A stretch of DNA of 64,000 bases from Euborellia annulipes. Its lineage: Eukaryota; Arthropoda; Insecta; Dermaptera; Anisolabididae. Position 1 is the first letter of the stretch, and every line of letters starts with the position of its first letter. Both the position numbers and the translations under genes were made by a program. Where the stretch lies: positions 1 to 64,000 of the forward strand of contig JAKCPI010001635.1 in NCBI GenBank assembly GCA_023213315.1, read 5' to 3'. Positions 1-64,000 of the stretch are shown here, piece after piece. The notes under the pieces are model-generated. The model was not told where the DNA came from. It searched no databases and saw only the letters and a list, made by a program, of their open reading frames with translations.

Positions 1-1600
1 TGTATTTAAAACGAATTTAGATGTCGCTATCAGCATTTAAGTTTTTAAGCCAGAAATTTTTTTTTTGAAAATTAAATTTTTTTAATCAAAATCGTTTAAT
101 TAGACCATAAATAAAAAATATCTAGAGAAAAAATTTTTTTTTTCCAATTTTAATTATTGACATGTGAGATCACTGGGCAATCTGTATAAGCAGACCCTAA
201 ACAATAAAATCTAGACAGTTATAATTTGGCATTTTAATTACTTTTATTACGTAGCAGTGGCTTAAGAAGTGATTTTTGAAAATGTTAATTCCTTACGCAA
301 GAAAAAAAAAATTTGAAATAATTTTGAAATATTTTTTATAACTTCAGAGCTTGGTAGCGACCTTTAGGTACAAAAAAATCGAAAAAAAAATAAATTTTGT
401 TTCTCTCATAAGGTAGAACAAAATGGCGGGGTGAACTCCAGCAAAAATAAAAAAAAGAAATTTTTTTGGCCTTTTAAGCATTACCCTAACAACTACTCTG
501 TTGTTAATTAATCGAAAAATCCAATAGTAAATTGGATTAATCTACCTTTCAGGGTTTGAATATAGTGCGTATTTTTTCTTTATATTTTATAAAGGTTATA
601 ATTTTGCTAAAATTAGCTCTCAAAGTCATGTAACAGTGATAGTGCACGTCAAACATTTGGTATAATAAATTAAAATAATTAGCGTAACAACCTCAACTGA
701 ATTCTTTTATTCAAACTTTTTGAAAAATTCTCTATAATCGATTGGTCATGGTTTTCTACTAAAGATGTTGTTTTTGTCTGATATGAATAACCGTTGAATT
801 TATGCACCTGAATAATATAAAAGAACTCAAAAGAATGTGGAGAAATTCTGAAGGCTGAATAGATTTTATTTTACCTCTGCAATAAAATATATTATTCTTA
901 TTCTTGGGAAAATAAGGGAAGAAGAATTGTTCATGTTAAATTAGTGAGGTAGGCCTAGACTAGAATGAATCTTGGTTAGAAGGGAATAAATAATCAAATG
1001 GTTAAATGGGTATCCCTACTAAAAAAAAAGGATGAGAATAACGGAAATGGGTTATTATTCCGGAGTTTATAGGATCATCTCAAGAAATAAAAATGTGGAC
1101 CAAAAATGGTTAAACTGCCTATGCTCTAGTGCAGCTAAGAAGTAGTACTAATAAAACACTCGGTTGATCAAATTAATTATGGAATATAAATTAACATTTT
1201 GTCACTTGTATGTCATTTTCAGAAGTGATTCTCTTGATCTAATTAGATGTTGTTCCGGAAGAAATAAAACTGCAAAAAATTTTTCAGTAAACTAAGTTTT
1301 ATAAATATTAGGCGGCCTAACCCCATACTCAGTGCAGGATCTATACACATTATTGACAATTTTTTAGTTAAAAGCTATCATAAGGAGCGGAATGCAGAAA
1401 TGGACCATGAATTGCAGCAATAACAAGATGAAAGCTCATTTAGAATGCCGTTTACAGTGCCCTGCCTGCAATTGTAAAATTGTATCGAGTGGATGGTCTT
1501 CTTTAATTAAATATTTTCGAGATTTATATATTTGAATTAGATATTAGTATTCAAAACATCTCGAATCTTTTCGGACTTAACTAAGTCATAGAGATAGATA
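1..1600. other. A/T-rich non-coding stretch
   Basis: No supportable gene or repeat is visible. The sequence is A/T-rich with homopolymer runs and stop codons in all frames. It is probably intergenic or intronic. Confidence 0.6.
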
Positions 1601-2024
1601 TATATCTAACAAAGCTGTGAGTGTATTTATAGATGAGGCCAAACATCCCATGGCCCCCGGAATCGAACCCAGGATATCCAGCCTTTTCGGGACATAGGCG
1701 TGCTGTCCATTGCACCAGGTCACCGGACCCTCGACCTACACCAATAAAACTCACTACCCCTTATGTTCACTAACAAAGTGAAAAACTTTAAAGAAAAATT
1801 TTTCACTTGTGCGCCGCTTTTTAAACCAGTAACAAGGGACAGACATCTGGGCACTTTGTTAGTACGAAACTTGCACGGCTGCATATAAGGGGTAGTGAGT
1901 TTTATTGGTGCAGGTCGAGGGTCCGGTAGCCTGGTGCAATGGACAGCCCGGAAAGGCTGGAGATCCTGGGTTCGATTCCCGGGGGCCATGGGATGTTTGC
2001 CCTCGCACAGCTTTGTTAGATATA
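1601..2024. repeat. Long palindrome built from a tRNA-derived SINE
   Basis: The ends are inverted copies (TATATCTAACAAAGCTGTG at 1601 and its complement ending at 2024). The arms match for about 150 bp through a tRNA-like SINE and the motif CCAATAAAACTCACTACCCC. A second inner inverted repeat (ACTAACAAAGTG at about 1768, complement at about 1851) sits near the centre. The whole locus could fold into one long hairpin. Related single copies lie at 7857-7965 and 48830-49397. Confidence 0.8.
1918..1990 (+). repeat. tRNA-like SINE head (right arm)
   Basis: The A-box-like TAGCCTGGTGCAATGG is followed by a perfect B box, GGTTCGATTCC, with a short anticodon-like stem (CAGCC/GGCTG) between them. This is the internal RNA polymerase III promoter layout of tRNA-derived SINEs. 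It sits inside a palindrome and is repeated elsewhere, so it is a SINE and not a working tRNA gene. Confidence 0.7.
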
Positions 2025-2195
2025 CTTCTTTAATTAATCGGAAAATCCAAAAGTGGGTTCGTCATCATAAGGGTTGCCTATATAGAAAGGAAAAGGGTTG
2101 CCAATTTAGCATGGAAAAACAAACGAATTTATCCACACCAATGTATTTTGCAATTACTTTCTCTTATTTATTTAATTATCATGTTAGAAATACAA

Positions 2196-2897
2196 TTTTT
2201 ACTTTCCTTGGGAACCTATGTATATATGTAATATATATATAGAGAGAAAGTATTGGTTTCATGTCAAAAATTCGATGTCGAGATTTTGATGGATCTTCAC
2301 GTTTTGAGGTCCCCTGAATCCAAAAAAGTGGTTTTCGCGACATGGTCTGTCTGTGGGTGGGTGGGTGGGTGGGTGGGTGGGTGGGTGTGTGGGTGTTTGT
2401 GTTCAATTTTAAGCATGAAGGAATTGAGCTAGGAGGTTGAAATTTTATATTTAAGTTAAACATCCCCCGGGACCGACAAAATAAGCTTTTAATCAAAATC
2501 GGCCAAAGAGTACTAGTACTTTACTGATGTACTTTTTCAGTTTTTTTCGATTTTCTCAAAATTCGCTCTAACGATTTTTGATTAAAATTCAAAAAATCAA
2601 TTATTTTTGAGATGCTCTTTCAAATGTATATTCTCGTTTTGCCCTCGAAATTGTTTGAAGCACACTTTACTCTTGTGCTTCATAGGAAAGATAGGAGAAA
2701 TGGTTGCCATGGTAACAAAATATAAATATTTTCCCATACTTATAAATTTTACATCTGAATTCAAATATTCCCTACTGCCGGGAACTAAATACATGTCGAC
2801 ACAAAAAATCTGGTGTGACAAGCACAGTACACAACTTTCGATTACCGAAGGTAAGAGAAAGTTGTGTGCTGTGCGCCAGTCACACCAGATTTTTTGT
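2196..2897 (+). repeat. Repeat R1, near full-length copy (forward)
   Basis: R1 is defined here from copies shared within the window. It starts with an imperfect hairpin around TTTACTTTCTCT...AGAGAAAGTA. It continues through ATTCGATGTCGAGATTTTGATGG, GAGGTCCCCTGA, a GT-rich microsatellite, GAGCTAGGAGGTTGAAATTT, TACTAGTACTTTACTGATG and TGCCATGGTAAC. It ends in a second hairpin flanked by inverted AATCTGGTGTGAC. This copy carries a (GTGG)n expansion. Its class is unknown; it encodes no recognisable transposase. Confidence 0.8.
2349..2398. repeat. (GTGG)n microsatellite inside R1
   Basis: About ten imperfect GTGG units lie where other R1 copies have a (GT)n tract. Confidence 0.9.
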
Positions 2898-3139
2898 AGT
2901 TTCCTTGGTTTAAGAATTGTTGATTTTGCGTGAATTTATAAAATGTAAATTTTTTTGTCAATAGCAATAGCATATAGAAATCATGTGAATAGGTGATAAG
3001 TGAAAAGAGTTACGATGGCAGGTTCTAACAATAAAATTCATTCTTTGACGAAATTAGGAAATAGCCCTTTCTTTTTTGGAGATTGGCAGCAGGCAGCTCA
3101 GGTTTTTGGCATTGTTGTTGTTTTTATTTGTACTCTTTG

Positions 3140-3475
3140 AGTAGTGTTGGTGGAGTAGAGTAGAGTGATTGACCGTTGGCGGAGAGGCGGCAACAGGGCA
3201 TGGACAGCAGCTGGCTTAAGGACGGTCGGGGGGGGCCAGGTGCGAGCCGCACGCCTGAGCCCCCCGGGCTAGGACCGGGCCCCAAACCCCGGACCCCGGA
3301 CTCCGAAAGGGCCATCCATCCGTCTGTGACGTCATCGTGTGGCGCGTGCCAACCTACCTGTCTGGCAGCCATACCTACTCCTTGTTATCAGACACACCAA
3401 TCAAATCCGCCAACCAACTCTTCTCACTGCGAAATTCCGTAAACTCAACTCTCCTTCCTCACCGTTACCTTCACG
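3140..3475. promoter_or_regulatory. G+C-rich CpG-containing island with a CRE
   Basis: This abrupt G+C-rich block in A/T-rich surroundings has many CpGs, a GGCC/CCCGG-rich core and a full palindromic CRE, TGACGTCA, at 3327-3334. Open frames across it exist on both strands, as expected of G+C-rich DNA. They show no family match or plausible splice sites. It is best read as a candidate CpG-island promoter or enhancer; direction and target gene are unknown. An untranslated first exon is an alternative. Confidence 0.4.
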
Positions 3476-5187
3476 TAGATTAAAAAACAACCAAAAAATT
3501 TAAATATTTTTTTTTCTATTACAAATAAAATTATATACCAGGGATGTCCAACAGGTTAGCCTTCAGTATATTTATCGACACCATATAAATAAAATGACTT
3601 TTTTTCTCACAGGTAATAATTCCTAATCAAATGAAACTTCGAAAGTAAATCTTCTCGCTAAATAATATTTTTATTTCATTTAAAAATTAAATGCAGCCTG
3701 GCTATATTAACATAATAGATACTAATTTCAAGTCTATTTTTTAAAGAAAGTAATTTTTGGTTTGCCATTAATAAATTTGGTTAACAACAAAAAATCAGCC
3801 CTTAAATCATATTGGACAGCATTTTGCCAGCAATAAATAACAATCAGACTGCATTCTTTGATCAGTAAACAATCTTAAAAATAGTCAACAATCAAACCAA
3901 TATGTGGTCAGCTTGTAATATTATGTCTGCCAGAGAAAACATAAGGAATCTCGGCTGGGAATTTCGCTGGCTATAATTTGCTAACAAATTAGCCATTTTG
4001 GATTTTTCTGCTCACCAAAATAAGAATATTTTGTTAACCGTTTAAATCATACCCATTTTTCAATACGTTTCAGAATTAAACTGAATTTGGTGTGTAATAA
4101 AATAATACATTAAATTCTTCTATTTTTTGGGAACTTCACATTTCTATATATGAAATATACCAACTCGAAAGATGCAGATTTTCGAATTTATCTCCAGAAA
4201 TAAAGTAATCTCTCTTAAAATTCAACATGTCATCAAATCTAATAGCCAGAGTTCAAATCATCTTATTTATACCTGTAAATCGAGTCAACAAATAAATAAA
4301 AACTGAAAATAAATTTATTCAAACCGTGAATTTTTTTTTATATTCCAAAATATATTTCTGCGAATTCGTTATTAAAAGAGAGAACAAAAAAGTCGCAGTC
4401 ATTTTAATTGTACTTTCTAACAAAATGTCAAAATGAAATTTCATCCAATTTAAATTGTATCTCAGCTCGTTAATTTACGACATGCAACCTTTCCTGAGTC
4501 AAATGCATTTACGAAAAATGCAACGGTGCAGCGAGAGGTTTTTTTTTATTAGCCGTTGAATTCATGACTTGTCTTTCTTTGAAAAGCAATAAAAATCCGT
4601 TTATGAATATTCTTGCCACAGACAATTAGAAAAACTGTAATGTAAGATAATAATTAATGTCTTGTTATATTGAATAAATTTGAAGAGCAAATTTATTTTT
4701 TACAAATTGAGGTCCGTTTTAAAAAACGGTAAGAAAGAATTAGAAATTTTATTCTAATTTTTCAACGCTCGTTAGTGATTTTATAAGCGTTGAGTTTATT
4801 TAATTGAAAATTTGGTGTTTAACATAAATTTCCTAAAGAGAAATTAATTCGAAGTTTCTTTAAGGTAAAAAGTGATTTAATGATTGTAAAATTAACAAAC
4901 TCGATAGATGTTGCCGAAAAAAAAAACTTTATAACATTATTCCATTTCCAAAAGGGTATGAAAAATAATTAACCTTTGTCTTACACATCTAATGATTATA
5001 AATTAAAAAGGAAAATTGCCTTCTTTTACACAAATTGCATGGGAAGAAATATTCAAAAAAGGAAGTTAATGGTAATTAATAAAAATAGCGATTTGTTGAA
5101 ATTATCAATTTCTATTGGAATTTTTAATTGACTGGTAGGTAACCTGAGTGTGTCATCAGAGTAACTGAAAGTTGGAAGTCGAAAGAG
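3476..5187. other. Unique A/T-rich stretch
   Basis: No gene, repeat copy or terminal inverted repeat could be identified. Short unique tracts are mixed with A and T runs. Confidence 0.5.
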
Positions 5188-5226
5188 TGTGTGTGTGTGT
5201 GGAGAGAGAGAGAGAGAGAGAGAGAG
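5188..5226. repeat. (GT)n(GA)n compound microsatellite
   Basis: A GT run is followed directly by a GA run. The following 140 bp to about 5370 is unique, moderately G+C-rich sequence of unknown role. Confidence 0.9.
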
Positions 5227-5370
5227 GATCTTCAGGTGGGATTTTTGTCTGGAAGCCACCGTTAGTCGATGCAAGGCACAAAGACCCGACAGGTGGGACT
5301 CTGCCCCTTTGACTTCTTGGGGCACAAACAACCCAAGACGAGAAGGAAAGTTAGTCGATTCAGATATCAT

Positions 5371-7189
5371 TTAAAAAATAAAAATGAGATCGTCTCTTCT
5401 TCAATTGAGCAAAATCGATTGTGATTTTAAAAGAAGTAGATAGGATGATAATTATCAGATTTTTCTAGTCTAGTAACATGCCGAAAAATTTTCCTCTGAA
5501 AGTTAACAATGGGATTTTAAAATATCTTATTTTGTAAAGGATTTTTAAAATTAAAAGATTAAAAAAAAGTAATTATTGGCTATTCTTTAAAATAAATATT
5601 CTGTCATCTAATCCCTAAATACTGGACTTATATTGCCCTATGTGGACTATATGATAAAATTTTTCATAAATGTATAAAATGTATCGGAATATAAAAATCC
5701 CAGAAAATGGTTTTGAATAGAGCAATGTAATCAGACTTGAAATAAAACTATGCAAACTTCATTTTCGTTTTCTTCCTCATTTTAAATGCTTTTAAAACTT
5801 AAACTAGGGCGAATTAATCTTCCATTCTCTACTATATGCTTTATACTAGGTAAGGCATACAAGTGTTCATTTTTATAAATAAAGTTGTTCTAAATTAAGT
5901 GGCTGATTTACAGATTTGAGTCAAACTTTAAGTGTCAATATCTCGAAACTAACGTTTTGTGGCTTATGACTATCTTCCACTAAGCCCTTCAAATATATAT
6001 ATATGGGGTCCAGGCATTCTTATTCAAGCCATTTGGTATTCATAAACTTGATCTGAACAATCAAAAATAGTCAAATGATAAAACCTGCTGATTTTAATGC
6101 TTCTGAAAGTTAGAACTTTACCCCCTCCCCTTCACTTAAAAATATTGCATTACTATGAAAATTTTTCAACAATTAGCCTACGTTATTAATTATATTTTTC
6201 AGCAGACTTGCATTTAATGAATTCAAAGAAATAAAATTCGAAGTTCTAAAACAAATTTAAAAATTCTGGAAGATAGGCAATCCAAATGGCGAGCTGAATT
6301 TTTGGATTAATCGTTTCACTAGTTTCAACTTTTATAGTCAAATGAATCACTTAAATAATTATAAATAAATAAAAACTCTCACTTAGGTAGTAGTTTATGT
6401 GATGTAGATGTATTCGAAAGTATCAAAATTAAGTCGAATGAGAATGATTCTTACTAAGCAAATAAAATATTTAATAACATCCAAAATAACTAATGGTAAT
6501 GCATACTATTTAAATAAGAACTCAAATGTAAGAATATAATTTAACATTTTCAAGAATTGTTGATAAAGTTAGTGAGGATTCAGATTCAATGAAGAAATTT
6601 TAATTAAATTGCATCAAGATGTCAACACAAACTAAAATATTACATTAAAAAAGTGTAAAGATCATAAAATTTTTTATCTAAGAAGACAAATCAAACCCAT
6701 AAAAAAATATAATTAAATTTTAAGAATAATAATAATAATTTTATATAAAGGTATATTGAATATTTATCTTCTTTTTTTTGTTTGGAAGATATTTAACTTT
6801 TTTTTATACGCACCTTAAAACAATAAGAATTTTACGCATATAAAATAAAGAGCTTTCAATATAAAATGCCCATTAAAATATTTTATAAATCTTAGCATAA
6901 AAATCTTATTATATTTTTTTTAAATATAAATTTCAAAATTATTAAATAATTGAACACATTTTTTATGACTTTACTAAATAAATTATTGCAAAGCGATAAA
7001 CAAAATTTACTATGGGTCTTAATAAATAAAAATTTAGTACGCTTTAAATTTTGTAAATATGAAATTTATTATTTTTCGGACATTAAAAGAGTCTAGTTAA
7101 TTTGATAGAAAAAATGTGATAAAGGAATTGATGAGGGGTATTATGACTACCTTTTATAGGTTTTTAAAGAAGAAACATTAAAAAAATAA
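5371..7189. other. A/T-rich stretch with a small SINE fragment
   Basis: Mostly unique A/T-rich DNA. At 5994-6045 the motif GGGGTCCAGGCATTCTTATT matches, in reverse, the middle of the SINE at 25625-25890 and 39745-39996. Nothing else can be supported. Confidence 0.5.
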
Positions 7190-7395
7190 ATGTGAAAGAA
7201 ATCGGAGAGAGAATGAGGGTGGGGATAAAAAGAAAAGATGGATGGATGATTAGGAATTTTCAGACTATGATAAATTATTATTCCGAAGATCTACGCCGGT
7301 GGTCCCGAAAAAAAATAATAAGGGGTTACGTGTCAAAATCGAGGGGTTCGGCAAAAAAAAAAAATAAATTAAATGATAAATTTCGTAATTAAATA
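7190..7395 (+). pseudogene. Possible degenerate RTE-type LINE C-terminus
   Basis: Frame +1 from 7222 gives GDKKKRWMDD and stops. A neighbouring frame later gives EDLRRWSRKKIIR. Order and spacing resemble the GRPKRRWMD...RRWRR-I tail of RTE-like LINE polyproteins, as seen more clearly at 23088-23281. Several shifts and a poor match make this tentative. It could be chance in lysine/arginine-rich A-rich DNA. Confidence 0.25.
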
Positions 7396-7856
7396 ATACG
7401 AGAGGAATTGTAAGCGGGAGTTGGTTAAATCGTAATCATATTCTTATCCCTATAATTTATTTTAGAAATTATCAAATAGTGAGAGATGATCAATCATTGT
7501 TTTTCTTCAATCATAGTCAATTTAAGATAATGAAATGATAATAAGTATAATCAAAAAGAAAATTTTACCAATTAATAAAATTATTTAAGTAAATTTTAAG
7601 AAATTTTTAACAATTGAAACGTGTAACACATAATCCGGAATCATAGATGGTGGAAGAAGCTGGGATAGAATGGTCTTATTGAATTTATTAAGGTCAAATT
7701 ATCTTTAGCTGAAGGGCCTTTTACACAATGGAAGTATAACTTTAAGATAATATGTCGATATTTAAAGAAGGGAAGAAATTAGTTTGAGAATAATATATGA
7801 AAATTTCGAGACATCTTTTGAATGAGATAACAATATTCAAAAGACTCGATCGTACT
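7396..7856. other. A/T-rich non-coding stretch
   Basis: No supportable feature. Confidence 0.5.
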
Positions 7857-7990
7857 TAGATTTATATATAATGGTGGACCTAACATCCCCTAGCACCCGG
7901 GACCTCCATCCTATCTAGGACATGAGTGTGTCTTTGTTACGTCAAATCACCAACACTCGACCAAAACTTGAAAAAAAAAAAAAAAAAATT
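7857..7990 (-). repeat. tRNA-derived SINE fragment (reverse)
   Basis: AACATCCCCTAGCACCCGGG and the following bases align with the reverse arm of the SINE palindrome at 1601-2024 (AACATCCCATGGCCCCCGGA). The B-box region is diverged. An A run follows. Confidence 0.6.
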
Positions 7991-8043
7991 ATCAAATAAT
8001 GAGAGAGATTATGAAAGGATATAGAATAAAAAAAAAAGTTTAG

Positions 8044-8232
8044 TCTAAAATTGTTTATTAAATCAAATTGATGTGATCTAACCCAATACACCTTCGCTTA
8101 GCATGCCATCTTCAAAGATAGATAGTTTCATTACAGCTCATTGTTTACCCTGGCTTACCTCTGAAGATGGCATGCTAAGCTAAGGTGTATTGGGTTAGGT
8201 CAGATCAATTTGATTCAATAAACAATATTAGA
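8044..8232. repeat. Long inverted repeat with CTGAAGA motif
   Basis: The arms share TTGTTTATT-AATCAAATTGAT, AACCCAATACACCTT and TTAGCATGCCATCTTC, with a loop of about 45 bp. The right arm contains CTCTGAAGATGGCATGC, the 5' half of the hammerhead-like core seen in other palindromes here. No GAAAC follows, so it is a relative or decayed form at best. Confidence 0.7.
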
Positions 8233-8353
8233 CAAATAAACGACTTTTTTATTTATTATAGGTCCTTTCATATTGTATTAAGAAGATTTGTCTTTGGAAG
8301 AAAAACATCTTTATATACTTGTTCATATTTTACACTGGGTTAAAAAATACTTA

Positions 8354-8723
8354 GGGGTCGTCCACATAATACGTAACGCCTTTTTTGACGATATTCTAGT
8401 CCTCCCTCCCCCCGTGTCACAGTTAGTAACATACAAACAAACCCCCCTGCAAATATGCCACAACATAGAATTACCCCCCCCCCCCCCCGAAATCGAAACG
8501 TGTTTTAAACTTGTTCTTAAAATTCCCTATCAAAATTAATATCATTTAACCTTTTTTTTTTTTTTTTTTTTAGTAAATTTTCCCAAAATTCATATTATTT
8601 TACCATTTTTTTAGTATGCGAGTCTCATCCCATCTTTTCAAACTCGGGTCCCCTATGTCCCAATTAATAACGTTTTGGCTAGACCCCCCCCCCTAACGCG
8701 TTACGTAATATGTGGACGACCCC
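8354..8723. mobile_element. Harbinger-like MITE with TTA duplication
   Basis: The perfect start of the terminal inverted repeats is GGGGTCGTCCACATA, followed by A/TTACGTAACGC. TTA flanks both ends (8351-8353, 8724-8726). A 3-bp TWA duplication is characteristic of PIF/Harbinger. The 370-bp interior has C and T homopolymers and no transposase. Similar ends are, from memory, widespread in arthropods; superfamily assignment is inference. Confidence 0.8.
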
Positions 8724-9090
8724 TTATAGGCTTATCTATATTTCTAATCATGTGAGTACTGAAGAACCTAAACCAAAACATTGGTGATTATTCTTGGAGC
8801 CTTGCAATTTTGTGAAATAGAAGGAGAAATTTGATTGAATTCTTTAAGTTATTCCTGTTATCGGTGTTAATTGATGTAATGAAAAATAATTTGGAATAGA
8901 TAGATATCATTAACCAATTTCAGGAAAATTTTTTATTCTAATTTTAATAATTATTTATTAAAAAATAATTAGCTTCGTTTACTTGTTCAAAACTTTTTTT
9001 TTTACTGTTCTTTAAAAAGAAAAATATTAATTTTATTCATGGAATTTTTTTAAGGTATGAACTTATTTTTTTTTTGGCCGATTCGTTAGA

Positions 9091-9440
9091 AAGATAAAAT
9101 AATAGGACCTATTCTTTTGTAAATGACGGTGATGATGATTTCCGTTGAGTCATCGTAATCATTATCACCGCTTACTTTTGTGCAAAACATCCTCTTTTTA
9201 GAATTGATTTAACATCCCGTAAAAGAAGGGAGGAGAAAAAAAAAACTTGAGACAATGGCAATGGCGCCTAATTAATCAGCCTAAGAGAACACAAATGTTA
9301 CAAATCTCGTTTTCGTTTTTGTGCTCGTATGTCTGTCTGTCTTGTTGTCTCTTGGAAAAATAACGATTAATGATTTAATTGGGTTTGGCTGATTTTTTTA
9401 CGATTTCTAAAGGTCGGTGTTTGTGGGTGGTCTAGCTCAA
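9091..9440. promoter_or_regulatory. Complex unique island, candidate enhancer
   Basis: This is non-repetitive sequence of mixed composition with GCGCCTAATTAATCAGCC, TTGAGTCATCG (AP-1/CREB-like) and ATGATTTAATTGGG. There is no usable reading frame. The homeodomain-like TAATTA cores and low repeat content suggest a conserved non-coding element, untested. Confidence 0.3.
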
Positions 9441-9712
9441 GGATATATTATTTTTTTGAATTAAATTAAATAAAGGGTTGGAATTTCACATTTTAAAATC
9501 AATAGGAATTTTTTATAAAGAATAAAATAAAATAAATAATTAAATAAAATGATAGATTCTCAAACAACTATTTTCATTCTATGTAAAAAAAAAATTATGT
9601 ATTTTTTTTAAACTAATGACATCTCTATTAAAGTAGGCCTACTTAATTGAATGTAGCAGATTTAATAGCTGGAATAGTTGATGAGTAAGTAAAAATAATA
9701 GGAGCTATTTTA

Positions 9713-10258
9713 TATTTCATTTATTAAGGCCAACTAATCTGACGTTTCGGTCTTGATTAAGGCAATCTTCAAAGTTTGTGGGCTGTCAATAGAGGCACAA
9801 GCTCTGAAGCATCTTCAAAGTTTGTGGGCTGTCAATAGAGGCACAAGCTCTGAAGCATCTTCAGAGTTTGTGGGCTGTCAATAGAGGCACAAGCTCTGAA
9901 GCATCTTCAGAGTTTGTAGGCTGTCAATAGAGGTACAGGCTCTGAAGCATCTTCAAAGTTTGTGGGCTGTCAATAGAGGCACAAGCTCTGAAGCATCTTC
10001 AAAGTTTGTGGGCTGTCAATAGAGGCACAAGCTCTGAAGCATCTGCAGAGTTTGTGGGCTGTCAGTGGAGGCACAAGCTCTGAAGCATCTTCAAAGTTTG
10101 TGGGCTGTCAATAGAGGCACAAGCTCTGAAGATAGTCTTAATCAAGACCGAAACAACCAATCAAGCTTGTGTCTCAAATGACCGCTCACAAGCTCTGAAA
10201 CTGGTCTTAATCAAGACCGAAACGTCAGCTTAGTGGGCTTTATTAAATGAAATATACA
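9713..10258. mobile_element. Penelope-like palindromic element with internal tandem array
   Basis: The outer inverted ends are TTCATTTATTAAGGCC...CTGACGTTTCGGTCTTGATTAA and GGTCTTAATCAAGACCGAAACGTCAG...TTTATTAAATGAA. An extra copy of the right motif is at about 10133-10154. The inverted ends carry hammerhead-like cores: 9741-9772 (-, C3 replaced by T), 10126-10154 (+, CTGAAGA and GAAAC intact but no GUH) and 10195-10226 (+, CTGAAAC). Between them is a 46-bp tandem array. No reverse transcriptase remains. Confidence 0.65.
9765..10132 (+). repeat. 46-bp tandem repeat, 8 units
   Basis: Eight contiguous 46-bp units start at 9765, 9811, 9857, 9903, 9949, 9995, 10041 and 10087. They are nearly identical, with substitutions such as TTCAAAG/TTCAGAG. 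Each unit ends with CTCTGAAGC and starts ATCTTC. The last ends CTCTGAAGA and runs straight into the helix II-like sequence. There are no spacers, so it is not a CRISPR array. Confidence 0.95.
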
Positions 10259-11950
10259 ATAGCTTACTCATTGAGTACTTAAATCATTTTTAAGTAACGT
10301 TAAAGTTAATAGTCCTAACAAAAAGTTCTGTAAATTTTAAATTCAAGTAAAATCAGTGATTAAATGCGATAGTGCACCCCTTAGAAGTGGCTTATCAATT
10401 TTAAATTAAAATATCATTTTTTTTTTGATAACCCAGGCTTATATGCAGCACGATATTAAATTATTTCAATTATGTTTTATATAATAAATACCATTATTTT
10501 TTAATATGAATCAAAGGGATTTTTTAAATTAAATTTATTGTTTTTGTTTTTATAAATTAAAAATTACGATCTTTTAAAAAATACTATATTTTGCTTTCTG
10601 TGTATTTATAAATTATAAAAAAATATTAAAAAAAAAAAAAAAAAATAGAATAAACATAATGAATTCATCAAAACAATTTTTCTCTCATAACACCGCGATA
10701 GAATAATTAATTCAGGCAAATATGATTATTTTTTAATTTTTTTTTTTTATTTATTTATTTTTTAATATTAAATCCCTTTGATTATTATTTTGAAATGTTT
10801 TTAAACAATATGTAATTATTTGTGTTATGAGATTATCATTTTGATATATAATACACGAATGCGAGGCGAAATCTCAATATGGACTTAATTAATATCAACA
10901 GTGAATAAAAAAAAAAGGGCAGGAGGGACAGGATTGGGGGGAGAGGAGGAGGGAGGGATTGCAAATGCGAAAACATAAAAGGGTTCGATTTTTGATCTCG
11001 ATAATGATGCTAATGCCGAACAGCAAATGAATATTAAATAGGTAGCCCTAGTTAATGATCTTGTCATAATTTTGATATTAACAAACAAGAAAAATATATT
11101 TTTTTTTTAGATTAGGATATTTCCATAAACATGGATTATAAATTAAATATAAAATTCAAAAGATAGTGAAATTTTATGTGTTAATTATTTAAATTATAGT
11201 ATATATGTGTATTAATGTTGGTTAAATTAGCAAAAATTAAGCCAAAACATTGAGCTTCAGTAATTTGGAAAATTATAATGCTAGCTTTTGAGCTTGTTCA
11301 TGTAAATGAGGACTTCTTAATTTTTTTTAAAGCCATCGAACACGTTTGCTAAATAAAAGATATAGAAAGTTCTTTATTGTAACACTAACAATCTTAAGGA
11401 CTGAAAAGCTTCGTCGCCGGAAAAATAAAGAATTAATAAAAAAAAAAAATTGAGCCCTTGAGTTGGTTTTGGTTGGGATAATTCTCAAGCTTAAAGATAT
11501 AATAAAAATCTTAGGTTGTGTTAATCTATAAAGCATTAAGCGCCTGGAAGATAGACAACTCAATTGACTAGCGAGAGTTTTGTTCGAATTTCGACAGACA
11601 AAAAGCAAACCCAAAATATATTTATTGATTTTTTCATCAATTTAATATTAAAAAAATTTTTTTTTAATTAGAAATTTCTAATTTTTAGTTATTTGTATCA
11701 GAGTTAAAAAGAAGACGTGTAGGGTATAGATTTTATTTTTTAGACAAAATGATTCGGGAACTTGCTTCTCTATTCTCGGTGCCAAAAACCAAAACTCCTC
11801 AGCCCAATTCAATGCTGGTCTCTAGTCTATAACAGCTTTCGTATTCAATTAACAATATAATACAATATAACCAATACCAACAATGAGTGTATTGAAAATA
11901 TAAATAAAATATTAGCGCTATTAAAACATACTTTTTTAGAAATTTTTTTG
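10259..11950. other. A/T-rich stretch
   Basis: Very A/T-rich, with long A/T runs around 10620-10770. A slightly more complex unique tract lies at 10861-11090 (purine-rich GGGAGAGGAGGAGGG). No supportable gene. Confidence 0.5.
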
Positions 11951-12147
11951 GATTAAATCGTGGTTTATTTTATCAAATAATAATACAATAAAATGTGTTA
12001 CTAATTACAATAAAATACAACGTTTCGGCTGCTAATTCTGCAGCCGTCTTCAGGTAGATGAATTAGCAGCCGAAACGTTGTATTTTATTGTAATTAGTAA
12101 CAGATTTTATTGTATTATTATTTGCTAAAATAAACCACGATTTAATC
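11951..12147. mobile_element. Penelope-like palindrome with hammerhead
   Basis: Near-perfect arms of about 85 bp run from GATTAAATCGTGGTTTATTTT to its complement ending at 12147. CAACGTTTCGGCTGC and its complement lie near the centre. The central loop carries the hammerhead upstream half on the minus strand. The element is too short to encode protein. Confidence 0.75.
12018..12054 (-). ncRNA. Hammerhead ribozyme core (Penelope type)
   Basis: The minus strand reads CTGAAGA, a helix II with GGCTGC/GCAGCC pairing, then GAAACGTT. All conserved core residues are present. ACGT gives the minimal palindromic helix III typical of Penelope-like hammerheads, with U as the cleavage-site base. Penelope-like motifs are thought to work best as dimers. 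Activity is not shown. Confidence 0.6.
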
Positions 12148-13149
12148 AAAATAAGATGTAGGCCTATTTATAAAAGATCATGCCTGAAACAATCTTAATG
12201 TTTTTCTTTTATTTATATGATATCTTTAACAAGTCTATTATTAGTATTTCTAAAATAATCATCTTAAAATGGCAAACTCTGATTATAAAACGTTTTTTTT
12301 TTTTCAACGTGTAAATTTTAGTTAAATTCATAAATAAGCATCACGAAATAACAAAATATAGGTTTTGTAAAACTAAAATATAGTAAAAATAATGCTATTC
12401 AAACAGAAAAATGTTTAAAAGATCTGGTGATGAAAAATTCGACAACAATTCACTACCTTAAAATACTAACTTTTTTAATTATCAATGGAGAAAAATTTTA
12501 TATATGAAAAATTGTCAATTCATATTAAAGTATTATTAGAGTTAATTTATATTAAACATTTTGGAATTGAAATAAGAAACGATTGGTCCATCTACGCGAT
12601 TGATGGCCTCAAAGTTTTATTGCCAAGACTTAAATGAATGGACAAGATACATTACGAAGTAGAAGCTGTCAGAGAGTCAAGAATCCTCTTTTGTCAGAGA
12701 TGAATATATAAGAAATAAATTGCCTATGATTTTGTATCGATAGCGCAATTATTTTTTTCGTTATTTCACTTTCACAAAGGAATTTTTATGACTCACGAGG
12801 CATCAAACAAATAATAATATTGAAGATGAAAATTATCATGTAATAAAAAATTCCCTAAATAATCATTAATTATTTTGTACCTATTCTTAAAATTGATGTA
12901 TAATTATAAAAAAAATAAAAAAAGTGGCGTAACTACGCAGAAACTTGTGCCCCCGCAATTATTAAATTTACGTTTATATGACTTTGCAAAAAGATAACGT
13001 TACTATTATTTCTGAGATAAAACGGCAATAGGAAGTTATATTATTTATTTTGATTTTTTTACTAAAATGAAAGAAATTTTATTTGTTGGGATAAGTGCCA
13101 TTTCTATTTATCCAAATTTGACAAAAGAGTTTTTGAAAAGAAAGTTTGC
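12148..13149. other. A/T-rich non-coding stretch
   Basis: No gene or repeat recognised. About 12580-12750 is more complex unique sequence of unknown role. Confidence 0.5.
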
Positions 13150-13322
13150 CTGGGCGCACACGGTCGAATTTTATTCGAGCGATAGTTTAGTCGATGAACA
13201 TAAATGCATTAAAAAATCGAGTTGATCTGCAGTTGTCGTGTGCGCACCTACAATGAACTTAATGTATTTCATGTCCATCGACTAAACTATCGCTCGACTA
13301 AAAATCGACCGTGTGCGCCCAG
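13150..13322. mobile_element. Foldback MITE with CG-rich ends
   Basis: The terminal inverted repeats are CTGGGCGCACACGGTCGA with its complement, then CGAGCGATAGTTTAGTCGAT, giving roughly 50-bp arms around a short core. An internal GTGTGCGCAC echoes the ends. No convincing target duplication was found, so the superfamily is open. Confidence 0.7.
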
Positions 13323-13737
13323 CCTTAATCTCAGAAACGTTTGTTTTGTCGAATGGACAAGTAGAGGCTACTCTATGGGCCCTCCCTTAAAAACATCAAA
13401 TCAGAAAATGAAAATCTACAGACAAGGAAACAAAACAAAAATATATTTATTTTAGAACTTCCTTAGTATTAATTTAAAAAAAAATTTTGAAATTATGTCT
13501 TTCTGTGTGTATGTATGTGAACACGATTACTTAAAAATGAACATAATCAGATCCATTAAATCTTTATCAACCGGAAGTAGTATTTACCTAATAAGTTTTT
13601 TCAAAAATTTTGAAATTTGTAATTCTTTATTTAAGATGAAATGCACTATTTTAAAGTTTTTATTCTTTGGTTTTTTTTTTCAAAAACTAAAATAGTTTTT
13701 GAGATAATCAACTAAAAAATAGCATATAAATAGCTTT

Positions 13738-13816
13738 TTTTACTTTCTCGTATATGTAGTGTATGCAGAGAAAGTATTATAATTGTACAAAAATTCGTTC
13801 TCGAGATTTTGATGAA
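13738..13816 (+). repeat. R1 fragment, 5' hairpin
   Basis: TACTTTCTCGTATATGTAGT...GCAGAGAAAGTAT is followed by a diverged TTCGTTCTCGAGATTTTGATG. Only the start of R1 is present. Confidence 0.6.
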
Positions 13817-15184
13817 AAAAAATTAATTCTCTTCATGTATTCAAAGTACACTTAAAAATTGTATGATTTTTATTAATTACTTGATTCATTCTTAAGATAG
13901 AATAAAAATCAAGGCGAAGAGAAATTAACAATTTATAGTACAATAGAATATAAAAGCAAGTTCTCAATTTTGGAAATAATTTACGGGAGAATTTTGGGTG
14001 TTTTTTTTTTTTTCTTTAACCGGGAGACACTTTGGGACCAAGGATTTGGTAATAAAAATGTTTGCACCAGCGATGGCAATCTTCCCCAGAACCCACCCCT
14101 GTCTGTACCAATAAAAGTGTAGTGTCTGGCAACGCAAAAGAATAAAGGCTATTTCTTTTTCTGGCTCTGAAATTGACAGCTGTCTTATAATAATATATAA
14201 AAAAAATAATAATAAAAATAAATACCTTTCTAGTGATTATATAATACACAAAACAAAAAGTATCGTATTTATATATACTAGTAAAGGAATTTTGAATATT
14301 AGTAACTAATTAAAATGAAAATCGAGAAATGTTTTTATAAAATTATTGGAATCTAATGATTATTATTCAACTATTTGTATTGCACTTTCATAAGAGTATA
14401 TTTTAATAACAATTAGGAATTAAAAAAAAAATTATATTTTTTTTTCAAATGAAGAAATAAAAATACTGTAGTTTTAGTAATTTTTTATAAGTAATTTATT
14501 CAAGCTATTATAAATTAAATGGGAAATAAAGTAAAAATTGGACCAATAAGTTTTTTAAATGACTCTCAAGGACCCTAGAAGATTACTGCAATGAAATTAG
14601 CATTATCTAGGCGCCAAGAAAGAGAGAAATAGCTCGATTAAGCTAATAATTAATTATCTCGAAATATTTCCTAATTAAAAGAAGGACAAGACGAAAACGT
14701 AGAAACAGAAATATTTTTTTATTTTTATTTTAATTATGAAAAAATAAGTTTGAAAATAAAAGAAATTATAAAAAAAAGCCCATGGCCTCCAAGGGCTTAT
14801 CCGGGGCTGTATCTTATCGCGCTTCCCTATTTAGTCTTGAAAAAATATTTATTTATAATAATATGTACATACGCTTAATTTGCTTTATCTACGCATTAAT
14901 TTGTGTACAGAATTTCAGAAAACAGTTTTATGAGATGCAGATATTAATGGGATCCGCACCAGATAAATCCCATCCACAAATCAAACAACAAAATGGAATA
15001 TAGATCTATTTAAATTTATATTTGGCCTTGGGTACAATATATCAATAGAGCAATAGAGCACTTTAAAACATTAAATAGAGCTCAAAACAAATATTGCAAA
15101 TAATTACTAATCTATCGCCAAGAAGGTGTTTATTATAACCATCAAAATGGCGGAAACGGTAATGTTGTCAGTGAAAAAAAGCAA
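13817..15184. other. A/T-rich stretch
   Basis: No supportable gene. Small unique patches of higher complexity lie at 14016-14130, 14780-14820 and 14930-15000. Confidence 0.5.
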
Positions 15185-15290
15185 TTTATTTCGAGATAGA
15201 CGTTTCAACATCCTTTCATGGAATCAAAAATTGTTCATCTCGAGGAAGGATGTGACTTTCGCCCGAAACGTCGAGCAAAAAACAAATTGA
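15185..15290. mobile_element. Decayed Penelope-like palindrome
   Basis: The arms TTTCGAGATAGACGTTTC and GCCCGAAACGTCGAG are inverted, with CATCCTTTC/GGAAGGATG inside. The plus strand shows CGAGGAAGG...CCCGAAACGTC, resembling a hammerhead with a mutated CUGANGA box. Confidence 0.45.
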
Positions 15291-15516
15291 ATTTTTATTT
15301 TGATACAGATAATTATTTTCTGCGTTTTATATACAGAATCAGATAATAACATAATCATTTTATACATAACCAAACTATTGTATAAGAAGAATCCTAGAAA
15401 TGTAAGAATTAAGGAAAAGAAGGCACCAGGTACAGATACATGAAATAAAACAAAAATTTTCGATAAAATATCACAGAGAGAATTTCTTAAAAATCAAAAA
15501 ATCTTTACTGAATATA

Positions 15517-15600
15517 GAGTAGAATCCCGATTATTCGTAGGGCCACGGGACCAACGGTTTGCTATGAATTATCGGGAAAACCAATTATCGAGAGTACAAG
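15517..15600. mobile_element. Pogo/Tigger-like terminal sequence
   Basis: AGTAGAATCCCGATTATTCG is followed by ACGGTTTGCTATGAATTATCG. It resembles the A-T-CGATTATCCG termini of pogo-type elements. Only one end is recognised; R1 follows directly. Confidence 0.35.
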
Positions 15601-15613
15601 AAAAAAAAATTAA

Positions 15614-15925
15614 AAATCTGGTGTAACTGGTCGCACCGAATTTTTTGTGTCGAGATATATTTAGTTTCCGCCGATACATTAGAATTCAACAGGTAAAATT
15701 TATAAACATGGGAAAATATTTATATTTTGTTACCATGGCAACCATTTCTTCTATCTTTCCTAAGAAGTACAAGAGTAAAGTGGTCTTCATAAGATTTCAA
15801 TGGGAAAAAGAGAATATATTGATACATTTTAAAGAACATCTAAAAAATAATTGATTTTTGAATTTTAATCAAAATCGTTGGAGCGAATTTTGAGAAAAAA
15901 AATAGTTGAAGAGAAAAAAATATCA
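15614..15925 (-). repeat. R1 copy, truncated (reverse)
   Basis: Reads AATCTGGTGTAACTGGTCGCAC, then GTGTCGAGATATATTTAG, TTACCATGGCAACC and AAAATCGTTGGAGCGAATTTTGAG, i.e. the reverse of R1 from its distal end to about the middle. One frame (15645-15854) stays open and matches frames in the copies at 2597-2821 and 30842-31066. Confidence 0.7.
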
Positions 15926-16960
15926 AATTAAATGCACCTTTTCGATATATTTTGATGGATTTGTTAATAAAATCGGGGTTTTTTTTTAATAAATAAAACA
16001 ATATAGGCATAAAAGGTATTGTTATTCATATTATTAGAAGTTCTTTATGATGAAAATTCTTTTCATTAAAGATATGAATAAAATGAAAGATAATAAAGAC
16101 GCATTAATGGGCAAAATGACCAGGGCCTTAACGAGACAAAAATAATAAATAGGATTATGACTTTCATTTTAGGAAATAAAAAAAGAATGCCATTTTAATA
16201 ACGATCATTTACCAAAGTTCGAATTTTTGAATATAAATTGATTTTAATAGAATTTATAAAACGTTTTATTATATTTCGTATCATTAATAAATTATAGGTG
16301 AATTAAAAAGCGATTTCATTTTCCCCCAAACAGAAAAAAAAATAATATAGGTAATATTATAAATATAGAGAGAAAGAAATTGAATAAATTATTCGTCGTA
16401 AAAAGCCAATAATTTCTATTTTATTTATTTATGAATAAATTTTTTTTTTTCAACTTTGTATAGTAAATGTCGACGTTCTAGATTGGATTTATTAGTAATT
16501 CTGTATTCATGAATTTCACGTTTTAGAAATTTGTTTTAAAATTATTATTAATGTTCAATGATTTTGTAATTGTATTAAAAAAAAGTGGTGTGCGTACTTA
16601 TGTACACGCGTTAGAAGTTATACTTCTTTGGAGTATAAAAAAAATTTAAAATAATAAAAATGCTGTAATGATCGAAGATAAATATTAAAATCAACAACAA
16701 TCAAAAAGGTTTCAAAGATTTTATTAAAGTAACAAGTGACTAGTTCTTTTTCTTTCGATATTAGCTCTTTGTTCATGATTCTTTTGGTCTTCGATCCTGA
16801 TTCTTTCGGTCTTCCATTCGTTCTTTTTATTTTATTTTCAAACAAAGAGCGCTGGTGTTCTTTCTATTTTATTTTTTAAACAAAATAAATTTTGGTCCCT
16901 TTAGATAAAAAAATATTATTAAATTATTAATTAATAAATTTAATTAATAATTTAATTTTT
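15926..16960. other. A/T-rich stretch
   Basis: No supportable gene or repeat copy. The sequence is rich in A/T homopolymers. Confidence 0.5.
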
Positions 16961-16989
16961 GGATTTGAAAATAACAACACATTTTGTCA

Positions 16990-17108
16990 AATATAACTTC
17001 ATCATATCGTTTTAACAAATTCTGGGGCTATCTTCATTGTTTTTATTGTTTGTTTTTATTATACAAATTCTGGGGCTAACTTCATCATGTCGTTTTCACA
17101 AATTCACT
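16990..17108 (+). repeat. Imperfect local duplication
   Basis: ACTTCATCATATCGTTTTAACAAATTCTGGGGCTA-type sequence recurs about 75 bp later (ACTTCATCATGTCGTTTTCACAAATTC), in part as AAATTCTGGGGCTA twice. It is a simple tandem/local duplication. Confidence 0.6.
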
Positions 17109-17241
17109 CTCATCAATCTCATCAAACGCGCCAAAAGAAGTATAACTTCAAAAAGAAGCAAAATTAAGATTGTTAAAAAATAACTTAAGAATTGAATATT
17201 AATTGTGAATTGGACAAGGCGTTGTAAATAAATAAATAAAT

Positions 17242-17795
17242 AAAAATCTGGTGTGACTAATCGCACTGCACACAACTTTCTCTTACCTTCGAGAAAGTTG
17301 TGTTCCCTTCTTGTCAAATCATATTTTTTCTGTGTCTACAGGCTACGTCTATTTAGTTTCTGCCGATATATTAGAATTCAAGATGTAAAATTTTTTAAAA
17401 ATATTTCTCCTATCTTTGAAGTACAGTAGAACAATTGTGAGTGCAAAAAGAGAATATACATTTTAAAGAGTAGCTAAAAAATAAGAATTTTAATCAAAAT
17501 TGTTAGAGCAAATTTTGAGAAAATCGAAAAAAACTGAAAAAGTACATCAATAAAGTACTAGTACTTTTTGGCCGATTTTATTTAAAAGCTTATTTTCAAG
17601 CCTCAAAAAGATACTTAACTTAAATATAATATTTCCATTTCCTAGCTTTTTTCGTTTTTGAGATATTTTGTTCCATACACAGAAAATTTTGCGGGGCATA
17701 CTTTTTTAGCCTCAAAACGTGTATATCCATCAAAATCTACACAACGAATTTTTATTATTTTATTATTACTATACTTAGGTAAGAGAAAGTAAAAA
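17242..17795 (-). repeat. R1 copy (reverse)
   Basis: Runs from AAATCTGGTGTGAC with the distal hairpin (CAACTTTCTCTTACC/AGAAAGTTG), through TACATCAATAAAGTACTAG, to GGTAAGAGAAAGTA at the proximal end. Internal deletions shorten the middle. Confidence 0.75.
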
Positions 17796-18519
17796 TAACT
17801 GTCAAATATTATTTATTTTTCAAGAATAGAGAGTATTTTACTGAGAACCGGTTTGGACAATTTTTTTGAAAAATTGGTAGAAGGAATTAGAAAAAAAAAA
17901 AAAAAAAAACATGGCTTCTCTGGTACTCGTTGCGTGCATCCGCCCAACTGGCTTTTCCTGAAAATTTTATTATCTCTCTAGGACAAGGACGAAGGAATCG
18001 ATAAGTTCGAATATGTCAATGGAACTCTCTCTCTACCCAATTATTTTTAATTTTTTTTTCTTTTTATTTTCTTGAATCCTAGCCAAAAAATTCGCTTTTA
18101 TATCTTGAAATGACCTCAAAAAAAAAAAAGTTAAAAAACTTAGTTTAATCGATCATTTGAAGAGGGCCACAAAAAAAAAAAAACTAGCAAGTAAGTAAAT
18201 CCTCCCTTATCTTAAAATTAATATCTAATTTAATTAATACTTTTTCCGGTGGTCAGATGTAATTTTGTTGTTTTTTTTTTAAGTTTTGAAAGTCACGCTA
18301 GCCTAGATGAAAACCCTCATATTTTTTTTGGAGAAAGAGAAAAAAAAGAAGCATTTGGAAGACTTGGTAGCGACAGTGAATTTTTTTCCCCCTTTTTAAC
18401 AAACCCTTCCAAGAAATCCTACTAATCTGTCCTTTGGTAGAAAAAAAAACCATGTGAGCCTGATTGAGTAATGATCAATCGAGCTATTTTCTTTCCCCTC
18501 AATTCAAAGGCTAATTAAG
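17796..18519. other. Low-complexity A/T-rich stretch
   Basis: Many A and T runs. No gene recognised. Confidence 0.5.
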
Positions 18520-18527
18520 CATAATAT

Positions 18528-18779
18528 CAGTGGCGTCATTTCAACTTTTTCTTGGGGGGGGGCAAACATTTTTTTTTTCTTAAAAATTTACTTACAAATG
18601 GGTACTCAAATTTGGCCAAAACATATTTAATTTAATTAATTGTTTAATTTTGTACAGTTTGTATACTCGTAGATGTATTTTGGAGTATTTTATTTAGAAT
18701 AATATAAAATTTTATAAAAATCACAGCCCTTGGGGGGGGGGGGGCAAATGCCCCCCTGCCCCCTAAAATGACGCCACTG
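18528..18779. mobile_element. hAT-type non-autonomous element, 8-bp TSD
   Basis: Terminal inverted repeats CAGTGGCGTCATTT and AAATGACGCCACTG are flanked by a perfect 8-bp duplication, CATAATAT (18520-18527 and 18780-18787), diagnostic of hAT transposition. The 252-bp interior has G and C runs and no coding capacity. Confidence 0.9.
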
Positions 18780-18996
18780 CATAATATATTGATTGTTGTC
18801 ACGTCAATGTTGTGATTTTAAATGGTTATATAAAAATCTTAGGTAAGTGCGAAGATGTGCTAAGTCACACCATCTAGTTTACAAAAAAATTGTTTAATAT
18901 TTAATGACTTAAGAGCCATGGGTTCGCTTAAAGCTGCATTTATACATAGCTATTAGAGTTTTTATTTGCATTTTTGGAATTATTATGACTTGGAAT

Positions 18997-19270
18997 CAAG
19001 GGCGGATCCAGAGGTGATTCTCGGGGGGGGGGGGGATAATCTGGTGTGATTTGTCGTACAGCACACTATTTTTTCTTAATTTCGGTAATTTAAAGGCGCT
19101 TTCTGTACTTGTTTGCCAGAATATAAATACAAATCCAATTTTTAAGTATTAATTTTTAAAATTTTACGATAAAAATAAATTTTTTCAAAAAAAAAAAGTA
19201 TTTTTTCAAATTTCGGGGGAGGGGGGGGGGGGGTAATTACCCCCTTTACCCCCTCTTGTATCCGCCCTTG
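18997..19270. mobile_element. hAT-type element carrying R1-end sequence
   Basis: The ends CAAGGGCGGATCCA and TGTATCCGCCCTTG are inverted. The flanks CTTGGAAT (18989-18996) and CTTAGAAT (19271-19278) form a one-mismatch 8-bp duplication. Inside, AATCTGGTGTGATTTGTCGTACAGCACAC matches the distal end of R1. A reversed relative is at 41925-42126. Confidence 0.8.
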
Positions 19271-19544
19271 CTTAGAATTTATAGGTAGATAAAAAAAATT
19301 GTGGGGTTTAAATTTCCCTCATCAAAATTTAATATAATAAAGTAAAACGAATGCAAATTTAAAAAAAACATGTATCCCAAACCCATTTTCTCCCTTGGAA
19401 TAAATAGAGATTTTAGATAGTTATAATAAAAAGAGGATTGATTGCAACTCTAATTAAACATCGTTTCATTAATTAAATTATTTTCAGGCTTTTAAAGAAA
19501 TATAATTCTACATTTGAAACAAAATGTGGCTTGAAGAAAAACAT

Positions 19545-20040
19545 TTTCAGTATAAAAAGGGAGAATTGATCGAGAGCCGAATGCAATGGGTTAAGATGAA
19601 CATGTTTTTTTGCGAAAACGGAAATTCCTTCGGACTGGTATAAAAAAAAAAACAAACAAACAAAGAGATGGGATGAAGTTGAAGTGGAAAAAGAAGACGC
19701 CCGCGCCCCCACTCACTCGCTAATCGGGAACATGGGAACAAGGCTAGGAAACATCCTTTTATTGAAATCAATGAGCCGTCAAAAGCGAAAATTGACTTAA
19801 TTATTGGCGATCGAATCGAAGAGCCTGAGGGTTCATTAAGCTAATGATGCTGTGAGAACAACTCGATGGACCTGATTCTTTGTGATGTAAGCACAAGACA
19901 AGGATCGGTGGCAATCAGCCAAAATACGTAAAATAATTATAGCTGATTGTCCGAGTGCTGGAAAGTCGAGTCGATAAACGAACGAAGACAGCAATGGGGG
20001 AATGTCAGAGTTGATCAATTTTCACTTTTATTGGCTTCTG
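19545..20040. promoter_or_regulatory. Complex unique island, candidate enhancer
   Basis: About 500 bp of balanced, non-repetitive sequence (for example ATTATTGGCGATCGAATCG, TTCATTAAGCTAATGATG). Stop codons interrupt all frames at ordinary spacing and there is no protein similarity. Complexity and homeodomain-like ATTA/TAAT cores suggest a conserved regulatory element; inference only. Confidence 0.35.
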
Positions 20041-20269
20041 GAAAGCGGGGGAGGAGGACAGCGTTTCTCCAAAGAGAAGAAATTTACAAATAGCATCAAA
20101 ACAGATGATTATATCACAGAGGTAATTTTAATCAATCTTTATATGGAAGTATTTAACTATTTTATGAACAGGAACAATTTTGGGGACAATCAATAAAATC
20201 TGGGGAATAGTTGGAGTTGGGAAGAATAAAACCAGCGTTGTCGAACACCTATACACTTTTATTCAGGCA

Positions 20270-20304
20270 GACGTTTCGGTAACCATAACGGTTGCCATCT
20301 TCAG
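20270..20304 (-). ncRNA. Hammerhead ribozyme core, left arm
   Basis: The minus strand reads CTGAAGA, a helix II with GGCAACC/GGTTACC-type pairing, then GAAACGTC. All core residues are intact, with the minimal ACGT helix III and C as cleavage-site base. Confidence 0.65.
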
Positions 20305-20408
20305 TGCCAATGAAAGTTTTTTAAGGTGTCCCTGTCATACATAATAATCTTATATAGTTATAGGATTATTATGTATGACAGGGACACCTTAAAAAACTTT
20401 CATTGGCA

Positions 20409-20443
20409 CTGAAGATGGCAACCGTTATGGTTACCGAAACATC
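20409..20443 (+). ncRNA. Hammerhead ribozyme core, right arm
   Basis: The plus strand reads CTGAAGA, helix II, then GAAACATC. It differs from the left-arm copy by G to A in the ACGT helix, which should weaken helix III. Confidence 0.55.
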
Positions 20444-20644
20444 TGCCTGAATAAAAGTGTAAAGGTGTTCGACAACGCTGGTTTTATTCTTCCCAACTCC
20501 AATCTCACATACCCAGCATACAACTTAATCTGGGGAATAGTTTTTCATAATGAGAAAATCTCAAAATACTTTAAAATTACTACTCTAAGAAAAGATTACG
20601 AGTTCAATTCAACGAAGGTGCATTCGAAGAGGAGACAAAAACCA

Positions 20645-20939
20645 AAATTATGATGGAGAGATGGAGATATCAGCCAAATTGGAATGCTCTAGGTTCAATA
20701 AAACTCCCAGAATAAGACGTTTCGGCCAAATAAATGATCATTTATAACTTGGGCACATGAGCCATATAATTTTGTATGAAGCAAATAAATTTTATTTTTG
20801 GCAAATCCTGGTTCAATCACACGTGCACTTGCATTATGTGTATACTGAAGATGACCAAATAAATTCAGGCCGAAACGTCTTATTGTACTGAACCTTGAGG
20901 ATTCCAATTTGGCTGATATCTCCATCTCTCCATTATAAT
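20645..20939. mobile_element. Penelope-like element with inverted arms
   Basis: Left arm TATGATGGAGAGATGGAGAT...AATAAGACGTTTCGGCC is inverted relative to right arm GGCCGAAACGTCTTATT...ATCTCCATCTCTCCATTATA. About 140 bp of unique spacer lies between. Only the right arm has the complete hammerhead. The element at 60705-61080 belongs to the same family by its shared 3' tail. Confidence 0.75.
20845..20879 (+). ncRNA. Hammerhead ribozyme core
   Basis: CTGAAGA, a weak helix II closed by TGACC/GGCC-like bases, then GAAACGTC. The catalytic core is complete; helix II pairing is short. Confidence 0.5.
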
Positions 20940-23087
20940 CACAACTTAGCCACAACTTCAAGTAATTATTTAACCAAAATTGTATGAGGAAAAAAAATTC
21001 GTTCTTTTGGTTAGACAACCCAACTAACCAACACAAAATTGATTTGATTTTCCCTCCCCCAGAATCGTGAGAGAAATCGCTAATTTTTCGATCAAAAGTA
21101 AAAATATTGTTAAATTATTTAAAATAAAATAATTAGAAAGAAATTTACCTAAAACGGGCTCGTAGTTTAAGAGAAATTGATTTTTTGAAGGGAGAACAAC
21201 CGACGCCCAGCTGCACTTTTCAATCACTATCATTGCACTAAATGCCGATGAGAGAGAATTCAGCGTGAATTCAACCCTCTCTTCGGTGACAGATTCACTA
21301 CTAAATGGTCCTATGGCAGGTAAGAAAATGCCATCTAAGATCTGCTGTAACTTGTCCAGACAGTCAAGTCAAGGCAGGTAAAGATATTGATAAGTATAAT
21401 CAAAACTAACACTAAAAAAGCTATTAATTTGGGAATTTCTATAACTCTTTATAGGAGTTATAGGATCATTATTGTTAAAGAAATTCTTAATTAATATACC
21501 ATTTATAATTGTATTATAGATCCCTACTTATCAATATCCCATAACTTCGATGGGCTATAGGGTTATTTAGTAAATTATTGTATGAAATGTATACTAAATA
21601 GTAACGCTTATAAAATTAGTAAGCTTATAATTTGAAATGTTGAAAAAATAATTATAAGGAGAGGAATATGAAATGATTAAATAAATGATTGATAAAGTAT
21701 AGATATCCAGGAAATTTTTCATTTGTATTTAATTTAAAGTTAATTGCTCAATAACCTTTCGTGTTTTTAAAAATTACTGTATATAAATTTCTTGAATTTT
21801 TTTTTTTTTTTTTTTAAATAAAAATAAATTAAACATCAGATAATAAAAATAAGAAGATAATTTTAAATGAATTAGAATTCAGAATCAAAACCCTTGGGGG
21901 CTGATGTGAAGAAAAATTGGATGCAGCAAGAATTACCATTTAATTTTAGTATATCAAATTTGTTAGTATTTTTTTTTTTTAAATTAAAATCCAATAGGAT
22001 TTTATTATTCTTCTCATTTTTAAGATCCTCAAGTGAAATTTCATATTTTTAAAATTTAATCAAATGATATTTCAAAATTAAGATTTAATAGTGCTTCTCT
22101 AATTGAGAGAGATTCCTGACATCCAATTTCTCAACATCTTAACCTAATTGAAGAAATGGGGAAGGGTACCAAAACACCAAAAGTGTGAATAAAAGAAGGT
22201 TGAGAAACACGAATAATTAGAAGACAAACCGTGGGAGAAATTAATTAACAGATACCAAGTATATTAAATTCAAATTTAAGATGAAAATTTGAAATCAATA
22301 TTTGGAATTTTATTTCCATTTCCAATTGGAGAAACATTTGTTGCGAGTGATTTGATGGTAATTGAAGGCTCTTGACTCAGCATCCGACTATGAGATCATT
22401 TTTGCTCTCTCTCTCTCTCTCTTTGAAGTTCAATTGCGGATTAAAAGTTCAACGGGTGTCGAGATATTTTTTTTTTTTCTTAGATGATTACTCACCGCAA
22501 AGCATCGTAAAATGTGCTATTTAAATACACCAAGTATAAATGTCAGTTTATGGTCTTATTTACACGACGCTAAATAAATGAGGCCCGAAGAGTTGAAGAA
22601 GAAGAGAATTGATTCAAACGAACAAGTTGCAATCTATTTTACTTTATGAACATCCTGCAACGGAAGTCATTAGCAGTTAATAAATTAACTACAAGTGGTG
22701 AATTAAAAACAAAACAAAATGGAATAAAAAAAAAATTAAGGTTTGAAATAAACATGTTTGAGATTTTTATTATATTCTCTTATGTGAGTTCCGCAAATTT
22801 TTACAGCCAACCCCGTTATTTATAATATCAACATAAAATTAATTAAAGTTAAATGTTTTTTTTTTGTTTGTGTCTTAATGGGACTAAAGGAATTCATCAT
22901 ATATCTAAGCTTTACCTGTTCTTTTGTTCTTTTTGTTGAGTGTTCTTTTTTTGACAAAATAAAAGAGTAGGTTGGAACATAAGATGAATAATGAATTATC
23001 TTTTTAAAAAAAAATTTATTATTTTCCGCATCTTAATATCATAAATTACATTTACCAAAATTAAAAATATTAAACCTATATAAAGTT
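20940..23087. other. A/T-rich stretch with scattered unique patches
   Basis: No supportable gene. More complex unique tracts lie at 21020-21400 and 22090-22660, the latter including a (TC)n run at 22404-22422. Confidence 0.5.
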
Positions 23088-23281
23088 CTAAAGAGAAGAG
23101 AAGAGGAATATGTGGGGAAGAGAATGTTAAATTTGAATGTGGAAGGAAAGAGACCAAGGGGTAGGCCCAAAAGAAGATGGATGGACTGTGTGACTGAGGA
23201 CTGCAGGAGAAGGGATTGGAGTTTGAGGATGCGCAGGATAGGACATTGTGGAGAGGGAAAATAAAAATTAGCGACCCCTAG
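23088..23281 (+). pseudogene. RTE-type LINE polyprotein, C-terminal remnant
   Basis: Translation gives EYVGKRMLNLNVEGKRPRG then RPKRRWMDCVTEDCRRRDWS. After a one-base shift it gives LWRGKIKISDP and a stop. The order V-GKR-RGRPKRRWMD...W...SDP-stop is the familiar extreme C-terminus of RTE-like non-LTR retrotransposon polyproteins, downstream of the reverse transcriptase. The enzyme domains are absent (5' truncation), and the frame shift marks it as dead. An A-rich tail ending GGAAAGAAGAAGA follows, as expected for the element's 3' end. Confidence 0.75.
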
Positions 23282-23325
23282 AAAAAAAAAAATAAGGATA
23301 AGCCACAGGAAAGAAGAAGATAAAG
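23282..23325 (+). repeat. LINE 3' tail
   Basis: An A run and AAGGATAAGCCACAGGAAAG with (GAA)-type end. It resembles the 3' ends of the short retroposons at 31106, 33944 and 40261. Confidence 0.55.
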
Positions 23326-24779
23326 TTCTAAAAACGACATAAGAAAATATAAATACACTCAACAGCATAAAACCTGAGAAGATAAAATTAGAAAATTGGT
23401 ACTTTTTAATATTTGGATAAGGTTTAAATGAAAAGTGGGATTTTATTGATAAACATGGATATATCAGAGCATTTGGAAAGTTCGAAGCCCAACACTATTG
23501 CTAGAATCAAATATAAACGGTTGCTGGAAACGTCCGTTCTTCATGTGAACAAACCATAAATTAATCGATTCATTGAGATGGCTGATTAAAGAGACGTGTT
23601 GTGCTTGTATCAAAAATCAAAAACTTCAAAAATCGTGTTGTGACTATACACTGACCCCTAACATCATTTCATAAAAAATTTCCTTGCAGTTTTTTTTATC
23701 CATTCTCTAGACTGCATTTTTAAGTTTTCCAATTATTGTTTTAACAATCATAACACGTCACCCTAACCCGATGTTTGAATTAACCAATTTGACAGATCCA
23801 TTAAATTATGGGCTGTTCTCATGAAGGACGGATTTTCTTTTGCTTCGAGAAATGTCATATAGGTAGATGTCAGGCCACGAACTAATATTTCCCTCTCCTT
23901 TCTCCAAATATTGCCCTCGAGGTGTCCTCACGACTTCAAGAAAGATGAGGTCTCGTAATTAATTTAATCTATTCCCAAAAAAGTTGAAATATTGAAATAG
24001 AGAGGTTCAACAATACCAGGTCTAAAATTAGATAAATTTTTATTTAGCTATGAATTAATTTAATCAGGCTTAAATTTATAGTATGATGGAAGCTTGAGAA
24101 ATTGTTTAATAAAATGGAATTGATGTACATTGTAAGAACAGGTGAATTTATCTTTAGTTTCCATGGAATTGTCTCTCAATATGACAACAACAACAGACTT
24201 GGAACAATTCATCCAACAAGATAGATAAGATTTGGTGGTAGTGTTGATAATCTTGATGATCTTAGAAAAGGTCACGTTCATCTAAAATAAAAGCCTTATC
24301 GATCCTGGAGATGTTTCAAATCTAAAAATTTGCATAAAGATAGTAGGTCTGTAGTGATACTCTCTTGTCTCAGGATCGCGTTAAAATTTATTCATTACCA
24401 AAATAATCTCTCTAACTACCTTTATATTAATTTTCTCTCAAGTACTAAAGATTAGATAATAAAGTTATCTGGAAACATCTCCGGGTGTCGAAAGGCCTGA
24501 ACCTGACCTTTACTTAGATCAACATTAATTATTAAGAAAATGTGTCAGGTTTTTTGCAGTGGAATGAATTAATAGTTGTTATGATATATGAGATTTTCAG
24601 AGGATCTACTTTTTTTTAACGATGTTATTGATAGATGGGGGAATATGTCGAAAACAAAATAAAAATACTAATTAATCTAAATTGGTTCTAATTTATATAA
24701 TCCCGCTTTTTTAATGGATTAATATTGTCTTCGTTGAGTGAATGAAATAATTTACAAATTTTAATTTAGTATACTATAG
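23326..24779. other. A/T-rich stretch
   Basis: No supportable gene. About 23760-23960 and 24280-24520 are unique and moderately complex. Confidence 0.5.
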
Positions 24780-25380
24780 GAAAAAGCAAAACAATTGAAT
24801 GCCTGTTTGGTGTGAATCCTAACAAAGCCGGCATACAAAATGTAGTCAATTTCGGAATGCAACTGCAGTTGAGGGCTGGATGCATCCGATAAACAAACGA
24901 AAATCGAAATGCATGGCACAAGGGCGTCTATCTGGCCTGTGTCAGTTGGTACCCAACCCGAGTACAGAACCCTACCTGCAGCCTGCATATTAACTGTTTT
25001 GTATACACCCCCTCGACGGCATTGCCAATTCAAATCAGCCCCACCAGGCGGGGCTCTATTGATAATTATGATGTTACAGATAGATAGCTTAATATGTGGC
25101 CAAAATGCTAAATTATTGCTAATTGGCCGAGGATTCGCGTGCTATATATTTATTTACGGCCACACGCCAAGCTAATAATATAAACGATCGCTTCGATGTG
25201 TCATCATTAATAAGCACAAGCCAATGGCGAAGTATCGTTCTATCTATCAGCCATCTAATGCGTTTGCTACGTGTACCATGACATAAACCAGAGCCCCTTC
25301 GGAGTTAATTTAGGATCAGACAAATCAACTTACCAATCTAATATATTAATTAAGTTCGCGTTAATTAAGCTGATTGAGAA
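24780..25380. promoter_or_regulatory. Large complex island, candidate enhancer
   Basis: The longest block of high-complexity, repeat-free sequence in the window. It contains paired TTAATTAA sites (25346-25353, 25361-25368), ATCGATCGC-like and GATA-type sites (AGATAGATAG), and TTTATTTACGG. Overlapping open frames on both strands show no domain and lack splice context. It resembles deeply conserved developmental enhancers. No alignment was possible here, so function is inferred from composition only. Confidence 0.45.
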
Positions 25381-25624
25381 AAAAAGAAAAAGGGTTCGGT
25401 TTAGGACCGGACAGGGGCATAAATTATCTTAGATAAAAAATTTATTATCTATTAAAGATGAAACGAGTTTTGATTATCTATTTCTTTTTGCAAGTACATT
25501 TTAAACAGGGTGGAACAGATGTTTCTTGGTTAGTGGTTCGTTTCTCGTTCTGAACTTTAAAAAAAATTTTTTTTAGTTAGTCAGTGTCATATTTTTTTTT
25601 TTTTTTTAATTCAAATGCTTTTAA

Positions 25625-25890
25625 GCCTACGAGCTTGGTCTAGTTGGTAGCGTGTCTACCTTCTATACCTGAACGTCACGGGTTCGGACCCCAGGCAGTC
25701 CGATGATTTTATTTAAGCCATTTGGATACCAAATGGCTTAAATAGAAATGCCTGGACCCCCAATTGATATTATAAATAAATACGGTAATCGCCAAAGTCT
25801 TAAGTTGCTGAAAAGACTGCGTGAATGGATATGTGAGTGTGAGTGTGAATGAGAAAAAAGTGAGTGTTTTTTTATAAAAAAAAAAATATT
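25625..25890 (+). repeat. tRNA-derived SINE (family A)
   Basis: The head has an A box, TGGTCTAGTTGGTAGCG, and a B box, GGGTTCGGACCCC. The body includes inverted halves ATTTAAGCCATTTGG/CCAAATGGCTTAAAT. The tail has GTGAGTGTGAGTGTGAATG then A-rich sequence. A second copy is at 39745-39996, with pieces at 5994 and 42127. Confidence 0.8.
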
Positions 25891-26033
25891 TTTGAAGAAT
25901 TTGATGATTTATTTAATTTTTTAGAAAAAAACTTTTGCAATACAATATTTTTTTTGTAAAAAATAAATTCCAATTCGAGATACTCGAAATTTAGTGCCAA
26001 GACCAAAGAGAGGAAAATATAAATTTGCTTTAA

Positions 26034-26205
26034 TACCCGAAAAAAATAAGGGTGTGCCGCCGGGAGTTGAACCACGGATCTTCCAATTTGTACTCGGAGT
26101 GCCCTTACCTAAACCACCTGTGGTCTAGTGGTAAGGGCACTCCGAGTACAAATTGGAGGATTCGTGGTTCAACTCCCGGCGGCACACCCTTATTTTTTCG
26201 GGTAT
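26034..26205. repeat. Perfect hairpin of a tRNA-like SINE
   Basis: Left arm TACCCGAAAAAAATAAGGGT...GAGTGCCCTTAC is complementary to right arm GTAAGGGCACTC...ACCCTTATTTTTTCGGGTA with very few mismatches and a short loop around 26110-26130. Each arm holds a tRNA-like unit with A box TGGTCTAGTGGTAAGG and B box GGTTCAACTCC. Confidence 0.85.
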
Positions 26206-26775
26206 ATGAATTAATAAATATTTAATTATATAAATTTCTGTTTCACGGTTCACATAATTGGGATTTATTCCTGTCGTGCGGCCAATTTGTATTAATATTA
26301 ATTAAATTAAAAAAAAAATAAGATAATTTTTTTATAGAAATTTTGAATTTAAGAAAAAAGTCATAATAGCAATGTTATAATGATGGAAGATGATCAAATA
26401 TTGTAATTAATTAAAACCCATAAAACGACGAGGGTAAAATTATGAAGAGAGGGAGATGTTGACGGAACTTTTGTCCCAAAGGGGATGGGTGAATGCAGTT
26501 TATAACTTAAAAGGGGTGTAACCCTTGTGTAAATGACTAAATTCACTATCAATTAGATTTTTTTATTTTTTTACTAAAATAAAATGATATAATTTTGTAA
26601 AAAAAATGAAATTGAACAAAGTCGCACTCAACGAAAAAAAAAAAAATATGAATAAAAGTTTCATTATCAAATTAATAAAACTATCAAAAGATCGCAGGTC
26701 CATTAATTTCAAATGACTGTCTGTCTGTCTGTCTGCTTTGTTTGGGCAACTTTCTGTTGAAATTTCGAAATAAAT
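26206..26775. other. A/T-rich stretch
   Basis: No supportable gene. A short CTGT microsatellite lies near 26717-26733. Confidence 0.5.
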
Positions 26776-26830
26776 TTTTACTTTCTCTTGCCTATATATA
26801 TAAAATATAGAGAGAAAGTATTTTATATGT
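26776..26830 (+). repeat. R1 fragment, 5' hairpin only
   Basis: TTTTACTTTCTCTTGCC, a TATATA loop and AGAGAGAAAGTAT form the proximal R1 hairpin. The body is absent. Confidence 0.65.
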
Positions 26831-27595
26831 TGGTTTTTTATAAAGATTATGTGAAAATTATATGCATATACCAGAATTGTTTTAATTATCTGATTAATTG
26901 TACAAATTATGAACTCCCTCATAGGAGAAGTGGAAGATATTTAAAAATCCAAGAGGTTAGTCCTTGCAGGTTTAAATATTTAAATCAAATTCAAAAAGCA
27001 CTTCTAAATATTATAATTAAATACATAGCTCTTAATGAATAAATCAGAACTAACAGAAAATGTTAAATATATAAGCACAGACTGTTTTCTGATAAAGGGA
27101 GAAAAACGCAACCAAAACGTCTTCAGAGTCTAGAAAGGACAACCAAATATTTATTTATATTTTGTAGTCTTTATAAAAACTTGATTGGCAAATTAAAAAA
27201 GTACCATACTTCTAATAGTATGAGAATGAGATGAAAAATCAGATGTTTACATTTAAAAAATTGTAGCTACTTAGATTTATTAATAAGGAAAAAAATTAGG
27301 GGAGGGGGGGTTATTCATACAAAAGTCCACAACCAAAAAAATTTGCTTATAATTAAAAAAAAAAATGAAATCTGTTGAATATCTCTTACCGCATTATTTT
27401 ATTAGGGGCTGAATAGTAAAGGCACTCACCTGAAACAAAAGAAAATAAATATATCGTTAATACAAACGCTTCTATTTACGATGTCGTTTCTATATTATAT
27501 ATATTAAAGCAAGAAAGGAGTGAGGGTGGGGGTTAGGATGAAGAGTAGGAAGGGGGCCTCTAAAATTCTAATATAGCTCTCAATTTATTGACACC
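26831..27595. other. A/T-rich stretch
   Basis: No supportable gene or repeat copy. Confidence 0.5.
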
Positions 27596-28130
27596 ATTAT
27601 CTTTCTCTCTTTGAGATAATGCATGCGTGCAATGGACTTTATTAGTGCTCGTTAGTGCACGCTAGCTCTAGTGTACTCTCTCTCTCTCTCTCTTCTCATC
27701 CCCCCACCCTGTTCGCATGTGATGTCTATTTATACTAGTAATGTATTTACTGCGCGAGCCATAATTACATATAGAGACATTAGCATTAATGCCGTGGAGG
27801 CGTCGGCATCGGCGTCTGCGCTGAGGGGCCGGGGCCCTGAAATGTTGGCATGGGAGCCCCCCCCCCTTGAAATGTGGCAGGGGGCGGCGTAACGAGATGG
27901 GGGGCGTCGTAATGGTGTTAATTTATTGCATTAACTCTCGCCCCCCTCTCTGTCTATGTGATTTATATCACGGCCGATGTTCCGTCTCTGTCTTGCTTGT
28001 GGTAACAGGCGCAAAAGGGATGAGAGTGTGGGGCGGAGTCCCAACCCATATACTACTGTGGCTTTTTGCAAAGAGAGTGAATGAGAGAGCGAGGGAGAGA
28101 GAGAGAGAGAGAGAGGAAAAAAAATTATTA
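27596..28130. promoter_or_regulatory. G+C-rich complex island, candidate promoter/enhancer
   Basis: Begins with unique sequence and a (TC)n tract. It continues through ATAATTACATATAGAGACATTAGCATTAATGCC-type homeodomain sites, then a strongly G+C-rich, CpG-containing stretch (GGCGTCGGCATCGGCGTCTG). It ends at a (GA)n run at about 28098-28115. Frames are open on both strands but match nothing. Flanking TC and GA tracts are common at arthropod promoters (GAGA-type sites), hence the call. Confidence 0.4.
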
Positions 28131-29503
28131 GGGGGAATGATGTTCAACAAACGAAAGTGAAATTAAAATAAAAATCCTTCTTGAAATTTGAGTTAATTTT
28201 AATACCGGGTAAATCTAAATTTTTATAAGTTTTCATGCCCAAAAATGGGTAAGAGTTTTCTGAAGGCTAATATTTTCAGAATAGGTTGCATTTTAGTGAT
28301 GGAAAGATACTCTAGAGTCAGCACTTGCAATTCCGGGAATAAGCCAGTAAAGTTGCGGGAAGATGGTTTTTCGTAAATATCTCGAAAACTATGCGCTTTT
28401 CCGCAAAAATTCATCTATACAAAAATAATCGAAATTAAATTACAAACAAAAATGGTCTAGTACATAATCATCCTAAAGTGAACGGTTCAGGAGATATAGA
28501 TGGGTAAAATTTGTAATTCTAATAATGGTTTTCATGGTACTGTACCAAGATATAAATATTTCCTGATACCAGTTTCTCCTTTCGTATTAATTACAAATTT
28601 TACTCCTCTATATTTATTTATTTTTTTTAAACAACTCCACCTTAAGAAATTGTGCTCAAATATAAACCTACGTACTTGATTTTTGTTTATATAAAGAATA
28701 CAGTAAAAAACTTTAATAAAACTTTATTTAAACTCTAAAATTTTTTGTCATTCATTTAAGAATATTTTCGGGGGCGGAGTGGGGGGGGGGGGTCCAGTGT
28801 AATGAAAATATAAATGGAATTTTTTTTTTTCCAATATTTCAATATGGTGTAAATAATGCAAGCTACTTTTCAGAATTTAAGATTAAGATATATTAATTTT
28901 AAGTATTATAAATATAAAGAGCTAGCCACTGATTTCCTGTGTGTATGTGCCTGTTTACCACTCTCTCTCAGTGATAGGCCAGAGACAGAGGAAATAGATA
29001 TACGGTACTAAAGGACTATACCATATGTATAGGCTGCTCATAGAAAATGTAGAAAAAAATAAATATTTTTATGTGCTTAGCACAAAGTCAAATATTTGGT
29101 TTTGTTTGCACAAAAATATGATAGGCTTACAAATAAATAAATAAATATTTATGAAAAAATAAAACGATTTAACAAACGTTATATATGCGTATGAAGTATT
29201 ATTATAATCACTTTTGTTTATATTATATAAAAAAAAATTCTGGTTTGATCTGAACTCAACATTTGACATTTGAATTCAAAAAAAAATAATAATAATAAAT
29301 AAAAAGTCCTTTTTCAATTTAAACAGAGTAAAATTTTTAATACTCTATTTGAATAAATTTTGTAAATGACACCAAGAAAAAATATTCATCAATGAAAACT
29401 ATTCTATTAATTTTACTATAAAAAAATTGTTAATTATTATGATAAAAAGTTAAAAATTATTTATTATATGTCAGAATAACCTGCGAGCCCTATATACAGG
29501 GTA
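28131..29503. other. A/T-rich stretch, possible old repeat at 28200-28620
   Basis: At 28510-28605 there is a small inverted pair, GTAAAATTTGTAATT and ATTACAAATTTTACT. Sequence such as ATATCTCGAAAACTATGCG has the look of transposon interior, but no second copy is present to prove it. The rest is A/T-rich with a G run at 28781-28792. Confidence 0.4.
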
Positions 29504-30166
29504 TTTCTGAAATAGGCTGCCAAACTTCTGGATTGGCTTTCTTATATTATTCAAATAAAGAAAAAAAGTTCTTTATAGCATAGATCCAAAGATGCTTCGT
29601 TTTCCCGCTAGCCGCCATTTTGTTTTTTGTTTTTTTTTCACTAAATTTTTTTTATCTCCAGAATTTGATTAATTATGGTGAAATTTGGCATGATACTAGG
29701 TAAAGGATTAGTGTTAAAAAAAATACTCAACCTTATCTTATGATATTTTTCAAAATGGCGCCCAATTAAAATTTTTAAATTGAAATAACTCGAAAACTAC
29801 AAATTTAAAAAAAATCAAAAAAGTGAAAAAAGTTTTATTTTTTCATGTTAAACAAAATAGTATAGTTTGTAATTTGTAGTTTCAAATGGGCGCCATTTTG
29901 AAAAATATCTTAAAATAAGGTTGAGTATTATTTTTTTTAACACTAGTCCTTTTTACCTCAGTAAGCACGATGCCAAATGTTATCCTAATTAGTCAAACCA
30001 TTCTGAAGAAAAAAAATTAGTGAAAAAAAATGGCGGCTAGCGGGAAAATGAATGAACATCGCGATATTTTCGGCTTGAAAACTATACAAAATAATTTATA
30101 TAAATAAGAGATATATGCATCAAATAAAAAAAATATTTTCTCAAGAAGGTACTAATTTCTTATTTC
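29504..30166. mobile_element. Large foldback element
   Basis: It begins with TACAGGGTATTTCTGAAATA and folds back over about 660 bp. Matching inverted motifs are CCGCTAGCCGCCATTTTG / AATGGCGGCTAGCGGG, CACTAATCC/GGATTAGTG-like, CTCAACCTTATCTTA / TAAAATAAGGTTGAG and AAAATGGCGCCCA / TGGGCGCCATTTTG. The terminal match on the right is poorer. There is no coding capacity, and the class is not determined. Confidence 0.7.
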
Positions 30167-30754
30167 AAAAAAAAAAAAAAAAATAATAATAAATAAATAA
30201 ATAAAAACTGAATTAAAGTGATTGATAGGATCAGAAAAAAAAATTAAATTTTTATTTATCGTTCAATTTAATTTCCAATTCAGTTCAGGTTTAGGGAAAA
30301 AAAGTTTTGAAGCTCAGGTTCAGTTTATATATTTGCTCATTATGTCTGATTGTTATATAAATTGAATATTCACTCAGCTTATAAATATTTTGTGTCCTGC
30401 ATTGATGTAAAGAGAGAAAGAGATGAAAAAAAAATATAACTCTATACATGGTAACAATCCATACATATATCATTGAATAAAGCCGATTTAATGGAGTCAA
30501 TGCAAAGCCAATATTCTATCGATTTCAGGATTTAGAATTAGCAGAGGATCAGCGGCGCTTGTTTTAATGAATGAATAGCTCCAACGAAAATTAAAGAGCC
30601 ATAATCAGATTTGGATAAAAAACAAAGTCTTCTGTCAGAACGACTAATCAATCAATCATGAAGGGCCAAATTAAAAGTTAAGTACTGAATTGAGTTAAGA
30701 TAACACTAATCATTATTCGAAAAGGTTTTTTTTTTTTTTTTTTATTTATAAAAA
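30167..30754. other. A/T-rich stretch, unique patch
   Basis: A and TAAA runs at the start. About 30480-30660 is unique, more complex sequence without a gene. Confidence 0.5.
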
Positions 30755-30759
30755 TATGA

Positions 30760-31055
30760 AAAAAAAAATTAAAATTAAAATTCATTAATCAATTATTTAT
30801 TCGATGCTCTTTCAAATGTATTCAAATTCTCATTTCGCTCCTCAAAATTGTTTGAAGACCACTTTACTCTTGTACTTCATAGGAAGTATAGGAGAAATTG
30901 TTGCCATGGTAACAAAATATGAATATTTTCTCATACTTATAAATTTTACATCTTGAATTCTAATATATCGGCGGAAACTAATATGTCGACACGAAAATTC
31001 TGGTATGACAAGCAGTGCCAAGTGAAGTGACAAGTGTGCTGTGCGACAGTCAGAT
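30760..31055 (+). repeat. R1 copy, 5'-truncated (forward)
   Basis: Contains TTAATCAATTATTTATTCGATGCTC, AATTGTTTGAAGACCACTTTACTC, TTGCCATGGTAAC and GTGTGCTGTGCGACAGTC. The proximal half and the final hairpin are missing or rearranged. Confidence 0.65.
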
Positions 31056-31090
31056 GTGCGGCCCACTTTTTCTGTAAAAAACCCGCTGAG

Positions 31091-31171
31091 GCCCAGTGTA
31101 TATGTCTTCTTCTTCTGTCCTCGCCCCTATTATTCTCGCGGTGCGGGGTCGGCGGAGCCCAGTGTATATGT
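31091..31171 (-). mobile_element. 51-bp truncated retroposon with 15-bp TSD
   Basis: GCCCAGTGTATATGT is repeated exactly at 31091-31105 and 31157-31171. Between them is only the 3' end of the retroposon family seen at 33944 and 40261 (reverse strand CCGACCCCGCA... ending in GAAGAAGAAG). Extreme 5' truncation plus a target duplication is the signature of target-primed reverse transcription. Confidence 0.85.
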
Positions 31172-33099
31172 AAACCTATATATTGGCTTATATAATTTTT
31201 CCTAGACGTCCGCGACCCAGTTGCAATAAGCCCGCTGCCCACGGGTTGGGAACCGCTGTATTAGAATATTATAAAAATTTATAGGCCTAATATTAAAATT
31301 TGGAGTGAATTGGTTCCCAGAGAGTGGTAAGGGTGACCTACCAATTTTTATTAAGAATTTTCTCAGCATCTCCAGAATCAATTTTTTTTTAAATTTATTG
31401 TGAATTAGGTAGTAATTGGACCCTGTTATGCAATGGTGTGTCAAAGACCAAAAAATTAAAAATTGAGTTAATCACGGAATATTGTTTCAAATGCTTTAAT
31501 TAATAGTATTTTTTATGAAATATGTCCTAAAAAAATTTATATTTAATGTTACTTGCACAATTGACAACATAAATTATATATAATCCAATGAAAACAAAAA
31601 ACTTTATTGTTGATTTTCTCAAAACTCGATGTTTGGTCTTTGACAAACATAACAGGGTCCAATGAGGAGGTTTGTTGCAAATTATAGGTCCTGAACACCC
31701 TCTCGTTCCCTATAAATATTATATTTGGTGATAAACTAATTATATATTGATCCAACTTTCAAATAAGAAAAAATGTAAATAATAAATTAATTATTAAGAC
31801 ATGATGAAGACATAAAATAATGAGTTGTTTTGATCAATGACTAAATTTCTTAATCCTCTATTTATTTATCTTAATATAGATTTAAAAAATCCTATAATCC
31901 GTTGCTGGTACGATACAAATACCAACTGAGTGGCATAATTACCAACCAATTGTTACAAAAATAATGAGAAATTTTTAACAAACAATTAGATTACATTTTG
32001 TGATCATTAAAAAATTGAAAGTTTAAAATGGTTGGAAAATGCTGAGGCAAAAAAATTTATTTTCCTAATTCAATTAAGGTTGTTGGTAGTAATGTAAGTA
32101 TAATAGAATCTAAATTTTTTTTAAATAAAATTAAAAATTTGAATAAAATTTTATTATAATTTAGTCGTGACCTATCATAGTTTATAATTGGATTAAGTTA
32201 ATAATTTAATTACCAAAAATAATAAATGAATGACTTCGACTTGAGTAGTATTTACGTAATATAGATCTGGCAACATTGCATTCATCAGCTATCTATTTTA
32301 AATCTTAAACGCCTTAAATTTTATTTTATTTAATATATTACAATGTTTAATGCAAATCAGTTTAAACACAATGGACGATTTGCGAGAAAAATATTGTAAA
32401 ATTGAAAAAAAAATGTATCTGACATAGAGATAAGACACTTATGCTATGCGACTTGCCAGGCTGGTCTGACTCTCGAGAATTCATTATTTTTAAATATTAG
32501 CGACTGTCATTTTGGAGAATTTTTTGACTTTCTTGTTAAAATATCTTTAAAAGCGGTCGCAGAAACTTTTGATTTTATTTTTAACATATTCCTCGGAAGT
32601 GAATTAATAAAATGTAAGTTTTTTTGTTTTTGTATCATTTGCACAGATGCCTATATAATTCGATATGTGTGCGTTTCGTCGTTATTCCCCATAGGCTACA
32701 TGTTAAATTTCAATTTTTAAAAAATTAATTACACGATAACCCTGTGTCAGATCTGCTTCAAAATTTTATTTTATACGTATTTGATAGTGATTTATAACAT
32801 ATTAAAAAATTAGTTTTAATCTACGAAAGTGTTTAATGTGAACAACCTTAATGTTACATTTGATCTAATATTTAGAAAAAGTCTTGTCATTTTATAAATC
32901 CATTGAAGGAATTTTTAAAAGGGCGGAAATTAGTCACACCGATAAGAAATAAAAAAAAAAAAACTAGTTATGAAACAGTTGGCTTGTCAGTTTGCATATT
33001 CAGGCAACGAAATAAAAAAAAAAGATCAACCGAAATAATAATAACATAATAAAACACAGGCGAAGAAGAGAGTAGTGGGGATGAGGATGATTCATAATA
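31172..33099. other. A/T-rich stretch
   Basis: No supportable gene. It includes small unique patches at 31200-31340, 32430-32560 and 32640-32720. Confidence 0.5.
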
Positions 33100-33420
33100 A
33101 TTCCCACGCTATACACTTAAAAAAAAACAATTGACTTGGATGGGCCAAAAGTACAGAGAGAGAGGAGAGCAGGTTTTGTTTCCTCGACTTCCGGTCTATA
33201 TGACTAAGCTGAAGAATTTATTAGCGACTCTGATGACCCCTAGATTACGAGAGTGGTCATTAGGCTCAGGTATTGCGTTTCGAAAATAATTAAGGACATT
33301 GAACCTTTTTGGATTTGTATACTAAAAGGCAAAGGGTTGCTCGGCCTCGAGGTTATAAATAGAAAGCCCTAGGTCAAGGATTATTTAATTAAATGCACCC
33401 TTTATCTCTCTTACCTAGGC
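33100..33420. other. Unique complex tract
   Basis: Non-repetitive, moderately G+C-rich sequence (for example GACTTCCGGTCTATATGAC, GGCCTCGAGGTTATAAATAG). A TATAAA-like site is at about 33354. No gene recognised; a regulatory role is possible. Confidence 0.3.
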
Positions 33421-33728
33421 TAGAGATGAAAATATATTATGTAGTGGAAGTAATCACAAAAAAATAGAGGCTTTCATATGTAAATATTTTCTGATACAAA
33501 GAAAAATTTAAGAACCTAATTCAGTAACAGGGACCAACTAATAGTGAAAATTCACTAATGGCACGGTTGCTTCACGTCTAATTAACCTAGCTATCCCTAG
33601 GATACGCTAGGCTAATCATACGATTAAATAAGAGCCCGCAGATCGTAGTTAGTTAGCTAAAGTTTAAAGTTTGGTATAAGGTTTAGCTAAGGGGTGAAAT
33701 TAGAAACACAAGTCTTGTTTTTTTTATT

Positions 33729-33912
33729 TAGCCCTTGGGCCATGGCTCATTGGTAGAATTTCTATCTCTTGTGCTAGGAGTCAAGGGTTCGCATTCCTTT
33801 CATCTGACAAAAATTTATTTCATTTGGGTACCAATCAATTGAAATAAATAGAGAGGGGTTCGAAATGGCCTCCGATGCCGAAAAACGAACTTAAACGAAT
33901 TAAAAAATAAAA
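33729..33912 (+). repeat. tRNA-derived SINE (family D)
   Basis: A box-like TGGCTCATTGGTAG and B box-like GGGTTCGCATTCC are followed by CAATTGAAATAAATAGAG, AAATGGCCTCCGATGCCGAA and an A-rich tail. Reverse copies are at 45545-45735 and 45849-45965; a 5'-truncated forward copy is at 57590-57740. Confidence 0.75.
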
Positions 33913-33927
33913 AATTTTAATCTTTAA

Positions 33928-34171
33928 TAATTTTTAAAATGATTCTTCTGTCTTCGCCTTATTCCCGGGATGCGGGGTCGGCGAACATAACTTATTTTCA
34001 ACCCTATTATTTGTTTTTGCGACCGAAAGAAATAGGACAGGCCGACCCGTCGCCTGTTGAAAAGAGGAAGGAAGAGACAGATATACAAGGAAATGAAGCT
34101 CAGGCAGCTCGTGGTCGCCATCCACGTACCCACAAGACGTGGGCCCCTGAGCAAATTAATTTTAAAATGAT
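33928..34171 (-). mobile_element. Short retroposon (213 bp) with about 15-bp TSD
   Basis: TAATTTTTAAAATGAT (33928-33943) and TAATTTTAAAATGAT (34157-34171) flank the insert. Read on the minus strand it starts CAGGGGCCCACGTCTTGTGG, includes GTACGTGGATGGCGACCACG and ends CCGACCCCGCA...GCGAAGACAGAAGA. GTACGTGGATGGCGACC resembles the box C region of 5S rRNA genes, so a 5S-derived SINE is possible. The 3' tail resembles the RTE LINE tail at 23282. Confidence 0.8.
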
Positions 34172-34312
34172 GCCTTTATTAATTTCCAACTTCACAAAAC
34201 CTTCCTTATACCTCAGATAGCTAATTATATGTGAAAAAACTCATTTTTTTAACTCGAAGGTTAAGCTTTCTTGTTTACTATATCGATGATTTGCTATCGG
34301 TCGGATAGGTTT

Positions 34313-34385
34313 GCTATTAATAGGAGAATTAAATTCACAAGGTTTTCTGTTTCAATAATATATTAATTTGATATTAACATTTTAA
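34313..34385 (+). repeat. Fragment of the foldback at 59217
   Basis: TAATAGGAGAATTAAATTCA, ACAAGGTTTTCTGTTTCAAT and ATATTAACATTTTA match the left arm of 59217-59392. Confidence 0.6.
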
Positions 34386-35269
34386 CTTTTTCATATTTTT
34401 TTTTTTTTTGAAGAAAAAAAAAAAAAAGTTTGCTAGTTGACTAGATGCGAAGGAACTGGCTTAAAGGAACTCTATTTTTCTAAAAAAATAAAATGTTCTG
34501 AAAATACGAGAACAAAACTACTGATACCTAATCAATTTTGAAATATGTATGCTCAGGTCAGAGATGCTGATATAATTTCACGATCGAAATATTATTCATT
34601 TGGAAATCGTGGAAACGGAAATGATTGTTATTTAAAGATTCAAATAGAGATGATAAAGAAATATATTTTCACAAATAGGAAGAGTTGTGATTTTATTTGA
34701 AAGAAGAAAATCTTAAACCTTAATTTATAATCACTATTTATATAAATTAGAAGATTGTTTATGTACACGAAAGCAATTTAGATAAAAAGAGATCTCTTAA
34801 AGTGAATTTAAACGGTCTTTTGGAAATTTCATAAATCACGCAACGAAATAAAAAATTATTTTGCGTGTGTTTTAAATTGAAATTCACCAAAAACCAAAAT
34901 AATACAAAAAAATGAAAATCGAAGAATTTTCAGAGGTGATTGATTTCAAGGTTAATATTCTTTCATGTCTCAAGGTTGTTTGTTTCTAATTAAAAAAAAT
35001 TAACGTATTAAGTATAAATGGGAAGTCGAAAAGGAGATGTTTGGATTATTTTTTTAAATAAACATATTTCTGTCTAAACCCTAAAAATTAAACAACGCTG
35101 GAATGACCAAACAATAGGGAGCCAAAAAGAGCAGGAAAAAAGTCGATGTTTTGGTATCAAATCGTCAACTCCTTCAATTAAATCAGCTTGACTAATTAAA
35201 TTCATCATATGATTGTAGTTTACTAAGATATAATTCCTGCTAGTAAAAATATAGTTATATTTAAATTTT
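34386..35269. other. A/T-rich stretch
   Basis: No supportable gene or repeat copy. Confidence 0.5.
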
Positions 35270-36000
35270 TTTCTCTAACAAAGGGCTAAATCGTTTTCAT
35301 AGCAACCTTTGACAAAATAGTCGTTAGCAATCACGAGCGAATTGCGCCTCCCGGAGGCTCACTTTGCATCTTGTACAAGAATCTTCATCTCTCTTTCTCT
35401 TTCCTTTCACCTCCGCCTTTTTCTATATGGCGATAACATCGCTAGGAAATTTATTTTATGTCCAAAACGATAAATCAATGTAAATACAGTGTATTTTATA
35501 GCCTAGAGTTCTTAACAATTCGTGTTTCAGTCAAAAATGGTGATAAAAGCAAATGAATAATAGTCGGGAAAAAAAAGAGGGAGGAATGAGAAAAAAAAAC
35601 GGAAATTTTTATTAATTATTGTGGAAATGAAGTTGTTATGCAAATTAAACTCGAGAGTTAGATCTGATCAGCTGGTGACAACTTCGGAACGATTAATAAA
35701 TAGAGTAATTTTTTTTTTTTTTTGTGATGATGGAAGGATGAGAGAAAGTAAAATTGAGAAAGACGAGAGAAGAAGCGTGCAGATGTTTATCTGTTGATAT
35801 TTATTTGTATGACAGGTTAATTTGAAATAAAAGAAAGGGAAAATAAAAATTACTCTCCTTGGCCAATGGGTGATGAAAATATTATATTACGTTAGGAGTA
35901 AAATCAGATGTGACAAACTCGAATCAATTTGATCTGAGATACTTTAAAAGAAGGTGAACGAGAGGGTCAAAGGGCTTTTCGTTTTTGTATTTCAGAACTT
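35270..36000. other. Complex unique tract
   Basis: Non-repetitive sequence with GCGAATTGCGCCTCCCGGAG near 35337 and GCAAATTAAACTCGAGAG near 35641. Stops break all frames. A candidate non-coding conserved region, weakly supported. Confidence 0.3.
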
Positions 36001-36297
36001 GTCACGAAATTATAAGTAAACTAGATCGACAATGAAAGAAAATCATATTACTATATTTTATCAAATAGCAAATCTATAATTTGACATTTGACTTCTTTTA
36101 GAAGAGCGTAAAAAAAGTTGCTGACAAAACCTTTCATTTTATTGCTCATTGCCTGATTTATTTTCATCTTAATTTAATACCTAAATTCAGAAAAACAATA
36201 TTAATACATTTTTTACAATTTTTCGTTTTTAGTATGATTATAAGAGGGTATGATGATATCGAAATCTCATTGGTGACCAACTTAATAAACGACCAAT

Positions 36298-36660
36298 TGG
36301 GTATACACTGTGCTGGATTACCCACTAGACACGTGCCTAGGGGCCCGGTATAGGAGGCCCAAAATTTAAAAATTTAAATTTTGATTTAAAAAATATTTTC
36401 TGAACCAAAATATACCAAATATATTCTGTTATGATTTATGAATATTTTATTTTTTTATGTGTAATTGTAAGTCTACTCTGTAGCTCCATTTAAAAATAAA
36501 GTACAATTTGCCAATTTTCTTTTATTTTTAAAAATTTTTAATGGGTAGTGATAGTGGGTAGAACAAAAAATAATTGCGTATACAATATCAAGGGGGGAGG
36601 GGGGGGCAAACATAAAGTGCCAAGAGGCCCCAGACGACCTTAATCCGCCACTGGGTATAC
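36298..36660. mobile_element. hAT-type element with TGGGTATAC duplication
   Basis: Ends TGTGCTGGATTACCC and TTAATCCGCCACTG are diverged inverted repeats. TGGGTATAC is repeated at 36298-36306 and 36652-36660, giving an 8-10 bp duplication. The interior is A/T-rich with a G run and GAGGCCC motifs near each end; there is no open frame. The element at 45772-46246 is a relative. Confidence 0.75.
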
Positions 36661-36799
36661 AAGATCAAAGATTGACTGGCGATTTCAAGATGTTTGTTGG
36701 AAAAGACTTCAGAGAACACAAATGAAGTTCTACCGAGTGAAAACTGAAAAGGCACCAATCCTCTTTAGGAATCAAAGAAACATAATCAGTTAGATTTGA

Positions 36800-37377
36800 T
36801 TTTAATAGGGCAGGTTCAGCCAAATAAAAATCCTTTAAGGCGGAACAGGAGCGAAGTGGTTACGCATGTTTTTTCCGGCTAAGATGGCGTTGTGTGTCAT
36901 AAAAAGTATGCCCAAAATTCAAGTAATTCAAAAATTTGCCAAGAGATGTCAGAATGGTAGCTAATAATATTTAATATATTTGGTTGATTTTCATTGATCT
37001 TTTAACAATAAATACTTTATAAACTTTATAAATATTATTATATATTATGTATCTTTTATAAAATCATAAAAATATATAAATATAGGCCAGATATAGGCCG
37101 TTCGGCGACCGGCTGTTAGACTAGCCTGCCATCTATTGCAAGAATGCTGAACTAATTTGAAATTTGATTTTTAAATAAATCATCTAAGTTTATTTTAAAA
37201 ATTTCTTAATTAATATGTGATTAATAATAACAATAAATTCATTTTTTTTTAATTTAAAAAAAATTAAAGATTATTGGGACTCCTGAACCCCCCTTAAATA
37301 CTTCTCGACATTCAGCCAAATAAAAAGCCTTTATATGCTTCTCGACTCCGGAATCTCCTGAACCTGTCCTATTACAA
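36800..37377. mobile_element. Nested MITE-like repeat, copy 1
   Basis: The inner element 36834-37299 has ends TTTAAGGCGGAACAGGAGCG and ACTCCTGAACCCCCCTTAAA and is repeated at 51433-52052. Outside it a second inverted pair, AATAGGGCAGGTTCAG and CTGAACCTGTCCTATT, together with a flanking direct repeat CAGCCAAATAAAAA-CCTTTA, suggests tandem or nested copies. No transposase is present. Confidence 0.6.
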
Positions 37378-37479
37378 ACAAAAAGACTCACAGCCAACAA
37401 ATCTTATCATTTATTTAATAATCAGTTATATCGATGATACAGATCTCAAGACTTAGGGGCCCTACCAGCACCAAACTTC

Positions 37480-37616
37480 AAAAAGATGCTCCAGTGAAAG
37501 AGATTTGGCTCCAAAGAAGCAGTGATTGCCTATTTTGAAACCAAAGATAAATCGTTCTACACAGCTGGCATAGAAAGGAATGCATCGTTCTTGAAGGAGA
37601 CTATGATGATGAATAA
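37480..37616 (+). pseudogene. mariner transposase C-terminal remnant
   Basis: Translation gives KRFGSKEAVIAYFETKDKSF, then YTAGIER. After a small deletion or frameshift it gives CIVLEGDYDDE and a stop. This is the order of the mariner-family transposase C-terminus (RF-S-E-VI...YF--KD-SFY--GIE-L---W--CI-L-GDY). The catalytic DD(34)D region, upstream, is absent. An in-frame stop precedes KRFGS. It is a dead fragment; no inverted terminal repeat was located. Confidence 0.75.
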
Positions 37617-39155
37617 AGAATTTTGGTAAACAAATGTTTTAGTACTTGGTTCCTATGTGTTAATTATCCATATTTGGGCTTCTATTCTTATTTACTAACA
37701 AAAGTTTTTATTTTGGCAAAGGCTTTTGTTCTGAAGAGAATCTTATTATTTTGGTTGGCTAAGCAATTTCGTATCAAAAGATGTTCAAAAATTTTATAAT
37801 GATTTTGTTTTTAACAAGGATGGAATAAATTTACTCAGCTCATACATTCCAAAAAATAAATGAACTGGAAATATACTTCTCAGATTAAAGAAAAAATAAT
37901 TTTTTTTGGAAAAATCAGAGACTCCAGAAATTTACAAATAAAATAATCATTTGGTTTATGGAAATGGTCAAAAACATCATTTATCAAAATAAAAATCCCA
38001 AGTGTACGAAGAGCTAGGGGTAGAGAAATTGTGGTATGAGAAGGTGAAAAAGAAAAATTAACCGATTAAAATGAAAACAAAATGATGATAGAGGGTCATG
38101 ATTTAACACACAATGCTATCAATCAATCGAATTCAATCGAACAATGACTCTTAATGATATTGTCTCTATTGACATGTTTAACTGAAAGCCTTTGACAAAA
38201 ATGCGAGATTCACAAAATGAATAATTAAAAAAAAAAAAAATTAATAAATTTATTAAATGTAATATTTCTGTTGTATTTGTTTATTTAAAGTCATAGGTAA
38301 TTTTTACTTGTATAAATTATTGTGAATAATAAATACTTAGGAAATCAATGTATATTTTATTAATAAAATAGATTTAATATTGATAAAAAAATAAATACTC
38401 TTTTGATAATGGACATTTTATGGGCAATAAGTTTTTATTCAATAATTCAAAATGACTTGGAAAATAATTTCCCAAGCTAACCGAAGAAATGAATAATAAA
38501 TAAATTATGAACCATAAAATAAATAGGTAGCGAATGAAAGTAAAATGGCTGACGCCAGTTTATTTCCGTACAATTATTATTTTTTACAATTTACACAAGT
38601 ACCGTGAGTAAGAATTTTTTTTTTCCAAACTGATTTATAGAACAAAAAGTAACCTTTCGATTTAGGCAATACAAAAATAAATAAGCAAATATAATTATAA
38701 TTTATTGCCAATTGTGTAATTGTTAATTCTGTCATATTTTTAATAAAAAAAATATATATATATATATGATAATGATGATCATCAACATCGATGAGAAAAA
38801 AATTTGTGATTAATGATGACAATCAGAGAAACCATTTGGTCTTAGTTTAAAATTTCAAATTAAAAGAGATGAATGCTAAATTTTGAAATTTGTTTCGCTA
38901 ATAATTTATATTATTATTTTTATTGACGCAGCCAGCTTATGCCTTTGATTGGCTGGAAAAATCACCAACAAATATTTTTAACAATTATAAAAAACGTTAT
39001 ATTAATTTCTAAACTAACAAACGAAAACAAATAGCATGAAACTTCCGTGTTAAAGATAATCATGCCAACTTTGACAAAAGATAGTGTATTGATAGAAAAA
39101 GTGTGCGATTTTCAAATCAAAAGTCAAAAATTTTAAAAAAAAAAAATAATGTAAA
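37617..39155. other. A/T-rich stretch
   Basis: No supportable gene. It includes A runs near 38227 and a (TA)n run near 38752-38768. Confidence 0.5.
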
Positions 39156-39160
39156 AAATT

Positions 39161-39645
39161 TAATGTCGAGATTTTGATGGAAATACTCATTTTGATGCCT
39201 TTTGAGTTTAAAAAAGTGAATTCCGCAAAATGGTCTGTGTTCAAATAAAGTATGAAGGAAAAAAGCTAGGACAGCGTTTCCCAAACTTTTTTGAGCGAGG
39301 CCCGGTACGAGGTTTTATTTACAAAACAAGTTTTTTTTAATAAAAATTAAGTTATTTGTTTATTTGATACACAAAATTGTAAAAAAAATTTGTGTTTTTA
39401 CAATTTTTTTTTCGAGTTTATATATATAATTCCTACGGTACGATGTCGGGTTGCGACCCACACTTTGGGAAACGCTGAGCTAGGAGTTTAAAATTATATA
39501 TTTAAGTTATCCTCCTTAAAAAATAAGCTTTTAAATAAAATCGGCCAAAAATTACAAAGTACTTTACTTCTGTATTTTCTTTTTTCAATTTTTTTCAAAA
39601 TCGGCTCAAACGATTTTGATTGAAATTCATAAATCAATTAATTTT
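39161..39645 (+). repeat. R1 copy (forward), split by a hAT insertion
   Basis: ATGTCGAGATTTTGATGG, GAATTCCGCAAAATGGTCTG and AAGTATGAAGGAAAAAAGCTAGG are followed by the insertion. The copy resumes at AGCTAGGAGTTTAAAATT, AATAAGCTTTTAAATAAAATCGGCC and CAAACGATTTTGATTGAAATTC. The proximal hairpin is missing. Confidence 0.75.
39272..39477. mobile_element. hAT-type element inside R1, 8-bp TSD
   Basis: Ends CAGCGTTTCCCAAA and TTTGGGAAACGCTG are flanked by a perfect 8-bp duplication AGCTAGGA (39264-39271 and 39478-39485). The duplicated bases are R1 sequence, so R1 was there first. The 206-bp interior is non-coding. Confidence 0.95.
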
Positions 39646-39744
39646 TATATTATTTTATATAAGAATATTTTTAGAGAGCATCTAAAAAATTATTTATTTA
39701 TGAATTTTAATCAAAAATGTTAGAGGAAATTTTAAGAAAATCAA

Positions 39745-39996
39745 GCCCTAGGGGCTCGTATACCAAACGTCGCGGTTTCGGACCCCAGGCAGTCCGATGA
39801 TTTTATTTAAGCCAATTGGATACCAAATGGCTTAAATAAGAATGCCTGGACCCCATATATGTATATGAAATCAATAACGGTTATCGTAAATGTCTTAAAT
39901 GGCCTAAGTTGCCGAAAAGTGTGAATATGTGTGTGAGTGTGAGTGTGAATGAGAAAAAAGTGTGAATGTTTAAAAATCAAAAAAAAAAAAAAAAAA
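39745..39996 (+). repeat. tRNA-derived SINE (family A) inside R1
   Basis: GTTTCGGACCCCAGGCAGTC, AAGCCAATTGGATACC/AAATGGCTTAAAT, GTGTGAGTGTGAGTGTGAATG and an A run match the SINE at 25625-25890. The A box region is degraded. It interrupts R1 at GAAAATC. Confidence 0.75.
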
Positions 39997-40090
39997 ACTG
40001 AAAAAGTACATCATAAACAGACAGATCATTTGCGGGATCCATTTTTTTTGGATTCCGGGGGACTCAAAACTTATATTTCTAACAATATCG

Positions 40091-40151
40091 AATTTTTGAT
40101 ATGAAAATGTATTATATTAACATATGTTAATACATTTTCATATCAAAAATT
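40091..40151. repeat. About 60-bp near-perfect palindrome
   Basis: AATTTTTGATATGAAAATGT runs into TATATTAACATATGTTAATA and back into its complement. It arises at the R1 proximal region (TTTTTGATATGAAA) and could extrude as a cruciform. Confidence 0.85.
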
Positions 40152-40235
40152 ATATATTATATAGATGACCCCGAGCAATCCGTGTGTGTAAAGTACCCCG
40201 ATACTATGTATACCGAAAGTTATTTAATAAAATCA

Positions 40236-40505
40236 TACCCCCAAAGAGCCTCCCTCAGTCAGCTCAGGGGTCCATATCTTGTGGGTACGTGGATGGCGAC
40301 CACGGCTGCCCTAGCTGGGACTGACAGTACTTCTGTTCTTTGCTTGTCAGTCTCTTCCCTTCTAGATTTTCAACAGGCGTCAGACCGTGCGACGGTCCGG
40401 CCTGTTCTATTCCTTCCGGTCGTAAAAACCCATGAACCGCCGACCCCGCACAGCGGGATTAAAGCGAAGAAAGAAGAAGAAGATACCCCAAAGGGCCTCA
40501 GTAGT
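40236..40505 (+). mobile_element. Short retroposon copy with imperfect TSD
   Basis: The insert 40261-40482 starts CAGCTCAGGGGTCCATATC, includes GGTACGTGGATGGCGACCAC and GGCCTGTTCTATTCCTTCCG, and ends GCGAAGAAAGAAGAAGAAGA. CCCCAAAGAGCCTC... on the left and CCCCAAAGGGCCTCAGT on the right look like a diverged target duplication. Same family as 31091 and 33928. Confidence 0.75.
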
Positions 40506-40739
40506 CAAAAAGGGTTAAAAAAACAACATATATAGGTAAGAGAAAGTAAAAAATCATTTATCAGATTTTAATTATTAATCTCCGAGGGATACACATGTAC
40601 CAACTGTAAGAGAAGACCTACACAAATTTTCATAAGTAATCAAAATCTCACTCACAGAAGAGTGATAAATACATGGCAAGAGTTTTAGAAAAATTGCATA
40701 GTATAGGTATGAGATGAGATGAGTTAATTGTGGATGTAC

Positions 40740-41070
40740 TTGAGAAGAACAAGTGAGGGTGTCGCGTGGCATGGCGCCTATACAACACACAAACATACAC
40801 ACATAGACTCGGCTACTCATACAAAGACAAGTCACACGCGCACAGTGGGAGAGAAGTTGTTGAGGCACGCGCACACATCCGGCCTTGGAGGCTAGTTGCC
40901 CCGCACCTGGCCCTCCTGGCCCTCGCCCTCAGAGTCACTAGAGCGTTACTCGTTCGGTGCTTGGTGTACCCAGTACCCGGTGCCCTTGCCCCTGTCCATG
41001 TCCGTGTCCGTGTCCATGCCCTTGCCTCTTTGTATAAGTACTACTACTACTACGTAAACTTAAACACCAG
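40740..41070. promoter_or_regulatory. G+C-rich island with TATA-like motif
   Basis: Unique G+C-rich sequence has CA-rich, CCCTCGCCCT- and (TGTCCG)n-like pyrimidine tracts. It ends in TATAAG (41033-41038) just before (TAC)n and A/T-rich DNA. Open frames are compositional and low complexity. A core promoter firing rightwards is possible; no exon with splice signals could be defined downstream. Confidence 0.35.
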
Positions 41071-41543
41071 CCACTTGAATACAACAACCAGTTTGAAATG
41101 AAAATAAAACAAAAATGTTTTAATACGTTAACAAAAAAGAAAATTTGAAAAGAACGAATAATAAATAATAAAAAGTTCTTAAATCAAAAAAAAATAAAGG
41201 TTTTTTTCTCAAATACCACTTTCGGATTACAATAACAGTTGAATCTAGTTGTGAGTGGTTCAAAGCAAAAGTAAAGAATTTTCTTATTTTTCCCTTTTTG
41301 GATAGTTAATTATGGTAGTTATTCGGTGTAATAAAGAGCCATGTCCGAATTTCAATACTAATCCTCCAGAGTGCAGTAGTTCTTTAATGCAAAAAATCTA
41401 AAAATCCAAAAATGTGAATATAAAATTTAAAATGTGTACTTAGATAAAGTATAATTGAAGTTCTTAATGATTGCTGAGATGTAAAATAAATAATTGTTGT
41501 ATATTTTAAGAGGAATTAAATATAAGGCTTTAACTTTGATTCA
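41071..41543. other. A/T-rich stretch
   Basis: No supportable gene or repeat copy. Confidence 0.5.
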
Positions 41544-41650
41544 TTTTTACTTTCTCTTACCTCTATATATGTTAATATATAGAGAGAGAAAGTAATGGTT
41601 TCAAGTCAAAATGATGTGTCTGTGAACAAAATATCTCAAGAATATTTTGC

Positions 41651-41890
41651 TTCCAAAATTGTTTGAAGACCATTTTTTTTTTTTTTTTTTTAAGAAAGTC
41701 ATTTCGGCTGCAGAGGCCATTTGACTTTTATAAATTTATTTATTAATTATATTTATACAGTATCGATGGATTCCGGCGGGCGTTCAATGGTCTTGTTTTT
41801 CGGGGGCCACCTATCCCGATTTTCAGCACCACTTGGCGTTGCTTAACCAGCATTGATCTTGGTGGCAGTTCCAAAATTGTTTGAAGACCA
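41651..41890 (-). mobile_element. 5S rRNA-like SINE with 22-bp TSD
   Basis: The 22-bp R1 sequence from TTCCAAAATTGTTTG to GAAGACCA occurs at both edges (41651-41672, 41869-41890). The insert on the minus strand opens CTGCCACCAAGATCAATGC, then GGTTAAGCAACGCCAAG (5S box A-like) and ATCGGGATAGGTGGCCCCC (box C-like). It ends in a unique body and a poly(A) of about 20. This is the layout of a 5S-derived (SINE3-type) retroposon; the family name is inference. Confidence 0.8.
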
Positions 41891-41924
41891 CTTTACTCTT
41901 GTACTTCATAGGAAAGGGAGAGAC

Positions 41925-42126
41925 TTTTTTTCGAAAAAAAATGTATTTTTAATGTAAAATTTTATAAATTAATACTTAAAAATTTGATTTATATTTATAT
42001 TCTGGCAAACAAGTACAGAATGCGCCTTTAAATTACCGAAATTAAGAAAAAAATGTGTGCTGTGTGACCAGTCACTCCAGATTACCCTCCCCCCTCCACC
42101 GAGAAACACCTCTGGATCCGCCACTG
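41925..42126 (-). mobile_element. hAT-type element piece carrying R1-end sequence
   Basis: Reverse relative of 18997-19270: ATATTCTGGCAAACAAGTAC, AATTACCGAAATTAAG, GTGTGCTGTGTGACCAGTC, a CCCTCCCCC run and the end CTGGATCCGCCACTG. The left end is not clear. Confidence 0.6.
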
Positions 42127-42255
42127 CAATAGATATTATAAATAATAACGGTTATCGTCAAAGTCTTAAATGGCCTAAGTTGACGAAAATACTGTGTGAA
42201 TGTGTGTGTGAATTTGAAAAAAGTGTGAGTGTTAAAAAAAAAAAAAAATTCTAAT
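42127..42255 (+). repeat. tRNA-derived SINE (family A), 5'-truncated
   Basis: AACGGTTATCGTCAAAGTC, AATGGCCTAAGTTG, TGTGTGAATGTGTGTG and an A run match the 3' half of the copies at 25625 and 39745. Confidence 0.7.
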
Positions 42256-42439
42256 ATATCGGCGGAAACTAAATATATCTCGACACAAAAAATCTGCTGT
42301 GCGACCAATCACACCAGTTTTTTTCTCAAAAGAGTAAAAAGTGGACTTGTTTCACTTTTGCTCTGAACACCTCATATGTATATTTATATATGTATTTATC
42401 GTTTCACATCTTTATAAGGTGATAGATATTCCATTGGGA

Positions 42440-42785
42440 TAAATAGATGTCACTTAATGTTTGGTCTATCGCAAAGGCAGCCTCTGAGTAATCACCGGAC
42501 GCAGCAAGATGAGACCTTCCTCCTGTTCATCCTCAGAATACTAGCAACCAGTAAAGCCCTAAAGCCTCCAACAAGTGGTCCCAGAGCCCCTCCGGCCCTT
42601 TGCCCTGTTTTCCTGTTCGAATTTAATTCCCTTCGACCATATGGCCCGAGTTATGCATCCGTGCGCCCGTGAAATGGGACCAGGGGAAGTTTTTGTGCCC
42701 CCGAAATCTGCTTGCGTAGGTCCTGACGGTAGCCAGCCATCGAAGGGCCAACAAGTTGCTATCGAAATGGAACTTTTAAATTAAA
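42440..42785. promoter_or_regulatory. Complex G+C-richer island
   Basis: Unique sequence lies between A/T-rich flanks (CTCTGAGTAATCACCGGACG, GACCATATGGCCCGAG, GGTCCTGACGGTAGCC). Two overlapping open frames, 71 and 69 codons, have no recognisable domain. It could be an unrecognised exon or a conserved non-coding element. Confidence 0.3.
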
Positions 42786-43097
42786 TTTCTTTTGTGCTGT
42801 ACATAAAAATTACTCTTTAAAAGAATTATTAATATATAAAGGAATTTATAAAGATAAAAATCATTTATCGACTCTCAAAAAATAGTTTTAGTCTTATACA
42901 AAGAATATAAAAAGATTGATGTAAAGAAAATCTATAAAGAAACATTGCAAAAAGCAACGGCATGTTATTTAACAATCCAATTAAAAATAAAATTTTATCT
43001 GGGCGCGATCCGTCAATATCAATACCTCTAACCTGACAGGAGGTAAAAATGAATATTTAATATTCATTATCTCAGATATTTATTTGGAGGATAAAGG
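42786..43097. other. A/T-rich stretch
   Basis: Nothing recognised. Confidence 0.5.
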
Positions 43098-43105
43098 AAG
43101 GAGTA

Positions 43106-43366
43106 CATGGGCGTAGCCAGAGAGGGGGCAGGGGGAGCAATGCTCCCCTGGCTTGTTCTGAAAATTTTTTATCTATTAAAAACAAATATATACTTTTCTA
43201 ATTGGGAATTTTTTTTAAATGAGTTTATTTAAGGAAAATAATTAATTATATTTAATAAATAATTAATAATCTACAGTATGTCTATTTTAATTGCAAATCC
43301 CCCCCTCTCGACCTAACTGAACTGGTTGCCCCCCCCCCTCCAACAAGATGTCTGGCTACGCCCATG
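43106..43366. mobile_element. hAT-type element with perfect 8-bp TSD
   Basis: Terminal inverted repeats CATGGGCGTAGCCAG and TCTGGCTACGCCCATG are flanked by AAGGAGTA at 43098-43105 and 43367-43374. It is 261 bp with G and C runs just inside the ends and has no coding capacity. Confidence 0.9.
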
Positions 43367-43594
43367 AAGGAGTAAATAGAGAATGACTTCAATTTCTTTA
43401 AATTATATTTTTTATTTACAAATTTAACATAAAAAGATAATTATCTTATTGCGAGTGAAATACATTTTTTAAATTTCATATTTTCGGCATGTGAAGACAT
43501 GATGAGGAGGGGGGGGGGAGGATTAACAGAGAGACAAATAAGATAAATGTGCCAATTCATATAAATAACGCCTCAAGTAAAATATTGTCTAGGG

Positions 43595-43813
43595 CAGTGA
43601 TGGCGAACCTATGACCCGTGGGTCAGATACTGACCCACGCAAGCTTTTTAACTGACTACAAATTTTAACCTGTTAGGTCAATTGAATTTTAAAAATGTTT
43701 AGTTATAAAAATATCAATTAAAATTTTTTAAACTTAACTCTGGTGCACCAGCTAGTACTATAAAAAATGTGAACAAAATTTGACCCACGTCTCAAAAAGG
43801 TTCGCCATCCCTG
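43595..43813. mobile_element. hAT-type element, older
   Basis: Ends CAGTGATGGCGAACCT and AGGTTCGCCATCCCTG are inverted, with TGACCCACG near each end. The flanks GTCTAGGG and CTTTAAGG match at only 5 of 8 positions, so the target duplication has decayed. 219 bp, non-coding. Confidence 0.8.
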
Positions 43814-44755
43814 CTTTAAGGGCTGCTAGAAGCTTAAATATACCCTGCATAATATCTGGTATAATATGTTAAAGTTTGTCTACATACTATCCAGCAATAC
43901 CATTAATTTATAGGGGGTTTTTAAATTTTTCAAAAGTTTGTTATAAAATAAAAAGATTGAATATACAAAGGTCATTTGACCTGCTAGAGAACAAGTGAAA
44001 TATGCAAACACATAAATTCAACGGAATACGAGACAAAGGAAATTATATGAGTTTAGGCGTTTAAAGGTACTGTAAGCTGTGGAGTAACCTTGAGAGTACA
44101 AATGCCACCGTCCCAGGAGAGGAAAAATAGAGATCAATGTTGATATAAGAAATAAATAAATATGTTAATATTTGACATGTTGAAAGAGAGTTTGTAAATA
44201 TCCTTAAACTCCAAATAGGAGAGTTCCCTCTGTCTTTAAATAAATATACTTATAAATAAGTAAACTTAATTAAAATATTTTCCTGTAATAATGAAATAAA
44301 TTTTTTTTTTGTTTAAAAAGGTTCTAAAAAAATTTTTTTTTCTTATTGAATTATTAGAGAAATTATCGACTAGAATAAATCTAAAAATATTTAATAAATT
44401 TAATTCCACAGGACAGAAAGTGAAACTCGGATCATGAAGCAAGAGTTCTATGAGAATCACGGTTAAAATTTTTTATGAATTATAAATGTTATTGACTTGT
44501 TAGTTGGATCTACCCAGGAGAATAAATATCGTAGCTACTATATACTAGATAATTATTCCTTATAAGGATTTTGTTTACAGGTGAAGAAACTCCCCTTTCC
44601 TTATTGAGAAAATAAATTTGGAGGTGAAAGACCCGGGCTTTATTTTAGACAAAAATATCGAAAATAAAAATAATATGCTTGTAAGAAATAATAAATAAAT
44701 AAAATGTTTATGAAGGTATAAAAATTTAAAAGTAAAATTGATCCTTAGTAGTAAC
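43814..44755. other. A/T-rich stretch
   Basis: No supportable gene or repeat copy. The tract 43990-44110 is slightly more complex. Confidence 0.5.
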
Positions 44756-44975
44756 TGTCTAAAATGAAAACGATTGTTAGACATCAGTTTGGCGAAGAGG
44801 AGCTGTGGTTGGAAGGGGAGGTCCAGAATCTAACATCTGTTCTTTGGAAAAAGAACAACAACAAGATGAAGAGAAGAAGAAGAAGAAGAAGCCCTCCTGC
44901 TGACCATCATCTTCAAGGGTGCCTAATTAGAATCCTCGGGCCAGGTACTTTTTTTTTTTATTGCAGATGATACTC
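44756..44975 (+). other. Unique tract with (GAA)n, open frame
   Basis: A 68-codon frame from ATG at 44764 includes an arginine run from the (GAA)n-like repeat at about 44868-44892. A polypyrimidine tract plus TTGCAG at 44945-44966 looks like a splice acceptor. No domain is recognised. Coding status is doubtful. Confidence 0.2.
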
Positions 44976-45262
44976 TCTCTTTAAATCACCGAAAATTAGA
45001 GATGATGTTAACATCCAAAATTTATCATTTTGTGTTTTATTTATAATGCTAAACAATTCAGGAGAAAATTTTACAAATTAATTATATGGAATATATTTGA
45101 TTCAATTTTAAAAATAAAATAATTGGTGCCATTTGAAATTTGGAAATATTTTAGCACAGTTGATTCTTCAGCGTATATACATTAAAAATAATCAGTAAAG
45201 GGATAAACAAGATGCAAAAAAGATCACAAATGGAAGTGGAATAAGTAAATTTTCACCCATAG
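44976..45262. other. A/T-rich stretch
   Basis: Nothing recognised. Confidence 0.5.
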
Positions 45263-45264
45263 TA

Positions 45265-45461
45265 CAGTAGGCGCCACAAGTGCCTGATTTGTTCGAGAGA
45301 GCCTTGAGCTTAGGCAACCGAAATGATTAGCTCTAGGAAGGGTTGTCTTAAAAGTAGCTTTTCTCCTTTAGTTGTATTATATTAATTTTAAAAATATTGT
45401 TTTGGTTGACTAGGCTCAAGGCTTCATTCTCGAGCACAACAGGCACTTGTGGGACTGACTG
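45265..45461. mobile_element. mariner-like MITE, TA target
   Basis: The ends CAGTAGGCGCCACAAGTGCCTG and CAGGCACTTGTGGGACTGACTG are imperfect inverted repeats beginning CAGT, flanked by TA on both sides (45263-45264, 45462-45463). This matches Tc1/mariner habits. GAGCCTTGAGCTTA and TAGGCTCAAGGCTTC extend the arms. 197 bp, non-coding. Confidence 0.7.
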
Positions 45462-45544
45462 TAGAGCCTTCATATATCTGGAAAATGTAGGAAAAATTAA
45501 AAAATTAAATAAAAAAACACTTGATTTTTCAAAGATTTATTAAA

Positions 45545-45735
45545 ATTACTTTTTTTTTTATTTAAGGTCTTTTTTGGGAATGGCGAAGAGGAGCCATTTA
45601 GACCCCAACTCTATTTATTTTAATTTATTGGTAGCCAATTAAATTGAAATAAATTGTTGCATAAGACGGGATGCGAACCCGCAACCCTTGGTACAGAAGA
45701 CCAGCACGCTAACCCCTACACCAAGGTCCGAGGAC
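45545..45735 (-). repeat. tRNA-derived SINE (family D, reverse)
   Basis: On the minus strand the A box-like TTGGTGTAGGGGTTAGCG and B box GGTTCGCATCCC are followed by CAATTTAATTGGCTACC and AATGGCTCCTCTTCGCC-like body, then an A-rich tail. It shares the 3' module with 33729-33912. Confidence 0.75.
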
Positions 45736-45771
45736 TTACTATTTTTTACTGTTCATTTCAATAGTCCTATG

Positions 45772-46246
45772 CAGAGCTGGATTACCCATTTGGCGGAGTA
45801 GGAGATTGCCAATGGACAGGCCCCGCAACATAAAATTTTTTTTTAAAACTCTTTTTCGGCATCTGAGGCCATTTAGATCTTTAATTTAAATTGATTGGTA
45901 GCCAATTCAATTGAAATTAATTTTTATCGCGGATGCCAACTCGCGACCCTTGGTACAAGTGGCAAGCATCACAGGGTAGCACATATAATTATTTTATGGG
46001 GGGGGGCGAACTTTTTTTTGAAGATTTACCCCTCATTCCCTTTAAAAACATTTTAAAATTATTAATATTATTATTTTAAAATTATTTAAAATGTTTCCGG
46101 TATATACATTTCGATTTGTACCGTGGTGAATATTTCGGGAGGGGGGGGGGGAGTCGGGCTCTAAAATCATATTGTTAAAATTATTAGCTGACATGGCCCC
46201 GAGATTTCGTCTGCCTAAGGACCTCATCTTGTTTAATCCGGCACTG
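45772..46246. mobile_element. hAT-type element with nested SINE
   Basis: Ends CAGAGCTGGATTACCC and TTAATCCGGCACTG match the element at 36298. The flanks GTCCTATG/CTCATAAG are only partly alike. Internally, 45849-45965 is a reversed SINE D (CGGCATCTGAGGCCATTTAG, GGTAGCCAATTCAATTGAAA). GGACAGGCCCCGC and GACATGGCCCCGAG mark the inner hAT arms; G runs lie at 46000 and 46140. Confidence 0.65.
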
Positions 46247-47426
46247 CTCATAAGCCATCTTAAAAGCAAATTTTACAAATCTTGTTCAAATTGTTAATGA
46301 GTGTCGAAAAGTGCATTAAGTGTTAAAAAAAATATTAATTTTTAATAAATCCTTGAAACATATAATCTAGGGTTTTTAATTTATTATTTTAATTTTGCTA
46401 TATAGACTATATACCTGGGAAGTAATATTTTAACTAGAGCAGGAAAAGCTTATATTTTTATTGAATTAAGATGTTCACCAAAATTTTAAACTCTGTGATG
46501 TTTTAAAAAACAAAATTAATTTATTACAAATATAATGTATAAATAATATGAAATTAAGAGTTTCATGAGAAAATTTAAATAGTGTAGATTAATGAGATTG
46601 AGCTATCAAAACAAAAATGATCGATTATTTTTTACTTTTTTAAATGCACATTTAAAATTTAATAAATAGACCTAATAATAATATTTTAATATACTACATG
46701 TATTAATAATCACTACGCTCTCTCATCATCTCTATAAGATTTATTTATTTTTTTTTATTAACTAAATTATCACTTTATAACTGTTTTATCCATTTAATAT
46801 TTCCTTCGTCAGGTCAAGTATGGTGTCAAAATAAATGAAAAAAAAAAAAAATCTTTTGATGAAAGGCATATCATCTATTGATTTATATCTAAGAGATTAA
46901 AATTAGGACATTTTGGTTGCGTGGTTAAGTGGTTTCGGAATCAAAATATATTTCGTTCATTAATCTCTAAGTGATTAACATTCATCAATGTTAGACCTAT
47001 TTGCTCTCATTTCATTTAAAACTGACCAGTTTTTGAGACAAATCGCCGTTTTGTCATTAACTGGCTTTCTTACTTCCAATAAAAAAAAAAACTGCCCAAG
47101 ATTATATAGTAATTTTGAATAAAAAAAAATTTCCAAACATGTCTCGGTTACTGACCACGATGGTGGTAAAGTTTGTTTATAACAAAATTTATTTTTCAGA
47201 GATTTATTTTTCCAAGCTTAATTTATAGGCATGATTATCGATAAATAACGTCTTCAGAACCTTTTTAATAATCAGTACAAAAATGATAAAAATTTTAATA
47301 ATATAATTTCTTTACATTAAACATTGTTTAATTAATTAACCTGTATGATACCTCAATCAAAAGTTTAATATTTTCTCCATTCAACTTATATCGTATAAAA
47401 TACATATTCTACAATATGAATGAATT
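46247..47426. other. A/T-rich stretch
   Basis: No supportable gene or repeat copy. Confidence 0.5.
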
Positions 47427-47585
47427 TTTTACTTTCTCTTAGCCTATATATGAAATATATAGGAGAGAAAGTATTGCGATCATGTCAAAAATTCGATGTC
47501 GAGATTTTGATGGATATACATGTTTTGAGGTCCCCTGAGTCCAAAAAGTGGGTCCCGCAAATTGGTCTGTGTGTGTGTATGTATG

Positions 47586-47617
<32 letters not shown>

Positions 47618-48482
47618 TGTGTCTGATGTGTGGACAGATTTTTAGCATGAAGGAATTGAGCTACCGGATTGAAATTTTATATTTAACTTAGGTACCTTTG
47701 AAGAATCTCAAAATAAGCTTTTGAACAAAATCGGCCAAAATGTACTAGTACTTTACTGATGTACTTTTTCAGTTTTTTTCGATTTTCTCAAAATTCCCTC
47801 CAAGGATTTTTTTTTAAATTCATAAATGAACTATTTTTTAGATGCTCTTTAAAATGTATATTCTCATTTTGCCGTTGAAATCTTCTGAAGACCACTTTAC
47901 TCTTGTTCTTCATAGGAAAGATAGAAATGGTTGCCATGGTAACGGAATTTAAATCTTTTTCTTTTTATTAGATTACAAATCAATTATTATTTAAATTCCC
48001 ATTTTTTTTTTAAATTTATTTGTGTCTTTAATTGTTTCAAAGAAAACATATATGTCTCTCTCTCACTTGCAAACATTATCGTCTCTCTCTACTCTTTTTA
48101 AATTCCCTTTCCACCTTATCTTCGCATAGGAACAATGTTAATTTCCTATAGGGATTTGTATGTTAATTTAGATTCAAAAGGGGGTCCCCTTTAGAACTTT
48201 TTAGGCATTAAAAATTTTTTTCCAATTCTTATGAAATTTTGTATTTATTTACGATTCTATATTGTGTATAAAATGTCCAAATATGAGATTAAAATTTTGA
48301 AAAATAACCATAGTTTATTTGAACCAGTCAACATTTAAAATGCAAGTTTGAAACTAAGGTGCTATCGGAAACTAAATATATCTCGACACAAAAAATCTGG
48401 TGTGACCAGCACAGTGCGCAACTTTCTCTTACCGAAGGGTAAGAGAAAGTTGTGTGCTGTGCGCCAGTCACACCAGATTTTT
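47427..48482 (+). repeat. R1 copy (forward) with internal insertion
   Basis: Complete at both ends. The proximal hairpin is TTTACTTTCTCTTAGCC...GGAGAGAAAGTA. The distal hairpin is AATCTGGTGTGACCAGCAC, CAACTTTCTCTTACC, GGTAAGAGAAAGTTG and its complement. About 390 bp of unrelated A/T-rich DNA (about 47960-48350) replaces part of the middle after GCCATGGTAACGG. Confidence 0.8.
47570..47622. repeat. (GT)n(GCGT)n microsatellite in R1
   Basis: GTGTGTGTGTGT followed by GCGTGCGTGCGT, at the same R1 position as the GT-rich tract of the copy at 2196. Confidence 0.9.
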
Positions 48483-48829
48483 TATTTTTATATTTTTTTT
48501 TATACAAAATACAATAGATCATAAAATTTAATTTTAAATCTGATATTTGACTTATTGATTGATTTAAGTGTCCACAAATATAAAACAACATTTATGTAAA
48601 TATTATATTTATGTAAATATCCATTATTTAAACATTTTTGTTCAGATTCTTTAATCGGATATAACATTTGTATATCAAAAAGCCAGAAAATACATTTCTG
48701 AAAAATTAAATTGTCTTATAAATGTTGTTTAATACAAACATACTACTTTGGTCCAACATCCAGTAAATAATAAGAATCTCAGATAAGGAAAAGCGAAAAT
48801 AAAATTATTTAACAATTTTTGTGAGTAGG
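48483..48829. other. A/T-rich stretch
   Basis: Nothing recognised. Confidence 0.5.
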
Positions 48830-49397
48830 TTTATTTGTTGGTGGGCCAATTGTCCAATGACTTCCGGGAATCGAACTCAAGATCTCCAGTCTATTATGGT
48901 CACAGATCCTAGAACAACACTAATAAATATTCTCATTTCCTATATATCGCCTGCTGAGAATCATAGTTACGAAAGTCCGAAATTCAAACAATTCGAGAAA
49001 AGGCGTTTGAAAGTTTTATAAACATATACATTTAAATAGCTGGGCAAATGAATAGGCCAGAATCAATACCAAAGAGTGGAAATATATTTCCGCCACTTTG
49101 CCACTCAAAAGAGAAGACGTTTTAACAACATTTGCTAGGCTTAACTCAAAAACTGAATTTTCGGACTTTCGCTACTATCATTCCCAGCAGCATTGAATTT
49201 TCGGAGGGAGAAAATTTATCAGATAAACTTCAGATAGATTTCTTCAATTTTCTCAGTAGAGAAATTCAATAACAACTGCATATATAGGGAGTGTGAATAT
49301 TTGTTGGTGTTGATGTATAAAGGGTTTCCCCGATAAGCTGGAGATCCTGGGTTTGATTCCTGGTGGTCATGAGACGTTTGGCCCACCAACAAATAAA
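48830..49397. repeat. SINE-flanked foldback element
   Basis: The outer ends TTTATTTGTTGGTGGGCCAA and TTTGGCCCACCAACAAATAAA are inverted. Each is followed inward by a tRNA-SINE arm (CCGGGAATCGAACTCAAGAT; ATCCTGGGTTTGATTCCTGG), as in 1601-2024. Two inner copies of a motif with CTGCTGAGAATCATAG and CGAAAGTCCGAA are also inverted (48945-48981, 49155-49191). The motif recurs at 59562. Confidence 0.7.
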
Positions 49398-49581
49398 AAC
49401 AAAAAAATTCTTAAATATATCAATAACTAGTCAAGTCCGAATCGAGGTCTTCATTCAATATTAGTATATTATTCAAATAATATATAGCTCTGGAAAATTA
49501 TTTAAATTTAAAATTATTATGTTAGCGAGGCGAATAGCTGAATCAGTATGTAGTAGAAAATAAAAGGTCGAGCAGCTATGT
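49398..49581. other. A/T-rich stretch
   Basis: Nothing recognised. Confidence 0.4.
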
Positions 49582-49692
49582 TAATTTCTTTATTTAAGAA
49601 CCCACAGCGACGTTTCGCGACTGAACTCTAGCCATGAAGATGGTCGCATAGTCGACCGAAACGTCGCTGTGGGTTCTTAAATAAAGAAATTA
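49582..49692. mobile_element. Penelope-like palindrome
   Basis: Arms TAATTTCTTTATTTAAGAAC, CCACAGCGACGTTTCG and their complement are separated by about 40 bp. The plus strand from 49634 to 49665 has ATGAAGA, helix II (TGGTCG/CGACC) and GAAACGTC: a hammerhead core with C3 replaced by A. Confidence 0.7.
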
Positions 49693-50033
49693 AAATTATT
49701 ATTTAAAAATACTGGAGTGTATGAGATAATTATTTATTTATTAACGTTTTGAAGTTTACTCGTATCCTAATACAGAAGCAGTCGCATAAATAAATGTATT
49801 CCAATAAAATGAATTTTGTTTTCACTTTGTTTCTAAATAAGGAAACTTCCCTTCATAGCGTTTATATTAAATTATTATTTAACTCCTGTTAGTTATTATT
49901 TCGACTTTTTTATAAATAATTAAAATTCAAAAATAGTAAATAAATCAAAATGAAAGTGAACATTGAAAATATATTGATTTCTATTCAGATTAATTTAAAT
50001 TTGACAGAAGTGTAGAACTGATAATATCTATCT

Positions 50034-50290
50034 AATTTATTTCTTTATTGGTGAGCTAGGGCCGACGTTTCGGTCACATATAGGACCATCCTCATAGCCA
50101 AGCCATTGCCAACATATTGATTCTCCAAAGGTTATATTGGCAAAAGACATTGTTTATACAATAAATCAAAGTAGAGGGTATATGTACTAAGGAGAGAGAG
50201 TAAGTGAAACTTTGGAAATATGTTGGTCCTGAGGATGGTCCAAAATGTGACCGAAACGTCGGTCTTAGCATATCAATAAAGAAATAAATT
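50034..50290. mobile_element. Penelope-like element with paired hammerheads
   Basis: The arms AATTTATTTCTTTATTG...GCCGACGTTTCGGTCACAT and ATGTGACCGAAACGTCGG...CAATAAAGAAATAAATT are inverted around a 130-bp spacer. The plus strand core at 50229 is intact. The minus strand core at 50064-50095 (ATGAGGA...GAAACGTC) has C3 replaced by A, as in the copy at 49582. Confidence 0.75.
50229..50260 (+). ncRNA. Hammerhead ribozyme core
   Basis: CTGAGGA, helix II TGGTC(C)/(G)TGACC with a small loop, then GAAACGTC. All conserved core residues are present with the minimal ACGT helix III. Among the cleanest cores in the window. Confidence 0.65.
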
Positions 50291-51432
50291 GAAATAATAT
50301 TAGCTGCTCGCTCAATGGAAACCAGAAACCTTAATTTATATAAATTAGCTAAATAAATCGAAGAAATAGTAATTGAGATGAATTTTTAAATGGACAAAGG
50401 CAGGCAGGATAAACAAACATTCTGTTTAAGACCCCATACTATGGAGTGAGGGTGCCTGGCTGATTTTCTCCACTTATATCAATCAATCTCTTGATTTCTC
50501 TTGACTTATCAACATCAACAACTTCCAAGCACCCGAGTGGCCATATCTTGTAGTCAACGGTTAATTAAGGGTTAATTTCTAATCCAGAAAATGAAAAATC
50601 AATAGATAAAATTACTAGGCCGAAATGAAAATCAAAGCAATTACCGACCATCAGTTTAGAATAATAATTAAATAGAGCTCATTTCGATTTTACCTAAATT
50701 AGTTGTTATGGTCGTTAAAAAAAATTCACTTTTATTTTTGATTTGATAATCATTTTCCAATTTTTTATGTAACATATTTTAACGCCCCTTTTTTCCCCAG
50801 ATAACTAATGAATGAAATATTCTATCCTTTTATTGATATTGATTAAAAAAAAAATTATATAATTTTTTTTATTTGGTGAAAAATTTTTTTAAAAAGTCTA
50901 TTAACATGTTTTTCTTAACACTTTTAAAATAAATTATTTATTATCCCTGTGATTTAGTGAGATATATAATTAAAATTGATTATCCATTTATTTTATGATT
51001 ATATCCTGCTTAAATATACACTTAGTAGTGATTTTCGTCACTTGGTTAATTATATAGTCAGTGATTTATTAATTTAAATTTACTCGACTTTCTTTTAGCC
51101 GGTTGAGTTACAGTTACGAAAAAATTATTTCATCAAAAAACGTTTCGATAATCATTTACTTCCCTTTTTATCATATTTAAAATTGTTAGTTAAGAGATTC
51201 ATTAAAGTGATAATTAAGAGGAGGGAATATTACTTTAAAAGAGAAAAAAAGATGAAAATTGGTTTGCTTTAATAATAGAGAATAAAGTGAGAAAATCAAT
51301 TAGAAGCAAATATAAAAAAAAAGAACTATTTGCACATTGATGTTATTTTTATTAATTGAAAAATTATTTTACCAGCATATTGTCAGAAATATCACAATAA
51401 ATTTTATATGAAATACGCGCCTGCCTACCTTA
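50291..51432. other. A/T-rich stretch with unique patch
   Basis: About 50395-50660 is unique and moderately complex; the rest is A/T-rich. No gene. Confidence 0.5.
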
Positions 51433-52052
51433 TTTAAGGGGGAACGGGAGCGAAGGTGTTACGCATGTTTTTCCCGATAAGATGGCGTAGAGTGTCATAA
51501 AAAGTATGCCCAAAAATCAAAATTCAAAAATTTGCCAAGAGATGTCAGAATGGTAGCTAATAATATTTAATGCATTTGATTGATTTTCATTGATCTTTTA
51601 ACAATAAATACTTTATAAATGTTATTATATATTATGTATCTTTTATAAAAGCATAAAAATATATAAATATAGGCTAATACTATATCGTTTGTTAGACTAG
51701 CCTGCCATCTATTGCAAGAATGCTGAACTAATTTGACAGTTGATTTTTAAAGAAATCTAAGCTTATTTTAAAAATTTCTTAATTAATATGTGATTAATAA
51801 TAACAATAAATTCATTTTTAAATTTAAAAAAAATTAAAGATTATTGAGACTGATTGTTTTTTTTTTTTTTTTGTATTTGCTTGATAACAAAAAAATTACG
51901 ATAATTTTTTAATTAGTCATTAAAAAAATTATAGCTCGATGTTCTAATAATCTCTTATGAATTTAATTCATTTAAAAAAAAAACCGCATTGAAAAATTCA
52001 GTCAAGTTTTTTTTTAAGTACGTTTAGACGTCGCTCCTGAACCCCCCTAAAT
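51433..52052. mobile_element. MITE-like repeat, copy 2
   Basis: Ends TTTAAGGGGGAACGGGAGCG and CGCTCCTGAACCCCCCTAAA are imperfect inverted repeats. The body matches 36834-37299 closely (TTGCCAAGAGATGTCAGAAT, TAGACTAGCCTGCCATCTAT). About 160 bp of extra A/T-rich DNA lies before the right end. Confidence 0.75.
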
Positions 52053-52139
52053 CTCAAATTTTAAAGATTAGGTAAAATTAATAAATAAGTAAAAATAACA
52101 GCAAAAATTTCTAAAGTAAATTTCAAGTCTAATAAAATA

Positions 52140-52260
52140 TATAATAGACCCTATTAAGGTGACTGTAGATCAGTTATCAGTTGATAAGAAAAACTCTATT
52201 TCGAAAACGTTTCGACCTTAGAAGAATAAAGCCGAAATTAACAATTTTACTTTAATAAAG
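52140..52260. mobile_element. Possible decayed Penelope-like motif
   Basis: AAAACGTTTCGACCTTAG followed by AATAAAGCCGAAATTAAC resembles the GACGTTTCGG/CCGAAAC pairs of the other elements, but the arms are poor. Confidence 0.25.
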
Positions 52261-53164
52261 AGGCTGCCAACTCCTGTGACCTATATCTTAATACATTTTA
52301 TTTTCAATTTATTTGGTTCGAAAATATAATTTTGAATAGATTTTAAAAAGTGTCAATAAATGACTAATCTATCTCAGAGAGATAGAGAGAAAGAATATTT
52401 AGGTAAAACTTTGAATAAATAAACCAATATCACTATGATGGAATGGAATACGGTATAATTTACTGGTAAATATAATTTTATGGGAGAGAATTAAAGAATA
52501 AAAATGTCAAAGAAGGAATTTAAGTGTCTCATTTCACCTGTAAAATGTGATAATTAGGTTATAATAAAAAAAAAATTCTCTTTAAAATATTATTTTAAAA
52601 AATTTCTATATTTGTATCCAGACAGCTTTTCTACCTATAATTATACTAAATTTCCTCAAGTCAATTCTAATTAAATATTCAAAAAACGGAATCATAAATT
52701 CTTACGACTAAATACTTATTGAACTAGCAACATTTTATTTCAGTTAAAAGCTCCTATTAAGTGAAGTAAAAAAGGGGATAATGAAAATACCGCTTTGGGA
52801 TAAATGATTTAGAAGAGGTCAAAGTCAAAATAAAAATAAAAAAGAAGCCTGTTTGTTGAACGAGATGGAGAGGGAGTTGTGGGGTACAAGCTAATTCCAT
52901 GTTTCAGCATTTTCTTGCATATTTTCAAAGAACGAGTCAGCGTTTTATCTAGAGAAATAGGATTCCTTTCTTTTTTGGTTCAGTGACCAATTCTTTAGAA
53001 ATAGGGAGAAAAAAAAACCTCTATTAAGGATCATCAAATTTCCAATTCTATTTTATCAGTGATAATAGAAAGAAGATCATGAATATATATACACTATTTG
53101 TTATTAATGTTCTTGGTTAATAATTGTGTGAAAATTACTCTTTTTTTAAATGCTTTTATTTAAC
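52261..53164. other. A/T-rich stretch with unique patch
   Basis: No gene. The tract 52840-53010 is more complex (GAACGAGATGGAGAGGGAG). Confidence 0.5.
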
Positions 53165-53335
53165 TTTCTCTTTCAAGGTCACCAACTGTTAGTCTTTGCT
53201 TAAGACACTTCCCGATGAGCTAGAGGTGTGAAATTTGATATTTAAGGGTCATTTTTGATGACAACAATTGTAGGTATGCACATTTTTATCAAAATAGGCC
53301 AAAATGATGTGGTACTTAAATAACTTTTTTAAAAA
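53165..53335 (+). repeat. Diverged R1 relative
   Basis: GAGCTAGAGGTGTGAAATTTGATATTTAAG and AAAATAGGCCAAAATGATG have the order and spacing of R1's GAGCTAGGAGGTTGAAATTT and AAAATCGGCCAAA segments but are clearly diverged. Confidence 0.45.
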
Positions 53336-53587
53336 AGTGCTTTTATTTAAATTGAACTAAAAAGAGAGAAATAATTTAACTGTTCTTGTTAAAATTGTTG
53401 AATATTTATGATTTGAAATAAAAGCGTGGGGCGCTTCCAGAAGAATAAACAATTCCTTAAGCTATCAATGAGCGCCCACGCTTTTATTTCAAGACAAATA
53501 TTTAACAATTTTAACAAGAACAATAATTGTAATTAATTAATTATTAAATTGTTTTTCTCTTTTTAGTTTCAATTAAATAAAAGCATT
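53336..53587. repeat. Long inverted repeat
   Basis: Outer AGTGCTTTTATTTAAATTGAA/ TTCAATTAAATAAAAGCA and inner TTGAAATAAAAGCGTGGGGC/ GCGCCCACGCTTTTATTTCAA, with AACAATTTTAACAAGAACA between. Several inverted blocks span 250 bp; there is no coding capacity. It may be a foldback transposon. Confidence 0.75.
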
Positions 53588-55427
53588 TTTTTTTTTAGTT
53601 TTTTATTATATTTTTATAACTTATTAATTGACGCATAGGAATATGAATGGAAATTACTTTTGACTTGACAACGTCTTACAAATCATGTGTCTAGTGGCCG
53701 GTTAGAAAAAGTTTAGCGGCTTGAAAAGATTTTTTAGATTAAGAAATTAGTTTGTGCAGATTTTGTGTAATTATTAAAGTGATTATTTATTAATTTCTCT
53801 CAACTAGGTGATTGACATCTGATGAGATTAAAAATAATGATTTTTAAAAATAAAAGTAAACTGCAAAACGTCATTTCACAATCTAACTAAAAAAAAAATT
53901 TTAATTAGCAATGAAACCCAGAGCGCGGAGATTGATACGTTTTGAAAAAAATAAATAAATAAATGTCTGGAACAACGATTTCCCCAATGGATGACAGATG
54001 TGTCGAAGAACTTTTAAATTTTCTGAGTTTCTCAAATGCCACATTGCATTCAAATAAAAAAAAGATGTTTAAAAATTTCGAAATTCTTATCTTAGAAAAC
54101 TGAACGGTAATTTTAATTTAAGACATTTAAAAGTGAAATAAATATCAAAAAGGTTTTATAGTGGTATTATTTTTTTATTAGAGTATTTTCAATAATTGTA
54201 AAGGCATTTGGAATTGGGAAAGAAGAATGCAGACATTAACGAAACTATTTCCTCAAAATTAAACACCTTTCGAAGTGTTTTATAGACCAATTCAACTTGA
54301 AATATTTCATTAAACTAATATATTAACCTATCGTTTTTTTTAAGACAAGAAAAAAGATATAAAATTTATATGAAAGGTATTTTGTATGAAATAGAAAGGA
54401 ATAATCCATTAAAATCGTGCATTGTAACGAAACTAAGTAAATAATAATAATTAGAAAATTAATTTAATACGCGACAGATGGGAAATAAAAAATTTGTATT
54501 TTATAAGGAATTTAATTGAGGATAGTAAAGGCTAAACATGGTAAAACCAGAAGAACATGCATATATAACATTTGCATATGAACCCCTATTATCATAAATT
54601 AACAAAATATTTATGATATATGGACCAATAATTAATTTTATTAAGAAAAAAAATTTCACATTTAAAATTAATGGCTATTCTTTCAATTATTATAATTGAT
54701 TTATGATTAATTATGAATAATAATTGAATAATTTTCAATTACTAACTATTTAAAAAAAAAAAAAAACTTATCAAGGCTAAGGATAAAAAAAATTCCCTTG
54801 AATATTTGAACTTTTACTTGTCAAAAAACTTTTTTATTTTTTGAAGAAGAATTTCTCTCCAGTAGGTTAATTCCCTCACATTCAACGAATTGCTATAAAA
54901 TTTGGTGAAGGACTAAAGACAATAATTATTAATAGTTTCAAAAGATTTGCTCCAGAAGATGCTAGGAAAATCGGATTTGGTGAAATACATATACCATCTA
55001 TTGCAATAGTATTGAGACTAAAACCCGGTAGTTAGGCAGCCCAAATGGCACACGTACACTTAAGCTTTTTTTGTCTGTGTGAGAAATACTTCCTCAAAGG
55101 AGACAATATAGACTACCCTTTTCAACTTTTTTTTGTTAATAGGTGGTACAGTGAGGGTCAATATTAAGTCCCACTCAAGCGTTTTCTACTTGTGATTATT
55201 TCATTTTTTTTTAATAGATTGAATCTTTATTGGGAGTTTTCTAGGTTTTGAACCATGAAAGTTTCCATTAAAAATTTATAATATTTTTTTTTTTTTTAAA
55301 TCAATGATATAATCAAAAGTAGAAAACGCATGGGTGGGACTTTTTTGTCCTCACGTACATGTATCTGTTACAAAAAATAATACAAAATATGAATAAATAT
55401 CTTTATATATTAATACAAATGCTAGAG
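53588..55427. other. A/T-rich stretch
   Basis: No supportable gene. The tract 54840-55030 has a 30-codon open run ending at a stop near 55034 without recognisable similarity. Confidence 0.4.
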
Positions 55428-55682
55428 GCCAAACGGTTTTTTAGGACAAACTAGTTCGTCCTCAGCGAGTTCGGTTAAACTGGTTACAAACTAGTTTATC
55501 TACTAACTTGAGATAAAAATTTAAACAACTTTAGGAAATTCTCGGTTTCGAAAGTGTAAGCCTGACCAAACCTTAGGACAAACTAATTAGTTTATCTAAA
55601 CACATTCAGGACGAACTAGTTTGTCCTAGGACTGTTTTTTTAAGCTAAACCTATTAATATTAGTCCTAAAAAACAGTTGGGC
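55428..55682. mobile_element. MITE with internal ACTAGT palindromes
   Basis: Ends GCCAAACGGTTTTTTAGGAC and GTCCTAAAAAACAGTTGGGC are inverted repeats. Inside, AGGACAAACTAGTTCGTCC, GGACAAACTAATTAGTTT and AGGACGAACTAGTTTGTCCT form repeated palindromic modules. No clear target duplication; superfamily unknown. Confidence 0.75.
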
Positions 55683-55736
55683 ATGAAACATATAAATCAA
55701 TCATGAACATATTTATTGTTAGACGTTAATATTCTA

Positions 55737-55967
55737 AGACCGAAACTCCTCAAACTACGCTGAATTTTCGGCAAGGGTGTAGGAAGGGAAAAACAAAACT
55801 AAAAATTTTTTTATTTTCCCAAATGAGTTTATTTTCTAATATATCGAAGGCACAAAGGCCCTTCTTCTTCAGAGGAAGCTGAAACAATCACAAAAAAAAA
55901 AATTATTTGTTTTTCCCTTCCTACACCCTTGCCGAAAAATCAGCCTAGTTTGAGAAGTTTCGGTCTA
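55737..55967. repeat. Long inverted repeat (AGACCGAAAC ends)
   Basis: Ends AGACCGAAACTCCTCAAAC and GTTTGAGAAGTTTCGGTCT are followed inward by TTTTCGGCAAGGGTGTAGGA/complement. The centre has AAGGCCCTTCTTCTTCAGAGG. GACCGAAAC recalls the Penelope-like ends, but CUGANGA is absent at the expected place. Confidence 0.7.
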
Positions 55968-56690
55968 TAATTCTCTGGGCATCACTCATTAAGCTTCAAA
56001 TTAATATTCTAATTTTATTATTAAGCTAATATTAATTGAATGTTCTCTTTTAGTAGCGATTTCCCAAATACAGGGGTAACGGGACGCAATTTCAATATCT
56101 GCCCTAAGCATAAGAATTTAGTTACGGCCCTGCATATATATGTAGCTTGTAATTTGTGGCTGTAGGGGGGAGATCCCCTTTCTTATAAAATTATTCCTTG
56201 AGTTATATAAGAATTAATTGGGGTAAGAGAAAGTAGCGATCCGAAATTAGGGGAGGGAAACACCGAAAATCTGGGAAAACAAAATATAAAAAAAGTAAAA
56301 AGTAATCAATAATTTTTAAAGAATAAATTTGTAATCATATCAATATTCGATATTAATTTCGAGTAAAAAAGTTGAGATCTTATTAAGGCAAAAAAAAAGA
56401 GGAATATTTATTATCTAGTACACAAACCGATATCTCATTATACTGAAATGTTAGATTCCGGAAGCATTTAAAGGTCACCTATCTGACCGTTGTGTCCTAA
56501 TTACAAAGAGCTTCTCTGCTTGTGTTTAAAAATCACGACTAAAATTTGATAGACATTCTCTCAACTTGACGGGAGGATTTTTTTTTTTTTTTTTCATTCC
56601 AGAGCAGATAGAATAATAAATAAACAACAGGAAATGAACATTCCTACGGTCCTAAATAGAATCCCGAACCATTGATTTTTTTTTTTTTTA
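55968..56690. other. A/T-rich stretch
   Basis: No gene. The tract 56070-56180 is unique; 56224-56236 holds a GTAAGAGAAAGTA R1-like end fragment. Confidence 0.4.
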
Positions 56691-56699
56691 AATCACTTA

Positions 56700-57125
56700 A
56701 TCGAATGGCTCTGGTTATTAATTAAAACACGAAACAGGAATTACGAGCACTTTTCGCGTACAAGGGAGGAGACGGAGGAGGACGTCTGCTGTTAATTGCA
56801 ATTAAATGATGCGAGGGTCGACCTTCACTTGTTAATGAAGCAATCAGCCTTCTGGGTCTCAACGGCCATATTGTCTCTGGACAAGTTTTTTTTTTTTATC
56901 ATTCCGGGACTCTGAGTTTAAGATGCAAGGAAAAACGACCTATCTTATTCATCATCTGCTCTCACAATATGTGTGTGAATGTGTGTGTGTGTGTGGATGG
57001 GTTTAAAGAAATGTATTTGTGTGTGCAACTTTCAGTCTCCCACGTCCCACATTGAGAAGTGGTCTCCAGTCCCGGATGACAAACGGCCTAATCCCTCATT
57101 CACACCGAAAACTGATAAGTAGATA
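56700..57125. promoter_or_regulatory. Complex island, candidate enhancer
   Basis: Unique sequence contains the perfect palindrome TTAATTGCAATTAA (56792-56805), a paired homeodomain-type site, plus GGTTATTAATTAAAACACG and CGACCTTCACTTGTTAATG. A GT microsatellite lies at about 56968-56994. No coding signal. Confidence 0.4.
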
Positions 57126-57589
57126 ATTTACTCAAAAGGATTGAAACATATTTAATTAATCTTAAATAAAAAAAAAAATTGTTCGGAAATCTTTAAGGGT
57201 GAAAAATATTCCATTAATAGAAACGAGAGAGTCAAATTATTATCAATGTATAGTATGCTTCAAAAGAATAAGCTCACCCAAATATTCCCTCTATAATAGT
57301 AATCTATACTGATTAATTATCATGTAAAAGAAAATTTTCTTATTTTGAGTGTAGAAAATTGTAAGAACAAAAATGTTTTAATAAGGAGAAAAAACATGTA
57401 AGGATCTTCTTTTGAAATTTAGATTGAATAAATAAATAAATAATAGAAAAAATTTAATAATAGACTAATAATAAATATGCAGATAACTTCCATATTTTTC
57501 GTATGTAAAAAAAGAATTACATTAGGGCCTAAATGGTATGGCACAACTTGTATATTCCAATTAGATATACTGTATTACTAAGATTTAAT
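57126..57589. other. A/T-rich stretch
   Basis: Nothing recognised. Confidence 0.5.
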
Positions 57590-57740
57590 TCCTTTCTTTT
57601 GCTTCCCGCTCCAAGCGAGAAAATATATTTCATTTGAATTGAATACCAATCATTTGAAATAAATAGGAATAAGCTCTAAATGGCCTTAGATACCGAAAAA
57701 GATCTTAAATAAATTAAAAAAACAAAAAAACAAAAAAAGA
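57590..57740 (+). repeat. SINE (family D), 5'-truncated
   Basis: ATTTCATTTGAATTGAATACC, ATTTGAAATAAATAGG, AAATGGCCTTAGATACCGAA and an A-rich tail match the 3' part of 33729-33912. Confidence 0.7.
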
Positions 57741-57838
57741 ATTTAATAAAAGTCTCAATTATTAAGTAATCAGTAAAGAGGATTAATTAAGAGAATATTG
57801 ATTGATAAAAACGTTGATTGATACACTAATATGCCAAC

Positions 57839-57953
57839 TCAAACCTCAAAACGTGTATATCCATCAAAATCTCAACATCGGATTTTTGACATGAATCCTA
57901 TGCTTTCTTTCTATATAGATTCATATAAGCTTATAGGTAAGAGAAAGTAAAAA
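57839..57953 (-). repeat. R1 fragment (reverse)
   Basis: CCTCAAAACGTGTATATCCATCAAAATCTC, GGATTTTTGACATGAATCC and GGTAAGAGAAAGTA form the proximal 115 bp of R1, including its hairpin. Confidence 0.75.
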
Positions 57954-59216
57954 AAAGGCTGGTGATATTTTTGGTTGATGGGATTGAGTAAGAAATTATT
58001 TGGGGTGAAAAAAATATATATAAAATTAAGGTAAAACAAAATGGTAACAATGGTAAATCCCACAAATACCAGTCGCATGAGAATACAAATTTTTCACTAT
58101 ATAAAATTTTCTGTGTAATGCCAGAATTGTAGAGGTTATTGTAGATTTATAAGGAATCGATAAATATTTTGCCCTTTAAAATTCTTTAATAAACTTCACC
58201 TTAAGATATTATCTTCCTTTATCACGTATTATATAATAAAATAATAGAACTTATTAGAGCCTACATACCGTTTATTATTATTTCTATTCTTATCCTTTTA
58301 TCTAGTTTATGATAATTTTATATATGGAGAGTGAATAATAGAAGCTAGGAGTCAGCAGAAAAAGAGGATTCAGTCAACACAAGATTATAATTTGAGACAA
58401 ACAAAAACAAATCTGTCAAGGCGTCGATTGTGACAGACAAGACAGATAGAAAAGGGGACGGGGGGTCAGGTGACCGAATGTCCGGCGCCAGGATTCTTTC
58501 TCTCTATATGGTGAGATAATCAGCATCCTGAAAGACTCTCTACTTTTTTTTTATTATATGTTTACTTAATTCAACGTTGTTTTTGTTTTGTTGCTTTTAT
58601 CTGTTCAAGGAGCAAACCCTAAAAAAAATATGTGGGACAGAGAGAGAAAATGATGCGGGTGGTTAAGAATTGAATTTATAAATTATTTTTTGAAAAAGAA
58701 AAAGAAAGAGAGAGCATCTATTTTTTGAATGTCAAATGTCAATCATTAAGCCAATATTTTTATTTATTTTTTGTGTCTAAAATTCCTTAAAGGTTACAGA
58801 CATTTTTTTTTTTTAATAAAAATAAATAAATAATGATCGAGGATGGCATAATCCACGCACATAGAATATATAAGATAGATAAATGAAGTTGTGCGATTAT
58901 TTATTTTCAAGTTACGGCCTCAATGGAGATGCGCTGTCAGGAAAGGCTTTGTTATGTCCATTTAAGGAGAGATTTTCCAAAAGAGAAATGATCGAGTCAA
59001 TTTGTTTGAAGGAAAATAAAGAATTTTAAATAATAGAAATTTCAAATTTCAAAAATATTGAATAATATATAAATTATTTCAAAATAATCTTAATATTGGG
59101 ATTTGTATAAACGACCAAATATTAAAAAAAAATATTGTGTTGATAAGAGAAAGTAAAAAAGGAAATAAACAAGAGCTGAGGTTGTATTTATATGTGGGGT
59201 TTCACATATAATATAT
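57954..59216. other. A/T-rich stretch with unique patch
   Basis: No gene. About 58350-58520 is complex and G+C-richer (GTCGATTGTGACAGACAAG, AATGTCCGGCGCCAGG). A GATAAGAGAAAGTA R1-end fragment lies near 59140-59155. Confidence 0.45.
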
Positions 59217-59392
59217 CAACCTCTAATAGGAGAATTAAATTCAAGTATGATACACGAGGTTTTTTGTTTCAATTATTTATTTATTTAACATTAACACTTT
59301 ATACGTATTTCGACACATATGTGTTAAATAAATAAATCATTCAAACAAAAAACCTTGTGTATCATACTTGAATTTAATTCTCCTATTAAAGC
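59217..59392. repeat. Perfect-arm foldback
   Basis: TAATAGGAGAATTAAATTCA, AGTATGATACACGAGGTTTT and ATTTATTTAACA are mirrored by the complement ending at 59392, with a 30-bp centre (TTTATACGTATTTCGACAC). A one-arm fragment is at 34313. Confidence 0.8.
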
Positions 59393-59514
59393 ATAATGTT
59401 TCAAGTAGAGCCAACGGTTACCAGTTTAAAATTAATACAACCTCAGTTTAAAATGTTTCACCTAAAATCCACACCGCATTCTTTAAATTTAATTAATAAA
59501 CAAGAAAATGTCGA

Positions 59515-59770
59515 TTTTATTTTAGGATCAGTTCACAACGTTTCGGTCCTAGAAAGAAGATTATATCGCCTGCTGAGAATCATAGTGACGAAAGTCCGAA
59601 AATAATAATATAATCTCCTCATCAAAACGGAAGAGGCTCCATGTAAGAACATAGGCACTTATGATAATAATATGATTATATATGGCTTTATGACACAGCT
59701 CTGGGGATGGTTCAAACAGGTCCGAAACGTTAGCCGTGGCTGATCCTAATAAAGAAAATTCGCTGGCTGC
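59515..59770. mobile_element. Penelope-like element, decayed hammerhead
   Basis: Inverted TTAGGATCAG...ACAACGTTTCGGTCC and GGTCCGAAACGTTAG...CTGATCCTAAT lie about 170 bp apart. The plus strand 59701-59731 reads CTGGGGA, helix II (TGGTTC/AGGTCC) and GAAACGTT, a hammerhead core with A6 changed to G. It also contains the motif CTGCTGAGAATCATAGTGAC shared with 48830-49397. Confidence 0.6.
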
Positions 59771-60169
59771 CAGACATCTTGTTTATCAACACATTTCTAC
59801 TATACAGTCATATATCGCTTGATACACAAAAAAATATTAGTTTTTAGAACAAAAAAGTGGACCACAGAATTAAAGAGAATAATTTCACTTAACGAGTAAG
59901 TTGCAATTTTAAAATAAACAATTAAGAAACATTATATCTAATCGAGTAAAGTCAAAATACTAAGTTAAAAAGTCACATAGAATTTATAGGCTATTATATG
60001 TTTTCAGGAATCAAATTCCTATGCTACAAGAAGAGTGGATTTATCTTGGTCACTCCAGTTTCTTTTTTTTAGCAATAAATTATGTGTTTTTATGCATGGC
60101 AATTTTTTATGTCAATTTTATAGATAAATAAATCTCAGTAAAATAGCGATTATTAAATAAAATGTTGCT
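59771..60169. other. A/T-rich stretch
   Basis: Nothing recognised. Confidence 0.5.
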
Positions 60170-60430
60170 TACGATGTTCAATTGTCAAATCGTGACATGC
60201 TAAGTATCTGCCAGGACCAATTACGAGCATGATTTCGCTAAAGAATATAAATAAAATAAATCATCTGTGATCGGAAGAATCACTGGCGACTTATTGGATA
60301 TGGATCGGAATCTCCGTGGGAATCAAGCCGAGGATAACGGAAGCTGAGTAACGAGAGGAAATTCCATCTGAAGAAGGTCTTCTCTCCCCCTCCCCTTACA
60401 TCATCATCATCATCATCATCAACTCGAAAT
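60170..60430. promoter_or_regulatory. Complex island, candidate enhancer
   Basis: Unique, balanced sequence (GACATGCTAAGTATCTGCC, GGACCAATTACGAGCATG, CATCTGTGATCGGAAG) ends in (CAT)n at 60400-60420. No frame or repeat copy. A regulatory role is inferred from composition. Confidence 0.3.
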
Positions 60431-60704
60431 TTTAAAAGCTTTAAGCGCATTTACATCTAGAAGAAATCATCGAATTAATGAAATAGTCTTTTGTTAGGTA
60501 ATACAACAATTTACTTTTTGGAAGCAACAATCAATTTTCAATGAATTTATATAAAATGCTTGTCTGTTCGTAAAATAAAAAAATCCAATATAAAGTTGTT
60601 ATGGAAATTAAAGAAAATAAAATGTTCTATAAATTAATTTGCTTAAAATTTATCTGAAATTTTAAAAGAAATATCTCTGAAGGGGTATGATCCACAATTT
60701 AAAA
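60431..60704. other. A/T-rich stretch
   Basis: Nothing recognised. Confidence 0.4.
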
Positions 60705-61080
60705 AAAAAAAAAAATGATAGATTGTAATGGAACGTTTCGGCCTAAATTATTGGACAATCTTCAATTAGTGGCCTACAAAATTGTATAAAGAGTGTTAGC
60801 ATTAATATACATTTTTATTATTAAAACATGACAAAGTCTTGTTCAATAACATGTGTATATTATAATATGTGTACAATTGTAAATAACAAAAAAAAAGTCT
60901 AATCAATTTGGTTATAATAATAATAATGTATATTAATGTTAAGACTATTTTATACAATTTAGTAGTTTCCAATAAAACTGAGGATTTCTCAATAAATGTA
61001 AGCCGAAACATCTTATTCTAGGAATTTTATTAAACCTGGGGCACCACCATTTCTATCTTTCCATTACAATTCCAACACAA
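60705..61080. mobile_element. Penelope-like element, same family as 20645
   Basis: Left: GATTGTAATGGAACGTTTCGGCC. Right: AGCCGAAACATCTTATTCTAGG through TCTTTCCATTACAATTCC and CACAACCACAAC, which parallels the right arm of 20645-20939. The minus strand 60732-60765 holds TTGAAGA...GAAACGTT (C3 replaced by T). The plus core is listed separately. Confidence 0.7.
60978..61012 (+). ncRNA. Hammerhead-like core
   Basis: CTGAGGA, a poorly paired helix II, then GAAACATC. The core residues are present, but the ACAT replaces the palindromic ACGT and helix II looks weak, so activity is doubtful. Confidence 0.4.
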
Positions 61081-61135
61081 CCACAACTACAACCATCAAA
61101 AATGTTAGAAGAATAAAGGTAAAACAACTGAAATG

Positions 61136-61533
61136 TCACACCAAAAAACAAAAAGAGCAACAATCAAGATCGTTGCTGTTAAGCAAAGCCAAAGTGCGGC
61201 TGAATTTCGTATGGGTGGCCCGAGAAAGAAGCGTATGGAAAGATCCCTAGTAGTATCGGTACATGTTCAAATTAAATAAAAGCGGAGGCGATTAGTCGAA
61301 GGGATAAAACAATTAAGTTTATAATCCTGAGTTGAAAAGAAGTCAGTTCAAATTCACCTCATGGCAAAAAATTATCCAACTCTATTTTAGAGGCCTCCTC
61401 CTGAGGAAGGAAACGGGAAACCACCTCAGTATTAATCCCATGAAAGTTACTTCTCAGAGTAACCATAACGTGTCAGTTCTGACACTAATGACTGAAGAGA
61501 CCAAATTCTAAAAACCCTAGAAAATTAAAAAAA
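61136..61533 (+). mobile_element. 5S-like SINE or composite retroposon
   Basis: CAAGATCGTTGCTGTTAAGC, AAAGCCAAAGTGCGGC and TTTCGTATGGGTGGCCC have the order and spacing of 5S rRNA boxes A and C, as in the SINE at 41673. A unique body (GAGGAAGGAAACGGGAAACC, ACTCTCAGAGTAACC-like) and an A-rich tail at 61526 follow, ending against R1. Confidence 0.6.
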
Positions 61534-62158
61534 AAACCTGGTGTGACTGGTCGCACAGTACACAACTTTCTCCTATCTTCGGTAATCGAAAGTTGTGTTC
61601 TGTGCTTGTCACGCCAGATTTTTGTGTCGACATATATTTAATTTCCGATAGTACGCTACATTCGAATTTCAAGATGTAATATTATAAGTATGGTAAAATA
61701 TTTATAATTTGTTACCATAGCAACCATTTCTCTAATCTTTCCTAAGAAGTACAAGAGTAAAATGGTATTTAGAAGATTTCAATGGCAAAATGAGAATATA
61801 CATTTTAAAGAGGATCTAAAAAAATAATTGATTTTTGAATTTTGAGAAAATTAAAAAAACTGAAAAAGTGCATCAGTCAATACTCTTTGGGCGATTTCGT
61901 TCAAAAGCTTCGTGTCACGTCCCAGGGGGTACCTTACTTAAATATAAAATTTCAACCTCATAACCTTTTTGGTTCTTGAGATATTTTGTTCACAGACAGA
62001 CACACACAGAGACCATGTTGCGACAACCACTTTTTTGGATTCAGGGGACTTCAAAATGTCTATATCCATCAAAATCTTGACATCGAATTTTTGACATGAA
62101 TCTAATACTACTTTCTCTCTATATATATTAACATATATAGAGGTAAGAGAAAGTAAAA
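61534..62158 (-). repeat. R1 copy, most complete (reverse)
   Basis: Distal hairpin: CTGGTGTGACTGGTCGCAC, CAACTTTCTCCTATC / GAAAGTTGTG...GTCACGCCAG. Body: TTACCATAGCAACC, AAGCTTCGTGTCACGTCCC, GTTCACAGACAGACACACAC, TCGAATTTTTGACATGAATC. Proximal hairpin: CTTTCTCTCTATATA / GGTAAGAGAAAG. It is 625 bp with both terminal hairpins and no insertion, making it the best reference copy here. Confidence 0.85.
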
Positions 62159-64000
62159 ATTAACTCTATGGTGAAATGACTGAACTTTCTAGATATAACA
62201 TAAAATCTTCTCCAATGGGTAGTTTTTGGGGGTGTTTTAATTAAATGGAATTCTATTCAATAAAGAATTAGAAAATTTTTATCATCTGGAGAATAGTATT
62301 ATTTTTAATAAATATGTTTAACTGTAAAAATTTCTAAATCAAAAAATATAGACTGCAAGTTAGATGTTACTCATTTTTTTTTTTTAATTTAATTTATAGC
62401 CTCTTTTTATCTTCAATCAAGTAAAATTAGTTCAGGTTTAAACGGGAAAATTATTTTTATAAAAAACGACACTTTTTTAGAATTTTAATATACCGTATAA
62501 CCAGTTATAAACGAAAATGTTAATAAATAAAAATTATTAGCTGAGAGAAAATATATTTGTCTATGTCAATTTTTATACAAGTCTCAGTTATATACGAATG
62601 ATTCGAATCCATTTAGTCAATTGCTAAATGTCAACTTGTTAACCAACTTGGTTCATATTTTATAATCAATTTAAATAAAAAAGAAAAATAGAATGAATTT
62701 AAATCGTAATTGATATTAATGATTATTAGATAAATTATGTTCTGATTTGTCAAAATTAGTGATTTCCTGTGACAAAGGGAAAAAAAATAAATTAGTCATC
62801 AGAATTTTATAAAAATTAGTTGGCATTATTAAAATATTATATTGAAGGGGCAAGAAAATAATTATAATACTTAGCGAAACAAAATGGGTTTTTAATTTTT
62901 ATTAAAAATTTGTTTTGAAATTTTTTTTACATTTCATGTTGCAATGGGATAATGAATAATCCAAATTGGAAGATACTTTTTTTTATTAATTGAGCAATAT
63001 TATGAATATGGCAAAAAATCGATTAAATTGTATAAAGAAAAAAAAATTAGCTAATGGTATTTTTTTAATTAATTGAAATTGGTTAGTTTTAATAATTGAT
63101 TTAGAAAAAAAAATTCTTTTACTTATTTGGTCGGGCTATTTTCCAAAATGCTCTTAAACTCACTTCATAAAAGGATTTCAGATCTTTTTTATCCTTTTTA
63201 AGGAACTCTTTATGTTGTAATTATACATTTTATTCAAGATGAAGTAAAATTTTATTAATAAATAATACGAAATATTCATTATTGACTTTTTAAATGACCC
63301 ATTTTCAACATTTGGATACAAAATTTAATAATCAAATTTGAAGTAATTAATTTTATTATTAAAAAGCAAAGTAGATTTTTAGTAAAATAAAATTTATTTA
63401 TTTACATTTCAAACCATTTCTAGCAGAATAAAATAAAAAACATTAATATGGATGTGAAGTAAATAAATTTTATGAATTTGGGTGGAGACCAAAATTCGCC
63501 AGATTGCAAAACAATAGATTTATCTACATGCAAAAAGGCAGATGGGCTGTTTTTATTATAATATAAAAACAATTAAGATTGCATTATGAGAAAATTTCTC
63601 TGATTAAAATCTTTGAATTTTGAATATAAACAAAATTTTAGTTAAGATTTGTTTGGAATTTTAATCAGGTGAGTGAAAATTTAAACTCTCTTTCTAATCT
63701 GAAGAATCAGAAGAAAAAAATCCTTTTTTGGATAGGATAAAATTAAAAACTATCATTCCGATAATGAGGACGGGTTATGGCGCATTTAGGTACGTTATAT
63801 GACTTAAAACGGTTGGAAATCCTGAGTTTTACACTCAGGAAGTCTTCAACTCAAAAACTTTACAAACTAAACCTATTACCTAAAGAGAAAATAATAAAAT
63901 TATGCAATTGAAATAATTTCTCATATCTAATGATTAGAGACCGGACAAAAAAGCATAAAAAAATGGAAAAAAAGTGCTTAAAAAAGCATAAAAAACTTGA
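62159..64000. other. A/T-rich stretch to window end
   Basis: No supportable gene or repeat copy. Around 63700-63860 the sequence is slightly more complex. Confidence 0.5.

Follow-up and report, generated by a model that had tools for sequence, protein, structure and literature searches.

What kind of element is a palindrome that carries a hammerhead ribozyme motif on each strand, and how did its two halves come to lie head to head? The question is raised by positions 20197–20542 (locus C) of a 64,000-nucleotide stretch of contig JAKCPI010001635.1 of Euborellia annulipes, referred to here as the window (G+C 30%). A sequence-only reading had seen in it a small non-autonomous retroelement of a type known from Penelope-like elements (PLEs), an interpretation that our analysis partly supports. 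From its sequence we would rather describe the locus as two Penelope pLTR-like units in inverted orientation, one of them tailed: a clean form of a Penelope-type layout that is already known.

The inserted unit (20213–20526, 314 bp) lies between perfect 16-bp direct repeats (Table 1). The repeated 16-mer, AATCTGGGGAATAGTT, is 100% identical at 20197–20212 and 20527–20542 and is found nowhere else in the window (2 occurrences); the longest direct repeat in base-shuffled flanks averaged 5.8 and reached at most 10 (60 single-base shuffles), against 16 at C. The claim that the hairpin was inserted as one unit with a 16-bp target duplication is thus borne out. The inverted arms (20211–20354 and 20359–20502, 144 bp each) are 98% complementary across a 4-nt spacer and differ at 3 of 144 positions (20363, 20441 and 20462). 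The locus had been described as a near-pure palindrome of about 310 bp; the inserted unit measures 314 bp and ends in 26 bp (20501–20526) that have no match in the left arm. Each arm contains an ATG, the A of which is A9 of the ribozyme (20415 on the plus strand, 20298 on the minus strand). Counted from this A, the left arm reaches +86 and the right arm +112, and a stop codon common to both arms lies 11 codons past the ATG.

Chance was ruled out as the origin of the palindrome or of the motif at C by shuffle controls. A miRNA precursor was also considered and rejected: many Rfam miRNA families match at relaxed thresholds because the palindrome is a long near-perfect hairpin, but every one of them stays under its gathering score (the best has 88.7 bits where 200 are required). 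The earlier reading had made no mention of the tail, of the ATG within the ribozyme or of the other inverted pairs in the window.

Table 1 Coordinates of the features of locus C and of the other accepted inverted pairs in the window
Feature	Positions	Strand	Basis
Locus A, inverted pair, hammerhead motifs present, arms separated by 46-bp tandem repeats	9703–10264		
Locus B, palindrome, one complete motif (minus), one partial (plus)	11944–12154		
Locus C, left target-site duplication, 16 bp	20197–20212		identical to 20527–20542
Locus C, left arm, pLTR-like unit, tail-less, ends +86 of own ATG	20213–20354	−	arm comparison
Locus C, type I hammerhead motif of left arm, GAAAC-GTC, predicted cut after 20270	20264–20310	−	covariance model
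Locus C, ATG of left ribozyme, A9/stem II border, same stop as right arm	20296–20298	−	
Locus C, spacer, 4 nt, head-to-head inverted junction	20355–20358		
Locus C, right arm, pLTR-like unit	20359–20500	+	arm comparison
Locus C, type I hammerhead motif of right arm, GAAAC-ATC, weakened helix III, predicted cut after 20443	20403–20449	+	covariance model; single-arm MFE shows helices I + II
Locus C, ATG of right ribozyme, A9/stem II border, frame closes after 11 codons	20415–20417	+	
Locus C, tail, 26 nt, right arm only, 73% A+C, ends +112	20501–20526	+	
Locus C, right target-site duplication, 16 bp	20527–20542		identical to 20197–20212
Locus D, inverted pair of C type, ends +86 / +121, possible 10-bp duplication AACCAAAATT at 20640–20649 / 20972–20981	20650–20971		
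Locus E, inverted pair, left-arm extension (not AC-rich), ends +50 / +114, AT-rich 13-bp repeat at 49508–49520 / 49690–49702	49521–49689		
Locus F, inverted pair, motif on both strands, minus core A for C3	50022–50302		
Locus G, inverted pair, motif on plus only	59545–59770 (approximate limits)		
Locus H, inverted pair, motif on both strands, minus core T for C3, AC-rich stretch after right arm	60735–61099 (approximate limits)		

Both arms of C read CTGAAGA-T-GGCAACC-GTTAT-GGTTACC-GAAAC, followed by GTC on the minus strand (20304–20270) and by ATC on the plus strand (20409–20443). The order in each arm is GGCA, then the core with stem II and GAAAC, then GUC (minus) or AUC (plus), then UGCC, which is that of a type I hammerhead, and the type I core CUGANGA ... 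GAAA with NUH before the cut is present in both. Helix I is formed by GGCA/UGCC; helix II comprises seven positions with one C·A mismatch, and one extra U lies between A9 and helix II. On the minus strand helix III consists of only an A–U and a C–G pair, with no loop. The predicted cut falls 26 nt past the ATG triplet, at +29 from its A. The motif reported for each strand, CUGAAGA–helix II–GAAAC, is thus confirmed by the sequence and by a covariance model built with C left out (below), and the minimal helix III of Penelope type is supported; the plus-strand arm loses even the C–G pair, an A in place of G at 20441 leaving a C·A mismatch.

Such a minimal helix III would need a dimer or a protein for cleavage. 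Lunse and colleagues are said to have found in 2017 that minimal hammerheads associated with PLEs cleave as dimers, and the segment GAAACGUC contains the self-complementary ACGU, so that two ribozymes could share helix III. PLE hammerheads are minimal versions without helix III according to the cited passages of two reviews (PMC6155905, PMC7761336).

No Rfam hammerhead model reached its gathering score in the whole window and none matched up to E 10 within 20150–20600, in searches that had no published PLE hammerhead as a positive control. A loose regular expression for the core matches 11 times in the window and in none of 20 dinucleotide shuffles. All sites, those at C included, were chosen by their core motif. 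A covariance model of helices I and II, built from 10 sites at the seven other loci (A, B and D–H), matches both arms of C (minus, 37.3 bits, E 6.8e-8; plus, 34.2 bits, E 5.1e-7); the core part of such a score follows from the selection of sites, and the helices are unselected except for the CC that ends helix II. The covariance-model search that the sequence-only reading had put forward as a check thus comes out empty with Rfam and positive with a model drawn from the window itself, which suggests that the Rfam hammerhead models may miss such minimal forms.

The alignment used to analyse covariation contains 12 rows from 8 loci and 9 pairs. Standard pairs occupy 75.9% of its 108 cells, compared with 24–46% when slid by 1–3 columns. 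The covariation score is 0.539 (0.197 in shuffles), a value that none of 500 shuffles attained, and none had as many doubly changed cells either (0 of 500); doubly changed pairs (7 of 9) were at least as numerous in 93 of 500 shuffles, and further pair types in 64 of 500. Permutation of partners among 8 loci, each represented by a single site of our choice, gave p 0.0003 for helix I and, for helix II, p 0.0037 with the first four pairs and 0.24 with the first three. With a second choice of one site per locus the corresponding values were 0.0021, 0.040 and 0.75, and with all 13 sites they were <1e-4, 0.0008 and 0.41. Compensatory change across loci thus supports both putative helices, I and II. 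The maintenance of helix II among copies, on which the earlier interpretation depended, is thus borne out by the test with four pairs, although the one with three pairs is not significant; next to the core, two base pairs show almost no variation and are therefore hardly informative on pairing.

Site A+1, which has a broken cut triplet, belongs to the 13-site set and was left out of the 12-row alignment; B+, D−, E− and G− have no readable 5′ half and were left out of both. Loose matches without the conserved CCGAAAC (−5734, −11802 and +27089) were not counted as loci, nor were GAAAC-only sites with no partner seen and no CTGANGA (+15264, −52214 and −51147). Under the covariance model, −51147 scores 11.3 bits (E 2.0) and +15264 scores 16.4 bits (E 0.066). 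The latter, a single borderline site at 15237–15277, is perhaps a decayed copy without a partner.

The palindromic arrangement bears directly on whether either ribozyme can form. A transcript from either strand had been expected to contain a ribozyme, which is correct for its sequence; folded as a whole, however, the C palindrome is one hairpin (−256 kcal/mol, z −37) in which neither ribozyme is formed. The minimum free energy (MFE) fold of the right arm on its own contains helices I and II, with a total energy no better than that of shuffles (z −0.65). Among short-segment folds (n = 6), C−, C+ and A+2 show helices I and II and B− shows helix II only, while F+ and E+ do not fold as hammerheads. 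Since a transcript across the whole unit would be a single hairpin, the putative C hammerhead is probably active solely in transcripts that begin within an arm and run outwards, on either strand, perhaps as a dimer or with the help of a protein.

The eight accepted loci of the window (A–H) are all head-to-head inverted pairs, with a minus-strand motif on the left and a plus-strand motif on the right, and they are not uniform in length. Only at C is the consensus core intact on both strands. Locus A has three sites, each with a change in the core or the cut triplet; B, E and G have a full-length motif on one strand only, and the second motif of D is degenerate. Comparison with shuffled flanks revealed no target duplication beyond chance at A, B, F, G or H, and the length of the 10-bp repeat at D is within the shuffled range (maximum 10 in 60 shuffles). 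Taking that repeat as a duplication, the tail of D is 63% A+C; the extension at E is 51% A+C and longer than the C tail. The arms of D are nearly identical in their outer part and strongly different in their ribozyme regions, whereas those of F have the ribozyme and the 3′ part in common and differ in the 5′ part, and both have the same stop 14 codons after the ATG.

About eight 46-bp tandem repeats fill 9765–10131 inside locus A, and each unit contains CTGAAG, like the start of the ribozyme core. Loci C (20197–20542) and D (20640–20981) are only about 100 bp apart, and there are eight or nine such insertions in 64 kb; this spacing and number suggest a high copy number or clustering. An inverted pair at 8040–8236 (81 nt, 90%), in which CTGAAGATGGCATGC or TTGAAGATGGCATGC occurs together with a degenerate GAAA segment, scores weakly under the covariance model on both strands (12.2 and 11.9 bits) and is perhaps a ninth, diverged locus. 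In the window, 29 pairs of inverted repeats measure at least 40 nt and lie within 3 kb, and pairs without a linked hammerhead site, such as 13150–13322, 26041–26198 and 59221–59391, may be other foldback or MITE-like repeats.

To our knowledge, the mode by which PLEs insert is still poorly known. A PLE is defined by a reverse transcriptase ORF, plus a GIY-YIG endonuclease in the EN+ clades. The 314-bp insertion at C is too short for a reverse transcriptase/endonuclease ORF and, unlike PLEs of the Penelope/Poseidon clade (PAc, Drosophila virilis Penelope and Adineta vaga Pen), has no ORF between or after its arms, the in-frame stop following soon after the ATG. No PLE protein was found when 10 of the 376 open frames of at least 45 aa in the window were compared with Pfam (no match); no open frame of the window exceeds 151 aa, a lack of long ORFs that, together with the G+C content of 30%, suggests eukaryotic DNA. 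At most, C would be a non-coding PLE derivative, and its membership rests on anatomy.

That anatomy can be compared with two PLEs in particular. In PAc, from Anolis, the cited passages of PMC11167929 describe reverse transcription that starts internally at two adjacent sites, the sequence between them being the ‘tail’; the commonest product starts in an AC-rich stem loop 111–118 bp into the ORF, and the enzyme cuts and extends both target strands. Both arms of C resemble PAc, as described there, in having a minimal hammerhead at the pLTR/ORF border with the ATG at stem II, and the right arm ends at +112, near the internal starts of PAc and likewise AC-rich. The A. vaga Penelope has, in the passages cited from PMC3846280, head-to-head inverted pLTRs, an optional 31-bp tail on one of them and duplications of 8–10 bp, the pLTR covering the first 12 codons and the tail reaching codon 22. 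C has the same inverted head-to-head pLTRs, optional tail on one and target duplication of variable length (16 bp at C), and differs from that description in its end positions. The layout with one tailed and one tail-less unit found in those passages is present at C, and also at D and E if their short repeats are duplications. From this set of likenesses we judge the Penelope-related reading of C well supported.

C can also be set beside other small systems that carry hammerheads. Metazoan non-LTR retrozymes (RNAs of about 170–400 nt), which have been proposed to be moved by PLEs, are like C in being short, AT-rich and non-coding and in having a type I hammerhead. Retrozymes, however, form tandem arrays in head-to-tail order, and their hammerheads have loop contacts and, in most cases, a real helix III (it is weak in amphibians), whereas C is an inverted pair, with no head-to-tail arrangement and a helix III that lacks a loop. 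Terminons carry PLE-like minimal hammerheads according to the cited part of PMC7761336, but are giant and attached to telomeres, and nothing of that sort is seen at C. A literature search by title, incomplete in coverage and therefore a weak indication of absence, returned nothing on ORF-less inverted pLTR pairs with hammerheads.

We consider it likely that C is a PLE-derived short insertion, in which two pLTR-like units of about 170 nt or less were placed 5′ end to 5′ end by two-ended target-primed reverse transcription. The observations that such a scheme has to accommodate are the anatomy of the unit, its duplication, the asymmetry of the tail, the ATG within the ribozyme and the covariation of the helices. 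An RNA starting near the present centre of C would carry the minimal type I hammerhead, the ATG and an AC-rich priming region. A PLE reverse transcriptase/endonuclease supplied from elsewhere would cut the two target strands 16 nt apart, and each target end would prime internal reverse transcription on its own short pLTR-type RNA, with the first start site (+86, no tail) used on one side and the second (+112, with tail) on the other. The two cDNA ends would then be joined, giving a head-to-head palindrome with a 4-nt spacer, and gap filling would produce the 16-bp duplication. Priming by each target strand on an RNA of its own, with either of the two starts, would account together for the target duplication, the inequality of the ends and the head-to-head arrangement. 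The source of the enzyme, the order of priming and the activity of the ribozyme are the parts that we infer. As for the last, cleavage of PAc in vitro needed protein, ribozyme mutants still inserted and, in the passages cited, no reads ended at the predicted cut (PMC11167929); insertion may therefore be independent of the ribozyme.

The main rival to two-ended priming is a fold-back copy, in which a single PLE cDNA (or antisense RNA) folded at its 3′ end and copied itself, the second arm being a copy of the first. The tiny 4-nt loop and the near-identical arms of C suit this origin, and self-priming on an antisense template is the explanation favoured for palindromic inverted junctions by the A. 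vaga authors in the passages cited (PMC3846280). A fold-back should, however, copy the tail too, yet one arm stops at +86 at C, and also at D if the 10-bp repeat there is a duplication. The differences between the arms at D and F also fit two templates better, although a large loop or decay could mimic them, and we regard a fold-back origin of C as rather unlikely. Far less probable still, to the point that we give it little weight, is a foldback DNA transposon or MITE whose hammerhead-like sequence came by PLE descent or by chance. Long inverted repeats and a duplication, as at C, are what such an element would show, and inverted repeats are common in the window (the 29 pairs mentioned above), but the duplication measures 16 bp at C and apparently 10 bp at D and 13 bp at E, the two ends are unequal, the limits of the arms are defined relative to the ATG, and a chance motif is unlikely in view of its absence from all 20 shuffles.

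A further alternative is compatible with two-ended priming and differs as to the source RNA: C could be an ordinary, heavily 5′-truncated insertion of an autonomous PLE, without any separate non-autonomous family. The cited parts of PMC8969392 and PMC3846280 describe 5′ truncation of PLEs when they insert, as well as inverted pLTRs and short 3′ extensions; the loci of the window, moreover, vary in length. The shared stops, 11 codons after the ATG at C and 14 at F, speak against it, a point that an intron or a downstream start would remove, and so does the fact that both C arms begin within a few nucleotides of the same place. We rate truncation of an autonomous element as a serious possibility, with chances somewhat short of even.

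Returning to the two-ended insertion of pLTR-like units, the early stops shared by the arms of C and by those of F imply that the source RNAs did not code from that ATG. This would speak for dependence on a helper, except if an intron or a later start lies at that place in the autonomous element, and the early stop common to both C arms makes a small non-autonomous form, as initially suggested, plausible. A more specific proposal, which we advance tentatively and on balance doubt, is a dedicated helper-dependent class, a SINE-like inverted dimer in which a short promoter–hammerhead–ATG–tail RNA is inserted twice, once per target strand, by a PLE enzyme. If this were the case, nearly every insertion would be a head-to-head pair complementary to itself, its two ribozymes pointing outwards, one per side; the genomic copies would naturally document how target-primed reverse transcription proceeds from two ends, and transcripts of whole units would be long double-stranded hairpins open to small-RNA silencing. 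C itself records both ends of one event, one tailed and one tail-less, near the internal starts of PAc in vitro as given in the cited passages. If the pattern were confirmed genome-wide, counts of junctions would allow a test both of two-ended insertion and of what the hammerhead contributes.

Searches of other collections returned the following. The motif pattern has 71 matches in a genome contig collection, close to a rough chance estimate of about 54, and a 26-base string from the C arm has none there. In a viral contig collection the motif pattern identifies 19 loci and a second pattern has 0 matches. Several of the viral sites resemble phage hammerheads in which helix III is complete, and they were rejected as relatives of C. 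One viral site, searched against phage records, gave no match, nor did a protein search with one repeated open frame of the window. Rfam returned nothing at gathering score on five of these viral contigs, and no hammerhead up to E 10 at the L018 site. By eye, what looks like a full type I hammerhead is visible in viral contigs L002 (4413–4456), L003 (6155–6189), L006 (1273–1307), L008 (174–208), L018 (3203–3248) and others, with CCCGU-CUGAUGA-U-stem II-GAAAC, a long helix III, GUC-ACGGG and a varied stem II. The hammerhead-like sites in L002, L003 and L008 lie a few tens of bases before an ATG, and the extra U before stem II is common to the viral sites and C.
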